Source: Allofournierella massiliensis
GTDB taxonomy: Bacteria > Bacillota > Clostridia > Oscillospirales > Ruminococcaceae
Reading direction: 5' to 3'
Assembly: GCF_004345265.1 (NCBI RefSeq)
Contig: NZ_SLUM01000009.1
Span: 1-64,000, forward strand
Length of the DNA: 64,000 nucleotides
Shown here piece after piece: positions 1-64,000 of the stretch. The first letter of the stretch is position 1. Each line of letters opens with the position of its first letter. The position numbers were made by a program, and so were the translations under genes. The notes beneath the pieces are model-generated. The model had not been told where the DNA came from. It did not search any database and saw only the letters and a program-made list of their open reading frames with translations.

Positions 1-84
1 ATCACGATTAAGGTTCCGTTCAAGCTTCGATATTGTTCAATTTTCAAGGTCCTGTGCCGCTCTCCCTCGCGGGACAGCTTGTTT
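1..84 (-). other. Start of a probable rRNA operon leader (runs off the window)
   Basis: Read on the minus strand, the bases after the promoter at 85-113 contain ACCTTGAAAATTGAACAAT, which resembles the leader and spacer sequences of Firmicutes rRNA operons. No ORF is present. The 16S gene itself would lie beyond position 1, so the assignment is an inference from the promoters and this motif. Confidence 0.4.
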
Positions 85-113
85 ATTATATCTCGCAAAG
101 TCTTGTTTGTCAA
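85..113 (-). promoter_or_regulatory. Strong promoter P2, probably rRNA operon
   Basis: On the minus strand a perfect TTGACA (108-113) and a perfect TATAAT (85-90) are separated by 17 bp. A/T tracts just upstream (about 114-137) look like an UP element. Transcription runs leftward out of the window. Confidence 0.8.
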
Positions 114-175
114 GCACTTTTTTGAAATATTTTTTATCAGCTTTTCAGCGGCTTGCCGTTTTTGACGGCTCAGTT

Positions 176-204
176 ATAATACCACACCTGTTTTCAAAAT
201 GCAA
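176..204 (-). promoter_or_regulatory. Upstream tandem promoter P1, probably rRNA operon
   Basis: TTGCAT (199-204) and TATTAT (176-181) with a 17-bp spacer on the minus strand, about 90 bp upstream of P2. Tandem promoters are usual for rrn operons. Confidence 0.5.
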
Positions 205-214
205 GCGTTTTCGA

Positions 215-260
215 CAAAAAAATTCAAAAAAATTCAGGAAGCCATCCAAAGCCTCCTGAA
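215..260 (-). terminator. Terminator of the spoIIA operon
   Basis: A stem of TTCAGGAGGC (251-260) with GCTTCCTGAA (233-242), one G-U pair, is followed on the minus strand by T-rich sequence (215-232). It starts a few bases after the sigF stop codon. Confidence 0.75.
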
Positions 261-264
261 ACCT

Positions 265-939
265 TTATTCCTGCAGCAGTTGCCCCCGTAGATTCTGTAA
301 GATTTTCCGTTCTCTGCGGGAGATCTGCACCTGCGTGGTCCCCAGTACCTTTGCGGTCTCGCTCTGGGTCTTGCCGGAGAAAAAACGCAGAAAGATCAGC
401 TGTCGGTCCTGAGGCGGCAGAGTTGCCAGCACCTCCTGCAGGCTGATGCGATCCGCCAGCTCCTCTTCCGGGGATTCCACCGGGATGTCCACCTCCCGGC
501 CGCCTTCCTCCTCCGCCACCGGAGTAAGTGACAGTGCCGGCTGACTGGCTCGAATAGCCAGGGCCACCTGCTCCGGCTTTGCCTGCACCGCCTGGGCCAG
601 CTGGCTCACACTGGGCTCGCAGCCGTTCTGCTTGATCATTCGCTCCCGGGCAGCACTCACCCGCAGGCCCAGCTCCTTGAGGGAACGACTCACCTTAACG
701 GTGCCCCCGTCCCGGAAAAGCTTTTTGATCTCGCCCAGAATGACCGGCACCGCATAGGTGGAAAACTGCACCCCGCGTTCCTGATCAAATCCATCGTAGG
801 CTTTAATCAACCCCATACAGCCCGCGGAGTATAAATCGTCGTATTCCACGCCTCTGCCCCGGAACCGGCCGGCACAGGCATGGACCAGCCCCAGATTATT
901 TTCAATGAATTCCTCCCTTGGGCCAAGTGTTGTGGGCAT
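265..939 (-). CDS. sigF: RNA polymerase sporulation sigma factor SigF (SpoIIAC)
   Basis: Forespore-specific sigma factor that directs core RNA polymerase after asymmetric division. The 224-aa protein has a sigma-70 region 2 around residues 15-75 (with DDLYSAGCMGLIKAYDGFD), a region-3 segment, and a region 4 helix-turn-helix near residues 188-215 (KTQSETAKVLGTTQ). VKVSRSLKE is typical of SigF/SigG. It is the third gene of a spoIIAA-spoIIAB-sigF operon, which favours SigF over SigG. The ATG start has AAGGGGAAGGG upstream. By family knowledge it is held inactive by SpoIIAB until SpoIIAA is dephosphorylated. Confidence 0.93.
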   Translation of the reverse strand: MPTTLGPREEFIENNLGLVHACAGRFRGRGVEYDDLYSAGCMGLIKAYDGFDQERGVQFSTYAVPVILGEIKKLFRDGGTVKVSRSLKELGLRVSAARERMIKQNGCEPSVSQLAQAVQAKPEQVALAIRASQPALSLTPVAEEEGGREVDIPVESPEEELADRISLQEVLATLPPQDRQLIFLRFFSGKTQSETAKVLGTTQVQISRRERKILQNLRGQLLQE

Positions 940-979
940 TGTTCCCTTCCCCTTTCTATTATCTTATGTAAAAGGGGGA

Positions 980-1414
980 TCATTGTTTTGTGCTCAGCGC
1001 CTTGGTCATCACCACACGGGTGCCCTTGCCCGGGGTGCTGGTCACCCGCACCTTATCCATAAAGCTCTGCATCACCGCGAACCCCAGCCCGGCCCGTTCC
1101 TCCGGATTGCCGGTGGTGAACATGGGCTGCATCGCCTTTTCCACGTCGGGAATACCCACGCCCCGGTCGGTCACGGTGATCTTTACCCCGCCGCCTTCAT
1201 ACAGAGCCGCAGTCAGGTAGACCAGCCCCACCTGCTGGGGATAGGCATGGACGATACAGTTGGTCACCGCCTCGCTTACCGCGGTTTTCATATCCGCCAG
1301 TTCGGGCACGGTGGGGTCCGCCTGAGCCAGAAAGGCCGCCAGCGCCCCACGGGCAAACCCCTCGTTCACACTGCGGGAATAAAAGCTGATCTTCATCAGA
1401 TTATAGGCTTTCAT
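980..1414 (-). CDS. spoIIAB: Anti-sigma F factor / serine kinase SpoIIAB
   Basis: 144-aa GHKL-fold kinase that binds SigF and phosphorylates SpoIIAA. The N-box lies at residues 48-59 (EAVTNCIVHAYP), the G1 box at 83-90 (DRGVGIPD) and the G2 box at 106-115 (ERAGLGFAVM). The open frame continues upstream, but the ATG at 1414 is preceded by AAAGGAG and gives the normal family length, so it was chosen. It lies 16 bp after spoIIAA and 40 bp before sigF, in the classic order. Confidence 0.93.
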   Translation of the reverse strand: MKAYNLMKISFYSRSVNEGFARGALAAFLAQADPTVPELADMKTAVSEAVTNCIVHAYPQQVGLVYLTAALYEGGGVKITVTDRGVGIPDVEKAMQPMFTTGNPEERAGLGFAVMQSFMDKVRVTSTPGKGTRVVMTKALSTKQ

Positions 1415-1430
1415 GCTTGCCGCTCCTTTT

Positions 1431-1727
1431 CTATTGATATTCCACATGGGCCAGATCCAGCATCTTTTTGATGGATTCCGGCGCCTGCTGCACCACCAGC
1501 TGCCCTTCGGTGGCCTGCATTCGCCGGGCACGGCCCAAAATCAGCCCGATGCCGGAGGAGTCCATAAAGGTCACCCCGCCGAAATCCAGAATCAGCCGGG
1601 CGGGCATCCGGGCAGAAAGCTCCGCGTCAATCTGCTGGCGCAGCATCTGGGCGGAATGATGGTCGATCTCTCCGCTTAAATAAGCCGCCAGCAGATCATC
1701 CGCGCTGGTAAACATCACCTGTGCCAT
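1431..1727 (-). CDS. spoIIAA: Anti-sigma F factor antagonist SpoIIAA (STAS domain)
   Basis: 98-aa STAS protein. Dephosphorylated SpoIIAA binds SpoIIAB and frees SigF. The phosphoserine loop is visible as FMDSSGIG, with Ser57/Ser58; Ser58 matches the site known in Bacillus subtilis. The ATG at 1727 has AAGGAGAA at good spacing; a longer in-frame start would run through the folC terminator and was rejected. First gene of the spoIIA operon. Only about 30 bp separate its start from the upstream terminator, so its promoter is not obvious. Confidence 0.9.
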   Translation of the reverse strand: MAQVMFTSADDLLAAYLSGEIDHHSAQMLRQQIDAELSARMPARLILDFGGVTFMDSSGIGLILGRARRMQATEGQLVVQQAPESIKKMLDLAHVEYQ

Positions 1728-1760
1728 TTCCGTTCTCCTTTCACATCCTTTTTTCGGGGC

Positions 1761-1804
1761 AAAAAAAGACCCCGTATTCTTGGCACTTACCAATATACGG
1801 GGTC
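1761..1804 (-). terminator. Terminator between folC and spoIIA
   Basis: GACCCCGTAT (1768-1777) pairs with ATACGGGGTC (1795-1804), with a smaller TTGG/CCAA inner stem. On the minus strand it is followed by seven T residues (1761-1767), a textbook intrinsic terminator for folC. Confidence 0.85.
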
Positions 1805-1867
1805 TTGTGTGAATATTTTGCCGCAACCGGTCAGCTGCGGTGAATTTTTTAGTGTCGTCTCTCCTCT

Positions 1868-3145
1868 TCAGGAAAGCCGCTTCAGCAGCTCTAGCCGGGC
1901 CTGGGCCGCCAGATACAGCGAGCCGCACACCACTGCGCCATTCGGATGGGCCAGTGCCTGATCCAAGGCTTGATTCAGGTCTGCACAGGCGGTCACCTTC
2001 GCCTTGGGCGCTGCGGTTCGAGCCAGTTCCGCCAGCTCCTGCGCCTCCATCGCCCGGGGGCAGGGAGGCGTTACGGTGTAAATGGCATCAAAGCAAGAGG
2101 CCAGCGTCTCCAGAATCTGGGCAGCCGCCTTGTCTGCCAGAACGCCCAGCACCGCCGCCGGCTTCTTTTTGGTATGAGTGCGCAGCACACCCGCCAGAGC
2201 TTTTGCCCCCGCCGGGTTGTGGCAGCCATCCAGTATCACCAGCGGTTCCTTGCGCAGCACCTCAATGCGGGCCGGGAAGCGGGCGGTCTCCAGCCCTTTC
2301 AGAATGGCTTCGTCGGAAATTTCGTAGCCCTTGCGCCACAAGGCCAGGGCGATCTCCACCGCCATGGCCGCGTTGCAGCTCTGGTGAGCGCCCAGAAAGG
2401 GCAGCTCCACCTCGTAACCGCCATAAGAAAACGGGTTTGTCAGCGGCTCAGACTGTTCGGGCAGATTCAGATCCTCCGGCTGGGGCTGCACCAGCTCTGC
2501 CTTCTGGCGGATACACTCCGCCACGATAGCCTGCTGAGCCTCGGGGTCCTGCAACGGATAACAAACCACCGTGCAGCCGGGCTTGATGATGCCAGCCTTT
2601 TCCTTCGCAATGGCTTCCAGCGTATCGCCCAGCACCTCGGTGTGATCCAGATCGATGCGGGTAATGGCCGCCACCAGGGTATTGTCCACCCCATTGCTGG
2701 CGTCGTTTTTTCCGCCCACGCCGGTTTCCAGCACCGCCAGATCGCACTGCTCCTGATAGAACCACAGCAGTGCCGCCGCGGTAACCGCGGTGAACTGTAC
2801 CGGCTCCTCATCCAGCGTTTCAGCGGCAGCACGTACCTGACCTGCCACCTCTTCCAGCACATCCGCCGGGATCATCTCGCCGTTGATCTGCATCCGCTCC
2901 CGGAATTCCAGCACATAGGGCGAGATGGTCAGCCCGGTCTTATACCCGGCCTCCTTTAAAATATTGGCCGTCAGAGTGGACACCGTGCCCTTGCCGTTGG
3001 TGCCCGCCACATGTACAAAATCCAGATAATTCTGAGGGTCCCCCAGCTTTGCCAGCAGCTGGCGCATCCCCTCCACCCCGGGCTTGCCGTTGGTGCGGGG
3101 CAGACTTTGCAGCCACTCAGTATTCGATTTCGATGCTGGTGTCAT
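1868..3145 (-). CDS. folC: Folylpolyglutamate / dihydrofolate synthase FolC
   Basis: ATP-dependent Mur-ligase-family enzyme that adds glutamate to (dihydro)folate. The 425-aa protein has the nucleotide-binding loop HVAGTNGKGT at residues 45-54, the later GVGGKNDASN segment, and ILDGCHNPAG near the C-terminal domain, all typical of FolC. The start was set at the ATG preceded by AAGGAGG; it overlaps the end of the VanZ-like gene by 29 bp, so the two are probably co-translated. A longer frame into the VanZ gene exists but is just that gene read in another frame. Confidence 0.9.
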   Translation of the reverse strand: MTPASKSNTEWLQSLPRTNGKPGVEGMRQLLAKLGDPQNYLDFVHVAGTNGKGTVSTLTANILKEAGYKTGLTISPYVLEFRERMQINGEMIPADVLEEVAGQVRAAAETLDEEPVQFTAVTAAALLWFYQEQCDLAVLETGVGGKNDASNGVDNTLVAAITRIDLDHTEVLGDTLEAIAKEKAGIIKPGCTVVCYPLQDPEAQQAIVAECIRQKAELVQPQPEDLNLPEQSEPLTNPFSYGGYEVELPFLGAHQSCNAAMAVEIALALWRKGYEISDEAILKGLETARFPARIEVLRKEPLVILDGCHNPAGAKALAGVLRTHTKKKPAAVLGVLADKAAAQILETLASCFDAIYTVTPPCPRAMEAQELAELARTAAPKAKVTACADLNQALDQALAHPNGAVVCGSLYLAAQARLELLKRLS

Positions 3146-3875
3146 AGCTTTCCTCTTCCTCCTTCTGCTGTTGGGGAACCGGCTCCCATTGGGGCTGCGG
3201 CTCCGGGGCCCGCCGGGTGGTCTTTCGGGCGGATCGTACAGGAGGCTCATACTGTGACCGGGGCTCTTCCTGCCACTCTTCTTCCTCCTCGTCCTCCCAT
3301 TCCTCCTGAGGCTGAGGCGCGGGGCGGGCCGCCGGGCGCTTTTTTGCCGGGCGCGGCTGAGGCTCCGGTTCCACAAATTCCCGATCATCATGCCGATGTA
3401 CAAACAGAATCACGCACATGCGGAAGAACATCAGGATTACCAGCGCCACAAACAGACCCACCAGAAAACCGGCAAAGTCGATCCATACGTCCTTCACACT
3501 GGAACCGCGACCATCCACAAAGATCTGAATAGTCTCGTCGGTCACTGCAGTGCCCAGCCCCAGGAACAGCGGCCAGCTTATATGCTTGATAAAATGCCGG
3601 GTATACACCCGCAGGCAGAGCATGAACCAGAAGCCCATCATCATAAATTCGGTAAAATGGGCCATCTTGCGGATCACATGCAGGCTGAAGGGGCCAAGGC
3701 CCACGGTGCCGGCCACCTCGTTGACCACCTGCTGTACCTGCTCGCTGCGCAGGCTGGACTGCTCTGCAATCTGCAGAGAGTTTTGAAAAATGAACACCAC
3801 ACTGTAAATCAGACAGGCAGTGAAGAGGATTCGAAAAAAGATTGTGAACGGGCTCGTTCGTTTCTTCTGATACAA
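3117..3875 (-). CDS. VanZ-like membrane protein with an acidic/arginine-rich cytoplasmic tail
   Basis: 252-aa protein with four predicted membrane helices in the first 160 residues, carrying the VanZ-family pattern HFTEFMMMGF and an AVTDETIQ motif. VanZ proteins are linked to teicoplanin resistance in vancomycin clusters, but stand-alone members have no settled role. The last ~85 residues are a low-complexity tail with runs of Glu interspersed with Arg/Pro, not part of the VanZ domain. A TTG start with AGGAGG nine bases upstream fits best; no good ATG is placed near a ribosome binding site. It overlaps folC. Confidence 0.75.
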   Translation of the reverse strand: MYQKKRTSPFTIFFRILFTACLIYSVVFIFQNSLQIAEQSSLRSEQVQQVVNEVAGTVGLGPFSLHVIRKMAHFTEFMMMGFWFMLCLRVYTRHFIKHISWPLFLGLGTAVTDETIQIFVDGRGSSVKDVWIDFAGFLVGLFVALVILMFFRMCVILFVHRHDDREFVEPEPQPRPAKKRPAARPAPQPQEEWEDEEEEEWQEEPRSQYEPPVRSARKTTRRAPEPQPQWEPVPQQQKEEEESYDTSIEIEY

Positions 3876-3934
3876 AAATCCATCCCTCCTAAATGATTGT
3901 TGAACACACAACACTTTCCCTTGTGTCTTTCGCC

Positions 3935-3943
3935 ATTATAGCA
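3935..3943 (-). promoter_or_regulatory. Extended -10 promoter for the VanZ-like gene and folC
   Basis: On the minus strand TGC precedes a perfect TATAAT (3935-3940), forming an extended -10 about 60 bp upstream of the start. No well-spaced -35 is seen. Confidence 0.45.
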
Positions 3944-3985
3944 CATCTGTCAAACCCCGGGTGCTCCGGGATTCTGCCTGATATA

Positions 3986-4026
3986 CGAAAAAGGAGCCCG
4001 GTTTTCTGCAAACCGGACTCCTTTTT
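3986..4026 (-). terminator. Terminator of valS
   Basis: AAGGAGCCCGGTTT pairs with AAACCGGACTCCTT with a short loop; T residues flank it on both sides, so it can act in both directions. It lies just after the valS stop. Confidence 0.8.
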
Positions 4027-4057
4027 CATGAATTTTTTACAAAATCACAACAGTCGC

Positions 4058-6685
4058 TCAACCCAGAGCCGCGATGGACTCCTCCACGCGAGCCAGCTTT
4101 TCCTGGGCACGGGCCAGCTTCTGGCGGATCTCCTCCACCACATTGGCGGGGGCCTTGTTCACAAAGCCCTCGTTGCTCAGCTGGCGGCTGAACATGCCGA
4201 TCTCCTTCTCAGCGCCGGCCTTTTCCTTGTTCAGGCGGGCCAGTTCCTTCTCCCGGTCAATCAGCTCCATCATGGGGATGAAGCCGCGGGCCGCATGGGT
4301 GATGACCTGCACCATGCCGGCGGTGTCGCCGGTGTACTTCTCGGTGAGGATCACGTCGGTGGCGAAGGCAAACTTGGCCAGATAATCGCCGCCGCGGCGG
4401 AAGGCCTCGGTCTCGCTGGTCTCGATGATCATGCTGCTGCGCTTGGCAGGATGCACGTTCATCTCGGCGCGGATGGTACGAACCGCCTTGATGTAATCCA
4501 TCAGCTTCTCGAAGTCCGCTTCCTCAGCAGCGTAGTTCAGCTCCTCGGTGAATACCGGCCACTGCTCGGTCATGATGGTCTCGGAAGTGCCGGGCAGAGC
4601 ACGGTAGATCTCCTCGGTGATGAAGGGCATGAAGGGATGCAGCAGCTTCAGCGCCTGGGTCAGCACATACACCAGTACCTTGCGGGCGTTGTCGGCCTCC
4701 TCGGGATCGGTGGAGTTCAGGCGAACCTTGGCGATCTCGATGTACCAGTCGCAGTAAACCTCCCAGATGAAGTCCTGCACCTTCTGGGCAGCCAGACCCA
4801 GCTCGAACTTGTCCAGATTGTCGGTGACGGTGCGGGCCAGATTGTTCAGGGTGGACAGAATCCACTTGTCGCTCAGATCCAGCTTGTCCGCAGCGGGCAG
4901 ACCGGCCTGAAAGTCCTCGGGCAGGTTCATCATCACGAAGCGGGTGGCGTTCCACAGCTTGTTGGCGAAGTTCCGGCTGGCCTTGATCTTCTCGTCGGAG
5001 AAGCGCATGTCGTTGCCGGGGGTGGAGCCCAGAACCAGAGTCAGGCGCAGGGCATCGGCGCCGTACTGGGCGATGATCTCCAGCGGGTCGATGCCGTTGC
5101 CCAGGCTCTTGGACATCTTGCGGCCCTGGGCGTCACGCACCAGACCGTGGATCAGCACGGTGTCGAAGGGCACCTTGCCGGTGTATTCCAGACCGGAGAA
5201 GATCATGCGGCTCACCCAGAAGGTGATGATGTCGTAGCCGGTGACCAGCGTGTTGGTGGGATAGAAGTAGTCCAGATCCTCGGTCTTGTCCGGCCAGCCC
5301 AGGGTGCTGAAGGGCCACAGAGCGCTGGAGAACCAGGTGTCCAGGGTATCCTCATCCTGACGCAGCGCGCCGCCGCACTTGGGGCAGGTGGTCATGGGCT
5401 CGTCGCTCACATGCACTTCGCCGCAGGCGTCGCAGTAGTAGGCGGGAATCCGATGGCCCCACCACAGCTGACGGCTGATGCACCAGTCACGGGTGTTTTC
5501 CATCCAGTGGTAGTACTGCTTGTCGAACCGCTCGGGCACAAACTTGATGCGGCCATCCCGCACCGCGTCGATGGCCGGGCCGGCCAGAGGAACCATGCGC
5601 ACGAACCACTGCTTGGAAACCATGGGTTCGATGGTAGTGCCGCAACGGTAGCAGGTACCTACGTTATGGGCGTGGGGCTCGATCTTCTCCAGATAGCCGC
5701 CCGCCTCCAGATCGGCCACGATGGCCTTGCGTGCCTCGTAGCGATCCATACCGGCGTACTTGCCGCAGTCGGCGGTCATGTGGGCGGTTTCGTCCAGAAC
5801 CTTCACAATGGGCAGGTTGTGGCGCTGGCCCACCTCGAAGTCGTTGGGGTCATGGGCAGGAGTGATCTTCACAACGCCGGTACCGAACTCCATGTCCACA
5901 TAGGTGTCGGTGACGATGGGGATTTCCTTGTTCAGCAGGGGCAGCAGCACCTTCTTGCCATGCAGGTGCTTGTAACGCTCGTCATCCGGATGGACGGCCA
6001 CGGCGGTATCGCCCAGCATGGTCTCAGGGCGGGTGGTAGCCAGAACCAGGAATTCGTCGGTGCCCACGATGGGGTACTTCAGGTGCCAGAAGCTGCCCTC
6101 CTGATCCTCATATTCCACCTCGGCATCGGAGATGCTGGTCTTGCAGTGGGGGCACCAGTTGATGATGCGCTCGCCGCGATAGATCAGGTCCTTGTCGTAC
6201 AGATACTTAAAGACCTTCAGCACCGCCTTGCTGCAGCCCTCGTCCATGGTGAAGCGCTCGCGGTCCCAGTCGCAGGAGCAGCCCAGCTTTTTCAGCTGGC
6301 TCACGATGCGGTCGCCGTACTGGTTCTTCCAGGCCCAGGCGCGCTCCAGAAAACCGTCGCGGCCCAGCATTTCCTTGGTCAGGCCCTCTTCCTTCATCTT
6401 GGCCACAACCTTGGCCTCGGTGGCGATGGAGGCGTGGTCGGTGCCGGGCACCCACAGGGCGGCGTAGCCCTGCATGCGCTTGTAGCGGATCAGGATATCC
6501 TGCCAGGTTTCGTCCATGGCATGGCCCATGTGCAGCTGACCGGTTACGTTCGGCGGCGGCATCACGATGGTGTAGGGCTTTTTGTTCTTATCCGCCTTGG
6601 TGTGGAAGTAGCCGCCATTCAGCCAGAAGGCATAGATGTCGTCTTCCACACGGGCGGGATCATACAATTTTTCCAGTTCTTTCAT
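4058..6685 (-). CDS. valS: Valyl-tRNA synthetase
   Basis: Class I aminoacyl-tRNA synthetase charging tRNA-Val; 875 aa, full length. The HIGH signature is HMGH at residues 52-55 and the KMSKS signature lies near 522-526 (GRKMSKSLGNG). An internal zinc-ribbon segment (CDACG ... CPKCGG) sits in the middle region. The C-terminal ~60 residues are the coiled-coil arm typical of ValS, which separates it from IleS and LeuS. The ATG is preceded by CAGGAGGG. Expression is expected to be controlled by the T-box leader just upstream. Confidence 0.97.
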   Translation of the reverse strand: MKELEKLYDPARVEDDIYAFWLNGGYFHTKADKNKKPYTIVMPPPNVTGQLHMGHAMDETWQDILIRYKRMQGYAALWVPGTDHASIATEAKVVAKMKEEGLTKEMLGRDGFLERAWAWKNQYGDRIVSQLKKLGCSCDWDRERFTMDEGCSKAVLKVFKYLYDKDLIYRGERIINWCPHCKTSISDAEVEYEDQEGSFWHLKYPIVGTDEFLVLATTRPETMLGDTAVAVHPDDERYKHLHGKKVLLPLLNKEIPIVTDTYVDMEFGTGVVKITPAHDPNDFEVGQRHNLPIVKVLDETAHMTADCGKYAGMDRYEARKAIVADLEAGGYLEKIEPHAHNVGTCYRCGTTIEPMVSKQWFVRMVPLAGPAIDAVRDGRIKFVPERFDKQYYHWMENTRDWCISRQLWWGHRIPAYYCDACGEVHVSDEPMTTCPKCGGALRQDEDTLDTWFSSALWPFSTLGWPDKTEDLDYFYPTNTLVTGYDIITFWVSRMIFSGLEYTGKVPFDTVLIHGLVRDAQGRKMSKSLGNGIDPLEIIAQYGADALRLTLVLGSTPGNDMRFSDEKIKASRNFANKLWNATRFVMMNLPEDFQAGLPAADKLDLSDKWILSTLNNLARTVTDNLDKFELGLAAQKVQDFIWEVYCDWYIEIAKVRLNSTDPEEADNARKVLVYVLTQALKLLHPFMPFITEEIYRALPGTSETIMTEQWPVFTEELNYAAEEADFEKLMDYIKAVRTIRAEMNVHPAKRSSMIIETSETEAFRRGGDYLAKFAFATDVILTEKYTGDTAGMVQVITHAARGFIPMMELIDREKELARLNKEKAGAEKEIGMFSRQLSNEGFVNKAPANVVEEIRQKLARAQEKLARVEESIAALG

Positions 6686-6719
6686 TGTATTCCCTCCTGT
6701 TTGGTTTCTGCCGGGGCAA

Positions 6720-6983
6720 ACAAAAAGGCCGCCCCAGGCGTGTGTTCACACTTGGGACGGCCTGTACAAAACAATACAATACCGCGGTACCACCCAAATT
6801 GCCGCCGGAAACCGGCAGCCACTCGGAGCCCTTAACGCGGGCGACACGGGCAGAGGCTACTGAAGGTTCACCCCGCCTGCTCAAAAGCGACAGCACCCGG
6901 CGCGTTCTGCCGGGCTTTCACCTGCCCCCGGCTCTCTTTTCCAAAACGCATTGCCGCGCGCCCTCTTTTTCAGCGCATTTGTA
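6720..6983 (-). promoter_or_regulatory. T-box riboswitch leader of valS
   Basis: The minus strand carries the invariant T-box antiterminator sequence TGGGTGGTACCGCG (6783-6796), followed by a strong terminator hairpin (6726-6762) with a T run at 6722-6726. Upstream is a structured Stem I region with AGAGAG and GGTGAA, and a GCGTTAAGGGC ... GAGTGG segment typical of Stem III. T-boxes sense uncharged tRNA, here presumably tRNA-Val. The specifier codon could not be placed with certainty; a GTC lies in the 3' side of Stem I. Confidence 0.93.
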
Positions 6984-6989
6984 ATAATG

Positions 6990-7018
6990 ATTATAGCAAC
7001 ATCCGGCCGCCGCGTCAA
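6990..7018 (-). promoter_or_regulatory. Promoter of the valS T-box transcript
   Basis: TTGACG (7013-7018) and TATAAT (6990-6995) are separated by 17 bp on the minus strand, placing the start about 300 bp upstream of valS. Confidence 0.8.
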
Positions 7019-7052
7019 TCACCGGCGGCGCAAAAGCCTTGCAGTGCTGCCT

Positions 7053-8129
7053 TTAGCCCAGAGAGATGCCCATGCGGCGGGCAACCTCCAGCATGCCGTG
7101 GCCGTCCGGAACCAGGCGGCTCTTGCCGGCAATCTCGTCCAGCGGGTTCTCGGTGACGTGGATGTTGCGCATGGCCACAGTCACGCCGTACTTCTCGTGC
7201 TCCACCAATTTTGCGGCATAGGTGCCGAACTGAGTGGCCAGCACACGGTCATACGCCGAGGGAGAACCGCCCCGCTGCATGTGGCCAGGCACGCAGACGC
7301 GGGTCTCAAAGCCGGTCATCTTCTCGATCTGGGCCGCGATGCGGTTGGTGGCGGTGGTGTAGCCCTGCTCCTTGCGGCGGGCGGCACGCTCCTTCTTCTT
7401 CATGCGGGCTTCCTCGTTGTCGAAGGCGCCCTCGGCCACCGCCAGAATGGAGAAGGTCTTGCCCTGAGAAGCACGGCGCTCCACGGCGGCGCATACATTA
7501 TCAATGTTATAGGGCATTTCGGGGATCAGAATGATGTCCGCACCGCCGGCCACGCCCGCGTACAGGGTCAGCCAGCCGGCCTTGTTGCCCATCAGCTCCA
7601 CCACCATGCAGCGGCGATGGCTGGAAGCGGTGGTGTGGATGCGGTCGATCACCTCGGTGGCGATGTCCACGGCGGTGTGGAAACCGAAGGTCACGTCGGT
7701 GCCGTAGATGTCGTTGTCGATGGTCTTGGGCAGACCGATCACGTTCAGGCCTTCCTGGGCCAGCAGGTTGGCGGTCTTGTGGGTGCCGTTGCCGCCCAGG
7801 CACAGCAGGCAGTCCAGCTTCATTTCCTCGTAGTTTTTCTTCATGGCGGCCACCTTGTCCACCTGATCCTCCCCGATGACACGCATCAGCTTGAAGGGGG
7901 TGCGTTTGGTGCCCAGAATGGTGCCGCCCATGGTCAGAATGCCGGAAAACTCCTCCGGCTCCATCTCCCGCCACTGACCGTTGATCAGACCGGAGTAGCC
8001 GTTGGTGATGCCAACGATCTGCACATCATCGCCCATGCGCTGATACAGCGCCTTTGCCACGCCGCGAATGGTGGCGTTCAGGCCGGGGCAGTCGCCGCCG
8101 GAAGTAAGAATACCGATCCGTTTTTTCAT
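7053..8129 (-). CDS. pfkA: 6-phosphofructokinase
   Basis: Phosphorylates fructose 6-phosphate in glycolysis. The 358-aa protein has the phosphate-binding GGDCPGLNA at residues 11-19, GGNGT at 112-116, the catalytic PKTIDND at 134-140, and MGNKAGW. Phosphoryl-donor determinants are mixed: a Gly follows GGN (the ATP-type position 104 of E. coli), while Lys135 in PKTID is the residue usually found in PPi-dependent enzymes, and the normal Asp of GGDG is Asn. Such Gly/Lys enzymes are known and some use ATP, so the donor is not settled by sequence. AGGGAGGAATT precedes the ATG. Confidence 0.92.
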   Translation of the reverse strand: MKKRIGILTSGGDCPGLNATIRGVAKALYQRMGDDVQIVGITNGYSGLINGQWREMEPEEFSGILTMGGTILGTKRTPFKLMRVIGEDQVDKVAAMKKNYEEMKLDCLLCLGGNGTHKTANLLAQEGLNVIGLPKTIDNDIYGTDVTFGFHTAVDIATEVIDRIHTTASSHRRCMVVELMGNKAGWLTLYAGVAGGADIILIPEMPYNIDNVCAAVERRASQGKTFSILAVAEGAFDNEEARMKKKERAARRKEQGYTTATNRIAAQIEKMTGFETRVCVPGHMQRGGSPSAYDRVLATQFGTYAAKLVEHEKYGVTVAMRNIHVTENPLDEIAGKSRLVPDGHGMLEVARRMGISLG

Positions 8130-8217
8130 TGTTCCAATTCCTCCCTCACAGCCCGGCCGATCCGCCGGGAGAGCGGCTTTGGGCTGCCGCCGAAAACCGC
8201 ATACATTTTCTTTTTTT

Positions 8218-8247
8218 AGAGTATCGCCCTTTTTGGTGGTTTGTCAA
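8218..8247 (-). promoter_or_regulatory. Promoter of pfkA
   Basis: Perfect TTGACA (8242-8247) and TACTCT (8218-8223), spacer 18 bp, about 85 bp upstream of the pfkA start. Confidence 0.6.
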
Positions 8248-8292
8248 TCTTTTTTGCCGAAAAAGGACTGTAAAAAAATTGAAAAAAAGTAG

Positions 8293-8320
8293 TTGACATT
8301 TTCCCGTTCAGTGCTATAAT
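8293..8320 (+). promoter_or_regulatory. Promoter of the tRNA-Gln / tRNA-Pro transcript
   Basis: Perfect TTGACA (8293-8298) and TATAAT (8315-8320), spacer 16 bp, about 40 bp before the first tRNA and divergent from pfkA. Confidence 0.75.
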
Positions 8321-8358
8321 AAATTATCGTTGGAGCAAACGCTCCGGCAGATGAATAT

Positions 8359-8432
8359 TGGAGAATTGTGTAAGGGTAGCACGACAGACTCTGACTCTGT
8401 TTGTGAGGGTTCGAATCCTTCTTCTCCAACCA
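8359..8432 (+). tRNA. tRNA-Gln (CUG anticodon)
   Basis: Cloverleaf with acceptor TGGAGAA (8359-8365) pairing with TTCTCCA (8422-8428), anticodon stem ACAGA/TCTGT around loop CTCTGAC, and T-loop GGTTCGAATCC. Anticodon CTG at 8391-8393 reads CAG. The U1-A72 end is characteristic of tRNA-Gln. CCA is encoded (8430-8432). Confidence 0.95.
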
Positions 8433-8472
8433 GAAATAGCAGCAGCCCGCACGCTGTTGCTATTTTTTACAT

Positions 8473-8548
8473 CGGGGTGTAGCGCAGCTGGTAGCGCGCC
8501 TGGTTCGGGACCAGGAAGCCGTGGGTTCAAGTCCCGTCACTCCGACCA
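8473..8548 (+). tRNA. tRNA-Pro (CGG anticodon)
   Basis: Acceptor CGGGGTG (8473-8479) pairs with CACTCCG (8538-8544); anticodon stem CCTGG/CCAGG surrounds loop TTCGGGA, giving anticodon CGG (8506-8508), followed by G37. T-arm GGGTTCAAGTCCC. CCA is encoded. It is 40 bp after tRNA-Gln and shares its promoter. Confidence 0.95.
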
Positions 8549-8551
8549 AAA

Positions 8552-8586
8552 ATCGGCAAGCACCGTCAGGGGCTTGCCGATTTTTA
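8552..8586 (+). terminator. Terminator of the tRNA transcript
   Basis: ATCGGCAAGC (8552-8561) pairs with GCTTGCCGAT (8572-8581), followed by a T run, directly after tRNA-Pro. Confidence 0.85.
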
Positions 8587-8642
8587 CTTATTCACTTTTC
8601 ACTCTTCACTTTTCACAAAAAGTAGTACAGCTTTTTCTTTGG

Positions 8643-8676
8643 ATACCGCCGAAGCTTCGGCTTCTGCGGTATTTTT
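8643..8676 (+). terminator. Second hairpin after the tRNA genes
   Basis: ATACCGC ... GCGGTAT with an inner GAAGC/GCTTC stem and a TTCG loop, followed by ATTTTTG on the plus strand. A backup terminator, or a structure ending the convergent acetyltransferase transcript. Confidence 0.5.
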
Positions 8677-8687
8677 GTTTGTTCAAA

Positions 8688-9170
8688 TCATTCCCCGGCC
8701 AGACTTGTCAATGTATCGCCTGCAATGCGATAGACCGTCCATTCATCCATGGGCTGTGCTCCCAGCGACCGGTAAAATTCAATGCTGGGTTTGTTCCAGT
8801 CCAGGCACCACCACTCCAGGCGGCCACATCCTCGCTCCACCGCAATGGCAGCCAGCTTCTTCAAAATAGCCTTGCCGTAACCATTGCCCCGGTACTCCGG
8901 CTGCACATACAAATCCTCCAGATACAGCCCCGCCCGGCCCAGGAAGGTGGAGAAGTTGTGGAAGAAAAGCGCAAAGCCGATTTCTTTTCCATCCACCACG
9001 GCAAAGATGACCTCTGCCTTCTGCTTGTCGAATATCCACTGTTCCAGTGTGGCCTCATCCGCCACCACCTCGGAAAGCAGCTGTTCGTAATCGGCCAGCT
9101 CCCGGATGAATTGCAGGATCAGCGGAACATCTTCCCTCCGGGCAAACCGGAATTCAAGCTCTTTTTTCAT
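8688..9170 (-). CDS. GNAT-family N-acetyltransferase
   Basis: 160-aa protein of the acetyl-CoA-dependent GNAT fold. The acetyl-CoA loop is seen as EYRGNGYGKAIL in motif A, preceded by the beta-strand LYLEDLYV; the FRELADYEQL start and WWCLDWNKPSIEFYRSLGA end resemble the diamine/thialysine acetyltransferase subgroup. The exact substrate is not predictable. The ATG at 9170 with GGGAAGGGAT upstream gives the normal family length; a longer in-frame start lacks a binding site. It stands alone, convergent with the tRNA genes. Confidence 0.85.
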   Translation of the reverse strand: MKKELEFRFARREDVPLILQFIRELADYEQLLSEVVADEATLEQWIFDKQKAEVIFAVVDGKEIGFALFFHNFSTFLGRAGLYLEDLYVQPEYRGNGYGKAILKKLAAIAVERGCGRLEWWCLDWNKPSIEFYRSLGAQPMDEWTVYRIAGDTLTSLAGE

Positions 9171-9383
9171 CTTGATCCCTTCCCTTTTCGTTTTGCGCAT
9201 ACCAATAACCGGCAGCGCCTGTATGAAACAAATTTTATCACAACACAGCAGTGAAGTCCACATTGCTCCCCTGTTCCTCACCATTGTTTTTCGGTCTGCT
9301 GTGCGCCAGTTCGCCATTCAATGACACAATCGCTCCACACTCCCCCAAATTCTCATTTTTTGTTCCCCTTGTGGGCACAGATA

Positions 9384-9392
9384 TGGTATAAT
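9384..9392 (+). promoter_or_regulatory. Extended -10 promoter of udk
   Basis: TGG followed by a perfect TATAAT (9387-9392), about 80 bp upstream of udk. No convincing -35 at normal spacing. The rest of the gap 9171-9474 shows no gene. Confidence 0.45.
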
Positions 9393-9474
9393 AAATAAAA
9401 TAACAATCTGTCCGGGGCTGGCAGGCACTCGCCGGTTTCCGGGTTCTCTTGGATGTGCAAGGAGGCAATCTGGC

Positions 9475-10092
9475 ATGGATATTATGGTACTGGGTGTGGC
9501 CGGCGGCACCGGCAGCGGAAAAACCACGTTGACCCGACGGCTGAAGGAACGCTTTGGAGACCAGATCAGCGTAATCAGCCACGACAATTATTACAAGCGT
9601 CAGGATCATCTGACCTACGACGAACGCTGCCGCACCAACTACGACCATCCGGATGCCTTTGATACCGACCTGATGGTGGAGCATCTGGCCGCGTTGAAAC
9701 GGGGCGAAACCATTTACTGCCCGGTATACGATTTCTCCGAACACAACCGTTCAGACGATCTGCTGGAAATCAAGCCCGCGCCGGTGATTCTGGTAGAGGG
9801 CATTCTGATTTTTGCCAGCCAGGAGCTGTGCGACCTGATGGACATCAAGGTCTTTGTGGACACCGACGCCGATGTGCGCATCCTGCGCCGCATTGTGCGG
9901 GACGTGAAAAAGCGCGGCCGCACACTGGACAGTGTGGTCTCCCAGTATCTGACCACCGTGAAGCCCATGCACGAACAGTTTGTGGAGCCCAGCAAGCGCC
10001 GGGCCGACCTCATCATTCCCGAAGGCGGCAAAAATCCCGTTGCACTGGAAATGCTCATCCACCGGCTGGAAAGTCATCTGAATCAGGCCTGA
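9475..10092 (+). CDS. udk: Uridine kinase
   Basis: Pyrimidine-salvage kinase phosphorylating uridine and cytidine. The 205-aa protein has the P-loop GGTGSGKTT at residues 10-18, the substrate-binding HDNYYK after beta-2, the YDHPDAFD motif, PVYDF, and VEGILIF, all characteristic of the family. AAGGAGG lies nine bases before the ATG. One of few plus-strand genes here; monocistronic, with its own promoter and terminator. Confidence 0.95.
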   Translation: MDIMVLGVAGGTGSGKTTLTRRLKERFGDQISVISHDNYYKRQDHLTYDERCRTNYDHPDAFDTDLMVEHLAALKRGETIYCPVYDFSEHNRSDDLLEIKPAPVILVEGILIFASQELCDLMDIKVFVDTDADVRILRRIVRDVKKRGRTLDSVVSQYLTTVKPMHEQFVEPSKRRADLIIPEGGKNPVALEMLIHRLESHLNQA

Positions 10093-10106
10093 TCTGCACA
10101 AATATA

Positions 10107-10147
10107 GCGGCCCCGCGTCCTTTTTCAAGGCACGCGGGGCCGCTTTT
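10107..10147 (+). terminator. Terminator of udk
   Basis: GCGGCCCCGCG pairs with CGCGGGGCCGC (10107-10143), followed by TTTT on the plus strand. Confidence 0.85.
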
Positions 10148-10178
10148 CTATGCTCTGTCCATAGGCTTTCGTAAGCAA

Positions 10179-11153
10179 TCAGTCATTCAAAATGATTTCA
10201 GCCGCCAGCTGACCCACCTGCTGCATCCGCTCGCGCCCCTCCTCCGGGAAGGAGACCTCCTGATCTCCCCAGTCGGTGAACATGGAGATAATGTAGGGCC
10301 GCTCTGCATACACAATGGCCATGTCGTGCAGGGCCTGATCCCAGCTGCCGTATTTTTTCGCTGCCGGGGCCGGGCAATACAGAAGATCGTGATCTGCCGC
10401 AAGGAATGCTTCCTGCAATTCCAGCGCATTTTCCGTTCCGGTTTCAAAGTAATCGTACAACGCACGCATGGCCCGGCCGCCATCCGCACCGGTGACCCAG
10501 CCGTGGATACCTTCTTCCACCACTTCACATCCCTCCGGGCTGGCAAATCCCAGCTCGGTGAGAAAATCGGAAAAGCCGGTGTCCAGACTGCCCGGCCACA
10601 TGGCTCCCAGATCATGGGCTGCGCCATTGCTGCTGTGGGCAATCATCGGATAGATCAGATCCCATCCGCTTCCGCTGCCCACTGCAGCATCCAGATCGAT
10701 CAGCCCGTCTTCATCCCGCTGGCAAAGCCACAGGGCATAGGGCGCCTTCAAGGTACTGGCACAATAAAATCCATTGTCCGGCTTGTATGTATAGGTCTGA
10801 CCCGAACCAATGTCCTGAATCCACACCGAAATGCTGCCGGGCATACTGTCCAGAAGTGCATCCATTTCAGCAGCTTCCTCTGTGGTAATCGGGCGATCGG
10901 TTGCCAGCTCCGGCTCCAGTGTAGCCGTTGGCACAGGCGTTGCCGTTGGTTCCGGCTCCGACTCCGACTCCGGGGCCGGTGCCGGATGTGCCTGACTGAC
11001 ACTGCTGCTCTGCGCCGCACTGCTGTCGGTATTCGAAGCCTGCCGCATCATGGAATGGGCCGCTGCCGCAATGACCAGAATCATGATCAGAATCATCACA
11101 ACCCAGGGCCAGCGGGTACGTTTCTTTCGTTGTTTTCTCGTCTGCGTTTTCAT
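10179..11153 (-). CDS. Membrane-anchored serine beta-lactamase-fold hydrolase
   Basis: 324-aa protein with a basic N-terminus, one membrane helix at about residues 17-35, a Ser/Glu/Pro/Thr-rich linker to about residue 85, then an extracellular class-A-like domain. The catalytic SxxK is STLK (in CASTLKAP); SSNG occupies the SDN position and KKYGS the KTG position. It may be a wall-modifying peptidase or a penicillin-recognising hydrolase; antibiotic hydrolysis is not implied. The ATG at 11153 has GAGGG upstream. In-frame ATG (11210) and GTG (11234) starts would add a Lys/Glu/Ala-rich extension but lack binding sites. Confidence 0.75.
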   Translation of the reverse strand: MKTQTRKQRKKRTRWPWVVMILIMILVIAAAAHSMMRQASNTDSSAAQSSSVSQAHPAPAPESESEPEPTATPVPTATLEPELATDRPITTEEAAEMDALLDSMPGSISVWIQDIGSGQTYTYKPDNGFYCASTLKAPYALWLCQRDEDGLIDLDAAVGSGSGWDLIYPMIAHSSNGAAHDLGAMWPGSLDTGFSDFLTELGFASPEGCEVVEEGIHGWVTGADGGRAMRALYDYFETGTENALELQEAFLAADHDLLYCPAPAAKKYGSWDQALHDMAIVYAERPYIISMFTDWGDQEVSFPEEGRERMQQVGQLAAEIILND

Positions 11154-11249
11154 GGTTCCCTCGGGCGAAGCTTTTGCCGCCGCTTCTTCCTCTTTCCCCC
11201 CAAAAAACATATCGCCGGCAGGCGAATCACACACCGGCTTGTTTTTAAT

Positions 11250-11255
11250 ATTATA
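11250..11255 (-). promoter_or_regulatory. Candidate -10 for the hydrolase gene
   Basis: A perfect TATAAT on the minus strand about 100 bp before the chosen start; the -35 is poor (TTGGCC with a 19-bp spacer). Confidence 0.35.
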
Positions 11256-11313
11256 CTACAATTCTGTCGAAATAGGCCAATTACACAAATTTTTCAATTT
11301 CTGCCCCGCTTTG

Positions 11314-11353
11314 CAGCAAAAGAAAGCCACGCCAGCAATGCTGGCGTGGCTTT
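11314..11353 (-). terminator. Terminator after the microprotein genes
   Basis: A perfect 15-bp stem, AAAGCCACGCCAGCA (11323-11337) with TGCTGGCGTGGCTTT (11339-11353), followed on the minus strand by a T-rich stretch. It ends the three-gene transcript ahead of the hydrolase promoter. Confidence 0.75.
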
Positions 11354-11375
11354 CCGCTACTGATACGTTCGATCC

Positions 11376-11585
11376 TCAGGCGCCCTTCTTCCAGTTGTCG
11401 CTCATGCGTTCCCACCAGGTGGGCTCGTAGGTTCCCAACTGCTTGTGGTAAGCCTTTTCCGCAGCGCGCATTGCCTTATCCGCTTTGCGCTGCTCGGTGG
11501 TGTAGTTCACCATTCCGTAGCTGTTCACATCGATCTCGATCTCGGGTTTTACCCGGCCGGATTGTGCAGGCATCAAAAACAACAT
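11376..11585 (-). CDS. Small basic protein, microprotein paralogue 3
   Basis: 69-aa protein of unknown function, third of three tandem paralogues. The shared core is a helical Lys/Ala-rich segment (KADKAMRAAEKAYHKQLG) followed by TYEPTWWERM. The N-terminus has no clear signal peptide. AAAGGAG precedes the ATG. The open frame could extend further upstream, but the paralogy and binding site support this start. The gap to the previous paralogue is about 100 bp. No family name is recognised; the repetition itself is the evidence that it is real. Confidence 0.65.
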   Translation of the reverse strand: MLFLMPAQSGRVKPEIEIDVNSYGMVNYTTEQRKADKAMRAAEKAYHKQLGTYEPTWWERMSDNWKKGA

Positions 11586-11685
11586 AAAACGCGCATCTCC
11601 TTTCAACAGCGTTCGTACCAGCATGCGCACAAGCCCCGGTGGCTGTGCGCGAAAAACGGGGAATGCCTTCGCATCCCCCGCTTTT

Positions 11686-11886
11686 TCATTTGAAGAATTT
11701 GTGCAGCAGGGTCTGCAACCTTTCGGCCATGCCGGGCCGGTAGGTTCCAAGCTCTTTCTGATAGGCCGCCTGAGCGGCTTTCATCTGCTTTTCGGCTTTT
11801 TTCTGTTCCGCGATCCGGCGGCGGGAATATCCGGTCTCATCGAACTGCCGCATCTCCGCAGCTGTGCGGGGAATTCTGCTGTTCAC
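11686..11886 (-). CDS. Small basic protein, microprotein paralogue 2
   Basis: 66-aa protein (GTG start) with the same core as its neighbours: KAEKQMKAAQAAYQKELG followed by TYRPGMAERL and a basic C-terminus. A GTG five codons upstream (11901) would overlap the stop of paralogue 1 as GTGA; the inner GTG at 11886 has GAGGG nine bases upstream and gives an N-terminus (MNSRIP) more like paralogue 1 (MNYGPN). Either way translation is probably coupled to paralogue 1. Function unknown. Confidence 0.6.
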   Translation of the reverse strand: MNSRIPRTAAEMRQFDETGYSRRRIAEQKKAEKQMKAAQAAYQKELGTYRPGMAERLQTLLHKFFK

Positions 11887-11897
11887 GGATCTCGCCC

Positions 11898-12092
11898 TCA
11901 CGCGCTGCGGAACATGGCCTTGATCCGCTCCAGAAGGGTGGGCTTATAAATTCCAAGCTCCTTCTGATACGCAACCTCGGCAGCCTTCATCGCCTTTTCC
12001 GCATTCTTTTCTCCGGCAGAGGCAAAGCCCTCCGTCTCGTTATACAGCTTGGCGTTCAGCCCCTGCTGGATCTGATTCGGCCCGTAATTCAT
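11898..12092 (-). CDS. Small basic protein, microprotein paralogue 1
   Basis: 64-aa protein, first of the three-gene array. The core NAEKAMKAAEVAYQKELG is followed by IYKPTLLERI and a basic end. AGGAGGTAGG before the ATG is a strong binding site. Predicted helical and soluble, without signal peptide or cysteine. Function unknown. Confidence 0.65.
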   Translation of the reverse strand: MNYGPNQIQQGLNAKLYNETEGFASAGEKNAEKAMKAAEVAYQKELGIYKPTLLERIKAMFRSA

Positions 12093-12167
12093 AATTCCTA
12101 CCTCCTCTCCTCGCCTTTAGAATATCACACAGAATTTCAAAAAGCAAGAAGAATTCTTTTGGCCAGA

Positions 12168-13586
12168 TCACCAAAGAGTGGTCACCTGATTGTACATGTC
12201 GATGTAGCTCTGGGCAGAAACGTTCCAGCTGAAATCGCAGCACATGGCGCGCCGCACCAGAACCGGCCAGCCCTCCTTCTGCCAGTAGCCTTCCTTGGCG
12301 CGCCAGCAGGCCTCGTACAGGTCGTGGGCGTTGTACTGGCTGAAGGTGAAGCCGTTGCCGTAACCGTCGCCGGAATCGTGGATGGAATCCCGCAGGCCGC
12401 CGGTCTCGCGAACAATGGGAATGGTGCCGTAGCGGCAGGCCACCATCTGGGCCAGGCCGCAGGGCTCGGACTTGGAGGGCATCAGGAACATGTCCGCGCC
12501 CGCATAGATGCGGCGGGCCAGCGGCGGCACAAAGCCGATGTACACACCCACCCGGCCGGGATGACGGACTGCCAGATCGCTGAAGAACGCCTCATAGGCG
12601 TGCTCACCGTTGCCCAGGATCACCAGCTGGATGCCCTGCTCCAGCAGGCCCTCGGCCACGCTGCGCACCAGATCCACGCCCTTGTGGCCCACCAGACGGG
12701 TGACCATGGCCATTACAGGGCTGCCGTCCTGATCCAGATTGAATTCCTCCTGCAGCGCTTTCTTGCAGGCGGCCTTGCCTTCATGGAAGGTATCCGCGTT
12801 GTAATGGGCGGCAATGTTGGGGTCGGTCTCCGGGTTGTAGGAGTCCACATCAATGCCGTTCAGGATACCGCACAGCTTGTACTGCTTCTGGCGCAACAGG
12901 CCGTCCAGCCCATGGCTGAACCAGGGATCCAGAATCTCGCCCGCGTAGGTGGGGCTCACGGTGCTCACCTTGTCGGAGGTCTCGATGGCGCCCTTCATGA
13001 AGTTGGCGCAGCCATCGTATTCCACAATGTGTGCATCCCGTCGGCCAATGCCGCAGGTATCCTCCAGAATATCCAGGCCGTATTTGCCCTGATACTGGAT
13101 GTTGTGGATGGTGAACACCGTCTTGATGCGGCTGAACTTGTCCAGATGGCGGTAATACAGGTTCAGGAACACCGGCACCAGAGCGGTCTGCCAGTCGTTG
13201 GCGTTGATCACATCCGGCACAAAATCGGTGTAGAACAGCATCTCCAGAATGGCCCGGCTGAAGAAGGCGAAGCGCTCGCCGTCGTCATAGAAGCCGTACA
13301 GGCCACTGCGGCGGAAGTAGTATTCGTTGTCCAGGAAATAGAAGGTCACACCGTCCCACTGGCAGGTAAACAGGCCGCAGTACTGGCTGCGCCAGCCCAC
13401 CGGAACGCTGAAGTTGGTCACATAGGTCAGCTTATCGCGGAATTTCAGATCACCGTACAGCGGCATGACCACCCGGCAATCCACACCGTTTTTCACAAGG
13501 GCCTTGGGCAGGCTGCCCGCCACATCGCCCAAACCGCCGGAGGCGGCAAAAGGATTGGCCTCGCTGGCGCAAAAAAGAACATTCAT
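12168..13586 (-). CDS. glgA: Glycogen synthase (ADP-glucose type)
   Basis: GT5 enzyme that elongates alpha-1,4-glucan from ADP-glucose. 472 aa, normal length, with the N-terminal GGLGDV loop at residues 17-22, HNIQYQG and NGIDVDSYNPETD in the middle, and the C-terminal SKSEPCGLAQMVACRYGTIP signature with its donor-site Glu. The position equivalent to Lys15 of the usual KTGGL loop is Ala (FAASGGLGDV). The ATG at 13586 follows AAGGAGG by eight bases; an ATG six codons upstream overlaps that site and was rejected. Last gene of the glg operon. Confidence 0.93.
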   Translation of the reverse strand: MNVLFCASEANPFAASGGLGDVAGSLPKALVKNGVDCRVVMPLYGDLKFRDKLTYVTNFSVPVGWRSQYCGLFTCQWDGVTFYFLDNEYYFRRSGLYGFYDDGERFAFFSRAILEMLFYTDFVPDVINANDWQTALVPVFLNLYYRHLDKFSRIKTVFTIHNIQYQGKYGLDILEDTCGIGRRDAHIVEYDGCANFMKGAIETSDKVSTVSPTYAGEILDPWFSHGLDGLLRQKQYKLCGILNGIDVDSYNPETDPNIAAHYNADTFHEGKAACKKALQEEFNLDQDGSPVMAMVTRLVGHKGVDLVRSVAEGLLEQGIQLVILGNGEHAYEAFFSDLAVRHPGRVGVYIGFVPPLARRIYAGADMFLMPSKSEPCGLAQMVACRYGTIPIVRETGGLRDSIHDSGDGYGNGFTFSQYNAHDLYEACWRAKEGYWQKEGWPVLVRRAMCCDFSWNVSAQSYIDMYNQVTTLW

Positions 13587-13624
13587 CGTGTTGTCCTCCT
13601 TCAATGAGGGATATATATGGGATA

Positions 13625-13658
13625 GGGCGGGAGCCGGCGGAATCCCCGGCTCCCGCCC
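13625..13658 (-). other. Intra-operon hairpin between glgD and glgA
   Basis: A perfect 13-bp GC-rich stem (13625-13637 with 13646-13658) in the glgD-glgA gap, without a T run. It could stabilise the upstream mRNA or slow transcription. Confidence 0.6.
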
Positions 13659-13704
13659 CGGGGAGAGAGATCAGGGAATGTTGCCATTCCCCTCAAGGCT
13701 TTAT

Positions 13705-14829
13705 TTATACTGTGTGCCCCTTGGCCACATATACCGGGAAGGTATCTGTGCCGGACAGCTTCTTATCGGCAGTGATCTTCACGTTCTTGTCGGTCACAGC
13801 GTATTCCACTTCGGCGCCGGCTTCCACGACGGTGTTCTGCATCAGAACGCAGTTCTTCACCTTCGCGCCCTTCTTGACCTTGACACCGCGGAACAGAACG
13901 CAGTTCTCCACTTCGCCCTCGATGATGCAGCCGTCGGCCACCATGCTGTTCTTCACCTGGCAGTCCATGGCGTAGCGGGTGGGAGCATTGTCATGCACCT
14001 TGGTATAAATGGGCTTGTCCTCTGGGAACAGCGCATCCAGATTCTTGGGATCCAGCAGACGCATGTTCTCTTCGAAGTAGCTCTTGCGGTCCGCGATGCG
14101 GGCGGTGTAGCCGGTGTATTCGAAGCCCTGCACATTCAGCAGCTCCAGATTACGGGCCAGAATGTCCTTCTCGAAGTACAGCAGGCCACGGATGGAGGCA
14201 TCCTTGATCATGGCAACCAGGCTCTCGCGCTGGATGATGTACACGTTCATGGACAAGTTCTGCACACCGGGACGGTAATCGTTGGTGAGCAGCTCGGTCA
14301 CACGGCCATCCTGCAGCTTCAGGGTGTAGTTATCCTCTTTCAGGCCCTGAGGAATGGCGCTGCGCTGATACATCACGGTTACGTCGGCCTGGCTGGCCAC
14401 ATGAGCGGCAATCAGCTCGTTGAAATCAAAGTTGAAGGCCACGTCGGAATCGCTCATGATCACGAACTCTTCCTTCTGATCCTCCAGAAACTCCACCAGG
14501 CTGGCCAGTGCTTCCACACGGCCGCGGTACAGCTTTACGTTGGCTTCCGCATAAGGGGGAACCAGATTCAGACCACCGCGCTTGCGGGTCAGGTCCCATT
14601 CACGGCCGGACCCCAGATGATCCATCAGGGAGTGGTAGTTCTGCTTTACCACGATGGACACGTTGCTGATGCCGGAATTCACCATGCTGGACAGCACAAA
14701 GTCGATCAGGCGGTAACGTCCGCCAAAGGGTACGGAAGCCATGGTACGCTCGGCCACCAGTTCCTGCACCAGGGAGTCATGCGCGTTGGGGAAAATAATT
14801 CCCAGAGCGTCCGTGTTCGATTTTACCAT
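13705..14829 (-). CDS. glgD: Glucose-1-phosphate adenylyltransferase subunit GlgD
   Basis: 374-aa GlgC-like protein. In Firmicutes GlgD pairs with GlgC to form the ADP-glucose pyrophosphorylase and is usually the regulatory, weakly active partner. The [20 protein letters not shown] region is retained, but the N-terminal GGxGxRL nucleotide loop of GlgC is missing (the chain begins with [11 protein letters not shown]), as expected for GlgD. A left-handed beta-helix repeat forms the C-terminus. Its start overlaps the glgC stop by 7 bp; GAGGAG precedes the ATG. Confidence 0.92.
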
Positions 14830-16037
14830 TGCTCCTCACCATCCTTAACATCTTTAACAACCATTGCCTTGGGGCCAACCTTCGCATTTGCGCCAATGGT
14901 CACACCCTCACCCACAACGGCTACGCCCCAGTCGTCCACGTTCTCCATGTCCTCCGGGCGTTCACCGACAACCGCGCCGCTCTTCACGACCACGTTCTCG
15001 GCAATAATGGAATACTTAACGGTAGCACCGGGCTCAATCACCGCACCGGGCATTACGATGGAATCCTCCACCACGGCGCCCTCGCCCACCTTAACACCGG
15101 CGAACAGAACGCTCTGAATCAGCTTGCCTTCCACGCGGCAGCCCTCGGTAACCATGGAGTTGTCGATCACTGCGTTGGCGCCGATCCACTGGCCGGGCAT
15201 GCCGGAGTTGCGGGAGTAGATCTTCCAGTCATCGCTCCACACATCCAGAGAAACGTTGGGGTTCAGCAGGTCCATATTGGCATCCCACAGGCTGCTGATG
15301 GTTCCCACGTCCTTCCAGTAACCCTCGAAGTGGTAGGCCACCATCTTTTCCTTGCTGGCCAGCATGCTGGGGATGATGTTCTTGCCGAAATCGTTGTCGG
15401 AAGCGGGGTTGGCCTCGTCCTCGATCAGGAATTTGCGCAGCTTCTCCCAGGTGAAGATATAGATACCCATGGAGGCCAGATTGCTCTTGGGCTCCTTCGG
15501 CTTCTCTTCAAACTTGGTGATCACGTTGTTCTCGTCGGCGGTCATGATGCCGAAACGGCTGGCCTCTTCCCAGGGCACTTCCATTACGGCGATGGTGCAG
15601 TCGGCGCCGTTCTCCTTGTGGAAGTCCAGCATTTTGCCGTAGTCCATCTTGTAGATGTGGTCGCCGGAAAGGATCACCACATAGCCGGGGTTATACCGGT
15701 CGATGAAGTTGATGTTCTGGTAAATGGCATTGGCAGTGCCCTTGTACCAGTCGGAACCGGTTGCCGTCTGGTAAGGGGGCAGCACATGAACGCCACCATA
15801 CAGACGGTCCAGATCCCAGGGCTGGCCATTGCCGATGTACTCGTTCAGCACCAGAGGCTGGTACTGGGTCAGAATGCCAACAGTGTCGATGCCGGAGTTG
15901 ACACAGTTGGACAGGGGGAAATCGATGATGCGGTATTTTCCCCCAAACGGTACAGCCGGTTTTGCCAGCCGTTGGGTCAGGGCATAAAGCCGTGAGCCCT
16001 GGCCGCCGGCCAGCAGCATTGCGATACATTCTTTCAT
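14823..16037 (-). CDS. glgC: Glucose-1-phosphate adenylyltransferase, catalytic subunit GlgC
   Basis: Makes ADP-glucose from ATP and glucose 1-phosphate, the committed step of glycogen synthesis. 404 aa with the nucleotide loop GGQGSRL at residues 11-17, [15 protein letters not shown], the catalytic GDHIYKMDY and the sugar-binding FEEKPKEP; the C-terminal third is a beta-helix. AAGGGGAG precedes the ATG. Translationally coupled to glgD. Confidence 0.96.
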
Positions 16038-16112
16038 AATTTTTTCTCCCCTTATCGGCGGTTTTTCCGCCTTAATGTGCTGTTTTATTCCAAAGCGCCC
16101 AGAAAGAAGCGG

Positions 16113-18167
16113 TTACTTCTCCTTGGGAGCCGCCTTTTTGGAGGCGGCAGGCTTCCTGGCTTGTTTGGTTCCCGCTGCGGTAGTTTTTGCGGTTTTAGCT
16201 GCCGTTGCGGCGGGCTTTTTGGCAGCAGACTTTTTGGCGGCTGTTTTCTTGGCCGCGGTCTTTTTGGGCTGCGCTTTCGCTTCAGGCACGGCCAAGTACA
16301 CGGTGCTCAGCGGAGGCAGCGTAAGCTGAATGCTCTGATCAAAGCCATGCAGAGGCTTTTTGCGGGTACGCTTGGCCGGGTTGTGCACACCGCCGCCGCC
16401 GTACTTCACATCATCGCTGTTCAGCAGCTCCTTGTATGTACCGGGATTGGGCACGCCCATCTGGTAATCCACGCGCTCGATGGGGTTGAAGTTGCAGACC
16501 ACCATGATCATCTTGCCCTTGGCGTCCCGCCGCAGGAAAGCAATCACCGATTGCTGGTTGTCATCCGGCACAATCCACTGGAAGCCCTCCCAGCTGTAAT
16601 CCACTTCCCAAAGCTCGGGATGCTCGGTGTAGAAATGGTTCAGATCCCGCACATAGGCCTCCATCTGGCGGTGGCTGTCGTATTCCAGCAGCATCCAGTC
16701 CAGGCCCTTGGCCTCGTTCCACTCGCTGAACTGGGCGAATTCCTGGCCCATGAACAGCAGCTTTTTGCCGGGATGCGCCATCATATAGCCATAGAAGGTG
16801 CGCAGGTTTGCGAACTTGTCCTTGTATTCGCCGGGCATCTTGTTGATCAGGCTGCCCTTGCCGTGTACCACCTCATCGTGACTGATGGGCAGAACAAAAT
16901 TCTCGCTGAAAGCGTAGAAGAAGCTGAAGGTCACCTTGTTGTGGTTGCCTGCGCGGAACAGCGGGTCGGTGCTCATGTAGCTGAGCATGTCGTTCATCCA
17001 GCCCATGTTCCACTTGAAGTTGAAGCCCAGGCCGCCGTCCTCCGCCGGCTTGGACACCATGGGCCAGGCAGTGGATTCCTCGGCGATCATCAGCTTGTGG
17101 GGATGGCGGCCCAGCACAGTGCTGTTCAGCTTGCGCAGGAAGGCGATGGCCTCCAGGTTTTCCTTGCCGCCGTGGATGTTTGCCTCCCATTCCCCGTCGC
17201 GCCGGTTGTAATCCAGATACAGCATCGAGGCAACCGCGTCCACACGCAGGCCGTCGATGTGGTACTGCTCGATCCAGAACAGCGCGCTGGACACCAGGAA
17301 ACTCTCCACCTCGGGCATGCCATAGTTAAAGACCATGGTGCCCCATTCCTTATGTTCGCCCCGCCGGGGGTTGGGATCCTCGTAGCAGGGCGCGCCGTCG
17401 TACATGTAAAGGCCGAAGGCATCCTTCGGAAAATGCGCAGGCACCCAGTCCATGATCACGCCGATTCCGGCCTGATGGCACTTGTCCACAAAGTTCATAA
17501 AGTCCTTGGGGGTGCCATAACGGCTGGTGGGCGCAAAATATCCGGTTACCTGATAGCCCCAGCTCCCATCGAAGGGGTGCTCGGTCACAGGCAGCAGCTC
17601 CACATGGGTGTAGCCCATGTACTGCAGATACGGAATCAGCTGATCCGCCAACTCGGAATAGTTGTAGGGATCTCCGTTTTCCTTCACCTTCCAGCTGCCC
17701 GCGTGCAACTCGTAGATGTTCATGGGGCCGTTAATGGGATCCGCCTTTTTCTGCCTGGCTTCCCACTCATCGTCCTGCCACTGGTACCCGTCCAGGTTGT
17801 ACACCTTGCTGCCGTTGGACGGCCGGGTCTCTGCATGGAACGCATAGGGATCCGCCTTAAACAGAAGTTCGTCACCCGGGGTGGTGATGCAGTACTTGTA
17901 CACATCATATTCCTGAATCCCCGGAATGAATGCTTCCCAGATGCCGGTGTCCTCCAGCTGCTGCATGGGATGACTTCCCGGCACCCAGCTGTTGAAATCG
18001 CCTACGATGCACACCGCTTTCGCGTGGGGGGCCCAGGTGCGGAACACGACCCCCTCCCGGTCTCCCTGCCGTTCCATGTGGGCGCCAAAGAACCGGTAAG
18101 CCTCAAAATTGTTGCCCTGCTTAAACAAATATATGGGCAGCTCCGCATGTTTATGTTCTTTCTTCAC
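16113..18167 (-). CDS. glgB: 1,4-alpha-glucan branching enzyme with a lysine/alanine-rich tail
   Basis: GH13 enzyme that makes alpha-1,6 branches in glycogen. 684 aa: an N-terminal CBM48 domain (VCIVGDFNSW), then the catalytic barrel with GLRVDAVASMLYLDY (nucleophile Asp), IAEESTAWP (acid Glu) and LPISHDEVVHGKGSL, then an all-beta domain ending near residue 630. The last ~50 residues are a histone-H1-like tail of repeated KKTAAKK/AAKKPA units, not part of the family. A GTG start follows GGGAGGGAG. First gene of the operon glgB-glgC-glgD-glgA. Confidence 0.94.
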   Translation of the reverse strand: MKKEHKHAELPIYLFKQGNNFEAYRFFGAHMERQGDREGVVFRTWAPHAKAVCIVGDFNSWVPGSHPMQQLEDTGIWEAFIPGIQEYDVYKYCITTPGDELLFKADPYAFHAETRPSNGSKVYNLDGYQWQDDEWEARQKKADPINGPMNIYELHAGSWKVKENGDPYNYSELADQLIPYLQYMGYTHVELLPVTEHPFDGSWGYQVTGYFAPTSRYGTPKDFMNFVDKCHQAGIGVIMDWVPAHFPKDAFGLYMYDGAPCYEDPNPRRGEHKEWGTMVFNYGMPEVESFLVSSALFWIEQYHIDGLRVDAVASMLYLDYNRRDGEWEANIHGGKENLEAIAFLRKLNSTVLGRHPHKLMIAEESTAWPMVSKPAEDGGLGFNFKWNMGWMNDMLSYMSTDPLFRAGNHNKVTFSFFYAFSENFVLPISHDEVVHGKGSLINKMPGEYKDKFANLRTFYGYMMAHPGKKLLFMGQEFAQFSEWNEAKGLDWMLLEYDSHRQMEAYVRDLNHFYTEHPELWEVDYSWEGFQWIVPDDNQQSVIAFLRRDAKGKMIMVVCNFNPIERVDYQMGVPNPGTYKELLNSDDVKYGGGGVHNPAKRTRKKPLHGFDQSIQLTLPPLSTVYLAVPEAKAQPKKTAAKKTAAKKSAAKKPAATAAKTAKTTAAGTKQARKPAASKKAAPKEK

Positions 18168-18212
18168 GCCTGTCTCCCTCCCTGGGGCTTTTTACCCCAA
18201 TACGTTACCTTT

Positions 18213-18240
18213 ATCATACCATTTTTAAGATATTTTTCAA
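18213..18240 (-). promoter_or_regulatory. Promoter of the glg operon
   Basis: TTGAAA (18235-18240) and TATGAT (18213-18218), spacer 16 bp, on the minus strand, about 45 bp before glgB. Confidence 0.6.
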
Positions 18241-18570
18241 GTATTTTATGTCATATAGTGCCAAAAAACCATTTTGCATTTTTTTCGTTTTGGCATATTT
18301 GCACAATGCTTTTTCCACTTAGTTGGGCAAAGCGGCGGATTTTCCGAACGCTTTCGGTTTTGGGTTTTTCCTACTTTTTTACTGCCATTTTATACATTCT
18401 TTTCCCAGCTGGAGCAGAAGATTTTCAGGGCGGACAACCGTGTTTCTCCCGGGTACATTTTTTATGGTAAAACATGTTCTTCTTTTTGTATACAGGATAT
18501 TTTTCTCTCTGTACACGCAGAACTGTAAAATGTGCGTTAATTCCAAGTTTTATACTATGTTTTTTGTTTT
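18241..18570. other. AT-rich gap without a gene
   Basis: Sequence upstream of the glg promoter and downstream of the sialic-acid operon. Short open frames here have poor composition and no binding site; nothing further was recognised. Confidence 0.5.
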
Positions 18571-18575
18571 TTCAC

Positions 18576-18615
18576 AAAAAGAACCCCCGTACCGGCAGTT
18601 CCGATACGGGGGTTC
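18576..18615 (-). terminator. Terminator of the sialic-acid operon 1
   Basis: GAACCCCCGTA (18581-18591) pairs with TACGGGGGTTC (18605-18615); on the minus strand it is followed by TTTTT. Confidence 0.85.
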
Positions 18616-18645
18616 CTGTTTCTGGTTGATTTTCCGCCAGTTGAA

Positions 18646-19857
18646 TCAGCGGGCCAGGATCTCGTCGATCAGCTGATCCACCATCATCAGGCAACGGGGC
18701 AGATGGAAGGGGCCCTTGAAGGTGGAACCCTTGCAGGCAGGCTCGGTGGGCTTGCCGTCGCGGCGCAGGTAGCCGTACCAGTCGCCGTACTCGGGATCGC
18801 TGAACACCTTCTTGCAGTACTCCAGAGTCTCATCGAAGATCTTCAGATACTTCTCATCCTGGGTATCGCGGTAGATCATCATGCTGGCGATGAGCAGCTC
18901 GTTGTGAGGCCACCACAGCTTCATGTCATGCTCGTAAGCCTCCGGGGGCAGACCCTTGCAGTCGATGAAATACAGCAGGCCGCCGTACTCCTTGTCCCAG
19001 CCGCCTTCGTAAGCGTAATCGAACAGGGTCTGAGCCTTCTTGCGCAGCTCCTCGTCGCCAGTGTGCTTGGCCTGCTCCATCACGAACCAGCTGCACTCGA
19101 TGTCGTGGCCGGGGTTGACCACACGGCCGGCGGTGTAGTCCATCTGCAGCTCGCCGTTCATGCCAACCGTCTCCAGAGTGCACTTCAGTTCGGGCTTGAA
19201 GTGATACTTGAAGATGGTCTCACAGCACTCCTTGGCGCGTGCTTCGTACAGCGCGTTGTTTTCGGGGTCACAACGGCGCATCACGGCGGTGATGTTCAGG
19301 TAGATCATGGGATCAGCCAGAGCGCGGCCGGTGCGGGTCTCGGGGATGGTCTTGGGGCCCATGCCGGTGGGATCCTTGATCAGGCCGTTGTTCAGCTGAT
19401 AGATCAGCTCGTAGGCGCGGCGGGCGCGCTCGATGCACTCCTTCTCACCGGTCACGCCGTAGTACTCGGCGTTGGCGATGGCGTAGAAGCCTTCAGAGAA
19501 GCAGTAACGGCGCTGACGCAGAGGCTTGCCGTCGGCGGTCACGGTGAAGTACATGCGGTCGCCGGCTTCCCGGTTGATGCAGTATTTCTCCATGAAGTCC
19601 AGGCAGCTCTTGGCCGCATCCAGCCACTCCTGCTTTTTGCCGTATACATGGCACAGGTAGGAGAAGGTCCAGGCGCAGCGGCCCTGGAACCAGACGCTCT
19701 TATCGGTGCTGAACAGCTTGCCGGTGCGGTCCAGGCAGGTGTAAACGCCACCATGCTCGTGATCCATGCCGTTCTTCAGCCAGAAGTTCACGCTGCGCTC
19801 CAGCTCCTCGCGAACCCACTTCTGATACTCTTTCAATTGCTCTACATGCTTATCCAT
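18646..19857 (-). CDS. N-acylglucosamine 2-epimerase (AGE family)
   Basis: 403-aa (alpha/alpha)6-barrel epimerase, expected to interconvert ManNAc and GlcNAc. Family features include HGGVYTCLDRTG near residue 38, KSVWFQGRCAWTFSYL, the YCFSEGFYAIA segment, PGHDIECSW with its conserved His, and KLWWPHNELLIA near the C-terminus. It is the last gene of an operon that also encodes NanA, so ManNAc from sialic acid is the likely substrate; cellobiose 2-epimerases share the fold. The ATG at 19857 has AAGGAG 11 bases upstream; a GTG three codons earlier is too close to it. Confidence 0.88.
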   Translation of the reverse strand: MDKHVEQLKEYQKWVREELERSVNFWLKNGMDHEHGGVYTCLDRTGKLFSTDKSVWFQGRCAWTFSYLCHVYGKKQEWLDAAKSCLDFMEKYCINREAGDRMYFTVTADGKPLRQRRYCFSEGFYAIANAEYYGVTGEKECIERARRAYELIYQLNNGLIKDPTGMGPKTIPETRTGRALADPMIYLNITAVMRRCDPENNALYEARAKECCETIFKYHFKPELKCTLETVGMNGELQMDYTAGRVVNPGHDIECSWFVMEQAKHTGDEELRKKAQTLFDYAYEGGWDKEYGGLLYFIDCKGLPPEAYEHDMKLWWPHNELLIASMMIYRDTQDEKYLKIFDETLEYCKKVFSDPEYGDWYGYLRRDGKPTEPACKGSTFKGPFHLPRCLMMVDQLIDEILAR

Positions 19858-19917
19858 GATAATCACAACTCCTTGTGCGAAGCGGCCGGAAAACAGCCGC
19901 TTTTTAAAATCTCTGAA

Positions 19918-19946
19918 AGCCCGGGCCCCGTTGCAGGGTCCGGGCT
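19918..19946 (-). other. Hairpin between nanA and the epimerase gene
   Basis: AGCCCGGGCCC (19918-19928) pairs with GGGTCCGGGCT (19936-19946), without a clear T run, in a 105-bp gap inside the operon. Possible partial terminator or mRNA stabiliser. Confidence 0.5.
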
Positions 19947-19962
19947 GAAAAACAAAGTACGA

Positions 19963-20880
19963 TCAGCAGAACTTGGCAATGGCCTCGTCGATCATCTTGG
20001 CGCACTTCTTGACCTGCTCCATATCCTCGGGGAACAGGTTGGGCAGGGGCTTGCGAACGCCGCCGATGTCCAGATTCTCGCGGATGCGCAGGATCTCCTT
20101 CATCACAGCGTACAGGTTGCCCTTGCAGGCGCACATGGCGTAGATGATGGCGTCGATGGCGTACTGAACCTCGGCAGCTTCCTTGACCTTGCCGGCCTTC
20201 AGCAGCTCGTCAGCCTTCAGCAGCAGCTCGGGCATTACAGCGTAGGTACCGCCGATGCCGCCGTCAGCGCCCATGGCGCGGCCGGAGATGAACTGCTCGT
20301 CGGGACCGTTGAATACAACAAAGTCCGGGCCGCCTTCCATCTTGAACATCTGGATGTCCTGTACGGGCATGCTGCTGTTCTTCACAGCGGCAACGCGGGG
20401 GTTCTTGCGCATCTCGCGGAACAGGGGCATGGTCAGGGCCACGCCGGCCAGCTGCGGGATGTTGTAGATCACGAAATCGGTGTTGGGAGCAGCGGAGGAA
20501 ATGTCGTTCCAGTACTGAGCGATGGCATGCTCGGGCAGCTTGAAGTAGATGGGAGGAATGGAGGCAATGGCGTCAACGCCCAGGCTCTCGGCATGAGCAG
20601 CCAGCTCCATGCTGTCGGCAGTGTTGTTGCAGGCCACATGGGCAATCACGGTCAGCTTGCCCTTGGCTTCGCTCATCACAGCCTCCAGGGTCTGCTTGCG
20701 CTCTTCCTTGCTCTGGTAAATGCACTCGCCGGAGGAACCGCAAACGTATACGCCCTTAACGCCCTTCTTGATGAAGTAGCGGGTCAGCTCTTTGGTGCGC
20801 TCAACGCTGATGTTGCCTTCGTCGTCATAGCAGGCGTAAAACGCGGGAATAATGCCCTGGTACTTGGAAATGTCTTTCAT
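19963..20880 (-). CDS. nanA: N-acetylneuraminate lyase
   Basis: Class I aldolase that cleaves Neu5Ac to ManNAc and pyruvate. The 305-aa TIM barrel has GSSGE at residues 48-52 (carboxylate-binding loop), Tyr139 in YNIPQLAGVALT, and Lys167 in AAVKNSS as the Schiff-base lysine; these match Tyr137 and Lys165 of the E. coli enzyme. The family also contains dihydrodipicolinate synthases, but the YNIP...VALT pattern and the neighbours (epimerase, YhcH, transporters, RpiR regulator) favour NanA. Fourth-from-last step in a long co-directional operon. Confidence 0.93.
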   Translation of the reverse strand: MKDISKYQGIIPAFYACYDDEGNISVERTKELTRYFIKKGVKGVYVCGSSGECIYQSKEERKQTLEAVMSEAKGKLTVIAHVACNNTADSMELAAHAESLGVDAIASIPPIYFKLPEHAIAQYWNDISSAAPNTDFVIYNIPQLAGVALTMPLFREMRKNPRVAAVKNSSMPVQDIQMFKMEGGPDFVVFNGPDEQFISGRAMGADGGIGGTYAVMPELLLKADELLKAGKVKEAAEVQYAIDAIIYAMCACKGNLYAVMKEILRIRENLDIGGVRKPLPNLFPEDMEQVKKCAKMIDEAIAKFC

Positions 20881-20948
20881 GTTTTTCCTCTCCTTTTTTG
20901 GAAATACACCTTAAAAATTTGTCCGCAAGGACTATTTAAACTGCGGGA

Positions 20949-21398
20949 TCAGGCCCGCACTTTAAACACAGCTTTCTGTACGTGTGCCTCACCGTTCAGC
21001 TGCACCTTTACCATGTGCACGTCCTCGGGGAATACCACCAGAACGTCACCGGGGTGCATGGTGAACCAGGTCTCCACCGGGCCTTCGTAACCGATGAAAT
21101 CGGTGGCTTCATCCCGGGTGGTGGCCTTCAGACGGGAAACATCGGTCACACCGATCTTTTCCTCGCCGCTGAGCAGCACATGGATGTCGGCATACTGGGC
21201 GTGTCCCTCCCAGGCGGCCTTCTCCAGCGGCAGCGTGTCGTAATCAAAACGGTTGATGTAAACGTTGTCGCCGTCCACATCGTTGCGGCCGAACTGCAAC
21301 TGACTCAGGTCGGCGGTTTTCAGATAGCGGATGGCGGTGTCCAGTGCGTCACTTACGCCCAGGTAGCGCTCCATCTGCTGGTAATTGGTATAAATCAT
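20949..21398 (-). CDS. YhcH/YjgK/YiaL-family protein (NanQ-type anomerase), copy 1
   Basis: 149-aa DUF386 beta-sandwich protein. Family members near nan genes are linked to sialic-acid mutarotation (NanQ). Visible family features are the central EGHAQYADIHVLLSGEE motif and FPEDVHMVKV near the C-terminus, with conserved His/Glu metal-site residues. Its ATG overlaps the stop of the flavoprotein gene as ATGA, so the two are translationally coupled. A second, divergent copy is encoded at 29239-29709. Confidence 0.85.
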   Translation of the reverse strand: MIYTNYQQMERYLGVSDALDTAIRYLKTADLSQLQFGRNDVDGDNVYINRFDYDTLPLEKAAWEGHAQYADIHVLLSGEEKIGVTDVSRLKATTRDEATDFIGYEGPVETWFTMHPGDVLVVFPEDVHMVKVQLNGEAHVQKAVFKVRA

Positions 21399-23041
21399 TG
21401 TTTTTCAGACCTCTCTTCTGCAAGGTTCTGTTCAAAGGCGGCGCGGGCTGTGCTGCCCTCCAGCCGAACCAGAATCCGCCGCTCCATGGCAGGATTCCGT
21501 TCCGGGTAGTCCGCCCGGTAGTGGGAACCGCGGCTCTCGGTGCGCATGCACTGCGCGCTGAGAATGGCCTGTGCCAGGTGCAGCTGCGCCCACAGCCGGC
21601 GGCTGGCCGCGATCTGCGTGGCGTCGTCGCCTTCGGTAAACGCGCATCCGTCTGCCAGCTGCGCAAGGCGCTCCATGCCCTGCCGCAGCGCTTCGCCGGT
21701 ACGAACCACCATGCCGCATTCGCTCATCACGTCCTGCATCCGGCGGCGGCGCTCGGCCTGATCCGGAATAATCCGGGCGTCAAATTCCACCGGGCCATCT
21801 GCCCTGGGCACGGGCTGTGCTGCCGCAAAAGCCGCCGCACTCTCGCCCGCTTTTCTGCCGAACACCAGCCCGTTGGCGGTGGAAAGACCGCCGATCCGAT
21901 CCGCGCCATGCATGCCGCCGGTCACCTCACCGCAGGCAAACAGCCCGGGCACTCCGGTAAAACCGTTGGGATCGATGCGCACACCGCCATTGGCCGCATG
22001 GGCAAAGGGAGCAATCTGCACCGGGTCATCCATGGTCAGATGCTTTTTCTCCCACAGCCAGTCAAAGTAAGTACGCACGAACTCAGGCGTGTTTTCCCGG
22101 ATTTCAGGGCCGTAGGTCACGGTAACTCCCTGCTCCGGCGCGGCCTGCGCGGCTTTCACCATGGCCAGATCCACCCGCCTGGAAATAAGCCGGCTGGTGA
22201 ACGGCCCGTGGGTGGACCGGCATTCCAGAAGGGCCTGCCGGTCCGGTTCGTTCTCCAGAATATCCCTTCCGTCCGGCCCTGTCAAGCGGGTGTAGCGGAA
22301 GGTTTTTTCGTTGAAAATGGTTTTGCGGCAGGGGTTCAGGTAACCGGGCATCATCTGCATGAACTCCAGATTCACCAGCTCCGCCCCGGCTTCCAGCGCC
22401 AGCCACTGGCCGGCGCCAGCCACATCATCGGTGGTGAGGCGATCCCGGAACAGGCCGCCATAACCGCCGGTGGCCAGCACCAGCGCACCGCACCGGATGG
22501 CGGTCAGCTCTTTGCCGCAGCAGACCACTGCACCGCTCACCCGTCCGTCGGTTTTGATCAGCTGCAGCAGCTCGCAGCCGGGCAGCTGCTCCACGCCGGA
22601 TTCCTCCATTTTGCGGGAGAACACCTGGCGCATACTGTCGAACAGCAGACCGTTCCAGCTGCGGTGCTTGCGGTCAAAACAGGGAATAAAATCCTTTTGA
22701 TTCTGGTCGGCAGCAGCCTTCAGCTGAACGCCCATGGCCTTCACGCCCTCGATGGCCGGGGCAATGCCCGCCACAAAGGCCCGTACCATGGCTTCATCCG
22801 CCATGCCGCAGCCAACCTCCAGAATGCTCTGAACCAGATCCTCCTGGTCGGCTTCGTTTTCCGGCCCGATCAGCCCGAGACCCCAGGTTCCAGGGTAGAA
22901 GCTGGAGCCGGAGAACACCGGGCCACTGCTTGCCAGAATCACCGAACGGCCGGCCACCGCCGCAGCAAGGGCCGCCATGATTCCGGCAATGCCAGAGCCG
23001 ACCACCAGCACATCACAGTGCCTTGAATATTTCAGCCGCAT
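21395..23041 (-). CDS. FAD-dependent oxidoreductase of the FrdA / aspartate-oxidase family
   Basis: 548-aa flavoprotein. The dinucleotide fold GSGIAG is at residues 15-20. Near the middle, STHGPFTSRLISRR aligns with the substrate-Arg segment of L-aspartate oxidase/fumarate reductase, and AHAANGGVRID with their active-site His-GGV loop; ACGEVTGGMHGADRIGG and NGLVFGRKAG close the FAD domain. The substrate is unknown. It starts 1 bp after the oppF-like stop and overlaps the YhcH gene by 4 bp, so it is embedded in the sialic-acid operon. It is too divergent to be called NadB, and no quinolinate synthase gene is near. Confidence 0.78.
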   Translation of the reverse strand: MRLKYSRHCDVLVVGSGIAGIMAALAAAVAGRSVILASSGPVFSGSSFYPGTWGLGLIGPENEADQEDLVQSILEVGCGMADEAMVRAFVAGIAPAIEGVKAMGVQLKAAADQNQKDFIPCFDRKHRSWNGLLFDSMRQVFSRKMEESGVEQLPGCELLQLIKTDGRVSGAVVCCGKELTAIRCGALVLATGGYGGLFRDRLTTDDVAGAGQWLALEAGAELVNLEFMQMMPGYLNPCRKTIFNEKTFRYTRLTGPDGRDILENEPDRQALLECRSTHGPFTSRLISRRVDLAMVKAAQAAPEQGVTVTYGPEIRENTPEFVRTYFDWLWEKKHLTMDDPVQIAPFAHAANGGVRIDPNGFTGVPGLFACGEVTGGMHGADRIGGLSTANGLVFGRKAGESAAAFAAAQPVPRADGPVEFDARIIPDQAERRRRMQDVMSECGMVVRTGEALRQGMERLAQLADGCAFTEGDDATQIAASRRLWAQLHLAQAILSAQCMRTESRGSHYRADYPERNPAMERRILVRLEGSTARAAFEQNLAEERSEKQ

Positions 23042-23042
23042 C

Positions 23043-24053
23043 TCAGGCCTTCGCCGCCTCTTTGTCATACAGATGGCAGGCGACCATGTGGCCCTCTGCA
23101 CCGTGGTGCACCATGGCGGGATCCACAGTCTTGCAGATTTCCATGCACTTGGGGCAGCGGTTGTGGAAGGCACAGCCACTGGGCTTGTGGATGGGGCTGG
23201 GTACCTCGCCCTCCAGCACCTGACGCTTCTTGGTCTTGTGAATGTCAGGCACAGGAATGGCGCTCAGCAGCGCCTGGGTGTAGGGATGCAGGGGCTCGTC
23301 GTACAGCGCACGGCTGTCAGCGATTTCCACAATCTTGCCCAGGTACATAACCACGATACGATCGGACATATACTGCACAACGCTCAGGTCGTGAGCAATG
23401 AACAGGTAAGTCAGGTTCATTTCCTTCTGGATGTCCTTCATCAGGTTCAGAACCTGCGCCTGAATGGACACGTCCAGCGCGGAAACGGGCTCATCGCACA
23501 CCAGAACTTCGGGCATAACCTCCAGCGCACGGGCAATGCACAGGCGCTGGCGCTGGCCGCCGGAGAACTCGTGGGGGTAACGCATCAGGTAGTCGGGCTG
23601 GATATTAACCATCTTCAGCACCTTCTGCATCACGGCCTCACGGTCAGCCTCGCTCTTCACACCATGAACCTTCAGGGGTTCCTCGAAGGAGGTGTAAATC
23701 TTCTTCTGGGGGTTCAGGGCGGAATAGGGATCCTGGAATACCATCTGCACCTTGCGGCGGAACTGGAACATTTCCTCCTTGTTGAACTTGGTCACGTCCT
23801 TGAACTCGCCGCCGTAGTTGAACAGCACCTTGCCGCCGGTGGGCTTCTCCAGCATCATAATGGTCTTGCCGAAGGTGGACTTGCCGCAGCCGGACTCGCC
23901 CACGATGCCCAGGGTCTCGCCCTTGTACACTTCCAGGCTCACGTCGTCCACGGCCTTCACATGGCCCACGACTTTCTTGAAGGCGCCCTTGGTGATGGGG
24001 AACCAGGTTTTCAGGTTTTCGATCTTAAAGATAACTTCACGATTTTCGCTCAT
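23043..24053 (-). CDS. Peptide-type ABC transporter ATP-binding protein (OppF/DppF-like)
   Basis: 336-aa ATPase with Walker [13 protein letters not shown] signature SGGQRQR and Walker B ending in CDEPVSALD. The C-terminal oligopeptide-transporter extension carries the cysteine cluster [15 protein letters not shown]. It pairs with the OppD-like ATPase encoded 2 bp upstream. In this context it probably energises uptake of sialic acid or a sialoside rather than peptides, like the peptide-type Sat systems known elsewhere; this is inferred from the operon only. Confidence 0.88.
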
Positions 24054-24055
24054 GA

Positions 24056-25081
24056 TCAGTCCACCTCCGGGAAGTTCTTATACTTCAAGCAGCGAACCCG
24101 GTGGCCGGGGCTGATCTCGAAGGTCGGGATATCCTTTTCACGGCAGGCGGCGGTGCATTCGGGGCAGCGGTCCGCGAACTCACAGCCGGGCTTCAGGTTG
24201 GCCGGGTTGGGGGTGGAGCCGGGAATGGTCTCCAGCTTCTGGCCGTCGGCCAGGCCCAGCACGGGCACGCTGCGCAGCAGCGCCTTGGTGTAGGGGTGAG
24301 AGGTGCGGTCGAACACATCCTCCAGGCTGCCGAATTCCACCACGCGGCCCATGTACATGACGCAGACCTCATCGGCCATCTCGGCCACCAGGCCCATGTT
24401 ATGGGTGATCAGCACGATGGACTTGCCTTCCTTCACCTGCAGATCCTTGAGCAGTTCCATGATCTGTGCCTGGATGGTAACGTCCAACGCGGTGGTGGGC
24501 TCGTCGCAGATGATCAGCTCCGGGTTGCAGATCATGGCGATGGCAATCACCACGCGCTGCTTCATGCCGCCGGAGAACTGATGGGGGTAGTTGTCGATGC
24601 GCTCCTCGGGATCGGGAATGCCCAGCTTGCGGAACATTTCCAGCACCTTCACACGGGCTTCCTTCTTCTTCATGCCGGTGTGCTGGATCAGACCCTCAGC
24701 CACCTGGTCACCCACCTTGTAAACGGGGTTCAGGCTGGACATGGGATCCTGGAACACCATGGACATGTCCGGGCCGCGCAGAGCGCGCATTTCAGGGCCG
24801 TTGGGCTCCTTGATCTTTTCCAGATGATACTCGGTCACCTTGCCGTCCCGCAGGGCGTTGTACTGGATGTTGTCCGCTTCGACCCGGGCGTTCTTGCCCA
24901 GGAAACGCATGATGGAGTTCATGGTCACGCTCTTGCCGCAGCCGGACTCACCCACAACCGCCAGCGCGGTGCCGCGCTTCAACTGGAAGGAAACGTTCTT
25001 TACGATCCGGATCTCCTTGCGGTCGGAAATAAAGGTGGTATTCAGATTTTTTACGTCTAAGATGATCTCTTTTGTATCCAT
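24056..25081 (-). CDS. Peptide-type ABC transporter ATP-binding protein (OppD/DppD-like)
   Basis: 341-aa ATPase with Walker [10 protein letters not shown], signature SGGMKQR, Walker [11 protein letters not shown], and the C-terminal cluster [15 protein letters not shown] common to OppD/DppD. It partners with the OppF-like subunit (2-bp gap) and the two permeases encoded upstream. Confidence 0.88.
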
Positions 25082-25093
25082 ACTGCCGCCTCC

Positions 25094-25990
25094 TTACTGC
25101 TGTTTCGGGTCCAGAACGTCCCGCAGGCCGTCGCCGAAGAAGTTGATGGCCAGAACGAACAGGCTGATGGCAAGACCGGGGAATACCCAGATCCACCACT
25201 GGTTGGTAACCACGGAAACAGACTTTGCAGCGTTCAGGATATTGCCCCAGGTGGGGGTGCTGTCGGCAACGCCCAGGCCGATGAAGCTCAGGGAAGCCTC
25301 CTGCAGGATGAAGAACGCCACGTTGGTGGTGGTGGAAACGATGATGGGGCTCATCACGTTGGGCAGGATCTGCTTGAACATGATGTTGCTGCGCTTCATG
25401 CCAAAAGCTTCGCAGACCTTAACGTAGGTCTCGTTCTTCAGGCTCATGAACTCGTTACGCACCATACGGAAGGTGGTCATCCAGCCGGTGACCACGAAGA
25501 TGAACAGCAGGTTGCCCAGACCGCGCTGGTTGAGAATGGCAACCAGCATCATAACCAGAACCAGCTGGGGGAATGCCTGGAAGATCTCGGAAATACGTAC
25601 GATCACGCCGTCTACCCAGCCGCCGAAGTAACCGGCGATGGCGCCCAGCGCTGCGCCGATCACGCTGCTGAGCACGGCGCAGAACACGCCGATCAGGATG
25701 GAATAGCAGCCGCCGATCAGCACACGGGCCAGCAGGTCACGGCCGATGGTGTCGGTGCCGAAGATGTGGCCTGCCTCGGGAGCGGCTTTCATGTTGGTCA
25801 GGTCGGGGGTGGCGTAGTCCACGCCCATAATGGCGCCGATAATGCAGGCCAGGGTCATGACTACCACGACCACCAGACCAAACACAGCCAGCTTGTTGTT
25901 CAAAAACTTGCGGACATTCTTTTTCAGCAAAGAGGAGGCCGCGCTTTTGTTTTGTTCCTTGATGCTTGCTGCCGCATTGGGATTGCTCAT
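25094..25990 (-). CDS. Peptide-type ABC transporter permease (OppC/DppC-like)
   Basis: 298-aa inner-membrane permease with a soluble N-terminus, a first helix near residues 35-57, the HIFGTDTIGRDLLARVLIG motif typical of DppC/OppC, and the EAA loop EAFGMKRSNIMFKQILPN. Six membrane segments are expected. Strong AGGAGG ahead of the start. Confidence 0.88.
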   Translation of the reverse strand: MSNPNAAASIKEQNKSAASSLLKKNVRKFLNNKLAVFGLVVVVVMTLACIIGAIMGVDYATPDLTNMKAAPEAGHIFGTDTIGRDLLARVLIGGCYSILIGVFCAVLSSVIGAALGAIAGYFGGWVDGVIVRISEIFQAFPQLVLVMMLVAILNQRGLGNLLFIFVVTGWMTTFRMVRNEFMSLKNETYVKVCEAFGMKRSNIMFKQILPNVMSPIIVSTTTNVAFFILQEASLSFIGLGVADSTPTWGNILNAAKSVSVVTNQWWIWVFPGLAISLFVLAINFFGDGLRDVLDPKQQ

Positions 25991-26009
25991 ATTCTACTCC
26001 TCCTCTCGC

Positions 26010-26972
26010 TTATTCGCCCAGCCGCACGCGCGGGTCCATGATGGCGTTCAGCACGTCCACCATGAAGGAGCACACCAGCATGGTGGCGGCGATGATCAGG
26101 GTGGTCACCATAACCACGTTGTAGTCGTTGGCAACGATGGCGTTGGTCATTGTCATACCGATGCCGGGGTAGGAGAACACGCTCTCAACAACCACGGAGC
26201 CGCCGATCAGGGTGGGGATACGGAACATCAGAATCACCAGAACGGGCTTCATGGCATTGCGGAAGCCGTGCTTTAAGTAAACCTTCCACTCGGGGATGCC
26301 CTTGCTGCGGGCGGTCTTGATGTAGTCGCTGTTCAGCACGTCCAGCATGGTGTTGCGGGCGTAACGCATCAGAACCGCCACCATGCCGATGGTCAGGGTG
26401 GCCACAGGCAGGAACAGATGCATGAAGGCGTCCACAAAAGCGTTGGTGGCATCCGGGCTGACACGGTTCGCCGCCGGGAAGATGCCCAGCTTGATGGAGA
26501 AGATCTGGATCAGGATGATGCCCACCAGGAACTGGGGAACCGCCTGGCCCAGAACGGCCAGCACGCGGCCGATGTAGTCGATGATGCCGTTCTGACGGAT
26601 GGCGGAGATGATGCCGATGCCGATGCCGATGATGGCGGACAGCACCAGGGAATAACCGGCCAGCTCCAGGGTGTAGGGCATGCGGACCGCCAGGGTACTG
26701 GCGATGGAGGTACCGTCGGTGATGGAATAACCGAAGTCACCGTGCAGCATGTTGCCCAGCCAGTTGAAATACTGAACGATCAGAGGATCGTTCAGGCCCA
26801 GCTCCTCACGCAGCTGCTCCACCACCTCGGGGCTGGCGGAAAGCTGTTCGGGACTGAGCATGAAGTTGATGGGATCGATACCGGTCGCCTGCAGGCCGAA
26901 GAACACGATCAGGCTGATGACGAGCAGCATCGGGATCATCAGAAGAAGCTTTTTGAGAATGAACTTTAGCAT
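26010..26972 (-). CDS. Peptide-type ABC transporter permease (OppB/DppB-like)
   Basis: 320-aa permease starting MLKFILKKLLLMIP, with the long periplasmic loop after helix 1 (GLNDPLIVQYFNWLGNMLHG), the EAA-type loop KTARSKGIPEWKVYLKHGFRN and the FSYPGIGM motif near the end, all typical of OppB/DppB. The ATG at 26972 has GGAGTGAG upstream; 40 extra upstream codons are open but would run through the hairpin after the binding-protein gene. Confidence 0.88.
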   Translation of the reverse strand: MLKFILKKLLLMIPMLLVISLIVFFGLQATGIDPINFMLSPEQLSASPEVVEQLREELGLNDPLIVQYFNWLGNMLHGDFGYSITDGTSIASTLAVRMPYTLELAGYSLVLSAIIGIGIGIISAIRQNGIIDYIGRVLAVLGQAVPQFLVGIILIQIFSIKLGIFPAANRVSPDATNAFVDAFMHLFLPVATLTIGMVAVLMRYARNTMLDVLNSDYIKTARSKGIPEWKVYLKHGFRNAMKPVLVILMFRIPTLIGGSVVVESVFSYPGIGMTMTNAIVANDYNVVMVTTLIIAATMLVCSFMVDVLNAIMDPRVRLGE

Positions 26973-27042
26973 GTTCTCACTCCAATCTCGGTGATTCAAA
27001 TGGGGCGAAGCACAGGCCCGTCGCAGGAGCCTGCCGAAAAGG

Positions 27043-27087
27043 GGAAAGGGAGAGACGAAAGGCAAAGGCCAATGTCTCTCCCTTTCC
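27043..27087 (-). other. Strong stem-loop between the binding-protein and permease genes (operon 1)
   Basis: A perfect 14-bp stem, GGAAAGGGAGAGAC (27043-27056) with GTCTCTCCCTTTCC (27074-27087). On the minus strand only a short TTTT follows. It probably allows higher expression of the binding protein than of the permeases. Confidence 0.7.
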
Positions 27088-27128
27088 AGCAATCACATTA
27101 TGCCAGGGATCGCAGCGATATCAGCGGA

Positions 27129-28733
27129 TCAGGCCATTTCCCAGTTGGCGAAATCCAGATCGCAGCTGTACAGGGGGTTGCAGAAGGTGACGCCCTCGGG
27201 GATCTTCACGTTGCTGCTGGTGAACACATAGTTACCAACGGTGAACAGAGGAACCTTGTACAGCTTCTCCTGCTCCAGATCCTGCAGGGTCTTCAGAGCA
27301 GCATTCTTCTCTTCCTCGGTAGTGGCAGCAGAGTAGGTGGCAATGGCCTCGTCGAAGGAAGTGTCGCCGCCCCAGATTTTCTGGAACAGAGCATCGGTGC
27401 TCAGGTACTCGCTGTACCACTCGTCCAGAGAGAAGGAGCTCTTGCCCTTGAAGCCGATGTCGTACTGGCGGGTAGTGAACAGATCGGTGGTACCGTCGTT
27501 GGACAGGGTGGACTCAACAGTCAGGCCAGCCTGCTCCAGGTAGTAAACGATGGTGTTGATCAGGTCGATGCTGGTCTGATCGTTGTTGTAGTAGCAGATG
27601 CGGATGGGACGGCTCATGTCGTAGCCGGAAGCAGCGATGTCAGCCTTGGCCTTCTCTGTGTCGAAGGTGTAGGTGAAGCCGTTGTAAGCGGGATGAGAAT
27701 CGGGCACGCCGGAGTTCAGCACGGTTGCGCTGGGATACAGGGTGGCCAGAGTGGCGCGGTCGATGGCTTCCATGATAGCCTTGCGGACCTCAACGTTCTG
27801 CATGGCCTCGTTCTGGGTGCCGTCGGTGCCTTCCATGTTAAAGATGAAGTACTTGTAGAACAGTACGTCAACCTCGTGAGAGGTGTAGTTGCTCATGCCC
27901 TGCATGGCTTCCACCAGGTCGGTGGCGTTGCCGTACAGGTAGTCGGCGTTGCCGGACTGAGCGGCGGTCAGGTAATCGTTCACATAGGAAACGGTAACCT
28001 TCTGGATCTTGGCGGGAGTGCCCTCATAGTTGGGGTTGGGAACCATGGTGAAGTAGTTGCCCACGTTGAACTCGCCAACCATGTAGTAACCGCTGGTTAC
28101 GGGGTTCTGCCAGAAGGTGGTGTCGGCGTCCAGCTTCAGAACGTCCACGTTCTCCAGGCTGTGCTTGGGCAGGATGGCGAACTGGCTCAGAATCTGAGGC
28201 AGGGAGCTGTAAGGCTCGCTCAGGGTCAGGGTGATCACGTTGCCCTCGGCGCTCTTGTCAGCGATCTTCTTGAACGCGGAGGTGTAGATGGAGTTTACCT
28301 GAGTGGTCTGCAGAGCGGCATCGATGGACCACAGAACGTCGTCAGCGGTCAGGGGCTCGCCATCGCTCCACTTCAGGCCGTCCTTCAGGGTGATGGTGTA
28401 GGTCAGGCCGTCCTCGCTGACCTCATAGCTCTCGGCCAGGTCGGGGCTTGCCTCGTTCAGGGTGCTGTCCGAAATGAACAGGCTGCGGAACATCAGGTTG
28501 GTGGGCATGGTACGATTCAGCCAGGGGATGGGCACCTTGTCGTCGGTGCTGCTGCCGTCGGTGGTGGACAGAATCAGTTTCAGGGTGCCATCGCTGGCGG
28601 CAGCGGCAGTGCCGGTGCTGGCTGCGCCGCTGGTTGCGGTGGAACCGCTGGTGGTGGTGGTCGAGCCACCGCCGCAGGCTACCATGGAAAGTGCCATGGC
28701 AGCTGCGAGAACAAGTGCAAGAACTTTCTTCAT
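27129..28733 (-). CDS. Solute-binding lipoprotein, family 5 (OppA/DppA-like)
   Basis: 534-aa extracytoplasmic binding protein. The signal peptide ends in the lipobox MVAC (Cys at about residue 20), followed by a Gly/Ser/Thr/Ala linker and a family-5 fold: DLAESYEVSEDGLTYTITLKDG near residue 95, WSDGEPLTADDV, and the later YPSATVLNSG segment. First gene of operon 1. Family-5 proteins bind peptides, nickel, or sugars; the operon suggests sialic acid or a sialic-acid derivative. GAAGGAGG precedes the ATG. Confidence 0.87.
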   Translation of the reverse strand: MKKVLALVLAAAMALSMVACGGGSTTTTSGSTATSGAASTGTAAAASDGTLKLILSTTDGSSTDDKVPIPWLNRTMPTNLMFRSLFISDSTLNEASPDLAESYEVSEDGLTYTITLKDGLKWSDGEPLTADDVLWSIDAALQTTQVNSIYTSAFKKIADKSAEGNVITLTLSEPYSSLPQILSQFAILPKHSLENVDVLKLDADTTFWQNPVTSGYYMVGEFNVGNYFTMVPNPNYEGTPAKIQKVTVSYVNDYLTAAQSGNADYLYGNATDLVEAMQGMSNYTSHEVDVLFYKYFIFNMEGTDGTQNEAMQNVEVRKAIMEAIDRATLATLYPSATVLNSGVPDSHPAYNGFTYTFDTEKAKADIAASGYDMSRPIRICYYNNDQTSIDLINTIVYYLEQAGLTVESTLSNDGTTDLFTTRQYDIGFKGKSSFSLDEWYSEYLSTDALFQKIWGGDTSFDEAIATYSAATTEEEKNAALKTLQDLEQEKLYKVPLFTVGNYVFTSSNVKIPEGVTFCNPLYSCDLDFANWEMA

Positions 28734-28861
28734 GTTTTTTGCCTCCTTCAAAAATCGAGAGCACCTTCTCCAATCGCTTATTAATAAGTATGCATCAGAG
28801 CCAAGGTGCTCCATTTCCCTTGGAACAAGGTGTGCGCTCACGCGCCCCTTGCTTTACTCTT

Positions 28862-28890
28862 ATGGTACCATCTATGAAAAATTTTTTCAA
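28862..28890 (-). promoter_or_regulatory. Promoter of sialic-acid operon 1
   Basis: TTGAAA (28885-28890) and TACCAT (28862-28867), spacer 17 bp. The operator dyad overlaps the -35 and spacer. The transcript start region contains GAGTAAAGC, also found after the promoter of operon 2. Confidence 0.7.
28875..28889. promoter_or_regulatory. Operator 1, probable RpiR-family regulator site
   Basis: Perfect 15-bp dyad TGAAAAATTTTTTCA, identical to the site at 33214-33228 and at the same position relative to the promoter. Binding here would block RNA polymerase. Confidence 0.72.
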
Positions 28891-29170
28891 TTATGAAATC
28901 CTACGAATCTACCCGAGGCAAATTTGTCATTTTGCACAAGCCATTCTTTCAAAAGTCATTTTTTGGCTATCTGTGGGCAATTAACAGCTTTGAATTGTTA
29001 TTTTTTGTTACTTTTGACGCTTCCATTGAAACGATTTTTCTGATTCATCCGCTTCCCGTTTCTCCTTCCCTCTTTTTTCATTTCCAGCAGAAATGAAAAT
29101 TTTTTTCATCATTTGGCCCCATTCTCCGTCGCTTTTGCAGATTTTTCACTCATTTTTTCCATTTAAACCT
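28891..29170. other. AT-rich upstream region of operon 1
   Basis: No gene seen. It contains TTGCACAA (28932-28939; TTGTGCAA in the transcribed direction), at the same distance from its operator as a copy upstream of operon 2, and a fourth operator-like dyad at 29094-29108. Confidence 0.5.
29094..29108. promoter_or_regulatory. Operator-like dyad, auxiliary copy
   Basis: TGAAAATTTTTTTCA differs from the operators at 28875 and 33214 at one position. It lies about 200 bp upstream of the operon 1 promoter and has no promoter of its own, so it could be a looping site or chance in AT-rich DNA. Confidence 0.35.
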
Positions 29171-29175
29171 CACAG

Positions 29176-29222
29176 ACAAAGGGTCCCGCCGCATTCCCTT
29201 TTTCGGAATGTGGCGGGACCCT
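29176..29222 (-). terminator. Terminator of sialic-acid operon 2
   Basis: AAGGGTCCCGCC plus CATTCC pairs with GGAATG plus GGCGGGACCCTT (29179-29222), a long stem with one mismatch, just after the second YhcH gene. Confidence 0.75.
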
Positions 29223-29238
29223 TACCCGCAAGCCCTGA

Positions 29239-29709
29239 TCAGACCTCGTCGTAATATTCGTTGCTCAAAATCTTGAACACGGCTTTTTTCACATGGGTGC
29301 AGCTGCCGTTGCTCAACGTGGGCATGTGCGGTTCGCCGGCCAGAAACAGCGCAAATTTGCCGCCGCCCAGATGACCCAGGTCGCCCACCGGGCCATCTCC
29401 GAAGCCGATGTCTGCCGCATCGTCAAAGCCTTTTTCGTCCTGGCAGTAGCTGCTGGGCACTTCGAAGTCCTCACAGCCCTCGATGTCCATCTGCAGATCC
29501 ATATACTTATGATGCACTTCATAATGGGCGCCTGCTTCCGGGCGGGTATCCGCTTCCATCACATTCACGAAAACCCGGCTGCCGTCGATCTCGGTACGGC
29601 CCAGGGGCAGCTCCTCCACCTTGTGGGTTTTGGCCCATTCGATCACCTTGTCCAGGCCTTTGGAAAAGCCCTTGTAGGCGCTCAGATTGCTGAAATTATC
29701 GTAGATCAT
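29239..29709 (-). CDS. YhcH/YjgK/YiaL-family protein (NanQ-type anomerase), copy 2
   Basis: 156-aa DUF386 protein, clearly divergent from copy 1 but sharing MIY at the start, the LPLGRTEIDGSRVFVNV strand, the His-containing VHHKYMDLQMDIEG motif, EPHMPTL, and the HVKKAVFKI ending. By family knowledge it would speed sialic-acid or acyl-sugar anomerisation or hydrolysis. Last gene of operon 2, but separated from the permease gene by a strong terminator. AAAGGAGAG precedes the ATG. Confidence 0.85.
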   Translation of the reverse strand: MIYDNFSNLSAYKGFSKGLDKVIEWAKTHKVEELPLGRTEIDGSRVFVNVMEADTRPEAGAHYEVHHKYMDLQMDIEGCEDFEVPSSYCQDEKGFDDAADIGFGDGPVGDLGHLGGGKFALFLAGEPHMPTLSNGSCTHVKKAVFKILSNEYYDEV

Positions 29710-29760
29710 GGTATTCTCTCCTTTTCCGGCCACCTGTTCACACAGCAGCCGATATTGACA

Positions 29761-29792
29761 AAAAAACCAGGTGGCGGCAGCCACCTGGTTTT
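29761..29792 (-). terminator. Terminator between the permease gene and yhcH copy 2
   Basis: AAAACCAGGTGGC (29763-29775) pairs perfectly with GCCACCTGGTTTT (29780-29792); six or more T residues follow on the minus strand. No clear promoter lies between it and yhcH copy 2, so that gene depends on read-through. Confidence 0.75.
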
Positions 29793-29815
29793 GGGAAACA
29801 AACGGGTTCTGAAAA

Positions 29816-30649
29816 TCAACCCTTTACCGCACCCATGGTGATGCCCTGAGTGAAGTACTTCTGGAACATCAGGAACACGGCCAGGATGGGAATGGCAGCA
29901 ACCGCAGCACCGGCCATGATCAGGCCGAAGTCGGTGGCCATTTCAGCCTGCAGGTTCGCAATACCCAGCGAGATGGTCAGGCTGGTGTTCTTGGTCAGCA
30001 TGATCAACTGCATGAAGTAATCGTTCCAGGCGGTGATGAAGGTGAAGATGGCCAGAGCACCGATACCGGGCTTGACCATGGGCAGAATGATCTGCACAAA
30101 GGTGCGGATCTCGCCGGCGCCGTCGATGCGGGCAGCTTCCAGCATCTCGTTGGGGATGCCTTCGCTGAACTGCTTCATCAGGAATACGCCGAAGGGCCAG
30201 CCGACGGTGGGCAGGATCACGGCCCACAGGGTATCGTGGATGCCCAGGAAGGACATCTCCTTCAGCAGGGGGATCAGGATAACCTGCTTGGGCAGAGCCA
30301 TGGCGCAGACGATCAGGCTGAAGATCACGGTACGGCCGTAGAATTTCTTCTTGGCCAGCACATAGCCGGCCATGGCGGCAGTGATGCAGGTCAGGGCCAT
30401 GGCAACCACAGCAATAAAGATGGTGTTCCACAGCCACAGCAGAGCCGGGTTGTCAAACAGCTTCTCGTAGTTGGCCAGAGTGGGGTTGGTGGGGAACCAC
30501 TGGGGAGTGGGGGTGTTGATGTCCGCCGCAGTCTTTACGGAACCGGTGAAGATCCAGTACAGGGGGAACACCAGGAACACGGTCAGAATGGCAAGGATGA
30601 TGCCGGAGATGACCTTATAAGGAGTCATTTTGCCAGTTACAGTATTCAT
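29816..30649 (-). CDS. CUT1-type sugar ABC transporter permease (MalG-like)
   Basis: 277-aa permease with six predicted helices. The EAA loop is EAARIDGAGEIRTFVQIILPMVKPG, typical of MalG-type subunits, and FPLYWIFTGSVK follows helix 1. It lies 13 bp after the MalF-like gene. No ATPase gene is in operon 2; CUT1 systems often share a general MsmX-type ATPase encoded elsewhere. Confidence 0.9.
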   Translation of the reverse strand: MNTVTGKMTPYKVISGIILAILTVFLVFPLYWIFTGSVKTAADINTPTPQWFPTNPTLANYEKLFDNPALLWLWNTIFIAVVAMALTCITAAMAGYVLAKKKFYGRTVIFSLIVCAMALPKQVILIPLLKEMSFLGIHDTLWAVILPTVGWPFGVFLMKQFSEGIPNEMLEAARIDGAGEIRTFVQIILPMVKPGIGALAIFTFITAWNDYFMQLIMLTKNTSLTISLGIANLQAEMATDFGLIMAGAAVAAIPILAVFLMFQKYFTQGITMGAVKG

Positions 30650-30662
30650 CTTCTATGCCTCC

Positions 30663-31607
30663 TTAGTCGTTGCCCTTGCCGGCTACCTTGAACTGCAGGG
30701 CAGACAGCAGAGCGATGATGATGGCCAGGATCACGCCCATGGCGTTGCCGTAGCCGTACTGATACAGCTTGAAGGCCTGGTAGTAGATGTAGTACATGAT
30801 GGTATCGGTGGCATGGTTGGGGCCGCCGCTGGTCAGCAGCTGAATCAGAGCGAAGCACTGGAAGCTGTTGATGGTGGTGATAACCAGGATGTACAGGGTG
30901 GTGGGAGTGATCTGGGGCCACATGATCTTCCAGAAGGTCTGCAGCTTGGTGGCACCGTCCACCTGAGCAGCCTCGGTCAGGCTGGCGTCCACGTTGCCCA
31001 GAGCGGAAACGTACAGAACAATGGGCTGACCGATGCTGGTGGTGAACAGGATCAGGATGATACACCAGATGGCAGTCTTGGGGTTGCCCAGCCAGTTCAC
31101 GTTGTTGTCGATCACGCCAACGCCCTTGGCCACATAGTTGATGATGCCGTAGTAGTTGTTGAACATCCACTTCCACACCACGGTAACGGCAACGGTACCG
31201 GTTACAACGGGCAGATAGAAGATGCAGCGGAAGAAGGAGCAGGAAGCTGCCTTCATTTTATAAATGGCCGAAGCCACCCACAGAGAGAACGCGGTAACAG
31301 TGGGCACGGCCACCACCACGATCAGTGCGGTATTCATCAAAGCCTTCCAGAAAATATCATCCTGGAACATCTTGATGTAGTTGCCAAATCCAACGAAAAT
31401 ATCCTCACGGGCCATGGTGGAATCGAAGAAGCTCGTCCACAGGCACATGACCATGGGGATCAGAACAAAGCCGACGAAAACGATCAAAAACGGCAACAGG
31501 AAAAGGTAGGCCGCAATGGTCTCACGGCGTGCCTCCGCCCGGCTGATGCCAAGGCCGGAGCGCTTGCTGGGTCCTTTTACAGGCTGCTTGGTTGCAGATG
31601 TAGTCAA
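30663..31607 (-). CDS. CUT1-type sugar ABC transporter permease (MalF-like)
   Basis: 314-aa permease with a basic cytoplasmic N-terminus (about 30 residues), six predicted helices, and the EAA loop EAAQVDGATKLQTFWKIMWPQ. Second gene of operon 2, after the binding-protein gene. With the sialic-acid neighbours, a SatABC/NanBCD-like sialic-acid importer is the best guess. Confidence 0.9.
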   Translation of the reverse strand: MTTSATKQPVKGPSKRSGLGISRAEARRETIAAYLFLLPFLIVFVGFVLIPMVMCLWTSFFDSTMAREDIFVGFGNYIKMFQDDIFWKALMNTALIVVVAVPTVTAFSLWVASAIYKMKAASCSFFRCIFYLPVVTGTVAVTVVWKWMFNNYYGIINYVAKGVGVIDNNVNWLGNPKTAIWCIILILFTTSIGQPIVLYVSALGNVDASLTEAAQVDGATKLQTFWKIMWPQITPTTLYILVITTINSFQCFALIQLLTSGGPNHATDTIMYYIYYQAFKLYQYGYGNAMGVILAIIIALLSALQFKVAGKGND

Positions 31608-31689
31608 ATGGATCCTCTCCTCTCATCTCTCACAGGTTCCTCTAACGCCGGAACAGCGGGTGAATCATGTTCATGCCTTTTAAGAAAGA

Positions 31690-31733
31690 GCGCACCTCTC
31701 TTTTTGCGCATCGGGCGAAAAAGAGAGGTGCGC
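31690..31733 (-). other. Strong stem-loop between the binding-protein and permease genes (operon 2)
   Basis: A perfect 16-bp stem, GCGCACCTCTCTTTTT (31690-31705) with AAAAAGAGAGGTGCGC (31718-31733). No long T run follows on the minus strand. Same position as the stem-loop in operon 1. Confidence 0.75.
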
Positions 31734-31770
31734 GTCCCTACTCTAACGAATCAGTCGGAAGGGCTGTTCC

Positions 31771-33117
31771 TTAGCCGATGGCGGCGTTGGAAGTCTCAAC
31801 GAACTTGTCAGCAGCAGCCTGAACGTCGCTGCCGTTGCCAACTTCCTGCAGCATGTTCCACCAAGCAGTGCGCTGCTCGGTCCAGCCGCCGGTCACGTTG
31901 TAGTAGTCACCCATGTTGGGCAGGAAGGTCTGGAAGGTAGCCATACGGGTCTCATCCTCGGTGCCGGCATACACGTTGCCGAAGGAAGAACGCACGGGGA
32001 AGAAGCCGGTAGCCTGCACGCTGGCAGGGCCCTGAGTGGCGTCGTCACAGATGAACTTGATGAAGGTCTTGGCAGCCTCGATCTTGGCGTCGTCGCCGTT
32101 GTCGAAGATACCGAAGCCCCAGATACCGCCGCACAGCTCAACCTTGCCGTCATCGGTGGGGAAGTTCATGGCGTAGGGAGTGAAGGTAACCTGCTCAGCG
32201 TAGGTAGCCTCGTTGGAAGCGTTCCAGCAGAAGGTCATGGCAGCAGTGCCGTTGGCGAACATCTGCAGCTCGTCGGAAGCCTGCAGAGCGGGATCGAAGG
32301 TCAGGGCCTTCTCGTTGTTCAGCTTCTGCAGCAGCTCCAGAGCCTTCACGTTCTCGGCGCTGTTGGCAGTGTAAGCGGTGTGATCAGCGTTGGTGTAGGT
32401 GCCGCTGTACAGGTTGTTCACCAGAGCGCGGGTGCCCTGGTCACCGCCCTGGCCGCCGCAGTAAACGATGGCGGGGGTCATAACCTTACCGCTGTCGCGC
32501 AGGGTTTCCAGAGCCTTCACGAAGTTATCGGTGGTCCAGGTGCGGGTCTCCTCGTCGATGTACTGCAGAGCACCGGTCTCCTTAAACAGCTCGTAGTTGA
32601 TGGCCATGTTGTGGGCGGTCATGCACAGGGGGTACTCGTAGTACTTGCCGTCGGCACCCTTGCAGGCATTCACAACAGCCTCGCTGGTCTTGCTGATGTC
32701 GGCAGTGGCCTCTTCGGTCCACAGGTCGCTCAGATCAACCATCAGGCCCTTGGCGCCCCAGTTGGATACCAGACGCTCGGGACCCTCGAAGATGATGTCG
32801 GGGGTGTTCTTGGCTTCGATGGCGGTGGTTACCTTATCGTCGCCGTTGGTGTAGTCCAGGTACTCCACATTGACCTTGATGTCGGGGTACTGCTTGTTGA
32901 ACTCAGCGATGAAGCCGTTCACGGTCTCCTCTTTCTGCCAGGAGCCGATGGGGTAGGTCCACAGGGTGATCTCGGTAGCAGCGCCGGAAGAAGCGGTGCT
33001 GGTGCCGGTGCTGGCAGCGGTGGAACCAGAGGTGGCGGTGCTGGTGCTGCCGCCGCCGCAAGCGACCATGGACAGCGCCATTGCGCCGGCCATGACAAGT
33101 GCTAACGCTTTTTTCAT
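31771..33117 (-). CDS. Solute-binding lipoprotein, family 1 (sugar-type)
   Basis: 448-aa extracytoplasmic protein. Signal peptide with lipobox MVAC (Cys about residue 20), a Ser/Thr/Ala/Gly linker to about residue 50, then a family-1 sugar-binding fold (ITLWTYPIGSWQ, FNKQYPDIKVNVEY). First gene of operon 2; AAGGAGGAG precedes the ATG. The substrate is inferred from the locus as sialic acid or a sialoside such as 2,7-anhydro-Neu5Ac. Confidence 0.88.
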   Translation of the reverse strand: MKKALALVMAGAMALSMVACGGGSTSTATSGSTAASTGTSTASSGAATEITLWTYPIGSWQKEETVNGFIAEFNKQYPDIKVNVEYLDYTNGDDKVTTAIEAKNTPDIIFEGPERLVSNWGAKGLMVDLSDLWTEEATADISKTSEAVVNACKGADGKYYEYPLCMTAHNMAINYELFKETGALQYIDEETRTWTTDNFVKALETLRDSGKVMTPAIVYCGGQGGDQGTRALVNNLYSGTYTNADHTAYTANSAENVKALELLQKLNNEKALTFDPALQASDELQMFANGTAAMTFCWNASNEATYAEQVTFTPYAMNFPTDDGKVELCGGIWGFGIFDNGDDAKIEAAKTFIKFICDDATQGPASVQATGFFPVRSSFGNVYAGTEDETRMATFQTFLPNMGDYYNVTGGWTEQRTAWWNMLQEVGNGSDVQAAADKFVETSNAAIG

Positions 33118-33200
33118 TTGAAATTCTCCTCCTTAAGGATTTTTCAGTCTGTTCGACTCGATCAGGGCACGGAAAAACCATGCCGTCTCGCTTTACTCAA

Positions 33201-33229
33201 ATTCTACCATTCGTGAAAAATTTTTTCAA
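33201..33229 (-). promoter_or_regulatory. Promoter of sialic-acid operon 2
   Basis: TTGAAA (33224-33229) and TAGAAT (33201-33206), spacer 17 bp. It matches the operon 1 promoter closely, including the operator overlap and a downstream GAGTAAAGC. Confidence 0.72.
33214..33228. promoter_or_regulatory. Operator 2, probable RpiR-family regulator site
   Basis: TGAAAAATTTTTTCA, identical to operator 1. A flanking TTCA-N4-TGAA half-dyad is also shared, suggesting a longer site. Confidence 0.72.
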
Positions 33230-33300
33230 TTGTGAAGTCCACCTATCTTTTCTATGAATATTCAGTGAACTTGCACAACAGCTTTTTAGGCCTTTTTTTC

Positions 33301-33329
33301 TTGTGATTCCGTCACTTTTGCCTTATAAT
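33301..33329 (+). promoter_or_regulatory. Promoter of the RpiR-family regulator gene
   Basis: TTGTGA (33301-33306) and a perfect TATAAT (33324-33329), spacer 17 bp, on the plus strand, divergent from operon 2 and about 140 bp before the regulator start. Confidence 0.65.
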
Positions 33330-33409
33330 ATATAGTACTGTTGATTCTATTTTGTAATGATTACATAAAGTTACAAAATATTCGCATTCTCTTCTTTCCA
33401 CATTATGTT

Positions 33410-33423
33410 TGAAAAATTTTTTC
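33410..33423. promoter_or_regulatory. Operator-like site in the regulator leader
   Basis: TGAAAAATTTTTTC followed by G instead of A, one base off the operators of the two transporter operons. It lies downstream of the regulator promoter and could act as an autoregulatory roadblock. Confidence 0.55.
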
Positions 33424-33468
33424 GCAGGAAACAGCGGAAAGGAGCATTTTCCGGGGAGTGTATCGCTT

Positions 33469-34323
33469 ATGTTAGATGTTATGTATCAAATTAATACCCA
33501 CTACGATCAATTCACCCCTTCTTCCCGTAAGATCGCAGATTATCTGCGCGAGCACTGTGCCCAGGCGCAGTATCTGTCCATCTCCGGGCTGGCCAGCGAA
33601 TGCGGGGTGGCCGAGGCCACTATCTTCCGGTTCTGCAAGCAGCTGGGTTTCGGCGGCTACAACGAATTCAAGCTCGCCCTGGCCAAGTCCAGTATTCTGA
33701 ATCAGCCCAACCCCTATGCGGCCTACGGCGAGCTCACCCCCGAGGACAACACCGTGGAGGCCATGTGCCGCCGCCTGTATGAAGCCAATATTCAGGCCCT
33801 GAACCAGACTCTGTCGCTTCTGGACGAGGCAGCGCTGATCAAGGCGGGCGATCTTCTGGCCGGGGCCGGCAAAATTCTTGGCCTGGGCTACGGCGGCAGT
33901 ATGGCCACCGTGCGGGAGGCCTGGAGCCGTTTTCTCACCGTGACCCCAAAATTCTTTACCATTGAAGACAACCACATGCAGATCATGGCCGCCAGCCTGC
34001 TGGAGGAAAACGACGTGATTCTGTTTGTTTCCTATTCCGGCTCTACCCGGGATGCGGAGGATGTGCTCCGGCCCGCAAAGGCCCGCGGCGCAAAGATCGT
34101 GCTGATCACCCACTATGCCGACTCCCCTGCTGCCAGCATGGCGGACGTGGTGCTGCTGTGCGGCGGTCACGAACGCCCGCTGCAGACCGGCAGCATTGCT
34201 GCCAAGATGGCCATGCTGTTCGTGGTGGACATGCTGGTAAACGAGTTCTGCCGCCGCGACATGGATACCACCATGCGCAACAAGGATCTGACCGCCAACG
34301 CACTGGCCATCCGCCACCTGTAA
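33469..34323 (+). CDS. RpiR-family transcriptional regulator (probable sialic-acid regulator)
   Basis: 284-aa regulator: an N-terminal helix-turn-helix (about residues 20-75; LSISGLASECGVAEATIFRF) and a C-terminal SIS sugar-phosphate-binding domain (about 110-260; GLGYGGSMATVREAW, FVSYSGSTRDAEDVL). RpiR proteins with SIS domains often control amino-sugar use, including NanR of several bacteria. It is divergent from operon 2, and matching operators at both transporter promoters support a local repressor. The ATG at 33469 follows GGGGAG; a longer frame from 33409 would translate the operator and was rejected. Confidence 0.85.
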   Translation: MLDVMYQINTHYDQFTPSSRKIADYLREHCAQAQYLSISGLASECGVAEATIFRFCKQLGFGGYNEFKLALAKSSILNQPNPYAAYGELTPEDNTVEAMCRRLYEANIQALNQTLSLLDEAALIKAGDLLAGAGKILGLGYGGSMATVREAWSRFLTVTPKFFTIEDNHMQIMAASLLEENDVILFVSYSGSTRDAEDVLRPAKARGAKIVLITHYADSPAASMADVVLLCGGHERPLQTGSIAAKMAMLFVVDMLVNEFCRRDMDTTMRNKDLTANALAIRHL

Positions 34324-34339
34324 CCCGGCTTTTTACACA

Positions 34340-34378
34340 AAAAAGGCTTGCCTTCCACATGGAAAGGCAAGCCTTTTT
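34340..34378. terminator. Bidirectional terminator between the regulator gene and pgsA
   Basis: AAAAAGGCTTGCC pairs with GGCAAGCCTTTTT, extended by TTCC/GGAA with one bulge. A and T runs on the two sides suit the two convergent genes. Confidence 0.85.
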
Positions 34379-34409
34379 CATTTTTCCGGAAGATTCAGGT
34401 CCGGCCGGA

Positions 34410-34985
34410 TTATTTTGCGTTCATGAAGCATTCCCGGTTCTGCCACAGGTAGATACCGCCGGAGAGCAGGGTCACCAGCGCCACCAGCCAGCACAGCACC
34501 ATGGAGATCAGACCCACGGCCATGATATCTCCGCCACTGGAGAAAGCCGCCGCGAAATAGTAGAACAGGATTGTGAGCATCTGCAGCACGGTTTTCACCT
34601 TGCCCCACATATTGGCAGCGATCACATGATTGGAGGAAGCCGCCACCATACGCACGCCGGCCACAGCAAACTCCCGGGCCAGAATGATGGCCACCACCCA
34701 GATGCTGCACACGCCGTCCCGCATCATGTACAAAAAGGCAACGGTGGTGAGCAGTTTGTCGGCCAGAGGATCGGCAAACTTGCCGAAATCGGTTACCAGA
34801 TTCCACTTGCGGGCCAGATAACCATCCAGAAAATCGGTGAAACTGGCAACGGCAAACACCACGCCTGCCGCCAGGTACCAGGCCGGAACAAAGTTCGAAG
34901 TGCCGTACTGGCTCATCTGGGCCAATACCATAAATACCGGCACCAGCACGATGCGGGCCAGTGTGAGTTTATTGGGCAGATTCAT
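34410..34985 (-). CDS. pgsA: CDP-diacylglycerol-glycerol-3-phosphate 3-phosphatidyltransferase
   Basis: 191-aa membrane enzyme of phosphatidylglycerol synthesis. The CDP-alcohol phosphotransferase motif is complete: DGYLARKWNLVTDFGKFADP continuing to LADK, with all catalytic aspartates. Four to six membrane helices. The ATG at 34985 with GGAGG nine bases upstream overlaps the rimO stop region by 17 bp; an ATG three codons earlier abuts that site. rimO-pgsA is a common Firmicutes gene pair. Confidence 0.92.
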   Translation of the reverse strand: MNLPNKLTLARIVLVPVFMVLAQMSQYGTSNFVPAWYLAAGVVFAVASFTDFLDGYLARKWNLVTDFGKFADPLADKLLTTVAFLYMMRDGVCSIWVVAIILAREFAVAGVRMVAASSNHVIAANMWGKVKTVLQMLTILFYYFAAAFSSGGDIMAVGLISMVLCWLVALVTLLSGGIYLWQNRECFMNAK

Positions 34986-36321
34986 CCTTCTCATCCTCCA
35001 CTACATAGCCATACAGATCGTACATGTCGCTCTCCTCGATGTACACCTGATAAAACTCGCCGGGATACATCGGATCCTCGCTGGACACGCACACATTACC
35101 GTCAATCTCCGGGGCATCCGCCTCGCTGCGGCACAGATACAGGCCGCTTTCCTCGTCGATGCCGTCGCAGATCACGGTGAGGGTCTTGCCCACCTTCTCT
35201 TCCAGCTTGGCGGCGCTGATGTTGGCCTGGGCACGCATGATGATGTCGGCCCGGCGCTGCTTCTCCTCCTCCGGCAGCTGATCCGGCATGGAGGCGGCCA
35301 CGGTGTCCTCCTCCGGGCTGAAGGCAAAGCAGCCCAGCCGCTCGAAGGCGGTGTCCTTCACGAACTGACACAGCTCGTCGAACTCCTCCTCAGTCTCGCC
35401 GGGGTAACCTGCAATCAGGGTGGTGCGCAGGGTGATGCCGGGAATGGCCTGCCGCAGCCGCTGGATGGCGCTTTCCACCACCTGACGGTCGCCCTTGCGG
35501 TTCATGGCCTTGAGCACCCGGCTGTTGCAGTGCTGAATGGGCAGATCCAGATAGGGCACAACCTTCTCGTTGCGAACCATAGCCGCGATAAAGGCGTCGG
35601 TAATGCGCTCGGGGTAGGCATACAGGATGCGAATCCAGCGGATGCCCTCGATCTTGTTCAGCTCATCCAGCAGCTCGCAGATGCTGTTCTTGCCCCAGTC
35701 GTCGCCGTAGGCGGTGGGATCCTGGGCCACCAGCACCAGCTCTTTCACGCCCTCATTCGCCAGCCAGCGGGCCTCGGCCAGGCAGTCCTCCATGGGGCGG
35801 CTGCGCAGCGGGCCGCGAATCAGAGGAATGGCGCAGTAGTGGCAGCGGTTGTTGCAGCCCTCGGCAATTTTCAGATAGGCATAGTGATGGGGGGTGGAGA
35901 TCACCCGTCGACCGCCCAGGGGGAGATCGGTCTTGGGGCCGTAGTACTCCCGGTTCTGGTCCTCCGCGCCGCCGCACAGCCGGTCGATGATCTGGGGAAT
36001 GGCCTTGTTGGAGCCGATGCCCACCACCGCATCCACCTCGGGAATCTCGGTGCGGATCTCGTGCTGGTACCGCTCGGCCAGGCAGCCGGTAACCACCACC
36101 TTCAGGTTGGGGTTCTGTTCCTTATAGGAGCAGGCGTTCAGGATATTCTCGATGGCCTCAGTCTTTGCGCTCTCAATAAAGCCGCAGGTGTTCACGATGA
36201 TCACATCCGCCAAGCTCAGGTCGGCGGTGGTGGTGTGGCCGGCAGCGATGAGACCGTGGCACATCACGTCGGCATCCACCTGATTTTTGGGGCAGCCCAG
36301 CGAAATGATTGCGATATTCAA
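34969..36321 (-). CDS. rimO: Ribosomal protein S12 methylthiotransferase RimO
   Basis: Radical-SAM enzyme that methylthiolates an Asp of ribosomal protein S12. 450 aa: an N-terminal UPF0004 domain with cluster cysteines Cys10, Cys46 and Cys80, a radical-SAM domain with CNNRCHYC (Cys156, Cys160, Cys163), and a C-terminal TRAM domain. The opening SLGCPKNQVD is diagnostic for RimO rather than MiaB. Confidence 0.95.
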   Translation of the reverse strand: MNIAIISLGCPKNQVDADVMCHGLIAAGHTTTADLSLADVIIVNTCGFIESAKTEAIENILNACSYKEQNPNLKVVVTGCLAERYQHEIRTEIPEVDAVVGIGSNKAIPQIIDRLCGGAEDQNREYYGPKTDLPLGGRRVISTPHHYAYLKIAEGCNNRCHYCAIPLIRGPLRSRPMEDCLAEARWLANEGVKELVLVAQDPTAYGDDWGKNSICELLDELNKIEGIRWIRILYAYPERITDAFIAAMVRNEKVVPYLDLPIQHCNSRVLKAMNRKGDRQVVESAIQRLRQAIPGITLRTTLIAGYPGETEEEFDELCQFVKDTAFERLGCFAFSPEEDTVAASMPDQLPEEEKQRRADIIMRAQANISAAKLEEKVGKTLTVICDGIDEESGLYLCRSEADAPEIDGNVCVSSEDPMYPGEFYQVYIEESDMYDLYGYVVEDEKDESAQ

Positions 36322-36406
36322 TGCAGTATTCTCCTTTTTGCTCGTTGGTTCACGCCGCTTCGCGCCCTGTGTGCATTTTGAACAAACCCGGGCGGGCGGC
36401 CATACA

Positions 36407-36436
36407 GGAAAAGGCGAGGGAGAACACTCCCTCGCC
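36407..36436 (-). terminator. Terminator of recA-recX
   Basis: GGCGAGGGAG (36413-36422) pairs with CTCCCTCGCC (36427-36436), followed by TTTTCC on the minus strand; about 100 bp after recX. Confidence 0.65.
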
Positions 36437-36535
36437 CTGTTATTCTATCATGTTTATAGGGGCAAAGTCCAGCATTGCAGGGTGGAAGTTGGCGGAAATC
36501 CGGCCATTTCCCCGCCCTTTTCACTCTTTGACGGC

Positions 36536-37048
36536 TCAGAACTCCGGCTCCCAGTCCGGCTGCTCCTCTTCGGTTGGATTTTCCTCCTCCCAGCGGGCCA
36601 GCGCCTCCCGGATGTGCCCCATGGAAAAGCCCCGGCGTGCCATGGCAGCAATCACGTTCTGGCGCTTGCCTGCCGCCAGCTTGCGGCCATAACTGCGGCA
36701 CAACAGCTGATACACCGCGTCGGCGGGGCTTTCCTCTTCAAAAAGCTCCTCCAGAACCTGAGCGGCGATCTGCCGGTCCACGCCCTTTTCCGCCAGATGA
36801 GCCCGGATCTGGGCCGGGCTTTTATGGCGGGCCAGCAGGTATTTCGCCCGGTGGCGGGCAAAGGCCTCATCATTGATCAGCCCAAGCTCCACGCAGCGGG
36901 CCACAGCTGCGGCTGCTGCGTGGTCATCCTCCACCTTTTTGCGCACCTTGTCATACAGCTCGCCGCTGGAATGATCCCGCAGCGAAAGGTATTCCATGGC
37001 CTTGTCCAGTGCGCGGCGGTAGGTTTTGTCCTCCTCTTCAAACAGCAC
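36536..37048 (-). CDS. recX: Regulatory protein RecX
   Basis: 170-aa helical RecA modulator. Three-helix repeats typical of RecX are seen (YLSLRDHSSGELYDKVRKK; LGLINDEAFARHRAKYLL; RRGFSMGHIREAL). A GTG start follows GAGGA and lies 4 bp after the recA stop, so it is translationally coupled to recA; this position confirms the call. The C-terminus ends in an acidic tail rich in Glu and Pro. Confidence 0.9.
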   Translation of the reverse strand: MLFEEEDKTYRRALDKAMEYLSLRDHSSGELYDKVRKKVEDDHAAAAAVARCVELGLINDEAFARHRAKYLLARHKSPAQIRAHLAEKGVDRQIAAQVLEELFEEESPADAVYQLLCRSYGRKLAAGKRQNVIAAMARRGFSMGHIREALARWEEENPTEEEQPDWEPEF

Positions 37049-37052
37049 CGGC

Positions 37053-38213
37053 TCAGTCCTCGACCATGATGTCCAGGTCGGCCTCGCTCACCGCGGCCGC
37101 CTTCTCCTTGGCGGGGGCTTCTGCTGCGGCGGGCGCGGCCACCACCGGGGTCACGGAGCCCTTCGCCTTCTTGCCGCCCTTTACCAGTTTGTCGGCATTC
37201 TGGCGCACCAGCTCCTCGATCTCCGCCATCAGCTCAGGGTGTTCCTTGAAGTAGATCTTTACATTGTCGCGGCCCTGGCCCAGACGGGTCTCGCCATAGC
37301 TGAACCATGCGCCGCTCTTCTGCACAATGCCCAGGGTGACGGCCAGATCCAGAATCTCGCCGGTCTTGCTGATGCCCTCGCCGAACATAATGTCGAACTC
37401 GGCCTCCTTGAAGGGAGGAGCCACCTTGTTTTTTACCACCTTGGCACGGGTGCGGTTGCCGATGAAGGCGCCGGTGGAATCCTTCAGGCCTTCGATGCGG
37501 CGCACGTCGATGCGCACGGAGGAGTAGTATTTCAGCGCACGGCCACCGGCAGTCACCTCCGGGTTGCCGTAGGTCACGCCCACCTTCTCACGCAGCTGGT
37601 TGATGAAGATGGCCACGGTGTTGGTCTTGCCGATGACGCCGGTCAGCTTGCGCAGCGCCTGGCTCATCAGGCGGGCCTGCAGGCCCACATGGGAGTCGCC
37701 CATCTCGCCCTCAATCTCGGCGCGGGGCACCATGGCGGCAACCGAGTCGATGACGATGGCGTCAATGGCGCCGGAGCGCACCAGCGCCTCGCAGATTTCC
37801 AGCGCCTGCTCGCCGGTATCCGGCTGGCTCACCAGCAGGCTGTCGATGTCCACACCCAGGGCGCGGGCATACACCGGATCCAGCGCATGCTCCACGTCGA
37901 TGAAGGCCACCTCGCCGCCGGCTTTCTGAGCCTCGGCCAGCACATGCAGTGCCAGAGTAGTCTTACCGCTGGATTCCGGCCCGTAAATTTCCACCACACG
38001 GCCGCGAGGCATACCGCCCACACCCAGCGCCAGATCCAGCGACAGGCTGCCGGTGGAAATGGCATCCACCTGCATGGCCACATTGCTGCCCAGCTTCATC
38101 ACTGCGCCCTTGCCGAACTGCTTTTCAATCTGGGCCAGCGCAGTCTCCAGCGCGGCCTTTTTGTCGCCCGCAGCCTTCTTGCTGGGGGAAGGAAGAGGTT
38201 TCTTGTCTGCCAT
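37053..38213 (-). CDS. recA: Recombinase RecA
   Basis: 386-aa homologous-recombination ATPase and SOS coprotease. Walker [10 protein letters not shown] is at residues 78-86, followed by [10 protein letters not shown], the L1 loop, [16 protein letters not shown], and the L2 loop. The Ala/Lys-rich C-terminal extension ends acidic (LDIMVED), as in many RecA proteins. AAAGGAGCAG precedes the ATG. Confidence 0.97.
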
Positions 38214-38306
38214 AATGCTTCTGCTCCTTTATTCAAACCGGATTGATGTTTTATCTTTGCCGCCACAGGTCAACTGACCGGGCCGCTTTTTGTTTCGCAT
38301 GTTCTT

Positions 38307-38335
38307 ATTATACACAAAAGAGAAGAAACTTACAA
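38307..38335 (-). promoter_or_regulatory. Promoter of recA-recX
   Basis: A perfect TATAAT (38307-38312) with TTGTAA (38330-38335), spacer 17 bp. The -35 box lies inside the palindrome at 38321-38357. A LexA-like half-site GAAC follows the -10, but the second half is poor. Confidence 0.6.
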
Positions 38336-38357
38336 CTGCAAGTTGTAAGTTTCTTCT
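38321..38357 (-). terminator. Terminator of prmC overlapping the recA promoter
   Basis: A perfect 17-bp stem (38321-38337 with 38341-38357) around the loop GCA, followed by T-rich sequence on the minus strand. Confidence 0.75.
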
Positions 38358-38393
38358 TGATCGACCGTTTTATCGGACCAATACTCCTGTTTT

Positions 38394-39257
38394 TCAGGCT
38401 TTTTGCCCCAAAACCACCCGATCTTTGCCCGCCAGATCCTGCCGGACGGCCACATTCCGGTAACCTGCGGCCTCAAAAATACCGCGTACTGCCGCCGCCT
38501 GGGCCCAGCCGATCTCCACCGCCAGCCAGCCGCCGCGGCGCAGCGCACCGAAATAGGCGGGGGCAATGTGCTCGTAAAAGGCCAGCCCCTCATGAGGAGC
38601 TTCCAGTGCCATTTCCGGCTCAAAGCGCAGTTCCGGCTCCAGGGCCTTCATCTCGTCGCCGGTCACATAGGGAGGATTGGAAAGGATCAGATCCAGCGTT
38701 TCCGCTCCCAGCTGCTGCTGGTAGCAGAACACATCTCCTGCCACCGGCCGCACCGCCGGATGCTCCGGGCCAGAGCCGGGCAGAGCCCCGGCAGCGTTCC
38801 GGCTCAGATAGGCAAAGGCATCCGGGCTTTTTTCCAGGCAGGTGACCCGGGCGGCGGGAACCAGCCGTTTCAGCCCAAGGCCAACACAGCCGCTGCCGGC
38901 GCACAGATCCAGAACCTCCGGTTCCGCTTTGCCTGCCAGCAGCTCGGCGCCGGTCTCGCACAGAAGCTCGGTGTCCGCCCGGGGAATCAGCACCCCGGGA
39001 CCCACCTCCAGCTCAAAGTCCAGGAAGGGCCACCGGCCCGCCAGATATTGCAGCGGATACCGCTGCGCCCGCTTTTCCACCAGCTGTTCCAGCCGATTTT
39101 TCTGCGCCTCGGTCAGCTCGCCGTCCATCCAGCGCCAGTTTCTGCCTGCCACCAGCTCCATCAGGCAGGCGGCATCGAAGGCGGCATCCTCCACACCGGC
39201 CTGTTCCAGCCGGGTCCGTGCCCATGCATGGGCAGCCCAGGGCGCGCCGCTTACCAC
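38394..39257 (-). CDS. prmC: Peptide chain release factor N5-glutamine methyltransferase PrmC
   Basis: SAM-dependent enzyme that methylates the GGQ glutamine of release factors. 287 aa: an N-terminal helical domain, SAM-binding LDLCAGSGCVGLGL near residue 116, and the catalytic NPPY at 194-197; the linker IPRADTELL is also typical. A GTG start overlaps the stop of the DUF1385 gene by 7 bp and has GGAGG seven bases upstream. Usually paired with prfA, which is not next to it here. Confidence 0.93.
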   Translation of the reverse strand: MVSGAPWAAHAWARTRLEQAGVEDAAFDAACLMELVAGRNWRWMDGELTEAQKNRLEQLVEKRAQRYPLQYLAGRWPFLDFELEVGPGVLIPRADTELLCETGAELLAGKAEPEVLDLCAGSGCVGLGLKRLVPAARVTCLEKSPDAFAYLSRNAAGALPGSGPEHPAVRPVAGDVFCYQQQLGAETLDLILSNPPYVTGDEMKALEPELRFEPEMALEAPHEGLAFYEHIAPAYFGALRRGGWLAVEIGWAQAAAVRGIFEAAGYRNVAVRQDLAGKDRVVLGQKA

Positions 39258-40183
39258 AGCCCGTCCTCCGGGCGGCTGGGCAGCACCGGCTTCACCGCAG
39301 CAATGGCAACCTCAATCATGGAATCGTCCGGCTCAAAGGTGGTCAGCCGCTGAAGCCACAACCCCGGTGCGCTGATGATGCGGGTGGCCAGATTGTCGTA
39401 CCGGCCGGCCAGCTTGATCAGCTCGTAGCTGATGCCCATGACCACCGGCAGCAAAAGCAGCTTGAGGAATACGCGCAGACCGGTGCTGCTCCAGGGCAGC
39501 ACGCTGAACAGCAGAATGCTCACAATCAGCACCAGGATCATAAAGCTGGTACCGCAACGGGGATGGAAGCGGCAGTGACGGCGGATGTTTTCCACTGTCA
39601 GCTCCTCGCCCGCTTCATAGCAGGCAATGGTCTTGTGCTCTGCACCGTGGTACTCGAACACACGATGAATGTCCTTCATGCGGGTGCACAGGAACAGGTA
39701 GATCACAAACATGGCAATCTTGAGCACGCCCTCCAGCAGCACCTTGCCCCAGCCCAGATTTACAAAGTGGTTCACACCGCCCACAATGGCGGTGGGCAAT
39801 ACCATGAACAGCACGATGGCCAGCATACCGCCCATTACCGCGGCAAGCCCCATCAGAAAATTCTGGAACTTCGGGCCGGTATGCTCCTGCAGCCATTTGT
39901 CCAGCTTGCCGGGCTCCTCCTGCTCCTCCTCGGGCATACTCACCTCGGCGGAGTGCATCAGATACCGGTAACCCAGCACCAGATTCTCAATCATGGAAAA
40001 AGCACCCCGCACAAAGGGGATCTTCTGCCATTTGTGGTGTTTCACGTCCTCCATGGTCAGGTCGATCTCCCCGTCCGGCTTGCGCACGGCCACACAGATC
40101 TTTTTAGGGCCGCGCATCATGATGCCCTCCATCAGGGCCTGACCGCCCACGCTGGTTTTAAAACATTCCTTTGGTTTTTCCAT
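39251..40183 (-). CDS. DUF1385 family membrane protein (YqhQ-like)
   Basis: 310-aa protein of a conserved Firmicutes family without a firm function. It begins with the signature SVGGQALMEGIMMRGP and has VRGAFSMIENLVLG, EYHGAEHKTIACYE and HPRCGTSF, with several membrane helices between residues 100 and 260. Family neighbours are often prmC and prfA, as with prmC here. AAGGAGAAAG precedes the ATG. Confidence 0.88.
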   Translation of the reverse strand: MEKPKECFKTSVGGQALMEGIMMRGPKKICVAVRKPDGEIDLTMEDVKHHKWQKIPFVRGAFSMIENLVLGYRYLMHSAEVSMPEEEQEEPGKLDKWLQEHTGPKFQNFLMGLAAVMGGMLAIVLFMVLPTAIVGGVNHFVNLGWGKVLLEGVLKIAMFVIYLFLCTRMKDIHRVFEYHGAEHKTIACYEAGEELTVENIRRHCRFHPRCGTSFMILVLIVSILLFSVLPWSSTGLRVFLKLLLLPVVMGISYELIKLAGRYDNLATRIISAPGLWLQRLTTFEPDDSMIEVAIAAVKPVLPSRPEDGLW

Positions 40184-40243
40184 TCTTTCTCCTTCGGGGC
40201 GGTCTGCCGCCCCCTGTTATGTTCATTGAATTTCCGGTCGGCC

Positions 40244-42160
40244 TCAGGCCGTTGCCGGAGCAGGCAGATCCTGGAACCAGCTCAGGGTTCCATCCACCTT
40301 CAGGCAATAAACGGTGTTGGCCCGCAGCGGATTGCCCGCTTCATCGGTCAGGCCAATGCTCTGGGCCACTTCCTCGCCGTCCGCAGCGCAGTAGACCATT
40401 CGCAGGCCGGTTTCCTCCCCGGCCCACTGCTCATACCGGCTGCGCATGGTTTCGCTGTCGCCGTATTCCACCGGGTTCAAAGCCAGCGTGCGCCCCGGCA
40501 GCAGATAATATTTGTACAGCCGGGAATAGTGGCCCCACTGGGGCTGCTGGGTAAGAATCAGGATGCCGGTCTCGTTCTGCCGCAGCAGGTCGAAAAACGC
40601 CTGCCGCACCGGTTCCAGTTCGTTTTCCTCCTTGGCCCACTGGGCTTCCTCCGCATCCAGCTGCCGGTGCTGCAAAAACAGCCCCGGCACAAGCTCGGTG
40701 GCCGCCACCCAGTTCACGCAAAACACCAGCGATGCCGCCGCCAGCGCGCCGGCTGCCAGCCTGCGCTTTGCGGTGTTCAGCATGGGACAAAAGACGCTCA
40801 GCGCCCCCAGCCCCCAGTAGATCATGGCGGTGGGCAGCGGCATGATGTAGCGGTGATAGGCCGCCAGCTGCTGGGCCTCGTCCGGGTCAAACAAATACAG
40901 ATAGGAGTAGCACAGCATTACCGCATAGATCAGAAACACGGCGGTGAGCAGCAGAGCCGCCCGCCGCAGCACGGCGCGGCGCTCCGGGCACAAACGGCCC
41001 AGAAGCCACACCATGACCGCGAACACCAGCAGAAAGCCCAGGGCCGAAAGCCCCAGCCCCCGGTTCAGCGGGCTCAGGCAGAAACACTCCAGATAATGGC
41101 GGATCACCGGCCCCGCCTCGCCGCTGCCGGTGAAAAACTCCAGCAGATTGGCCGGGCTGTATGCTCCGCCGGCCACGTCCTGGCTGAAATAGGAACTGGT
41201 GCCCTTCAGCCGGCACAGCAGCTGCCAGCTGAGCCAGAAGGCAGGCGGTGCGGCCGCTGCTCCCAGTGCCAGCAGGCGGGCCCATCGGGACGCGCCCTTT
41301 GCAAACAGCGCACGCAGCGGCCTCCACCAGAGCACTGCCACCGCTGCCATTCCGGTGAAGGCATACAGCGGGCCGGTGCTCTTGGAGATAATCAGCAGGC
41401 TCAGCGCCCCGCTCACACTCACCAGATCGATGAGCGTGGGGTTCGGGCTGCGCCAGGCGGTGAGCAATGCCCACCCCAGCAGAAGGGCCATCACCGGCTC
41501 CACCACCAGGCTCATCTGATGATACTTGGTGAAATACGCCGGAAAGATCAAAAGAAATGCCGCCTGGCCCAGAACCAGAAGGATATTTTTCCAGCGGCTT
41601 TTTGTCCATTGAATGGCTTCAAACAGCGGCAGAGTCAGGCCGATGTACCACACAAGCTGCCCGGTAAACAGGCCGGGTGCATCCGGCACATCCCGCGCCC
41701 CCTGATACAACAGCACCGTGAGCATCTGGATGCCCGGCGGGTAGTCGCTGAAGGTGGAGGCGCTCTGCGCCGCATTCGGGAACTGGTCAATGCCGCACAT
41801 CTGGCGGGTGAACAGTCCCCAGTGGGCGACGTCGTCAAAAATGGTCAGCTGCAGGTGCCCGGTGCACAGCAGCGCCGGAATCAGCGCCAGCAGAAAGGCC
41901 CAGAACACCGGCCCCAGCCCCCGCAGGGAAAAAGACCACCCCTGCTTCGTTTTCCGCAGCCACCAGAGAAGTGCCAGCGGAACCAGAACCATGGGCAGAG
42001 TCATGAACTCCTTTTCGCCCACGGCGGTGAACAGATAAATCAAAAGCGACCCCATGGTAAGCACCAGGGGCAGTGTATGGGCAAAGCTGCGCTTCAACAG
42101 CGATGCAAGAAGCACCGCCGTGAGCACCAGCATAAACAGATTTCCAACAATCGAAAGCAT
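40244..42160 (-). CDS. Large polytopic membrane protein, GT-C glycosyltransferase-like
   Basis: 638-aa protein with about 12 membrane helices and a C-terminal extracytoplasmic domain from about residue 510. After the early helices a first external loop has FDDVAHWGLF (Asp109/Asp110), reminiscent of the acidic pair in lipid-linked-sugar GT-C enzymes. No family signature is certain, so glycosyltransferase activity is an inference. It follows the histidine kinase gene in the same direction with a 33-bp gap. Confidence 0.6.
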   Translation of the reverse strand: MLSIVGNLFMLVLTAVLLASLLKRSFAHTLPLVLTMGSLLIYLFTAVGEKEFMTLPMVLVPLALLWWLRKTKQGWSFSLRGLGPVFWAFLLALIPALLCTGHLQLTIFDDVAHWGLFTRQMCGIDQFPNAAQSASTFSDYPPGIQMLTVLLYQGARDVPDAPGLFTGQLVWYIGLTLPLFEAIQWTKSRWKNILLVLGQAAFLLIFPAYFTKYHQMSLVVEPVMALLLGWALLTAWRSPNPTLIDLVSVSGALSLLIISKSTGPLYAFTGMAAVAVLWWRPLRALFAKGASRWARLLALGAAAAPPAFWLSWQLLCRLKGTSSYFSQDVAGGAYSPANLLEFFTGSGEAGPVIRHYLECFCLSPLNRGLGLSALGFLLVFAVMVWLLGRLCPERRAVLRRAALLLTAVFLIYAVMLCYSYLYLFDPDEAQQLAAYHRYIMPLPTAMIYWGLGALSVFCPMLNTAKRRLAAGALAAASLVFCVNWVAATELVPGLFLQHRQLDAEEAQWAKEENELEPVRQAFFDLLRQNETGILILTQQPQWGHYSRLYKYYLLPGRTLALNPVEYGDSETMRSRYEQWAGEETGLRMVYCAADGEEVAQSIGLTDEAGNPLRANTVYCLKVDGTLSWFQDLPAPATA

Positions 42161-42193
42161 TCCGTTTCCTCTTCGGTTTTGTGGTTTGCCCGC

Positions 42194-43645
42194 TCACCGG
42201 GCCTGCTGCACCGCCCAGGCCGGCGGCTCGCCGCCGCCCCGGTAGATGGGCAGCCGAAGGGTCACGGTGGTGCCCTTGCCCAGCTCGGAGGAAATGTCCG
42301 CCGAGCCGTCCAGTGCGGTCATGATCTCATCCACCACCGCAAGGCCGATGCCGCTGCCGCGCACCGCGCCCTTTCCCTTGAAAAATTTCAGCTTCACGTT
42401 TTCCAGGTCGTCCGGCGCGATGCCACGGCCTTCATCCTGAATCAGCACATACACATTTTCGCCGTCCTGCAAAAGGTCCAGCGTAATGGCCCCGCCGGGT
42501 GAAGAATATTTCACCGCATTGTCCATCACGTTGATGAATACCTGCCGCAGCCGGCCCGCGTCCGCCCAGATGGGCAGGGGCAGCTCCGGCTCCTCATACA
42601 CCAGATGCAGCCCCTCGGCACGGATGCGCGCTTCCATGAAGAGGGCCGCATCGGTAAGCTCCGCCACCAGATCCAACGGGCAGCAGTCCAGCTTCACACC
42701 GCTCTGCAGCCGGGAAAAGCTGAGCAGCTCCTCCACCATGTCATACAGCCGGTCGGTTTCCCGCCCGATGATGGACAGGCCCTTGCGGTAATTTTCGTCC
42801 TCCGGATCCCGGATATGAGCAATGGTCTCCACCCAACCCCGGATGCTGGTAAGCGGCGTGCGCAGCTCGTGGCTGACCGACGAGATGAATTCATTTTGCA
42901 GACGCTCGGTTTTGGACAGCTCCCCCGCCATCTGGTTGATGGTATTGCACAGCCGGCCAATCTCGTCACTGTCGCTGCCTTCGGGCAAACGGGCGCTCAG
43001 ATCGCCCCGGGCGATGGCATTGGCGGTCTGGGCCACCTCATCCAGCGGGCGCACAATGGAGCGGATGAAAAACACGCCGCTCCATACGCTGAACAGCAGA
43101 ATTGCCGCCCCGATGCCCAGCGCCAGCAGCACCCGCTCCACCATCATCTGATCCACCATGGTCAGACTGGTCACCATACGCAGCGCCGCCACATCCTCCG
43201 CCGGGTAGGGCACCATCACGGTAAGAGCCATTACCCGTTCGCCGGTCACACTGGTATACACACTTCGCCCGGTACTGTTGGGCGATTCCATCGCCAGGAA
43301 AAAATCCTCCGGAATTTCCTTGTAGCCGAGGGTTCCGCCTGAGGAGGTGGCAATCACCTGACCCTCGCTGTCCAGCAGCATGAACTCGAACTTGTCCTTT
43401 TCGTCGAACTGTTCCACCATACGCCGCAGCAAACGGCCCCGGTTCTGCGCCGTCTGCTCCGCCGTCTGACCGGTGGTGATCTTCAGCTGGCCGCCCATGC
43501 TGAAAATTCGGCTGAACATGGCCTGCTGCACCCCGTTGTAGCTGCTGGAAATGAGGGTGTAGATGTAGATGCTCACTGCTCCCGCCACCAGCAAAAAGGT
43601 GATCAGAAGGCTGCTGCGCAGCCAGCGTTTGGTGATGCTGTTCAT
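42194..43645 (-). CDS. Sensor histidine kinase
   Basis: 483-aa kinase: helix at residues 9-32, extracytoplasmic sensor domain to about 170, second helix about 172-196, HAMP about 196-248, phosphoacceptor His259 in SSVSHELRTP, and an HATPase domain with DNAVKYS, DEGRGIAPDD and GSGIGLAVV. Coupled to the OmpR-type regulator upstream (28-bp gap). The ATG at 43645 has AAGGGGG; an ATG 12 codons earlier overlaps the regulator stop but lacks a binding site. The signal is unknown. Confidence 0.9.
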   Translation of the reverse strand: MNSITKRWLRSSLLITFLLVAGAVSIYIYTLISSSYNGVQQAMFSRIFSMGGQLKITTGQTAEQTAQNRGRLLRRMVEQFDEKDKFEFMLLDSEGQVIATSSGGTLGYKEIPEDFFLAMESPNSTGRSVYTSVTGERVMALTVMVPYPAEDVAALRMVTSLTMVDQMMVERVLLALGIGAAILLFSVWSGVFFIRSIVRPLDEVAQTANAIARGDLSARLPEGSDSDEIGRLCNTINQMAGELSKTERLQNEFISSVSHELRTPLTSIRGWVETIAHIRDPEDENYRKGLSIIGRETDRLYDMVEELLSFSRLQSGVKLDCCPLDLVAELTDAALFMEARIRAEGLHLVYEEPELPLPIWADAGRLRQVFINVMDNAVKYSSPGGAITLDLLQDGENVYVLIQDEGRGIAPDDLENVKLKFFKGKGAVRGSGIGLAVVDEIMTALDGSADISSELGKGTTVTLRLPIYRGGGEPPAWAVQQAR

Positions 43646-43673
43646 GGCAGCCCCCTTCCCTTGTGCCTGCTTG

Positions 43674-44372
43674 TCAGCCATTCCAGCGGTAACCGTAGCC
43701 CCACACCGTGAGGATATGCTTGGGGCTGGAGGGCTCGTCCTCCACCTTCATACGAAGGCGGCGGATGTTCACATCCACGATCTTCACATCGCCATAATAA
43801 TTTTCGCCCCAGACCCCTTCCAGAATCTTTTCCCGCACAAGGGCGGTGCCGGGGTTCTGGAAAAACAGCTCCATGATCTGGAACTCCACCTGAGTCAGGT
43901 CGATGGGCTTGCCCGCCTTATACAGCACCCGGCTCTTCTGGTCCAGAATGAACTGACCGCTTACCATGCGGGTCTCATCCGGCACAGGGCTTTCCGCCGT
44001 GCCCCGATTCACCCGGCGGCACAGCGCCTCGATGCGGGCCAGCAGTTCAGACACGCTGAAGGGCTTGGTCATATAATCGTCCGCACCGATGGAAAGGCCG
44101 CGGATCTTGTCCTGCTCCATGCTCTTGGCACTCAGAATAATAATGCCGATGTTCGGGTCGTCCCGGCGAATGGTCTCGCACAGGGAAAACCCGTTCATGC
44201 CGGGCAGCATCACGTCCAGCACGGCGGCATCGCATTTCTGGCCCTGGCTCAGCAGCGCAAGGCCCTGTTCGGCACTTCCTGCTTCCAGCACCTGGTAGCC
44301 GCCCATCTGAAGATTCAAGGCGATCAGCTCGCGAATGCTGGCCTCGTCTTCCACAACTAACACTCTACGCAT
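43674..44372 (-). CDS. OmpR-family response regulator
   Basis: 232-aa regulator: receiver domain with acidic Glu8/Asp9, phosphoacceptor Asp53 (VLDVMLPG) and Lys103 (TKPF), and a winged-helix DNA-binding domain ending in VWGYGYRW. AGGAGG precedes the ATG. Partner of the kinase encoded next to it. Confidence 0.93.
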   Translation of the reverse strand: MRRVLVVEDEASIRELIALNLQMGGYQVLEAGSAEQGLALLSQGQKCDAAVLDVMLPGMNGFSLCETIRRDDPNIGIIILSAKSMEQDKIRGLSIGADDYMTKPFSVSELLARIEALCRRVNRGTAESPVPDETRMVSGQFILDQKSRVLYKAGKPIDLTQVEFQIMELFFQNPGTALVREKILEGVWGENYYGDVKIVDVNIRRLRMKVEDEPSSPKHILTVWGYGYRWNG

Positions 44373-44389
44373 GCAATCAAACCTCCTAT

Positions 44390-44416
44390 AAAAACGGAGC
44401 GCAGTGCCTGCCGCTC
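44390..44416 (-). terminator. Weak hairpin overlapping the lipoprotein stop codon
   Basis: GAGCGGCAG pairs with CTGCGCTC with one bulge, followed by CGTTTTTA on the minus strand. It lies 18 bp before the response regulator start and may partly terminate. Confidence 0.4.
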
Positions 44417-45698
44417 ACAAAACCCGGAAACAGTCGGTCAGTGCAGCCGGCTGCAGGTTTTCGCCGTTTTCTCCAATGTGTGAGGCCAGAATCCTGGCCT
44501 GAACCTTCTTGCCGCCCACATTTCCCAAACGGAAATAGGACCCACCCTCGGTGCTGGGGTCAACCACCCGCACCTCCAGGTATCCGGTGCCGTCCGTCAG
44601 GCTGCGAATGGCCCAACTGCCCTCCTGGGCGCCCTCGGTAACCAGCACATTGCCCTCCCAGTTGGGGGGCAGCTCCAGATAAAATCCGTTTTCCAGATCC
44701 GCAATGCCGAAGCTTTTTTCCGGTGCGGTACTGGTATAGTCCATCCACTGCAGAAAAGTCAGCCGCCCCACAGTGATCTGGCTGTTATCCTCGGCCAGCT
44801 CAACGGGAATTTCCACGGTTCCGTCGCCATCAATGTCCGTGCTGGTGAGCAGGCTGGAATACCGCGTGCTCTCGGTGTAGATATCCACCGGCAGCAATGG
44901 GATATATTCCTCCAGCTTCTGGGTTGCGGCATTGTAGCTGAGCAGGATACTGGCAAGAGCCGTGCCGGTGCCGTTGTAGCCATCCAGCACCAGATAATAT
45001 CCGCCATCCGCTCCGCTGCTCAGGTGCAGCCCTTCGCAGCTGGAAAAACGGCCCGGCCCCAACCACAGCTCCTGCGCCATGGTAAGCTCACCCTGGATGG
45101 CAGTAAGCAGCTGAACCTTTACTCCTTCTCCGCTCTGCGGCCCGATCAGAATCAGATCCTTCAGCCCGCTGCCGGTGATGTCCTGCAATTCATACTGGGA
45201 ATATGCCTGCTCCATCACCTGCGTAAGGGTGTGCTCCTGATAGGCATATACCGAAAGATATTTTTCCCCGCTGGTGCCCACATAGCCCACCAGCAGCTGC
45301 ATTCCGCCGTCGCCGCTCATGGCCGCGGTGCTTATGCTGTCCACCTCGGCGGACAGGCCCTCCAGCTCCTGGGTCACTTCCCAGGAACCGCCGGTCTGCT
45401 CCAGAATCGCCAGGCAGACGTTCTGCATTCCGGAGCTTGTATACAGTGCCGCAGCATCCATGCTGCCGTCTCCGTTCCAGTCGCCAAACAGAAAGGGCGA
45501 CAGAATATCGCCGGTCTGAGGATACTTCAGCTGCGGGGCTTCGCCCAGATATGCGGTGATGGCCTTCTGCACGCTGCTCTGCGGCCCCGCCAGCTGGGGC
45601 GCACGCAGCAGCTCTTCCACGCCGCTGCTCATGGAGCCGGTGCAGCCGCACAAAAGGCCTGCTGCCAGCACAAGAAGTGCCAGAACCATCCGTTTCAC
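44415..45698 (-). CDS. Lipoprotein with calcium-loop (VCBS/FG-GAP-like) repeats
   Basis: 427-aa exported protein. Signal peptide with lipobox LCGC, then a beta-propeller-like body with repeated Asp-rich loops, DWNGDGSMDAA and DIDGDGTVEI, that look like calcium-binding FG-GAP/EF-hand loops. A GTG start preceded by AAGGGGGG is chosen over an upstream ATG with no site. It lies 42 bp before a two-component system in the same direction, so it may act as a surface sensor or be unrelated. Function unknown. Confidence 0.7.
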   Translation of the reverse strand: MKRMVLALLVLAAGLLCGCTGSMSSGVEELLRAPQLAGPQSSVQKAITAYLGEAPQLKYPQTGDILSPFLFGDWNGDGSMDAAALYTSSGMQNVCLAILEQTGGSWEVTQELEGLSAEVDSISTAAMSGDGGMQLLVGYVGTSGEKYLSVYAYQEHTLTQVMEQAYSQYELQDITGSGLKDLILIGPQSGEGVKVQLLTAIQGELTMAQELWLGPGRFSSCEGLHLSSGADGGYYLVLDGYNGTGTALASILLSYNAATQKLEEYIPLLPVDIYTESTRYSSLLTSTDIDGDGTVEIPVELAEDNSQITVGRLTFLQWMDYTSTAPEKSFGIADLENGFYLELPPNWEGNVLVTEGAQEGSWAIRSLTDGTGYLEVRVVDPSTEGGSYFRLGNVGGKKVQARILASHIGENGENLQPAALTDCFRVL

Positions 45699-45768
45699 AG
45701 CCGTCGCCCCCCTTTCCGTTTGCGGCAGCTCGTGCCGCAAGCCAAAAAAGATAATCTGCTTTATTATA

Positions 45769-46527
45769 TCACGTTAACAGGCTGATTCCAAGTAGCATCG
45801 TCAAAACCCCGGCCGCAAAGCCCGCTGCGGCCCGGGGCGCAGGCCCCAACCGGTAGGCCATGGGCAACAGCTCAAAGGCGGACGCCCAGCACATCACACC
45901 GGCCACGCCGGCCAGCAGCCCGTTCAAAAAGCCGGGCGTGAGGAAGGAGCCCAGCAGCCCGAAGGCCAGCACCGCGCCCAGCGGTTCGGCCAGCCCGCTG
46001 GCAAATGCCGCCCCCACCGCCTTTGACCGGCTGCGGGTGGCGTAGTACAGGGGTGCGGCCACCGCCATGCCCTCGGGCAGGTTGTGCAGCCCCACCGCCA
46101 GGCTCAGCCGCAGGCCCGCCGCCGGGTCTGCCACTCCTGCAAACAGGGTGAGCGCGCCTTCCGGCAGATTATGCGCCAGCAGCGCCAGACCGGTGACCAG
46201 TGCGCCCCGCATGGCGCTGGCCCGCCCGCCGTCGCTTTTGCCCGTTTTTGCCCGGGGCAGCAGCTGCTCCAGCAATGCTGCCACCCCCATTCCCAGCAAC
46301 ACCAGGCTGGTTACCGCCAGCCCTGCTCCCAACGACCCCATGGCCGGCCGGTAACCCTCCAGCGCATGAGGGAGCAGATCCAGCAGGCTCATCGCCAGCA
46401 TCACCCCGGCCGCAAACCCGCCACAGAGGGCCATGGCCCGCCGCCCCGGGCGAAAAAGAGCCGCCACCAGCCCGCCGATGCCGGTGCTCAGCCCGGCCAA
46501 TATCGTCAACGTGAGCGCATGCAGCAT
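45769..46527 (-). CDS. ZIP-family metal transporter (ZupT-like)
   Basis: 252-aa polytopic protein of the ZIP family, likely importing zinc or another divalent cation. Eight predicted helices; helix 4 has HNLPEGALT and helix 5 HNLPEGMAVA, the metal-binding His-Asn-x-Pro-Glu-Gly pairs diagnostic of ZIP/ZupT. The ATG at 46527 follows GGGGTG, part of the hairpin at 46533-46571; an ATG five codons upstream lies within that stem. Confidence 0.9.
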   Translation of the reverse strand: MLHALTLTILAGLSTGIGGLVAALFRPGRRAMALCGGFAAGVMLAMSLLDLLPHALEGYRPAMGSLGAGLAVTSLVLLGMGVAALLEQLLPRAKTGKSDGGRASAMRGALVTGLALLAHNLPEGALTLFAGVADPAAGLRLSLAVGLHNLPEGMAVAAPLYYATRSRSKAVGAAFASGLAEPLGAVLAFGLLGSFLTPGFLNGLLAGVAGVMCWASAFELLPMAYRLGPAPRAAAGFAAGVLTMLLGISLLT

Positions 46528-46532
46528 AAAAC

Positions 46533-46571
46533 AACACCCCATATCCCTTTTTTACAAGGATATGGGGTGTT
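46533..46571 (-). terminator. Hairpin between the SGNH hydrolase and ZIP genes, covering the ZIP ribosome binding site
   Basis: AACACCCCATATCC (46533-46546) pairs perfectly with GGATATGGGGTGTT (46558-46571); GTTTTATG follows on the minus strand. It could end the hydrolase transcript, and in a read-through mRNA it would mask the ZIP binding site. Confidence 0.65.
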
Positions 46572-46591
46572 CAAAACGCCTATGCAGCGGT

Positions 46592-47242
46592 TCAGCCCCG
46601 GCTGCCCAGAAGCACCCGGATCTTTGCCTCCAGCGCCAGCGCAAAGCGGGCCTGACTGGCCGCGTCAAAGTGCATCCAGTCCGCCTCGCCCGGCTGCACA
46701 TAGGGGTTGCAGTCCATGAATTCGCAGCCGGTCTCCCGGGCGGTCTGCTCCATCAGGCCGGGCAGCAGGCGGGATTTTTCCACGCAGCCCTCGCCCATTT
46801 CCTGACCCACCCGGGGCACCTGATGCACCCGGGGATCGATCATGATGGGCGCCACGATCAGCACCTTGGGCTCCCCTGCCCACACCGGCAGCTGCTTTGC
46901 CCTCGTCACCAGCCGGGCCAGCCCGTCGGCAATGTTCTGGGCGGTGGCAGAATAGCGCTGTTTGCAGTCGTTGGTGCCCAGCATTACCACCAGCAGATCC
47001 AGCGGGCTGTTCGCATACAGCGCCGGGGCCAGATGAGCAAAACCGCACAGCCCCTCGGTGAGGGGGTCCTCAAACACGGTGGTTCGGCCGCACACCCCTT
47101 CCTCGGCCACCAGCCAGCCTTCGCCCAGCTGCTCCTGCAGCAGGCGGGTCCAGCGTGCGTCGTCCGCATAGCGGCCGCCGGTGGCCGCGCAGTAGCCCCA
47201 GGTGTTGGAATCGCCGTAACATACAATATGTTTTCTGTTCAT
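46592..47242 (-). CDS. SGNH/GDSL-family hydrolase
   Basis: 216-aa serine esterase fold, without signal peptide. Block I is CYGDSNTWG (Ser in GDSN), block III is MLGTNDCK, and the catalytic Asp/His are in ADWMHFD near residue 187. GDSN plus GTND resembles arylesterase/acyl-CoA-thioesterase-like members; the substrate is unknown. It has its own promoter. Confidence 0.88.
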   Translation of the reverse strand: MNRKHIVCYGDSNTWGYCAATGGRYADDARWTRLLQEQLGEGWLVAEEGVCGRTTVFEDPLTEGLCGFAHLAPALYANSPLDLLVVMLGTNDCKQRYSATAQNIADGLARLVTRAKQLPVWAGEPKVLIVAPIMIDPRVHQVPRVGQEMGEGCVEKSRLLPGLMEQTARETGCEFMDCNPYVQPGEADWMHFDAASQARFALALEAKIRVLLGSRG

Positions 47243-47280
47243 GGATGTTCAACCGCCTTTTTGCGTTGTTTTCTGCCCCT

Positions 47281-47309
47281 ATTGTAGCAGAGTGGGAAAA
47301 GCAAAACAA
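47281..47309 (-). promoter_or_regulatory. Promoter of the SGNH hydrolase gene
   Basis: TACAAT (47281-47286) and TTGTTT (47304-47309), spacer 17 bp, on the minus strand. Confidence 0.5.
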
Positions 47310-47325
47310 TGCCCGCGGGCAAATT

Positions 47326-48510
47326 TCACCTGCCATACACCCAGGTAAAATACCGGTACTCGGGCACGCTGTTCCAAAAATCCTCCTTTTTGATGAGGGC
47401 GTAATATTCCCGCGTCTCCTTCGACCGCTCCGGTTCGCCCGCCTGGCTCATCCCTATGCCGATGAATTCATTCCGCCGGCATACCACCACATAGCTGTCC
47501 TCCAGAGGAGCCTTGGCATATACCACAAATTCTCTGCCGTCACTTTCCCATTTTCCCCGCAACGTCATCACCTGTGTGCTGCCATCGTTCAGATCCAGTG
47601 AATAATACCGCAGGGGCCGTTCCACACTCATTAAAAAAGCATGGTCATCCCACACATACTGTACCCCCAATCCCTGATCCGGCTCCCCCGGGCGCCACAG
47701 GACCTGCCGCTCACCGCTGGCCAGATCCACCGCACAAAGCTCCCAGCTTTCATCGTCCTGCAAATACAGTATCCCATCCTGCACCAACAGGTTGGAATGG
47801 ACCGGTTCCGGAAAATCGGCCAGTTCCCGCACCGTTCCGGTGGCAAGGTCCAGCTGCCAGTAGACGCACCGCTCCCCCTCAAAACTTTGGAACACCGGCT
47901 GGTCATCCATTTCGCCCGCAAACGTTCCCTGCGCAAGCGGCTCCGGATATTCCACCGGGCGCGCCTGGGTTTCGCCGTTCCCACAGCAGAGCACCTGCGG
48001 GCTGTCGATCCAGCCTTCCTGCCTGATGAAAAACCAGACCGCATCCTGCCATGCAAACACCACCAGCCGGCCAATGTTGTCCGACCAGCCGTTCAGTGAG
48101 GCGCTAACGGGCGAAATGCCCGTTTCGGCTTCGCTCTGCCAGAGCAGCACAGGCTCACTTCCATCCAGCCCGCTTCGCCATATCTGTGTGCGGTGTTCCG
48201 GCGCTTCCAAAATCGTTTCTGTGGAATAGTACAGGAACTTCCCATCGGTGACCGGATAACCGCTCAGCATTCTCTGCCCGTCCATCTGCAGCACAAGGTC
48301 GCGGGCAGTCATATCGGCAGAATCACAAATCACATTTGCCTTTGTGTAATAGCGCCGCCCGTCCCATGCGGTGAGCAGCCCTGTAACCGGCTGCTCCTGA
48401 TTTTCCGGTGCCGCCGAAGCCGCCGGGGCCGTGCCCGCGGTCGGTTTCCCGCAGCCCGCCAGCAACACAAACGCCAGTGCCGCCGCCCAAAGCCGTTTTG
48501 CCGCCTTCAT
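47326..48510 (-). CDS. Lipoprotein of unknown function, paralogue B
   Basis: 394-aa exported protein: signal peptide with lipobox LAGC (Cys20), Ala/Pro-rich linker, and a body of repeated beta strands probably forming a propeller. It is a paralogue of its upstream neighbour; both have YYTK/YYTQ near the start, repeated Asp-Gly turns, and end with ALIKKEDFWNSVPEY / ALIAKEDYWAGQPDY. Its ATG overlaps the neighbour's stop (ATGA). Last gene of the operon. No family recognised. Confidence 0.72.
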   Translation of the reverse strand: MKAAKRLWAAALAFVLLAGCGKPTAGTAPAASAAPENQEQPVTGLLTAWDGRRYYTKANVICDSADMTARDLVLQMDGQRMLSGYPVTDGKFLYYSTETILEAPEHRTQIWRSGLDGSEPVLLWQSEAETGISPVSASLNGWSDNIGRLVVFAWQDAVWFFIRQEGWIDSPQVLCCGNGETQARPVEYPEPLAQGTFAGEMDDQPVFQSFEGERCVYWQLDLATGTVRELADFPEPVHSNLLVQDGILYLQDDESWELCAVDLASGERQVLWRPGEPDQGLGVQYVWDDHAFLMSVERPLRYYSLDLNDGSTQVMTLRGKWESDGREFVVYAKAPLEDSYVVVCRRNEFIGIGMSQAGEPERSKETREYYALIKKEDFWNSVPEYRYFTWVYGR

Positions 48511-49712
48511 TCCGTCTCCCTCGCTTCCCGTTCAAACGTCTGATAATCGGGCTGGCCCGCCCAGTAGTCCTCCTTGGCAATGAGGGCCAGCTTCCGGCCA
48601 ATATCCCGGGAATATACCGGTTCCCCATTCTCGTTCAGCCAGAGGTACTCCGCCATCTGTTCGCTCGGCACATCGATCAGGTAGTATTCCCCGATCTGCG
48701 CCCGGATGTGCAGCGGTATGCCGCTCTCATCCGCCAGCGCGCCCTCCACCCGCTGACCGGTGACGCAGTCCACATACCACAGACCCGACTCGTAGCCTTC
48801 TGTGCCCCGAACCCGCAGCTTTCCGTCCCAGATATCCTGCATGCGGATCAGCAGATAACCGTCATCCGAGCTGGCAAGCTGCCGGATCGCCCCGGTTTTC
48901 AGGTCCAGGCAATACACCCGCTCCTTGCCATCCGGATTGTCAGCAAACATGGTACCCATACAGACGAAATTCTCCCGGATCAGCAGCGGCGGCCCCAGAA
49001 ACAGCTCGGCTGCCTCGGTGTTTTCGCCGCTCAAAAGAACGGTAAGCTCCCCGGTGTCCGCATCCAGCTGGAACAGGCCCGCCTCCGGTTCCCTGGAATC
49101 CTCCAGTACCGCCCGGCCCTGATACTCGCCCCAGAAGCGCACATGGCTCCCCAGCTGCTTCACCGGCTCACAAACTCCGGATTCCAGATCCCATCCATAG
49201 AGCCAGGTGGAATTCCCCTCTTCCCCGGTCCACCGGTGTACAAGAAAGCAGCGCCGTTCGCCGCTGCGCAGCAGGACGGGCCGTTTGCAGTCCTCGCCCG
49301 CACCGTCGGTATAAGCAATGCCGATCTGCTCGCGCTCGCCGCATTTGTAAAGAATCTGCACGTCTCCGCCTTCCAGCGGCATCCGGCCCAGCGCCTGCCC
49401 GGTCAGATCCCCTTCCCGGCTCATAAGAAAGTACAGAGCCTGCCCGTCCGAGACCGGGCCCTCGCCGGTCATCTGGTATCCTGCGGGCAATTCCGGTCTC
49501 CAGTCGCAGGCGGTCATGGTTTTCAGATCATAGCATGTGGTTTGGGTGTAATAGCTCTGGCCGTCGATGCTCCGCAGCACCTGGGTCTGCGACACTTCCG
49601 GTGTGGGGGCCGGCGTCGCCGGGATACTCACCATCTCGGCAGCAGGCTGCCCACAACCCGCCAGCAGCGCAACCGTCAGCACCAGTGCCAGAATTCCTTT
49701 TCTGCTTCTCAC
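48507..49712 (-). CDS. Lipoprotein of unknown function, paralogue A
   Basis: 401-aa exported protein: signal peptide with lipobox LAGC, a Pro/Thr linker, and a propeller-like beta-strand body. Paralogue of the next gene, whose start overlaps its stop. The GTG at 49712 with GGGCGAGG upstream gives a standard lipoprotein signal; an ATG eight codons earlier (49736) overlaps the previous stop as ATGA and is an alternative. Probably works with the sensor kinase of the same operon, perhaps as a surface sensor or target. Confidence 0.7.
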   Translation of the reverse strand: MRSRKGILALVLTVALLAGCGQPAAEMVSIPATPAPTPEVSQTQVLRSIDGQSYYTQTTCYDLKTMTACDWRPELPAGYQMTGEGPVSDGQALYFLMSREGDLTGQALGRMPLEGGDVQILYKCGEREQIGIAYTDGAGEDCKRPVLLRSGERRCFLVHRWTGEEGNSTWLYGWDLESGVCEPVKQLGSHVRFWGEYQGRAVLEDSREPEAGLFQLDADTGELTVLLSGENTEAAELFLGPPLLIRENFVCMGTMFADNPDGKERVYCLDLKTGAIRQLASSDDGYLLIRMQDIWDGKLRVRGTEGYESGLWYVDCVTGQRVEGALADESGIPLHIRAQIGEYYLIDVPSEQMAEYLWLNENGEPVYSRDIGRKLALIAKEDYWAGQPDYQTFEREARETE

Positions 49713-49732
49713 AAAACCTCGCCCTTTCCCTG

Positions 49733-50503
49733 TCATTCCTCCATCAGGCTTGCGCCGAACTGGGCCAACTCCTCCTGCTCCAGCGGGCAGACCCCCAGCG
49801 CCAGAACGCCGTCCACATAGTTTGCGTACAGATACAGCTTGGCCCCCGGCGAATACCGTGCCCGCAGCGTGGCGGTAATCCCTTCCGCCACATAAAACTG
49901 GGGCGCCACATCCACTGCCTGCCAGTCGTCAATTTCTTCCAGCCCGGTGGCCGCCAGATATTCATCCATCATGTGCTCCAGATCCTCCCAGGTATATTCC
50001 TGTTCGGTCATCATCCGCAGCCGGACCAGCCGATCCTGGGCGCTGAGCTCCCATTCCAGCTCCGCCCATTCCGCATCTTCCCACATGGTGTACACCCGCC
50101 AGGCAGAGAAGCCCACACTGTCGGATATGGTCTCCCACCGCTGGGCCTGGCTGATCTGCTGCTCCAGCTCCGCCTGATTTTCGCTGCTCCAGAAATCCAG
50201 CTGCTGCAAAAAGTCGTACAGCCGGTAGGGGGCTGCGGCTTCGATTTCGGCGGTGGTCGTTTGCAAAATCGCACCCGCGTAGTTTTTTACCCGCAGAAGC
50301 TGATCCCGGTCATAGAGCTGGCGTGCAAATTCATTGCTGCGGGCCTGGGCACTGCGTCCATCGTCCGCCAGCTGGCGGGTCATGACCTGGGTATACAGCT
50401 CCTGATCACTTTGCTCCATCAAAGGCAGCGGCGCAGCCAGCGCCAGTGCCAGAAAGGCAAACGCCGCAAGGAATGCCGCCGCCGTGAAAAGATTCTGTTT
50501 CAT
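49733..50503 (-). CDS. Exported protein of unknown function
   Basis: 256-aa protein with a hydrophobic N-terminal segment (residues 5-24) acting as signal peptide or anchor, then an acidic, Glu/Gln/Trp-rich helical region to about residue 190 and a short beta-rich C-terminus. No lipobox. The start overlaps the kinase stop by 4 bp, so it is translated with the kinase. No family recognised. Confidence 0.7.
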   Translation of the reverse strand: MKQNLFTAAAFLAAFAFLALALAAPLPLMEQSDQELYTQVMTRQLADDGRSAQARSNEFARQLYDRDQLLRVKNYAGAILQTTTAEIEAAAPYRLYDFLQQLDFWSSENQAELEQQISQAQRWETISDSVGFSAWRVYTMWEDAEWAELEWELSAQDRLVRLRMMTEQEYTWEDLEHMMDEYLAATGLEEIDDWQAVDVAPQFYVAEGITATLRARYSPGAKLYLYANYVDGVLALGVCPLEQEELAQFGASLMEE

Positions 50504-51903
50504 TCCTCTCCCTCCCGCAGGATCAGTTCCACCACGGTACCCTGCCCCAGCCTGCTTGTAAACCGCAGCTCGCTGCCGTGCAGCCGGGCAATGCGGGCGC
50601 AGAGAGCAAGGCCCATGCCGCTGCCGTTCTGAGCACGTGCGCGGGACTTGTCCACCATGTAAAAGGGCTCGGTGATGTGAGACAGATCCGCTTCCGGGAT
50701 ACCCCGACCCCGGTCCGCCACCCGCAGCGCCACACCCTCTTCGGTACGGCCCGCCGTGATGTGCACCCGGCCATCCTTCGGCTGGGCCCGGGCCGCATTG
50801 ATCACCAGATTGCGCACCAGATCGGCCAGCAAATCCCGGTCGGCCATTACCGTGAGCGACGGGTCACACCGAATATCCAGCATGGGGGCGAGCTCCGGCA
50901 GGCTGGCCGCCGTATCCCGCAAAACCAGCACCAGGCGCACCGGCTCCAACGTGAGCTCCTCCTGCTCCACAAGGCCCATCAGCTGCATCAGCTTGCCGCT
51001 CAGGGTTTCCAGACGCAGGGCCTCCCGGTGGATGTACTGCACCGCCTGCCGCTGATCCTCCGGGTTCATCTCGCCGCTGCGCAGCAGGTCGGAATAGCCC
51101 AGAATGCTGGTCATGGGGGTTTTCAGCTCGTGGGTAAAGGCCGACACAAACTGCTTTTGCCGCAGAATGGTGTCCTCCATCTGATCCACCTTGTCCCGCA
51201 CGGTGGCGGTCATGGCATCAAAGCTGCGGCTGAGCGCGCCCACCTCATCCCGGCTTTTGGTGGCGGTGGAAAGGGTATAATCCCCCGCCGCCACCGCCCG
51301 GCTGGCCTTTTCCAGCTTTTTCAGCGGGCGGATCATCCAGCTTACCGCCAGCGCCGCCGCCGTACCTGCCAGTGCCAGTGCGGCCAGCTCCAGCCGGAAC
51401 AACTCCCGGAATTTTTCCTCCCGGGCCCGGAACAGATTTGTCACATCATAGGCGCTGACCAGCCAGTACTGCTTGCCCGCCGCCTGCACCGGGCTGGCCA
51501 TCAGCATATAGCTGTTCTGGCCTGCCTTTCGCAGCAGCAGTGCCTCCTCGCCTGCCTCAATCGCCTGACAGGCAGCCTCCTGCCCCAGGGCGGCGGGCAG
51601 GCTGGAATACATCACTTGTTCGTCCTGATACACCGCGAAGCCACCCTGCTCCTGCCCCACATACAGCCCCAGGCTGCTGCCGTAATCCGCCACCTCCTGG
51701 CTGGTGATCTCCCCGCTGCCTGCTTTGGCCAGCAGACCGTTTTGCAACGAATAGGTATCCCTGCGGTGTGCAAGGGTGTTCTGGGTGCGGGCCTGCTCAA
51801 AATTCCGTTCAAAATCCGTTTTGGTCAGCCAGCCGCCGCCTGCCGCCAGCAGAACGCCCAGCAGCAGAAGGATGGTCAAAACCAGTTTCGGTGCAAGTTT
51901 CAT
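50500..51903 (-). CDS. Sensor histidine kinase
   Basis: 467-aa kinase: helix at residues 7-24, extracytoplasmic sensor domain to about 167, second helix about 170-190, HAMP about 190-242, phosphoacceptor His259 in SAFTHELKTP, and an HATPase domain with NAARAQ, DRGRGIPE and GSGMGLAL. The start overlaps the response regulator stop by 4 bp. The signal is unknown; the co-encoded exported proteins may feed it. Confidence 0.92.
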   Translation of the reverse strand: MKLAPKLVLTILLLLGVLLAAGGGWLTKTDFERNFEQARTQNTLAHRRDTYSLQNGLLAKAGSGEITSQEVADYGSSLGLYVGQEQGGFAVYQDEQVMYSSLPAALGQEAACQAIEAGEEALLLRKAGQNSYMLMASPVQAAGKQYWLVSAYDVTNLFRAREEKFRELFRLELAALALAGTAAALAVSWMIRPLKKLEKASRAVAAGDYTLSTATKSRDEVGALSRSFDAMTATVRDKVDQMEDTILRQKQFVSAFTHELKTPMTSILGYSDLLRSGEMNPEDQRQAVQYIHREALRLETLSGKLMQLMGLVEQEELTLEPVRLVLVLRDTAASLPELAPMLDIRCDPSLTVMADRDLLADLVRNLVINAARAQPKDGRVHITAGRTEEGVALRVADRGRGIPEADLSHITEPFYMVDKSRARAQNGSGMGLALCARIARLHGSELRFTSRLGQGTVVELILREGEE

Positions 51904-52559
51904 GACGTTTCCTCCAGCCGATAGCCCACCCTTGGGATGGTTCGGATCATCTGCTGCCAGCCCAGCTTTTTGCGCAGCCGATGAATGTGGATATCCAGCG
52001 TGCGGGTGTCCAGCTCGGCGTCCCGCCCCCAGACCCGTTCATACAGGGTGTCCCGATAAAGGGCAATGTTCTTGTTGTGCAGCAGCACCAGCAGCAGATG
52101 GTACTCGGTGGGGGTGAGCGCCACCTCCTGCCCGGCTTTTTTCACCTGACGGGTTCCCACGTCCACCGTTACATCGCCGGCCTGCAGCAGTGCCTGCCCC
52201 CGGCCGGAAAGCCGCAGCACGTTCTCCACCCGGGCCAGCAGCTCCTCCGGCGCGAAGGGCTTCACGATGTAATCGCAGGCGCCCAGATGCAGCCCCTTCA
52301 CCCGGTCGGCCACGGTGGTTTTTGCGCTGATGAAGATCACCGGGATGCCGGTGGGGCGGATGAAATCGATCAATTCATAGCCGTCCGCCCCGGGGAGCAT
52401 GATGTCCAGCAGCACCAGATCATACTCGTTTTTCTCCAGCAGCTCGGCAGCCTTCAGGCCGTCGAAGGCCATCTGACAGGTGTAGCCCATCCGGGCCAGC
52501 GTCATGGCAATCAGCTGTGCGATGGCAACCTCGTCGTCCACGATCAAAATCGGCTTCAT
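51900..52559 (-). CDS. OmpR-family response regulator
   Basis: 219-aa regulator: receiver with Asp8/Asp9, phosphoacceptor Asp52 (LLDIMLPG) and Lys100 (VKPF), then a winged helix (LTPTEYHLLLVLL to IPRVGYRLEE). First gene of a five-gene operon (regulator, kinase, three exported proteins) in which each junction overlaps or nearly overlaps. Confidence 0.93.
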   Translation of the reverse strand: MKPILIVDDEVAIAQLIAMTLARMGYTCQMAFDGLKAAELLEKNEYDLVLLDIMLPGADGYELIDFIRPTGIPVIFISAKTTVADRVKGLHLGACDYIVKPFAPEELLARVENVLRLSGRGQALLQAGDVTVDVGTRQVKKAGQEVALTPTEYHLLLVLLHNKNIALYRDTLYERVWGRDAELDTRTLDIHIHRLRKKLGWQQMIRTIPRVGYRLEETS

Positions 52560-52666
52560 TTTTCATGCCCCCTGTTTTCTTTTCCATCCTGATGATAACA
52601 GCGCCATCTTTCCGAGTTGTTACAAGATTCTCCGCTCTTCTCCATGATATCAAACGGCACAAAGAA

Positions 52667-52709
52667 AAAACAGGCCCCGGACCCTTTCCTCGGGTCCGAG
52701 ACCTGTTTT
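52667..52709. terminator. Terminator between the small-protein genes and the two-component operon
   Basis: AAAACAGG pairs with CCTGTTTT and, inside, CGGACCC with GGGTCCG. A and T runs flank both sides. Confidence 0.7.
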
Positions 52710-52737
52710 CTCAGTTTTGCCGCGCTGCGTGCCGGTG

Positions 52738-52983
52738 TTATTGTTCGTGGGACTTCCTGTCATTCAGGGCTTTCTGCACAGCGTCCAACTTTTGCAGCAA
52801 CGCCAGCGTGCAGCCCACCACCAGGCCCGCCAGCAGCGCTAAACCGGTCATGATAGGGGCAAAATAGGAATTCACAAAGGCATCGCCCCCGATCAGACAC
52901 AGCTGACCCAGCCCGCCCAGAAAATAGCTGTTGCCAAAGAAAAATACCACAAAGGTCAAAATCCCCGCCAATGCAGACTTCAT
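52738..52983 (-). CDS. Small membrane protein of unknown function
   Basis: 81-aa protein with two predicted helices (about residues 5-23 and 41-63) and a short charged C-terminal helix. AAAGGACGG precedes the ATG. It is 29 bp after another small membrane protein gene, with which it is probably co-transcribed. No family recognised. Confidence 0.6.
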   Translation of the reverse strand: MKSALAGILTFVVFFFGNSYFLGGLGQLCLIGGDAFVNSYFAPIMTGLALLAGLVVGCTLALLQKLDAVQKALNDRKSHEQ

Positions 52984-53012
52984 ATCCGTTCCGTCCTTTC
53001 CTCTTTTGTGGA

Positions 53013-53246
53013 TTATTCTTTCCGGAATGCTTCAATCACACTGAGCGCGAATCCGGCCAGTGTCACAGCAATACAGACCCCCAGCGGAAGCTGCAGCTGC
53101 ATCTCCAGCAGGTAGCCGTACCAGCCGGTAATTCCGTTGTAGCTCCATGGATTCATGGGGCTCAGTACCATGGTTCCAATCAGTAAAATCCCGCCCAAAA
53201 ACCCCATACACATGAGGACCAACCCCAAAACCATTTTTCTGCTCAT
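53013..53246 (-). CDS. Small membrane protein of unknown function
   Basis: 77-aa protein with two predicted helices (about residues 5-28 and 53-71) separated by a Trp/Tyr-rich loop (MNPWSYNGITGWYGY). AAGGAGGAG precedes the ATG, a strong binding site that supports expression. No family recognised. Confidence 0.6.
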   Translation of the reverse strand: MSRKMVLGLVLMCMGFLGGILLIGTMVLSPMNPWSYNGITGWYGYLLEMQLQLPLGVCIAVTLAGFALSVIEAFRKE

Positions 53247-53341
53247 GCGTTCTCCTCCTTCTTGTTTGCCGTTTCCAAGCATTCCATCACTGCGTTTCTG
53301 TTTGCCTTGAGTATAGCATCTTATCCGGCTGGTTTTCAACC

Positions 53342-53379
53342 AAAAACGGGCCGCCGGTGGAAAACCCCGGCGGCCCGTT
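53342..53379 (-). terminator. Terminator of deoC
   Basis: AACGGGCCGCCGG (53345-53357) pairs with CCGGCGGCCCGTT (53367-53379), followed by TTT on the minus strand. Confidence 0.75.
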
Positions 53380-53394
53380 CAAAAATTGATGCAA

Positions 53395-54060
53395 TTAGTA
53401 TCCGCTGGACTCCAGGCCCTGCAGAATCTTCACCGCACGGCTGGTGCCCAGACGATCGGCACCCAGTTCCAGGAACTTTTCGATGTCCTCGATGGTGGAG
53501 ATGCCACCCGCAGCCTTGATCTTGCAGCGGCCGCGGCAGCAGCGTGCAAACAGCTCGATGTCCGCAAAGGTTGCGCCGCCGGTGGAGAAACCGGTGCTGG
53601 TCTTAATGAAGTCCGCGCCGGCCTCGCACACGATGTCGCACATCTTTTCCTTTTCCGCATCAGTGAGCAGGCAAGTCTCGATGATGACCTTCAGCACCTT
53701 GTCGCCAATGGCCTTCTTGATGGCGGCGATCTCGTCACGCACAAAATCGTACTCGCCGTTCTTCAGGCGGCCGATGTTGATGACCATGTCCACTTCCTCG
53801 GCGCCGTTCTCGATGGCGGTTTTCGCCTCGAACACCTTGGTGGCAGTGTCGGTGGCGCCCAGAGGGAAGCCAACCACAGTGCACACGGGGATCGCGCCCT
53901 TCATGTATTCGCAGGCCTGCTTCACATAGCCGGGGTTGATGCAGATGGAAGCGGTGTGGTTTTCCATGGCCTCATCGCAGATCTTCTGAATGTCCGGCCA
54001 GGTGGCGTCAGCCTTCAGCAGGGTATGATCCACCTTTGCAAGGATTTCCTTTTTCTCCAT
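53395..54060 (-). CDS. deoC: Deoxyribose-phosphate aldolase
   Basis: 221-aa class I aldolase that splits 2-deoxyribose 5-phosphate into acetaldehyde and glyceraldehyde 3-phosphate. TIM barrel with VDMVINIG, KVIIETCLL, the Schiff-base Lys in DFIKTSTGF, and KAAGGIST. The ATG at 54060 with GGGAGG upstream was chosen; it directly abuts the end of a small membrane protein gene. No other deo genes are near. Confidence 0.95.
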   Translation of the reverse strand: MEKKEILAKVDHTLLKADATWPDIQKICDEAMENHTASICINPGYVKQACEYMKGAIPVCTVVGFPLGATDTATKVFEAKTAIENGAEEVDMVINIGRLKNGEYDFVRDEIAAIKKAIGDKVLKVIIETCLLTDAEKEKMCDIVCEAGADFIKTSTGFSTGGATFADIELFARCCRGRCKIKAAGGISTIEDIEKFLELGADRLGTSRAVKILQGLESSGY

Positions 54061-54200
54061 TACTTGATCTGACCTCCCAACTTGCACTGCTTGCACTGGC
54101 GGGCCTTGAACATGCCCACCGCGCTGAACACAATCGCCGTTACAGACAGGATCAGGCCAACGATCCCGAGGATCAGGCCGGTCAAACGAAATGCTTTCAT
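54060..54200 (-). CDS. 46-aa single-span membrane protein
   Basis: Starts MKAFRLTGLILGIVGLILSV, one hydrophobic helix of about 25 residues followed by a short basic tail with Cys-Lys-Gln-Cys. AAAGGAG lies 11 bases before the ATG, and the stop touches the deoC start, so it is probably co-transcribed with deoC. Function unknown. Confidence 0.55.
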   Translation of the reverse strand: MKAFRLTGLILGIVGLILSVTAIVFSAVGMFKARQCKQCKLGGQIK

Positions 54201-54344
54201 AAACTCACGATCTCCTTTCCCTGGGGTGCGGGGCAAAATGGCCTGCCGTTGCATCAAGGTCACATGCCCTGCTCTGGAATAGTTCCAGTATAGCATGTTT
54301 TTGCCCTGATTCCTAGTGATTTGCATGTAAATACGCATGGCAAA

Positions 54345-54376
54345 CAAAAAAGCCGCCCGGCAATTGCCGGGCGGCT
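54345..54376 (-). terminator. Terminator of ispH-S1
   Basis: A perfect palindrome (AGCCGCCCGGC with GCCGGGCGGCT, 54351-54376), followed by TTTTT on the minus strand. Confidence 0.85.
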
Positions 54377-54391
54377 TGGAAGCCATGTTGA

Positions 54392-56317
54392 TTATTCAGC
54401 GTCGCTGTTCTCGTCGTCCAGCAGAGCCTTCATGGACAGGCTGATGCGCTTCTTGTCGAAGTCGACATCCAGCAGCTTCACGTTGACCTCATCGCCAACC
54501 TTCAGCACGTCGCCAACCTTCTCCACACGCTCGTTGCTGATCTCGGAGATGTGAACCAGACCGTCCACACCGGGCAGGATGCGAACGAAAGCACCGAACT
54601 TGGTGATGCTCACAACGGGAGCGGTGAATACGCTGCCGATGGGATACTCGTTCTTCAGCTTCTCCCAGGGATTGTCCTCGGCCTTCTTGTAGCCCAGAGA
54701 AACCTTGTGGTTCTCGGGATCCAGAGCCTTCACATACACCTCGATGGTATCGCCCACGGAAACAACCTCGCTGGGGTGCTTGATGCGGTTCCAGCTCAGC
54801 TCGCTGATGTGGCACAGGCCATCCACGCCGCCGATGTCCACGAAGGCACCGTAAGCGGTCAGGCTCTTCACAACGCCGGTGTAGGTCTTGCCAACCTCAA
54901 CGTCAGCCCAGAAGGCCTCGCGCTTGGCAGCGTTCTCCTCGGCGGTAACCTTGTTGATGGAACCAACGATCTTGCGGCCGGCGCACTCGGTGATGATCAG
55001 CTTCACGTTCTGCTTTACCAGAGCGTTGATGTCCTCATCACGGCGCATGGTGGCCTGGCTGCGGGGCACGAATACCTTCACGCCCTTCACCAGAACGATT
55101 ACACCGCCCTTGTTGGTCTCGGTGACAACGCCTTCCATGACGGTGCCTTCCTCAGCGGCCCTGGCCACCTCTTCCAGACCCTTGCGGGCTTCCAGCTTCT
55201 TGCGGGACAGGTAGGCAACGCCTTCCTGATCGTTCACTTTTTCAACGACGAGGTCCAGCTTGTCCCCAACCTTGACCAGATCCTCCGCACGGGCTGCGGG
55301 GTCGTCGGTAAGCTCACTCAGTTTCACAAAACCGGTGTGTTTGGTGCCGATATCAACCTGCACCTCATTGGGCGTAATGCTGGTAACAGTGCCCTCCACT
55401 ACCTTACCTGCGAAAACAGGCTTGAGATTGGCCTCGCTTTCTGCGAACATCTCGGCAAAGCTCATCTCTTCACGGATTTCTTCACTCATACTGTTAAGTA
55501 CCTCCTCAATTATAGACGATGGCGTGGAAGCCCCGGCTGTGACGGCCACTGTGCCCACACCCTCAAACCATTCCGGCAAAAGCTCTTTTGCAGTTTCCAC
55601 CGTAACGGCCTTTGTGTGTTTTTCAGCGACTTTTACAAGCTTCTGGGTATTGGAAGAATGATGACCTCCAATAACGACCATAAGGTCGCATTTTCGGCTG
55701 AGGTCTTCCGCCTCCTGTTGCCTCGTCCACGTCGCATTACATATTGTATCAAAAATCTCGGCGTTTGTATAGTCTTTTTTTATAAAGTTTGTACATTCTA
55801 ACCATTTTGTTACCTGAAATGTGGTTTGTGCCACCACGATTATACCATTTTGCCCATTTTTCGGGCCCTGCCAGGCCTTTAATTCATCCAAATCGGCAAA
55901 CACAAACACCTCGCCTCTGGTGTGGCCAACGATGCCCTGCACCTCCGGATGGGTCTTATCGCCCGCCACCAGCAGGGTTTTGCCCTCGTCGCTGGCGCGC
56001 TTTGCAATGCGATGAATCTTAGCCACAAAGGGACAGGTGGCGTCGTGAAGCACCAGGCCTCTTTCGGCAATGGCTTCGTACACATCCGCTCCCACGCCGT
56101 GGCTGCGGATGACCACCTCGTATCCGGTGGGCACATCGTCCAGCCCGCTGGCGGTAACCACACCTTTGGATTCCAGATCCGCCACGCACTGGGGGTTGTG
56201 GATCAGCGGGCCCAGGGTGGCCACCTTGTGGCCCTCTTCGGCCAGCTGATAGGTCAGCTTCACGGCCCGGTCCACGCCAAAGCAGAACCCGGCGGTCTTG
56301 GCTTTCAAAATCTTCAT
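54392..56317 (-). CDS. ispH: Fusion of HMB-PP reductase (IspH) with ribosomal-S1-type RNA-binding domains
   Basis: 641-aa protein. Residues 1-285 are IspH, the 4Fe-4S enzyme of the last step of the MEP isoprenoid pathway, with cluster cysteines Cys12, Cys95 and Cys193 and the catalytic THPE (about 122-125). Residues about 300-630 hold four S1 (OB-fold) domains, the last two well conserved ([39 protein letters not shown]). This fusion is known from Clostridia and is not a sequencing artefact. No stop or frameshift divides the two parts. Followed by a terminator. Confidence 0.95.
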
Positions 56318-56356
56318 GGGTGCTTCTCCCTTTATTCTGCCCCGCGCATGCGGGGT

Positions 56357-56974
56357 TTATTCATACTTATTCTGCTGATACAGCTCTTCCCAGGCATCCG
56401 CCAGCATGGCCTTGCACTCCCGCAGCTTTGCGGCAGATTTATGTTCGCCCATATCCAGCACGGCGGCGGGAATGGGCTTGCCGAAGCACACCTTCACCCC
56501 GCTGAACAGCTTCATGCGGCCGTGGCGGTAGATGATGCGGCAGGGGATCATATCCACCCCGGCGGCGCTGGCCACCACGAAGGCACCGCTCTTGATCTTA
56601 CCGGGTTCGCCGGTCTTGGAGCGGGTGCCCTCCGGGAAGATCAGAAGGCCCTGGCCCTTCTTCACCTTCTCCACGGCCACTTCAACCGCGCCGGTATCGC
56701 CCTTGCCCCGCTCCACGCCGAACACACCCACGTTGCGGAACATCCAGCTCAGCAGCGGATTCACCTCGAACAGTTCCTCCTTGGCCATAATCAGCATCCG
56801 TTTGCCCCAGAACCGGGCAATGACCACGAACACCGGGTCAATGGCGGAGATGTGATTGGGGGCCAGCACAAAGCCCCGACCATCCCGGGGGAGGTTCTCC
56901 TTGCCCACCACCCGGATGCGGAACACCAGATGCCAGATCAGCCAGGCACCGGTCACCATAATACCATAAAACAT
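56357..56974 (-). CDS. plsC: 1-acylglycerol-3-phosphate O-acyltransferase (PlsC-like)
   Basis: 205-aa membrane-associated acyltransferase making phosphatidic acid. Catalytic HX4D is His41 to Asp46 (NHISAID), with FPEGTRSKTG as the glycerol-phosphate-binding motif and an N-terminal hydrophobic segment. It lies between cmk and ispH in the same direction, an arrangement common in Clostridia. Confidence 0.93.
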   Translation of the reverse strand: MFYGIMVTGAWLIWHLVFRIRVVGKENLPRDGRGFVLAPNHISAIDPVFVVIARFWGKRMLIMAKEELFEVNPLLSWMFRNVGVFGVERGKGDTGAVEVAVEKVKKGQGLLIFPEGTRSKTGEPGKIKSGAFVVASAAGVDMIPCRIIYRHGRMKLFSGVKVCFGKPIPAAVLDMGEHKSAAKLRECKAMLADAWEELYQQNKYE

Positions 56975-57010
56975 GCTTGTTTCCTTTCTCGATTGGCTTT
57001 TCCGGGGGGT

Positions 57011-57673
57011 TCAAACCCGGCTGAGGATCAGCGACTTCAATGCCTGAAAGCTCTCTTCCAGATCCATCTCGCTGGTATCCACCAGAACAGCGTCCTCCGC
57101 CTGCCGCAGCGGTGCGGTGGCCCGGTGGCTGTCCTGATAATCCCGGCGGCGGATGTCCTCCAGAACGGTTTCGAAATCAGTGTCCACACCTTTTTCCTGC
57201 AATTCCCTGAAGCGGCGGGTGGCCCGGGCCTCAGCGCTGGCCGTGAGGAAGATTTTCACACTGGCGTTCGGCAGGATCACGGTGCCGATGTCCCGCCCAT
57301 CCATCAGGATATCGTGGGTGCGGGCCATGCCCCGCTGCAGCTCCAGCAGAAAGGCGCGCACCGGCGGATGAGCCGACACTGCACTGGTGGCCATGCCCAC
57401 CTCTTCGGCCCGGATGGCCTCGCTCACGTCCTCACCGCACAAAAGCACACGCTGGGCGCCGTTCACATAGCGCAGCTCGATTTGGATCTGGGGCAGAAGG
57501 GCCGTAACCGCGGCCTCATCCTTCGGATCCACACCCTGGCGCAGGGCGAACAGACCGATGGAGCGATACATGGCGCCGGTGTCCACATACAGATAGCCCA
57601 GCTCCTTTGCCAGGCGCTTGGCAAGAGTCGATTTTCCCGCCCCGGAGGGGCCGTCGATGGCAACAGAGATCAT
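57011..57673 (-). CDS. cmk: Cytidylate kinase
   Basis: 220-aa CMP/dCMP kinase. P-loop DGPSGAGKST at residues 7-16, YVDTGAMYRSIG next, and the CMP-binding and lid segments (DGRDIGTVILP; RRDYQDSHRATAPL). Followed by plsC and ispH-S1; in E. coli cmk is also next to the S1 gene. Confidence 0.95.
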   Translation of the reverse strand: MISVAIDGPSGAGKSTLAKRLAKELGYLYVDTGAMYRSIGLFALRQGVDPKDEAAVTALLPQIQIELRYVNGAQRVLLCGEDVSEAIRAEEVGMATSAVSAHPPVRAFLLELQRGMARTHDILMDGRDIGTVILPNASVKIFLTASAEARATRRFRELQEKGVDTDFETVLEDIRRRDYQDSHRATAPLRQAEDAVLVDTSEMDLEESFQALKSLILSRV

Positions 57674-57727
57674 GTTTTTTCTTACTTCCTTCTATTTATT
57701 CTATGCAAAGCGGCCCCGCCGCTTATG

Positions 57728-58942
57728 TTACAGATTTGTGGCAAACGCCTGAGCGGTGCACCAGGCAATCTGCAGGTTGTAGCCGCCGGTGTAGGCATCC
57801 ACGTCCAGCACTTCGCCGGCAAAGTAAAGGCCCGGGCAGAGCTTGGACTCCATGGTTTTCGGGTCCACCTGCTTCACATCCACGCCGCCGGCGGTGATCA
57901 CCGCGTGGGCAAGGTCGCCCCGCTTAGTAATGGGCACCTCCCAGTGCTTGACAAGCCGCACCAGCTCCCGCTTCTGCTCCTTGGTGATCTGGTTGGCCCG
58001 GGTGGCCGGATCCACCCCCCAGCGCTTAACCATCACCGGCTGCATGCTGGCGGGCAGCAGCTTCACCAGCGCGCCCTGTGCGCTCTTGTTGGCCAGCAGG
58101 GCAAAATCGTTGGTGACCCGCTTATACAGCTGCTCCTCATCCAGAGCGGGCTTCAGGTCGATGACCGCCTTCCAGCTGTGTTTCTGCATGTCCTTGATGT
58201 AGCTGGAAGCCATCAGGGTCAGCGGGCCGGAGATACCGAAATGGGTAAACAGCATCTCGCCCATTTCGGTAAACACGGCCTTTTTGTCCCGGTAAAGGGT
58301 CAGGGTCACGTTTTTCAGTGAAAGGCCCATCATGGCCCGGCAGTCCTCGTCCGGCGAGACCAGGCTGCACAGGCTGGGTACGGTGGGAACGATCTTGTGG
58401 CCCGCCTGCTTGGCCAGCTGGTAGCCGTCGCCGGTGGAACCGGTCACCGGGTAGCTCACACCGCCGGTGGCCACCAGCACCGCATCCGCGGTCAGCGTGC
58501 GGCCGCTTTTGGTCACAACGCCCGCGGCCCGGCCTTCCTCAATCAAAAGCTTTTCCGCCCCGTCGTACAGGATCTGTGCCCCGTCCGCGTAGCGCAACAG
58601 GGCCTGGCGGATATCCTCCGCCTTATCGCTCACCGGGAACACCCGGCGGCCCCGCTCGGTTTTTAAGGGAACGCCCAGCTCCTCGAACAGCTCCATGGTC
58701 TTTGCTGGCGGAAAGGCGTAGAGCGACGAATACAGAAAACGCGGATTGGTGCGCACGTTCTGCAAAAAGGTATTTTCGTCGCAGTTGTTGGTCACATTGC
58801 ACCGGCCCTTGCCGGTGATAAGCAGCTTCTGGCCGGGCTTTTCTGTGTGCTCCAGCACGGTGACCGAATGGCCCAGCCGCACGGCCGCGCCCGCAGCCAT
58901 CAGCCCGGCCGCACCCGCGCCCACAATCAGGATGTTTGCCAC
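57728..58942 (-). CDS. NAD(P)/FAD-dependent oxidoreductase, BaiN/HI0933 family
   Basis: 404-aa flavoprotein. N-terminal GAGAAGLMAA (residues 7-16), then the family signature KLLITGKGRCNVTN, and ATGGVSYPVTGSTGDGY; the C-terminus contains YFAGEVLDVDAYTGGYN. BaiN homologues reduce bile-acid intermediates in some gut bacteria, but most family members have no known substrate. A GTG start at 58942 follows GGAGG by eight bases; it overlaps the end of the upstream membrane protein gene by 16 bp. Confidence 0.88.
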   Translation of the reverse strand: MANILIVGAGAAGLMAAGAAVRLGHSVTVLEHTEKPGQKLLITGKGRCNVTNNCDENTFLQNVRTNPRFLYSSLYAFPPAKTMELFEELGVPLKTERGRRVFPVSDKAEDIRQALLRYADGAQILYDGAEKLLIEEGRAAGVVTKSGRTLTADAVLVATGGVSYPVTGSTGDGYQLAKQAGHKIVPTVPSLCSLVSPDEDCRAMMGLSLKNVTLTLYRDKKAVFTEMGEMLFTHFGISGPLTLMASSYIKDMQKHSWKAVIDLKPALDEEQLYKRVTNDFALLANKSAQGALVKLLPASMQPVMVKRWGVDPATRANQITKEQKRELVRLVKHWEVPITKRGDLAHAVITAGGVDVKQVDPKTMESKLCPGLYFAGEVLDVDAYTGGYNLQIAWCTAQAFATNL

Positions 58943-60633
58943 TGATTTTTCCTCCAAAGGGTCAGGATACCGGCCCCGCTGTAAAGGAGCAACAGCGGAT
59001 GCACGGTGGAAAGGTACATGGTGGAGGTGCCGATGTTAAAGGAGGCCACCTCCACAAACGCGATCATAAAGCAGCGCAGCAGCGCCATGGCCACAAGGCC
59101 CAGCAGCAGCACCCACAACAGGGCCTGCCCGGGCTGGATGGCCTTTTGCTTTCTCAGCTGCAGCAGCCTGAATCCCTGCCGGATCTGCAGCACCACCGCA
59201 GCCGCAAACAACACCGGCAGCCCCATCGCATACACAAGACAGATGGCTTCCATACCGGCAAACACCAGCTTCTGCAGCGGGCTGTAATAGGGCAGATCGC
59301 TGCCCGCCTGGGCCGCGCTGTTCACCTGCTGGCCCAGATACGCCTCATAAACCGCCTCGTCCTCCGGCAGGATCAGGCTGCGCTGGTCGGCATAGTAAGG
59401 TGCGCAGTCCCGGAAGGTGAGGGTATGCAGCAGGCTGCGCACTCCCTCCGCCAGCACGTCCGGCACATATTCCATCCGGATGGGCGGGGTGGTGCTGCTG
59501 CGCTTTGGCCCATTGGACTCCAGCTGACCGGAATCACACAGAGCATTGATGGCGTCCGCCACCTGCTGCCAGTATTCCTCCGCCTTCTGCGAGCTGTCGT
59601 ACACGCCCTCGTTCCAGGCAGCCTTGCGCAGCGCCCAGTAGAAGCTGCCGGACTGGTAATCGTCCAGCTCCGGGTTGCGGAAGCTGTTCTGCAGGTTCTC
59701 GTCCTCCTCCAGCCAGTATTCCAGCGGCTTGAGTTCGGGCACCGCATCGTACAGCTTCATGCGCACGTCGGTGGGTACGCTGCACAGGGGCTTCCATTCC
59801 TCGGCCTTCACCCGGCTCATGGCCCCCACCGCTGCGGCAAAGCTGCCGGAGGAGAAATCGCTCACCGCAAACAGACCGTAGCAGGCGTAGTTTACCGCAC
59901 TGTAAACAAGGATTGCCGCTGCCAGCAGACCATAAGGCACCGCCAGCAGAGCGCAGCGGCCCAGCTTTTTTACAAGAGAGCCCTTATCCCGCAGAGCGGT
60001 GAGGATCAGAATCAGGGTGCCCGCCGCCGCGAAGGGCAGCAGCCACACGCCGTCCTCCCGGGTGAGCCAGGCGAGGCCCAGCCCCACGCCGGACAGCACC
60101 AGCCAGCCGATGCCCTGTTTCACCGGCCGGCGGCAGCGCAGCGCATAGCCGCACAGCCCGGCAAAGAACAGCATGCACAGGCCGGGGAAGATATTATCCC
60201 GGTAGACGCGCAGAGTGAAGGATGCGGTAGCCGCCGGGCTGAAGGCCAGCAGCGCGAACAGGGCAAACCTGCTCTTCCACCGGCGCATCACCGGCGCAAA
60301 GGCAAAGGCGCAGGCCAGCGCCGCCCCACAGGTGAGCAGCTGGCCCGCCGCCAGATACGGCAGGTGCAGCAGGTTGCACACAGCCAGCCACACCGCAAAG
60401 AACATGTGCTTGGAAAGGGTGAGCCAGTCGTAGGCGCCCAGCCACTGGCCGTCGGTGATGCTCTGAGCCGCCCGGAACATGAGTTCATCGTCCAGCGGGG
60501 CGCCGCCCACCCAGACATAGGCCATCTGGAAGCGGGTCATCAGAAGCTTGACGAGCACCACCAGCGCCACCAGCACCCAGAAGGCCCGGCGGCTCATATC
60601 CTGTTGCAGCGCACTGCGCAGCCGTTTGTTCAT
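58927..60633 (-). CDS. Polytopic membrane protein, GT-C glycosyltransferase-like
   Basis: 568-aa protein with about 11 predicted helices. The first external loop has GGAPLDDELM (Asp48-Asp49-Glu50), and a later loop TREDGVWLLPF, both resembling GT-C transferases using polyprenyl-linked sugars. A long extracytoplasmic segment follows at about 260-440. It is placed directly after a GtrB-like GT2 gene, which supports a role in modifying a surface glycan. Exact activity unknown. Confidence 0.68.
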   Translation of the reverse strand: MNKRLRSALQQDMSRRAFWVLVALVVLVKLLMTRFQMAYVWVGGAPLDDELMFRAAQSITDGQWLGAYDWLTLSKHMFFAVWLAVCNLLHLPYLAAGQLLTCGAALACAFAFAPVMRRWKSRFALFALLAFSPAATASFTLRVYRDNIFPGLCMLFFAGLCGYALRCRRPVKQGIGWLVLSGVGLGLAWLTREDGVWLLPFAAAGTLILILTALRDKGSLVKKLGRCALLAVPYGLLAAAILVYSAVNYACYGLFAVSDFSSGSFAAAVGAMSRVKAEEWKPLCSVPTDVRMKLYDAVPELKPLEYWLEEDENLQNSFRNPELDDYQSGSFYWALRKAAWNEGVYDSSQKAEEYWQQVADAINALCDSGQLESNGPKRSSTTPPIRMEYVPDVLAEGVRSLLHTLTFRDCAPYYADQRSLILPEDEAVYEAYLGQQVNSAAQAGSDLPYYSPLQKLVFAGMEAICLVYAMGLPVLFAAAVVLQIRQGFRLLQLRKQKAIQPGQALLWVLLLGLVAMALLRCFMIAFVEVASFNIGTSTMYLSTVHPLLLLYSGAGILTLWRKNQWQTS

Positions 60634-60667
60634 GGCGTTTCTCCCTTTGTAGATGTAGACATATCGG

Positions 60668-61591
60668 TTATTTCTGGATCTTTTCGATGCCCTCGATCAG
60701 GTAGGCCTGTTTGCGGAAGGAAAGATCCACCAGCAGGCTCAGGTACTTCACCGCAATGGTCAGGATCACGAACATGCCGGCCAGACCGCCGCTGAGCACC
60801 AGCATGGTGGTGGTCCAGCCGGTAACCGGCTCGCCCACCAGCCATACCACCACAGTGTAGACCAGCGCAATCAGGGTAAGCACCGCCATCATGCAGGAAA
60901 TGCCGAAGCTGATCTTGTAGCCGGCATTGGTGTAAAGAGCCAGGCTGTCGATGGCCTTGTCCAGCCGGGCTTCCCGCTGGCCGCGGATGCTTCCCTCGAA
61001 ATGCAGCGTTTTGCAGGCAAGGCCGCTAGCCGCATAGGCCGCCTTGCGGTAGGGCAGGTTCTCGCTGATGGCCTTCACCCGGTTGATGGCCCGGCGGCTC
61101 ACCAGCCGGAAGGCATCGCTTTCCAGTTTGTAAACGCTGTTGCTGAAGGCATTGAACAGGGTGTAAAAGGCCCGGCTGGCCGCCTTCTGGCTGCTGGGGC
61201 TGACGGTCACCACATCAAAGCCGGTGAGTGCCGTCTCGTATGCCTGCCAGACCAGCTCGGCGGGATAGGGGGTGTCCAGACTGTCGAACTCGAACACGAA
61301 GTCGCCGATGGCTGCGTCCAGACCGGCGTTCATGGCCTGCTCCACCCCCTGATGCAGGCTCATGTTCAGAATGGTCAGGGGCTTTTCCATTTTTGCGGCG
61401 GCAAAGGCCTTCAGGCGGGCCACGGTGTCGTCGGTACAGCCGTCGTTCACCGCCACGATCTCGTAGTAGGTGAAATGTTCCTCCAGCTGAGCCAGCAGCC
61501 GGTCAAAGAACGGCTCCACCTGCCCGGCACAGTCGTGCAGATAGACCACCGCCGAGACAAAATTCTTTTCCTTATTCGTGATCTGCGCCAT
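60668..61591 (-). CDS. GT2 glycosyltransferase with two C-terminal helices (GtrB/DPM1-like)
   Basis: 307-aa enzyme. The GT-A fold has VAVNDGCTDDT and a metal-binding FEFDSLDTPYP; two membrane helices near residues 225-250 and 265-290 resemble polyprenyl-phosphate glycosyltransferases that load a sugar on undecaprenyl phosphate. The GT-C gene next to it would be the natural user. The ATG at 61591 has GAGGTG upstream and overlaps the previous gene's end by 20 bp. Confidence 0.83.
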   Translation of the reverse strand: MAQITNKEKNFVSAVVYLHDCAGQVEPFFDRLLAQLEEHFTYYEIVAVNDGCTDDTVARLKAFAAAKMEKPLTILNMSLHQGVEQAMNAGLDAAIGDFVFEFDSLDTPYPAELVWQAYETALTGFDVVTVSPSSQKAASRAFYTLFNAFSNSVYKLESDAFRLVSRRAINRVKAISENLPYRKAAYAASGLACKTLHFEGSIRGQREARLDKAIDSLALYTNAGYKISFGISCMMAVLTLIALVYTVVVWLVGEPVTGWTTTMLVLSGGLAGMFVILTIAVKYLSLLVDLSFRKQAYLIEGIEKIQK

Positions 61592-62708
61592 ATTGCAGCA
61601 CCTCATCCAAATCGTAAACGGTATTGATCTTGCCGGACAGCACGCTCACAAAGGCCGGATCCGACGTATACTGCCGGATTACCGTGGGGCGGGAGTCGTC
61701 GATCTCGCTGGCCTTCAGAATGGGCTTCATGCTGAACAGGCTCCCGGCATACTGGAAGCCGTATTCCGGCTTCAGATATTTGCGGGCCAGCTGGCTCATC
61801 ATGGGCCAGGCACTGGCGGGCTTTGCCGGGCACTCGTTGCAGTTGTAAAGGTCGCCCGGGCGGCATTTTCCCCCGCTGCGGCTCTGGCACTCGAAGGTGG
61901 CCACACTGTCGTAGCTGGTCACATGGGGGGTAAAGGTCACGCTGGTCAGGCTGTGGTAGCCGGTCTGACCGAAGGGCATAATGGAGAAAAACGGCCCGTC
62001 CATCACGGTGATGCCGGTGTTTTTCAGCCTGTCGTCCACGGTGCAGAGAATGATCTCGCACAGCTCATACTTGATTTTAAAGGGCTCGAAGCCCAGCATG
62101 GCGTGCAGCTCATTCACCCCGGCATAGGTGGCGTTCAAAAGGAAAGGCGCTTCGGCGGCGATGTCCCCCGCCTTCACCCGCCAGGCACTGCCCACCCGCT
62201 CCACCGCTTCCGGCTTGTGGCCGTAGGCAATGGTCACGTTCGGCAGCTTGGCCAGCTCCTTCAGAAAATACTCCTTGAGCACCTGAGCGTCGTAGGTGTA
62301 TTCGGTGGTCAGAAACGCGCCGTCGCACTGGCCCGGGTTGAAATATTTGGTGGGGGCCACATCGTCGCAGCGGATGTTCGCCGCAGCGCAGAAATCCCGG
62401 AACTCCCGGGCATTGGTCCAGGAAAAATGGGCGCTGGTGGCATAGACCTGATCGAATTCCTTTAAAAGGCAGAAGTCATAATCCCGGCAGAAGCGCTCAA
62501 AATAATGGGCGCTCTTGATGGCCGTGGAATAGCTGCGGGGGTAGTGGTAACCCATGTGCACCCGGGCCTGGTTGATGTAGGTGGCCCGCATAAAGGGGCC
62601 GGCATCCTTTTCCAGCACCAGCACCCGCTGGCCCGCAGCGCCGCATTTCTGCGCCGCGTACAGGCCATAAAGGCCCGCGCCCACAATGATCTTATCGTAA
62701 ACCTGCAT
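61572..62708 (-). CDS. FAD-dependent oxidoreductase (DAO-like) with a cysteine cluster
   Basis: 378-aa flavoprotein: VGAGLYGLYAA at residues 9-19 for FAD and VLVLEKDAGPF. The middle holds a C-x7-C-x7-C-x2-C group (CRPGDLYNCNEC) not usual in DAO-type enzymes. It may act on an NDP-sugar or an amino acid; UDP-galactopyranose mutase also starts with a similar fold but lacks these cysteines. Part of a tightly packed set (15 bp after one GT2 gene; overlaps the next). Confidence 0.7.
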   Translation of the reverse strand: MQVYDKIIVGAGLYGLYAAQKCGAAGQRVLVLEKDAGPFMRATYINQARVHMGYHYPRSYSTAIKSAHYFERFCRDYDFCLLKEFDQVYATSAHFSWTNAREFRDFCAAANIRCDDVAPTKYFNPGQCDGAFLTTEYTYDAQVLKEYFLKELAKLPNVTIAYGHKPEAVERVGSAWRVKAGDIAAEAPFLLNATYAGVNELHAMLGFEPFKIKYELCEIILCTVDDRLKNTGITVMDGPFFSIMPFGQTGYHSLTSVTFTPHVTSYDSVATFECQSRSGGKCRPGDLYNCNECPAKPASAWPMMSQLARKYLKPEYGFQYAGSLFSMKPILKASEIDDSRPTVIRQYTSDPAFVSVLSGKINTVYDLDEVLQYGADHE

Positions 62709-62723
62709 GTCGCATTCTCCCCT

Positions 62724-63521
62724 TTAAGGGTTGTATTTTCCCCGCAGTGCGGCGAACAAAATTTTCAGCAGATTGGTGTTGCCCTGCAAGCCCTTGATCT
62801 TGGTGGGGGTGGGCTCGTTCCTGGGATAAGCTCGCTCCACCGGCACCTCGCAGGCCTTGAGGCCCAGCTGGGTGGCACGCACGCTCAGGTAAGCCAGCAG
62901 TTCGTAGCCCACGAACACATCCCGCAGGGGCTTCACCAGCGGATGGGTCAGATAGGCCCGGCTGTAGCCCCGGTAGGCGTTGGTGGTATCGGTAAACCAG
63001 TGGCGGGCCGCCAGACTGATCACCGGCGCGTGAATCAGGCGCACCGCCCAGTAACGGCTGACGGGGGTATTGATGGCTTTGCCGCCGGGGATAAACCGGC
63101 TGCCCTGAATCAGGTCGTAGCCTTCCTCCAGCTTTTCAATAAAGAGGGGCACGCTCTCGATGGAATCCTTGTTGTTGCCGTCGATGGTCAGAATCCCCTC
63201 GTAGCCCCGTTCCAGCGCATAGTGGATGCCCATGCGCAGCTGGGCCCCCTGCTTGCCGGGGCCCTTTTTGGTGAGCAGAGTGTTCACGCCCCGGCGCTCC
63301 AGGCCCCGGGGCTCCATGCTGCCGTCGGTGGAGCCGCCGTCGCACAGGATGATGTCACACAGACCATCCACGGCGCCCTTCTGGGCCCGTTCCAACTCGG
63401 TGAGGATGCGCTTGCCCTCGTTGATGATGGGGATGAGCAGGCAGTAGTCACTGCGCTTTTCCCGGAAGGCGTCCACCGTGTAGTCCGGCACGCCGGGCAC
63501 GTTTTTCACCCATTCGCTCAT
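62724..63521 (-). CDS. GT2 family glycosyltransferase
   Basis: 265-aa soluble GT-A enzyme. N-terminal CLLIPIINEGKRI, nucleotide-binding ILCDGGSTDGS, and metal-site TIDGNNKDS; TNAYRGYSRAYL follows in the acceptor half. No membrane helices, so it may act at the membrane surface. Its start overlaps the TIM-barrel gene's stop by 4 bp. Substrate unknown. Confidence 0.85.
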   Translation of the reverse strand: MSEWVKNVPGVPDYTVDAFREKRSDYCLLIPIINEGKRILTELERAQKGAVDGLCDIILCDGGSTDGSMEPRGLERRGVNTLLTKKGPGKQGAQLRMGIHYALERGYEGILTIDGNNKDSIESVPLFIEKLEEGYDLIQGSRFIPGGKAINTPVSRYWAVRLIHAPVISLAARHWFTDTTNAYRGYSRAYLTHPLVKPLRDVFVGYELLAYLSVRATQLGLKACEVPVERAYPRNEPTPTKIKGLQGNTNLLKILFAALRGKYNP

Positions 63522-64000
63522 GCGCCGAACACCTCCGCCACATATTCCAGGCTGCGGCGCACGGTGTCCGTGTCCGCGGTTTTCATCTCCAGCGACACAT
63601 AGCCCTGATAATCCAGCGCGCCCAGCAGCAGCGCCAGTTCCCGGTGAATCGCCCGCTTTTCGATGGGGGCAAGGCCCGGCTCGCTGATGTGCACATGGCT
63701 CACATATTTCATATCCGCCGCGAAGTCGTTGGGCCGCTCGCCATTGGCGATCATGGTGCCCACGTCCAGCGTGACGCCAAGGCCGGGGCTGTCCAGCTTT
63801 TTAGCCATGGCGAAGGCATCGGCGGTGGTGTTGATGTAATTGGTGTTATACACCGGGGGATTCGCCTCCAGACCGATGACCACCTGCCGCTGGGCCGCCA
63901 TCCAGGCAATGCGGCTTAAAAAGTCCTCACCCTGCTGCGGGTCGGCGCCTTCCGGCATATTCCGGTTGCGGGGGCAGCCGAACACCAGATTCCGGCAGCG
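63518..64000 (-). CDS. Sugar-phosphate isomerase/epimerase-like TIM-barrel protein (5' end beyond the window)
   Basis: Partial: the frame stays open through position 64000, so the N-terminus is missing. The visible C-terminal ~160 residues show the AP-endonuclease-2-like barrel: a metal Glu in GLEANPP, LGVTLDVGTM with a metal Asp, HVHISEPGL with metal His, and a final SLEMK Glu. Relatives are IolE/Hyi-type isomerases. It overlaps the GT2 gene by 4 bp and belongs to the glycan cluster. Confidence 0.82.
   Translation of the reverse strand, partial: RCRNLVFGCPRNRNMPEGADPQQGEDFLSRIAWMAAQRQVVIGLEANPPVYNTNYINTTADAFAMAKKLDSPGLGVTLDVGTMIANGERPNDFAADMKYVSHVHISEPGLAPIEKRAIHRELALLLGALDYQGYVSLEMKTADTDTVRRSLEYVAEVFGA

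Follow-up and report, generated by a model that had tools for sequence, protein, structure and literature searches.

The 15-base dyad that recurs at two transporter promoters in the window, a 64,000-nucleotide stretch of the Allofournierella massiliensis genome, is very probably the operator of the adjacent RpiR-family regulator and the basis for co-regulation of these genes; the best reading of the sequence is a NanR-type RpiR regulon in a commensal of the Gemmiger/Fournierella group. Sialic-acid switches of a related kind have been described from other bacteria, and a literature search found no sialic-acid regulon on such a site for this gut-commensal group. What is proposed here is a base-level description of such a regulon, which would join two transporters, a lyase, an AGE-type epimerase and a sialidase-like surface protein, and the locus offers a testable case of a NanR-type sensor at work where the customary ManNAc-6-P epimerase went undetected.

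The two main dyads have perfect arms (TGAAAAA/TTTTTCA) around one unpaired base at the centre. Operator 1 (28875-28889) lies across the promoter of an opp-type operon and operator 2 (33214-33228) across that of a sugar-type ABC operon, both exact and both where the initial annotation had placed them. Each promoter is read on the minus strand, and there, as had been claimed, the dyad overlaps a TTGAAA -35 hexamer (28885-28890 and 33224-33229, respectively) that stands at a 17-bp spacer from its -10 hexamer (TACCAT at 28862-28867 for the opp-type operon; TAGAAT at 33201-33206 for the sugar-type operon). The flanking sequences said to be common to both promoters, TTCAYAATTGAA and GAGTAAAGC, are present as well. 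The near copy reported in the rpiR leader (site 3) does match at 14 of 15 bases, but its end had been put at 33423; it occupies 33410-33424, which is 196 bp from operator 2 and, counted from the start inferred for rpiR, about 75 bp downstream. A putative rpiR promoter (TTGTGA-17-TATAAT, 33301-33329, plus strand) was read from the sequence, and its TATAAT is present in all six species. Two further elements had been overlooked: site 4 (TGAAAATTTTTTTCA, 29094-29108), 219 bp upstream of operator 1, and a minus-strand TTGTGCAA box whose start precedes that of the -35 by 49 bp, both in the opp operon (box at 28932-28939) and in the sugar-type operon with its substrate-binding protein (33271-33278).

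The genes behind these promoters, all on the minus strand, include uptake and catabolic functions expected to be linked to a NanR-type regulator: a NanA-like lyase, YhcH proteins, AGE and two ABC systems. Profile matches identify the sugar-type substrate-binding lipoprotein (31771-33117), its two permeases (30663-31607 and 29816-30649) and a YhcH-family protein (29239-29709) that also has a below-cut-off match to the N-acetylneuraminate anomerase model. In the other operon they identify a family-5 (Opp/Dpp-type) substrate-binding protein (27129-28733), an Opp/Dpp-type permease (26010-26978), an FAD-binding flavoprotein (FAD_binding_2, 21395-23041) and a second YhcH-family protein (20949-21398). 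The second Opp/Dpp-type permease (25094-25990) was named by its translation and gene order, and the OppD-type (24056-25081) and OppF-type (23043-24053) ATPases by translation. The N-acetylneuraminate-lyase-like protein (NanA, 19963-20880) belongs to the DHDPS family, with a best match to PRK04147 that is below cut-off, and it is accompanied by an N-acylglucosamine 2-epimerase family protein (AGE, 18646-19866), presumed to convert ManNAc to GlcNAc. NanE (PF04131) was not detected in this genome and was found in one of seven genus genomes.

The proposed NanR-type regulator (33469-34323, plus strand) has the domain pair of the RpiR/MurR family, an N-terminal HTH_6 domain (1.9e-23) and a C-terminal SIS domain (6.4e-19), both of which exceed the cut-off. 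Its closest solved relative by sequence is structure 4ivn (E 5.5e-28), the nan-cluster repressor NanR of V. vulnificus. It also matches structure 8tx9, identified as S. pneumoniae NanR in a preprint (PMC12713135). By manual count along the alignment, the phosphate-binding Ser/Ser/Thr residues of that protein are conserved in the regulator, and the TGAAA/TTTCA palindrome by which a NanR regulon is recognized is present at the target promoters.

Comparison with related genomes bears out the promoter arrangement: in six congeneric genomes every promoter compared, 12 of 12, has a TTGAAA -35 that is overlapped by the dyad and followed by a 17-bp spacer. An aligned dyad stands at operator 1 in every one of the six species, and operator 2 shares the top conservation among the 338 15-base windows of its intergenic region. 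The other two sites are moderately conserved, site 3 at rank 56 of 338 windows and site 4 at rank 40 of 491; the arms of site 4 are intact at the 15-bp length in four of six species, and site 3 keeps its left arm (TGAAAA) in all six. Its right arm never ends in A, and site 3 is thus a weak site, with a wrong final base in six of six species. G200 has no opp block at this locus, and there the operator-promoter immediately precedes nanA-AGE. Among 11 distant RpiR homologues, five have an upstream dyad within one mismatch, next to substrate-binding-protein, permease or NanA genes, and two have a two-mismatch site. No upstream dyad was found for the remaining four, which include L031, yet that regulator homologue is 57% identical; close to two of these four genes there are weak matches to NanA or sialidase. 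Locus L051 is left out of the 11 because the motif itself brought it in. The same promoter geometry recurs at five distant promoters, and at one more with a 16-bp spacer; it is absent in three of nine distant rows (two G171 sites and L051). The earlier claim of co-regulation as a sialic-acid regulon thus gains support, because the sites are conserved in six species, the rearranged G200 keeps its site with nanA, and seven of 11 distant homologues and the sialidase gene described below carry sites.

In the proposed mechanism, the dyad TGAAAA-N3-TTTTCA would serve as operator for the neighbouring RpiR/SIS-domain protein. When sialic acid is absent, a dimer or tetramer of the regulator would cover the -35 at each of the two transporter operons, blocking RNA polymerase, and one of these operons would bring nanA and the epimerase under the same control. 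Sialic acid uptake and cleavage would then yield a phosphorylated amino sugar, which may bind the SIS domain and free the operator. The lack of a detected NanE, together with the AGE gene in the operon, suggests that this effector may be GlcNAc-6-P. Some 200 bp upstream of the main operators, the weaker sites 4 and 3 may add occupancy or allow looping; site 3 may in addition serve the regulator as a brake on its own synthesis. The paired-site spacings of 183-219 bp do not, by arithmetic, all fall on one helical face, and so lend looping little weight. The computation establishes where the sites lie, how they sit on the promoters, how far they are conserved and which genes surround them. Promoter geometry suggests that this RpiR protein binds the sites and represses by steric block, and we are less sure of the separate steps (binding, repression, effector and looping) than of the core claim.

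The regulon seems to be larger than the locus and to reach a BNR_2 (sialidase) gene, the only one detected in the genome. Its product is a surface protein in which two regions are sialidase-like, and the gene is preceded by two imperfect copies of the dyad 17 bp apart; the distant tandem site would place the sialidase under the same regulator. Tandem sites with the same 17-bp gap occur in four species in all, which is four of the five genus genomes that have a sialidase; in G199 the gene is preceded by no more than one weak site, recognized by eye. On inspection of the sequence no promoter could be placed under or over the tandem sites, and steric block is therefore not evident there.

Known systems provide parallels for these arrangements. 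In C. perfringens, according to PMC4509764, the RpiR-family NanR binds the nanE and nanI promoters, both of which contain GAAAAATATTTTC, although the reading of this sequence as the NanR site is those authors' suggestion. The likeness extends to nan genes and a secreted sialidase with GAAAAATATTTTC in their promoter regions, and by our own comparison with the sequence given there GAAAAATATTTTC agrees with the core dyad at 12 of 13 bases. The C. perfringens operon has NanE and NanK, whereas in the present genome NanE is undetected and the operon holds an AGE-type epimerase; a further difference is that each transporter promoter here has its -35 overlapped by the dyad, with another copy some 200 bp off, and binding is predicted. 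S. pneumoniae NanR, as portrayed in PMC12713135, is likewise of the RpiR family, with TGAAA/TTTCA half sites, the phosphate residues noted above and several sites per cluster. It differs in having an 18-bp site with half sites one base closer, in acting as an activator about 55 bp upstream of the -35, and in its ligand residues Arg148, Asp160 and Trp164, which by manual count align with Thr, His and Met here. V. vulnificus NanR is called a repressor in the same preprint, which adds that its minimal site is not defined; the organism is of another phylum. E. coli MurR, with two sites 17 bp apart in a 47-bp span (same preprint), resembles the sialidase pair, but has another ligand and other genes, and its sites overlap both the -35 and the -10.

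The S. pneumoniae precedent is one ground for supposing that the regulator is an activator or works in mixed mode and is not a simple repressor. The sialidase pair is in keeping with it, since both copies lie upstream of TATCAT, the sole -10-like sequence seen, and repression may not be the universal mode. We consider this unlikely as an account of the regulator, because the operator lies over the -35 in 12 of 12 transporter promoters, which is a blocking position.

With the operator reading as the favoured one, a full-genome motif search found the exact 15-mer at two places in 3.73 Mb, the two transporter promoters. Within one mismatch there are 14 places, four at the locus and 10 elsewhere. 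The two intergenic regions (41% and 36% GC) were put through 2,000 dinucleotide shuffles: none gave two or more sites within one mismatch, compared with the four observed, and two had any common exact 15-mer. When the pattern read backwards was used as specificity control, the true pattern gave 16 rows versus three at one mismatch in this genome, and 52 versus 26 at two mismatches. Apart from the sialidase copy, the nine one-mismatch copies outside the locus were inspected and not accepted as regulon members. Four (C7:90578, C16:48798, C21:96 and C45:14579) are tracts of A/T that immediately precede TTGACA promoters, and A/T-rich promoters thus make look-alikes; some of the rest are found at the end of a gene or next to terminator-like sequence, and C19:73996 and C38:22050 have no clear role. 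G199 has two exact dyads away from its nan locus, neither accepted: one of C8:17510 and C25:22556 precedes a TTGACT hexamer like an UP element, and the other is without clear role. G197, which is outside the rpiR comparison, yielded no exact dyad in a genome search. The four TTGACA-associated tracts would suit a view of the dyad as an A/T-rich, UP-like element of strong promoters and no regulator site at all. This is very improbable, as the nan dyad overlaps the -35 and is not upstream of it in all 12 promoters, as its exact form is confined to the locus in its own genome (though not in G199), and as it tracks one RpiR homologue group while being absent from three paralogues and four of 11 homologues. 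A separate family-wide search with an 18-bp spacer, which misses the window's own 17-bp promoters and so has no bearing on that form, gave eight matches in eight of 396 genomes and one for the reversed control.

The flanks of the two promoters in G000 are alike beyond chance (32 of 60 positions upstream, 22 of 45 downstream), and with the TTGTGCAA box at the same distance in both, part of the shared sequence may be duplication. That promoter duplication, in place of operator selection, made the two promoters identical is nonetheless highly improbable: in G199 the downstream likeness has decayed (12 of 45, p 0.77) and the dyad stays, even if the upstream flanks are still alike (32 of 60), and different flanks surround the dyad at sites 3 and 4, in the sialidase pair and at the distant homologues. 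Duplication and selection can, moreover, coexist. Just as little probability attaches to binding by an unlinked regulator, such as an RpiR paralogue, with the neighbouring rpiR acting elsewhere, for although the genome has four HTH_6 proteins, the dyad adjoins this rpiR in six of six congeners and seven of 11 distant homologues (two-mismatch sites counted), and the paralogues have divergent recognition helices and no dyad within four mismatches in the 350 bp upstream of their genes (best 5, 5 and 7).

Under the preferred assignment of the dyad to the adjacent regulator, a tentative and rather doubtful extension is a NanE-less, epimerase-first NanR that would sense GlcNAc-6-P (or unphosphorylated ManNAc) and not ManNAc-6-P, would act through operators in pairs (looped over about 200 bp at the transporters, and set in a 47-bp tandem like that of MurR at the sialidase), and would be joined by a second factor on the fixed TTGTGCAA box. 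This box has 17 matches genome-wide versus five for the reversed control, and nine loci inspected out of 12 retrieved, two of the nine being the window's own, revealed no common function. Directly upstream of nagA and nagB there is no dyad, and their upstream DNA holds TTGTGCAA or TTGCACAA; a one-mismatch copy of the dyad lies about 1.3 kb upstream of nagA.

Two minus-strand transporter operons of Allofournierella massiliensis are preceded by the same 15-bp dyad, TGAAAA-N3-TTTTCA, at 28875-28889 (the opp operator) and 33214-33228 (the SBP operator, upstream of the substrate-binding protein operon). Reading of the window sequence and a promoter scan bore out the initial annotation, in which each copy overlaps a TTGAAA -35 box set 17 bp from its -10. 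Site 3 (33410-33424) lies in the leader of the divergent rpiR gene (33469-34323, plus strand), and a fourth copy, absent from that annotation, was found at 29094-29108. At least two sites occurred in none of 2,000 dinucleotide-preserving shuffles of the two intergenic regions. A search of the whole genome (3,731,260 bases, 76 contigs) found the exact 15-mer only at the two main operators. With up to one mismatch there were 14 places, 4 at the nan locus and 10 elsewhere (16 rows, versus 3 for a backwards-pattern control), and a search with just the arms, TGAAA-N5-TTTCA, returned 32 rows at 16 places, 3 of them at the nan locus, versus 4 control rows.

Pfam and NCBIfam assign the opp operon products to a family-5 (Opp-type) system, an FAD protein, two YhcH proteins and a NanA-like lyase, and an N-acylglucosamine 2-epimerase (AGE) was matched at the locus. 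The second operon encodes a sugar-type ABC system whose binding protein is near the solved sugar-binding protein 9rsi (E 1.4e-78), and the divergent gene encodes an RpiR-family regulator. Sialic acid would be the substrate, to judge from this gene content. The FAD-binding flavoprotein within the sialic acid operon (21395-23041) is L-aspartate-oxidase/fumarate-reductase-like.

Genus relatives include Gemmiger sp. An87, An50 and An194, an uncultured Oscillospiraceae bin and a Fournierella bin; six genomes including our own were aligned, with the seventh, G197, left out. Co-regulation is supported by this comparison: TTGAAA and the 17-bp spacer are kept in all 12 promoters of the six genomes, each with a -10 matching 4 or 5 of the 6 bases of TATAAT. 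The SBP operator is invariant in 14 of 15 columns (joint top of 338 15-base windows in its region, mean 0.32) and the opp operator in 12 of 15 (rank 4 of 491, mean 0.20). Site 3 has 8 invariant columns (rank 56), with the left arm intact in 6/6 species and the final A in 0/6; site 4 has 9 (rank 40), with both arms intact at 15 bp in 4/6, one added base in G198 and degradation in G025. At its locus, the relative G200 lacks the opp genes, flavoprotein and first YhcH; nanA-AGE there follows the second YhcH gene and has the same operator-promoter, so the site tracks sialic acid catabolism rather than one transporter.

A further element, TTGTGCAA (28932-28939 and 33271-33278), starts exactly 49 bp before each -35; it is exact in 10 of the 12 promoters, the other two having one mismatch at the same position. 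In most species the flanks of the two transporter promoters resemble each other more than chance would give, which makes it likely that the promoters share an ancestor or that a second factor acts on TTGTGCAA; the element is possibly a second regulator's site. Boxes similar to TTGTGCAA also lie upstream of nagA and nagB (L094 3848, L095 5017).

Overlap of operator and -35 points to repression at both transporter operons. As the effector, GlcNAc-6-P is a fair candidate on several sequence features taken together. NanE was not found in our own and five other of the seven genus genomes (completeness 84-99%), yet an AGE-type epimerase is present in the operon. Arg148 of Streptococcus pneumoniae NanR, given as the reason that it does not bind GlcNAc-6-P (PMC12713135), is Thr in our regulator by count along the alignment, whereas the phosphate residues are kept.

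The regulon may reach a sialidase gene. An open frame of 2,275 aa (L093 4431-11258) encodes an LPXTG-type protein with two BNR_2 stretches, two sialidase-like regions and an LPXTG match; no other gene of the genome has a BNR_2 match. Upstream of this frame lie a one-mismatch dyad (C13:64251), at 179 bp, and a two-mismatch dyad 32 bp ahead of it, at 211 bp. The pair spans 15 + 17 + 15 = 47 bp, as, according to PMC12713135, do the two E. coli MurR sites, likewise 17 bp apart. Shuffles of the 350-bp upstream DNA equalled the sites in 5/500 cases (2/500 for G137), and simple arithmetic puts at about 8e-4 the chance of one of ten near-copies falling within 300 bp of a particular gene. G137, G198 and G200 have the same pair and 17-bp gap, with one mismatch per copy; the G199 sialidase has, by eye, a weak single site only, and no sialidase was matched at 1e-30 in G025 or G197. 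The pair is upstream of a visible -10-like TATCAT, so the mode of control here may be other than repression. Region 1 (about 733-1226) matches both exo- and intramolecular trans-sialidases and region 2 (1279-1729) best matches the anhydrosialidase 4x47, which suggests that two release chemistries may share one protein.

An RpiR search at E <=1e-60 gave 14 matches in 13 of 197 genomes, 11 of them outside the genus. Upstream DNA of these 11 was scanned over 500 bp, and the best match in 350 bp was compared with 500 shuffles. The dyad occurs within one mismatch upstream of five (equalled in 0 or 1 shuffles) and with two mismatches upstream of two (10 and 16 shuffles); all seven adjoin SBP, permease or NanA genes. 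Among nine distant promoter rows, five have the 17-bp geometry, one a 16-bp spacer and three neither. The scanned DNA of the other four of the 11 homologues held no site: L031 (a YhcH gene, short contig), L037 (weak OppD/OppF matches only), L038 (a weak sialidase match) and L039 (weak sialidase and NanA matches). Nor did the other three HTH_6 proteins of our genome have a dyad at <=4 mismatches in 350 bp. Of the published sites found, GAAAAATATTTTC of C. perfringens (PMC4509764) comes nearest. No title among the open-licence papers searched concerned such an operator in this bacterial group, a scope that leaves absence in print unproven; in the available text of PMC3658417, Gemmiger formicilis appears in a similarity table only.

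G200 (contig C33) also carries a second nan cluster, L120, which has an RpiR paralogue of its own together with SBP, NanA and the sole NanE detected among the seven genus genomes; its rpiR leader contains AGAAAAATTTTTTCA. A separate motif, TGAAATATTTTTTCA, immediately precedes a TTGACA-17-TATAAT promoter both in our genome (C21:96, C45:14579) and in related ones, in each case close to contig ends; these promoters presumably serve ribosomal RNA operons.
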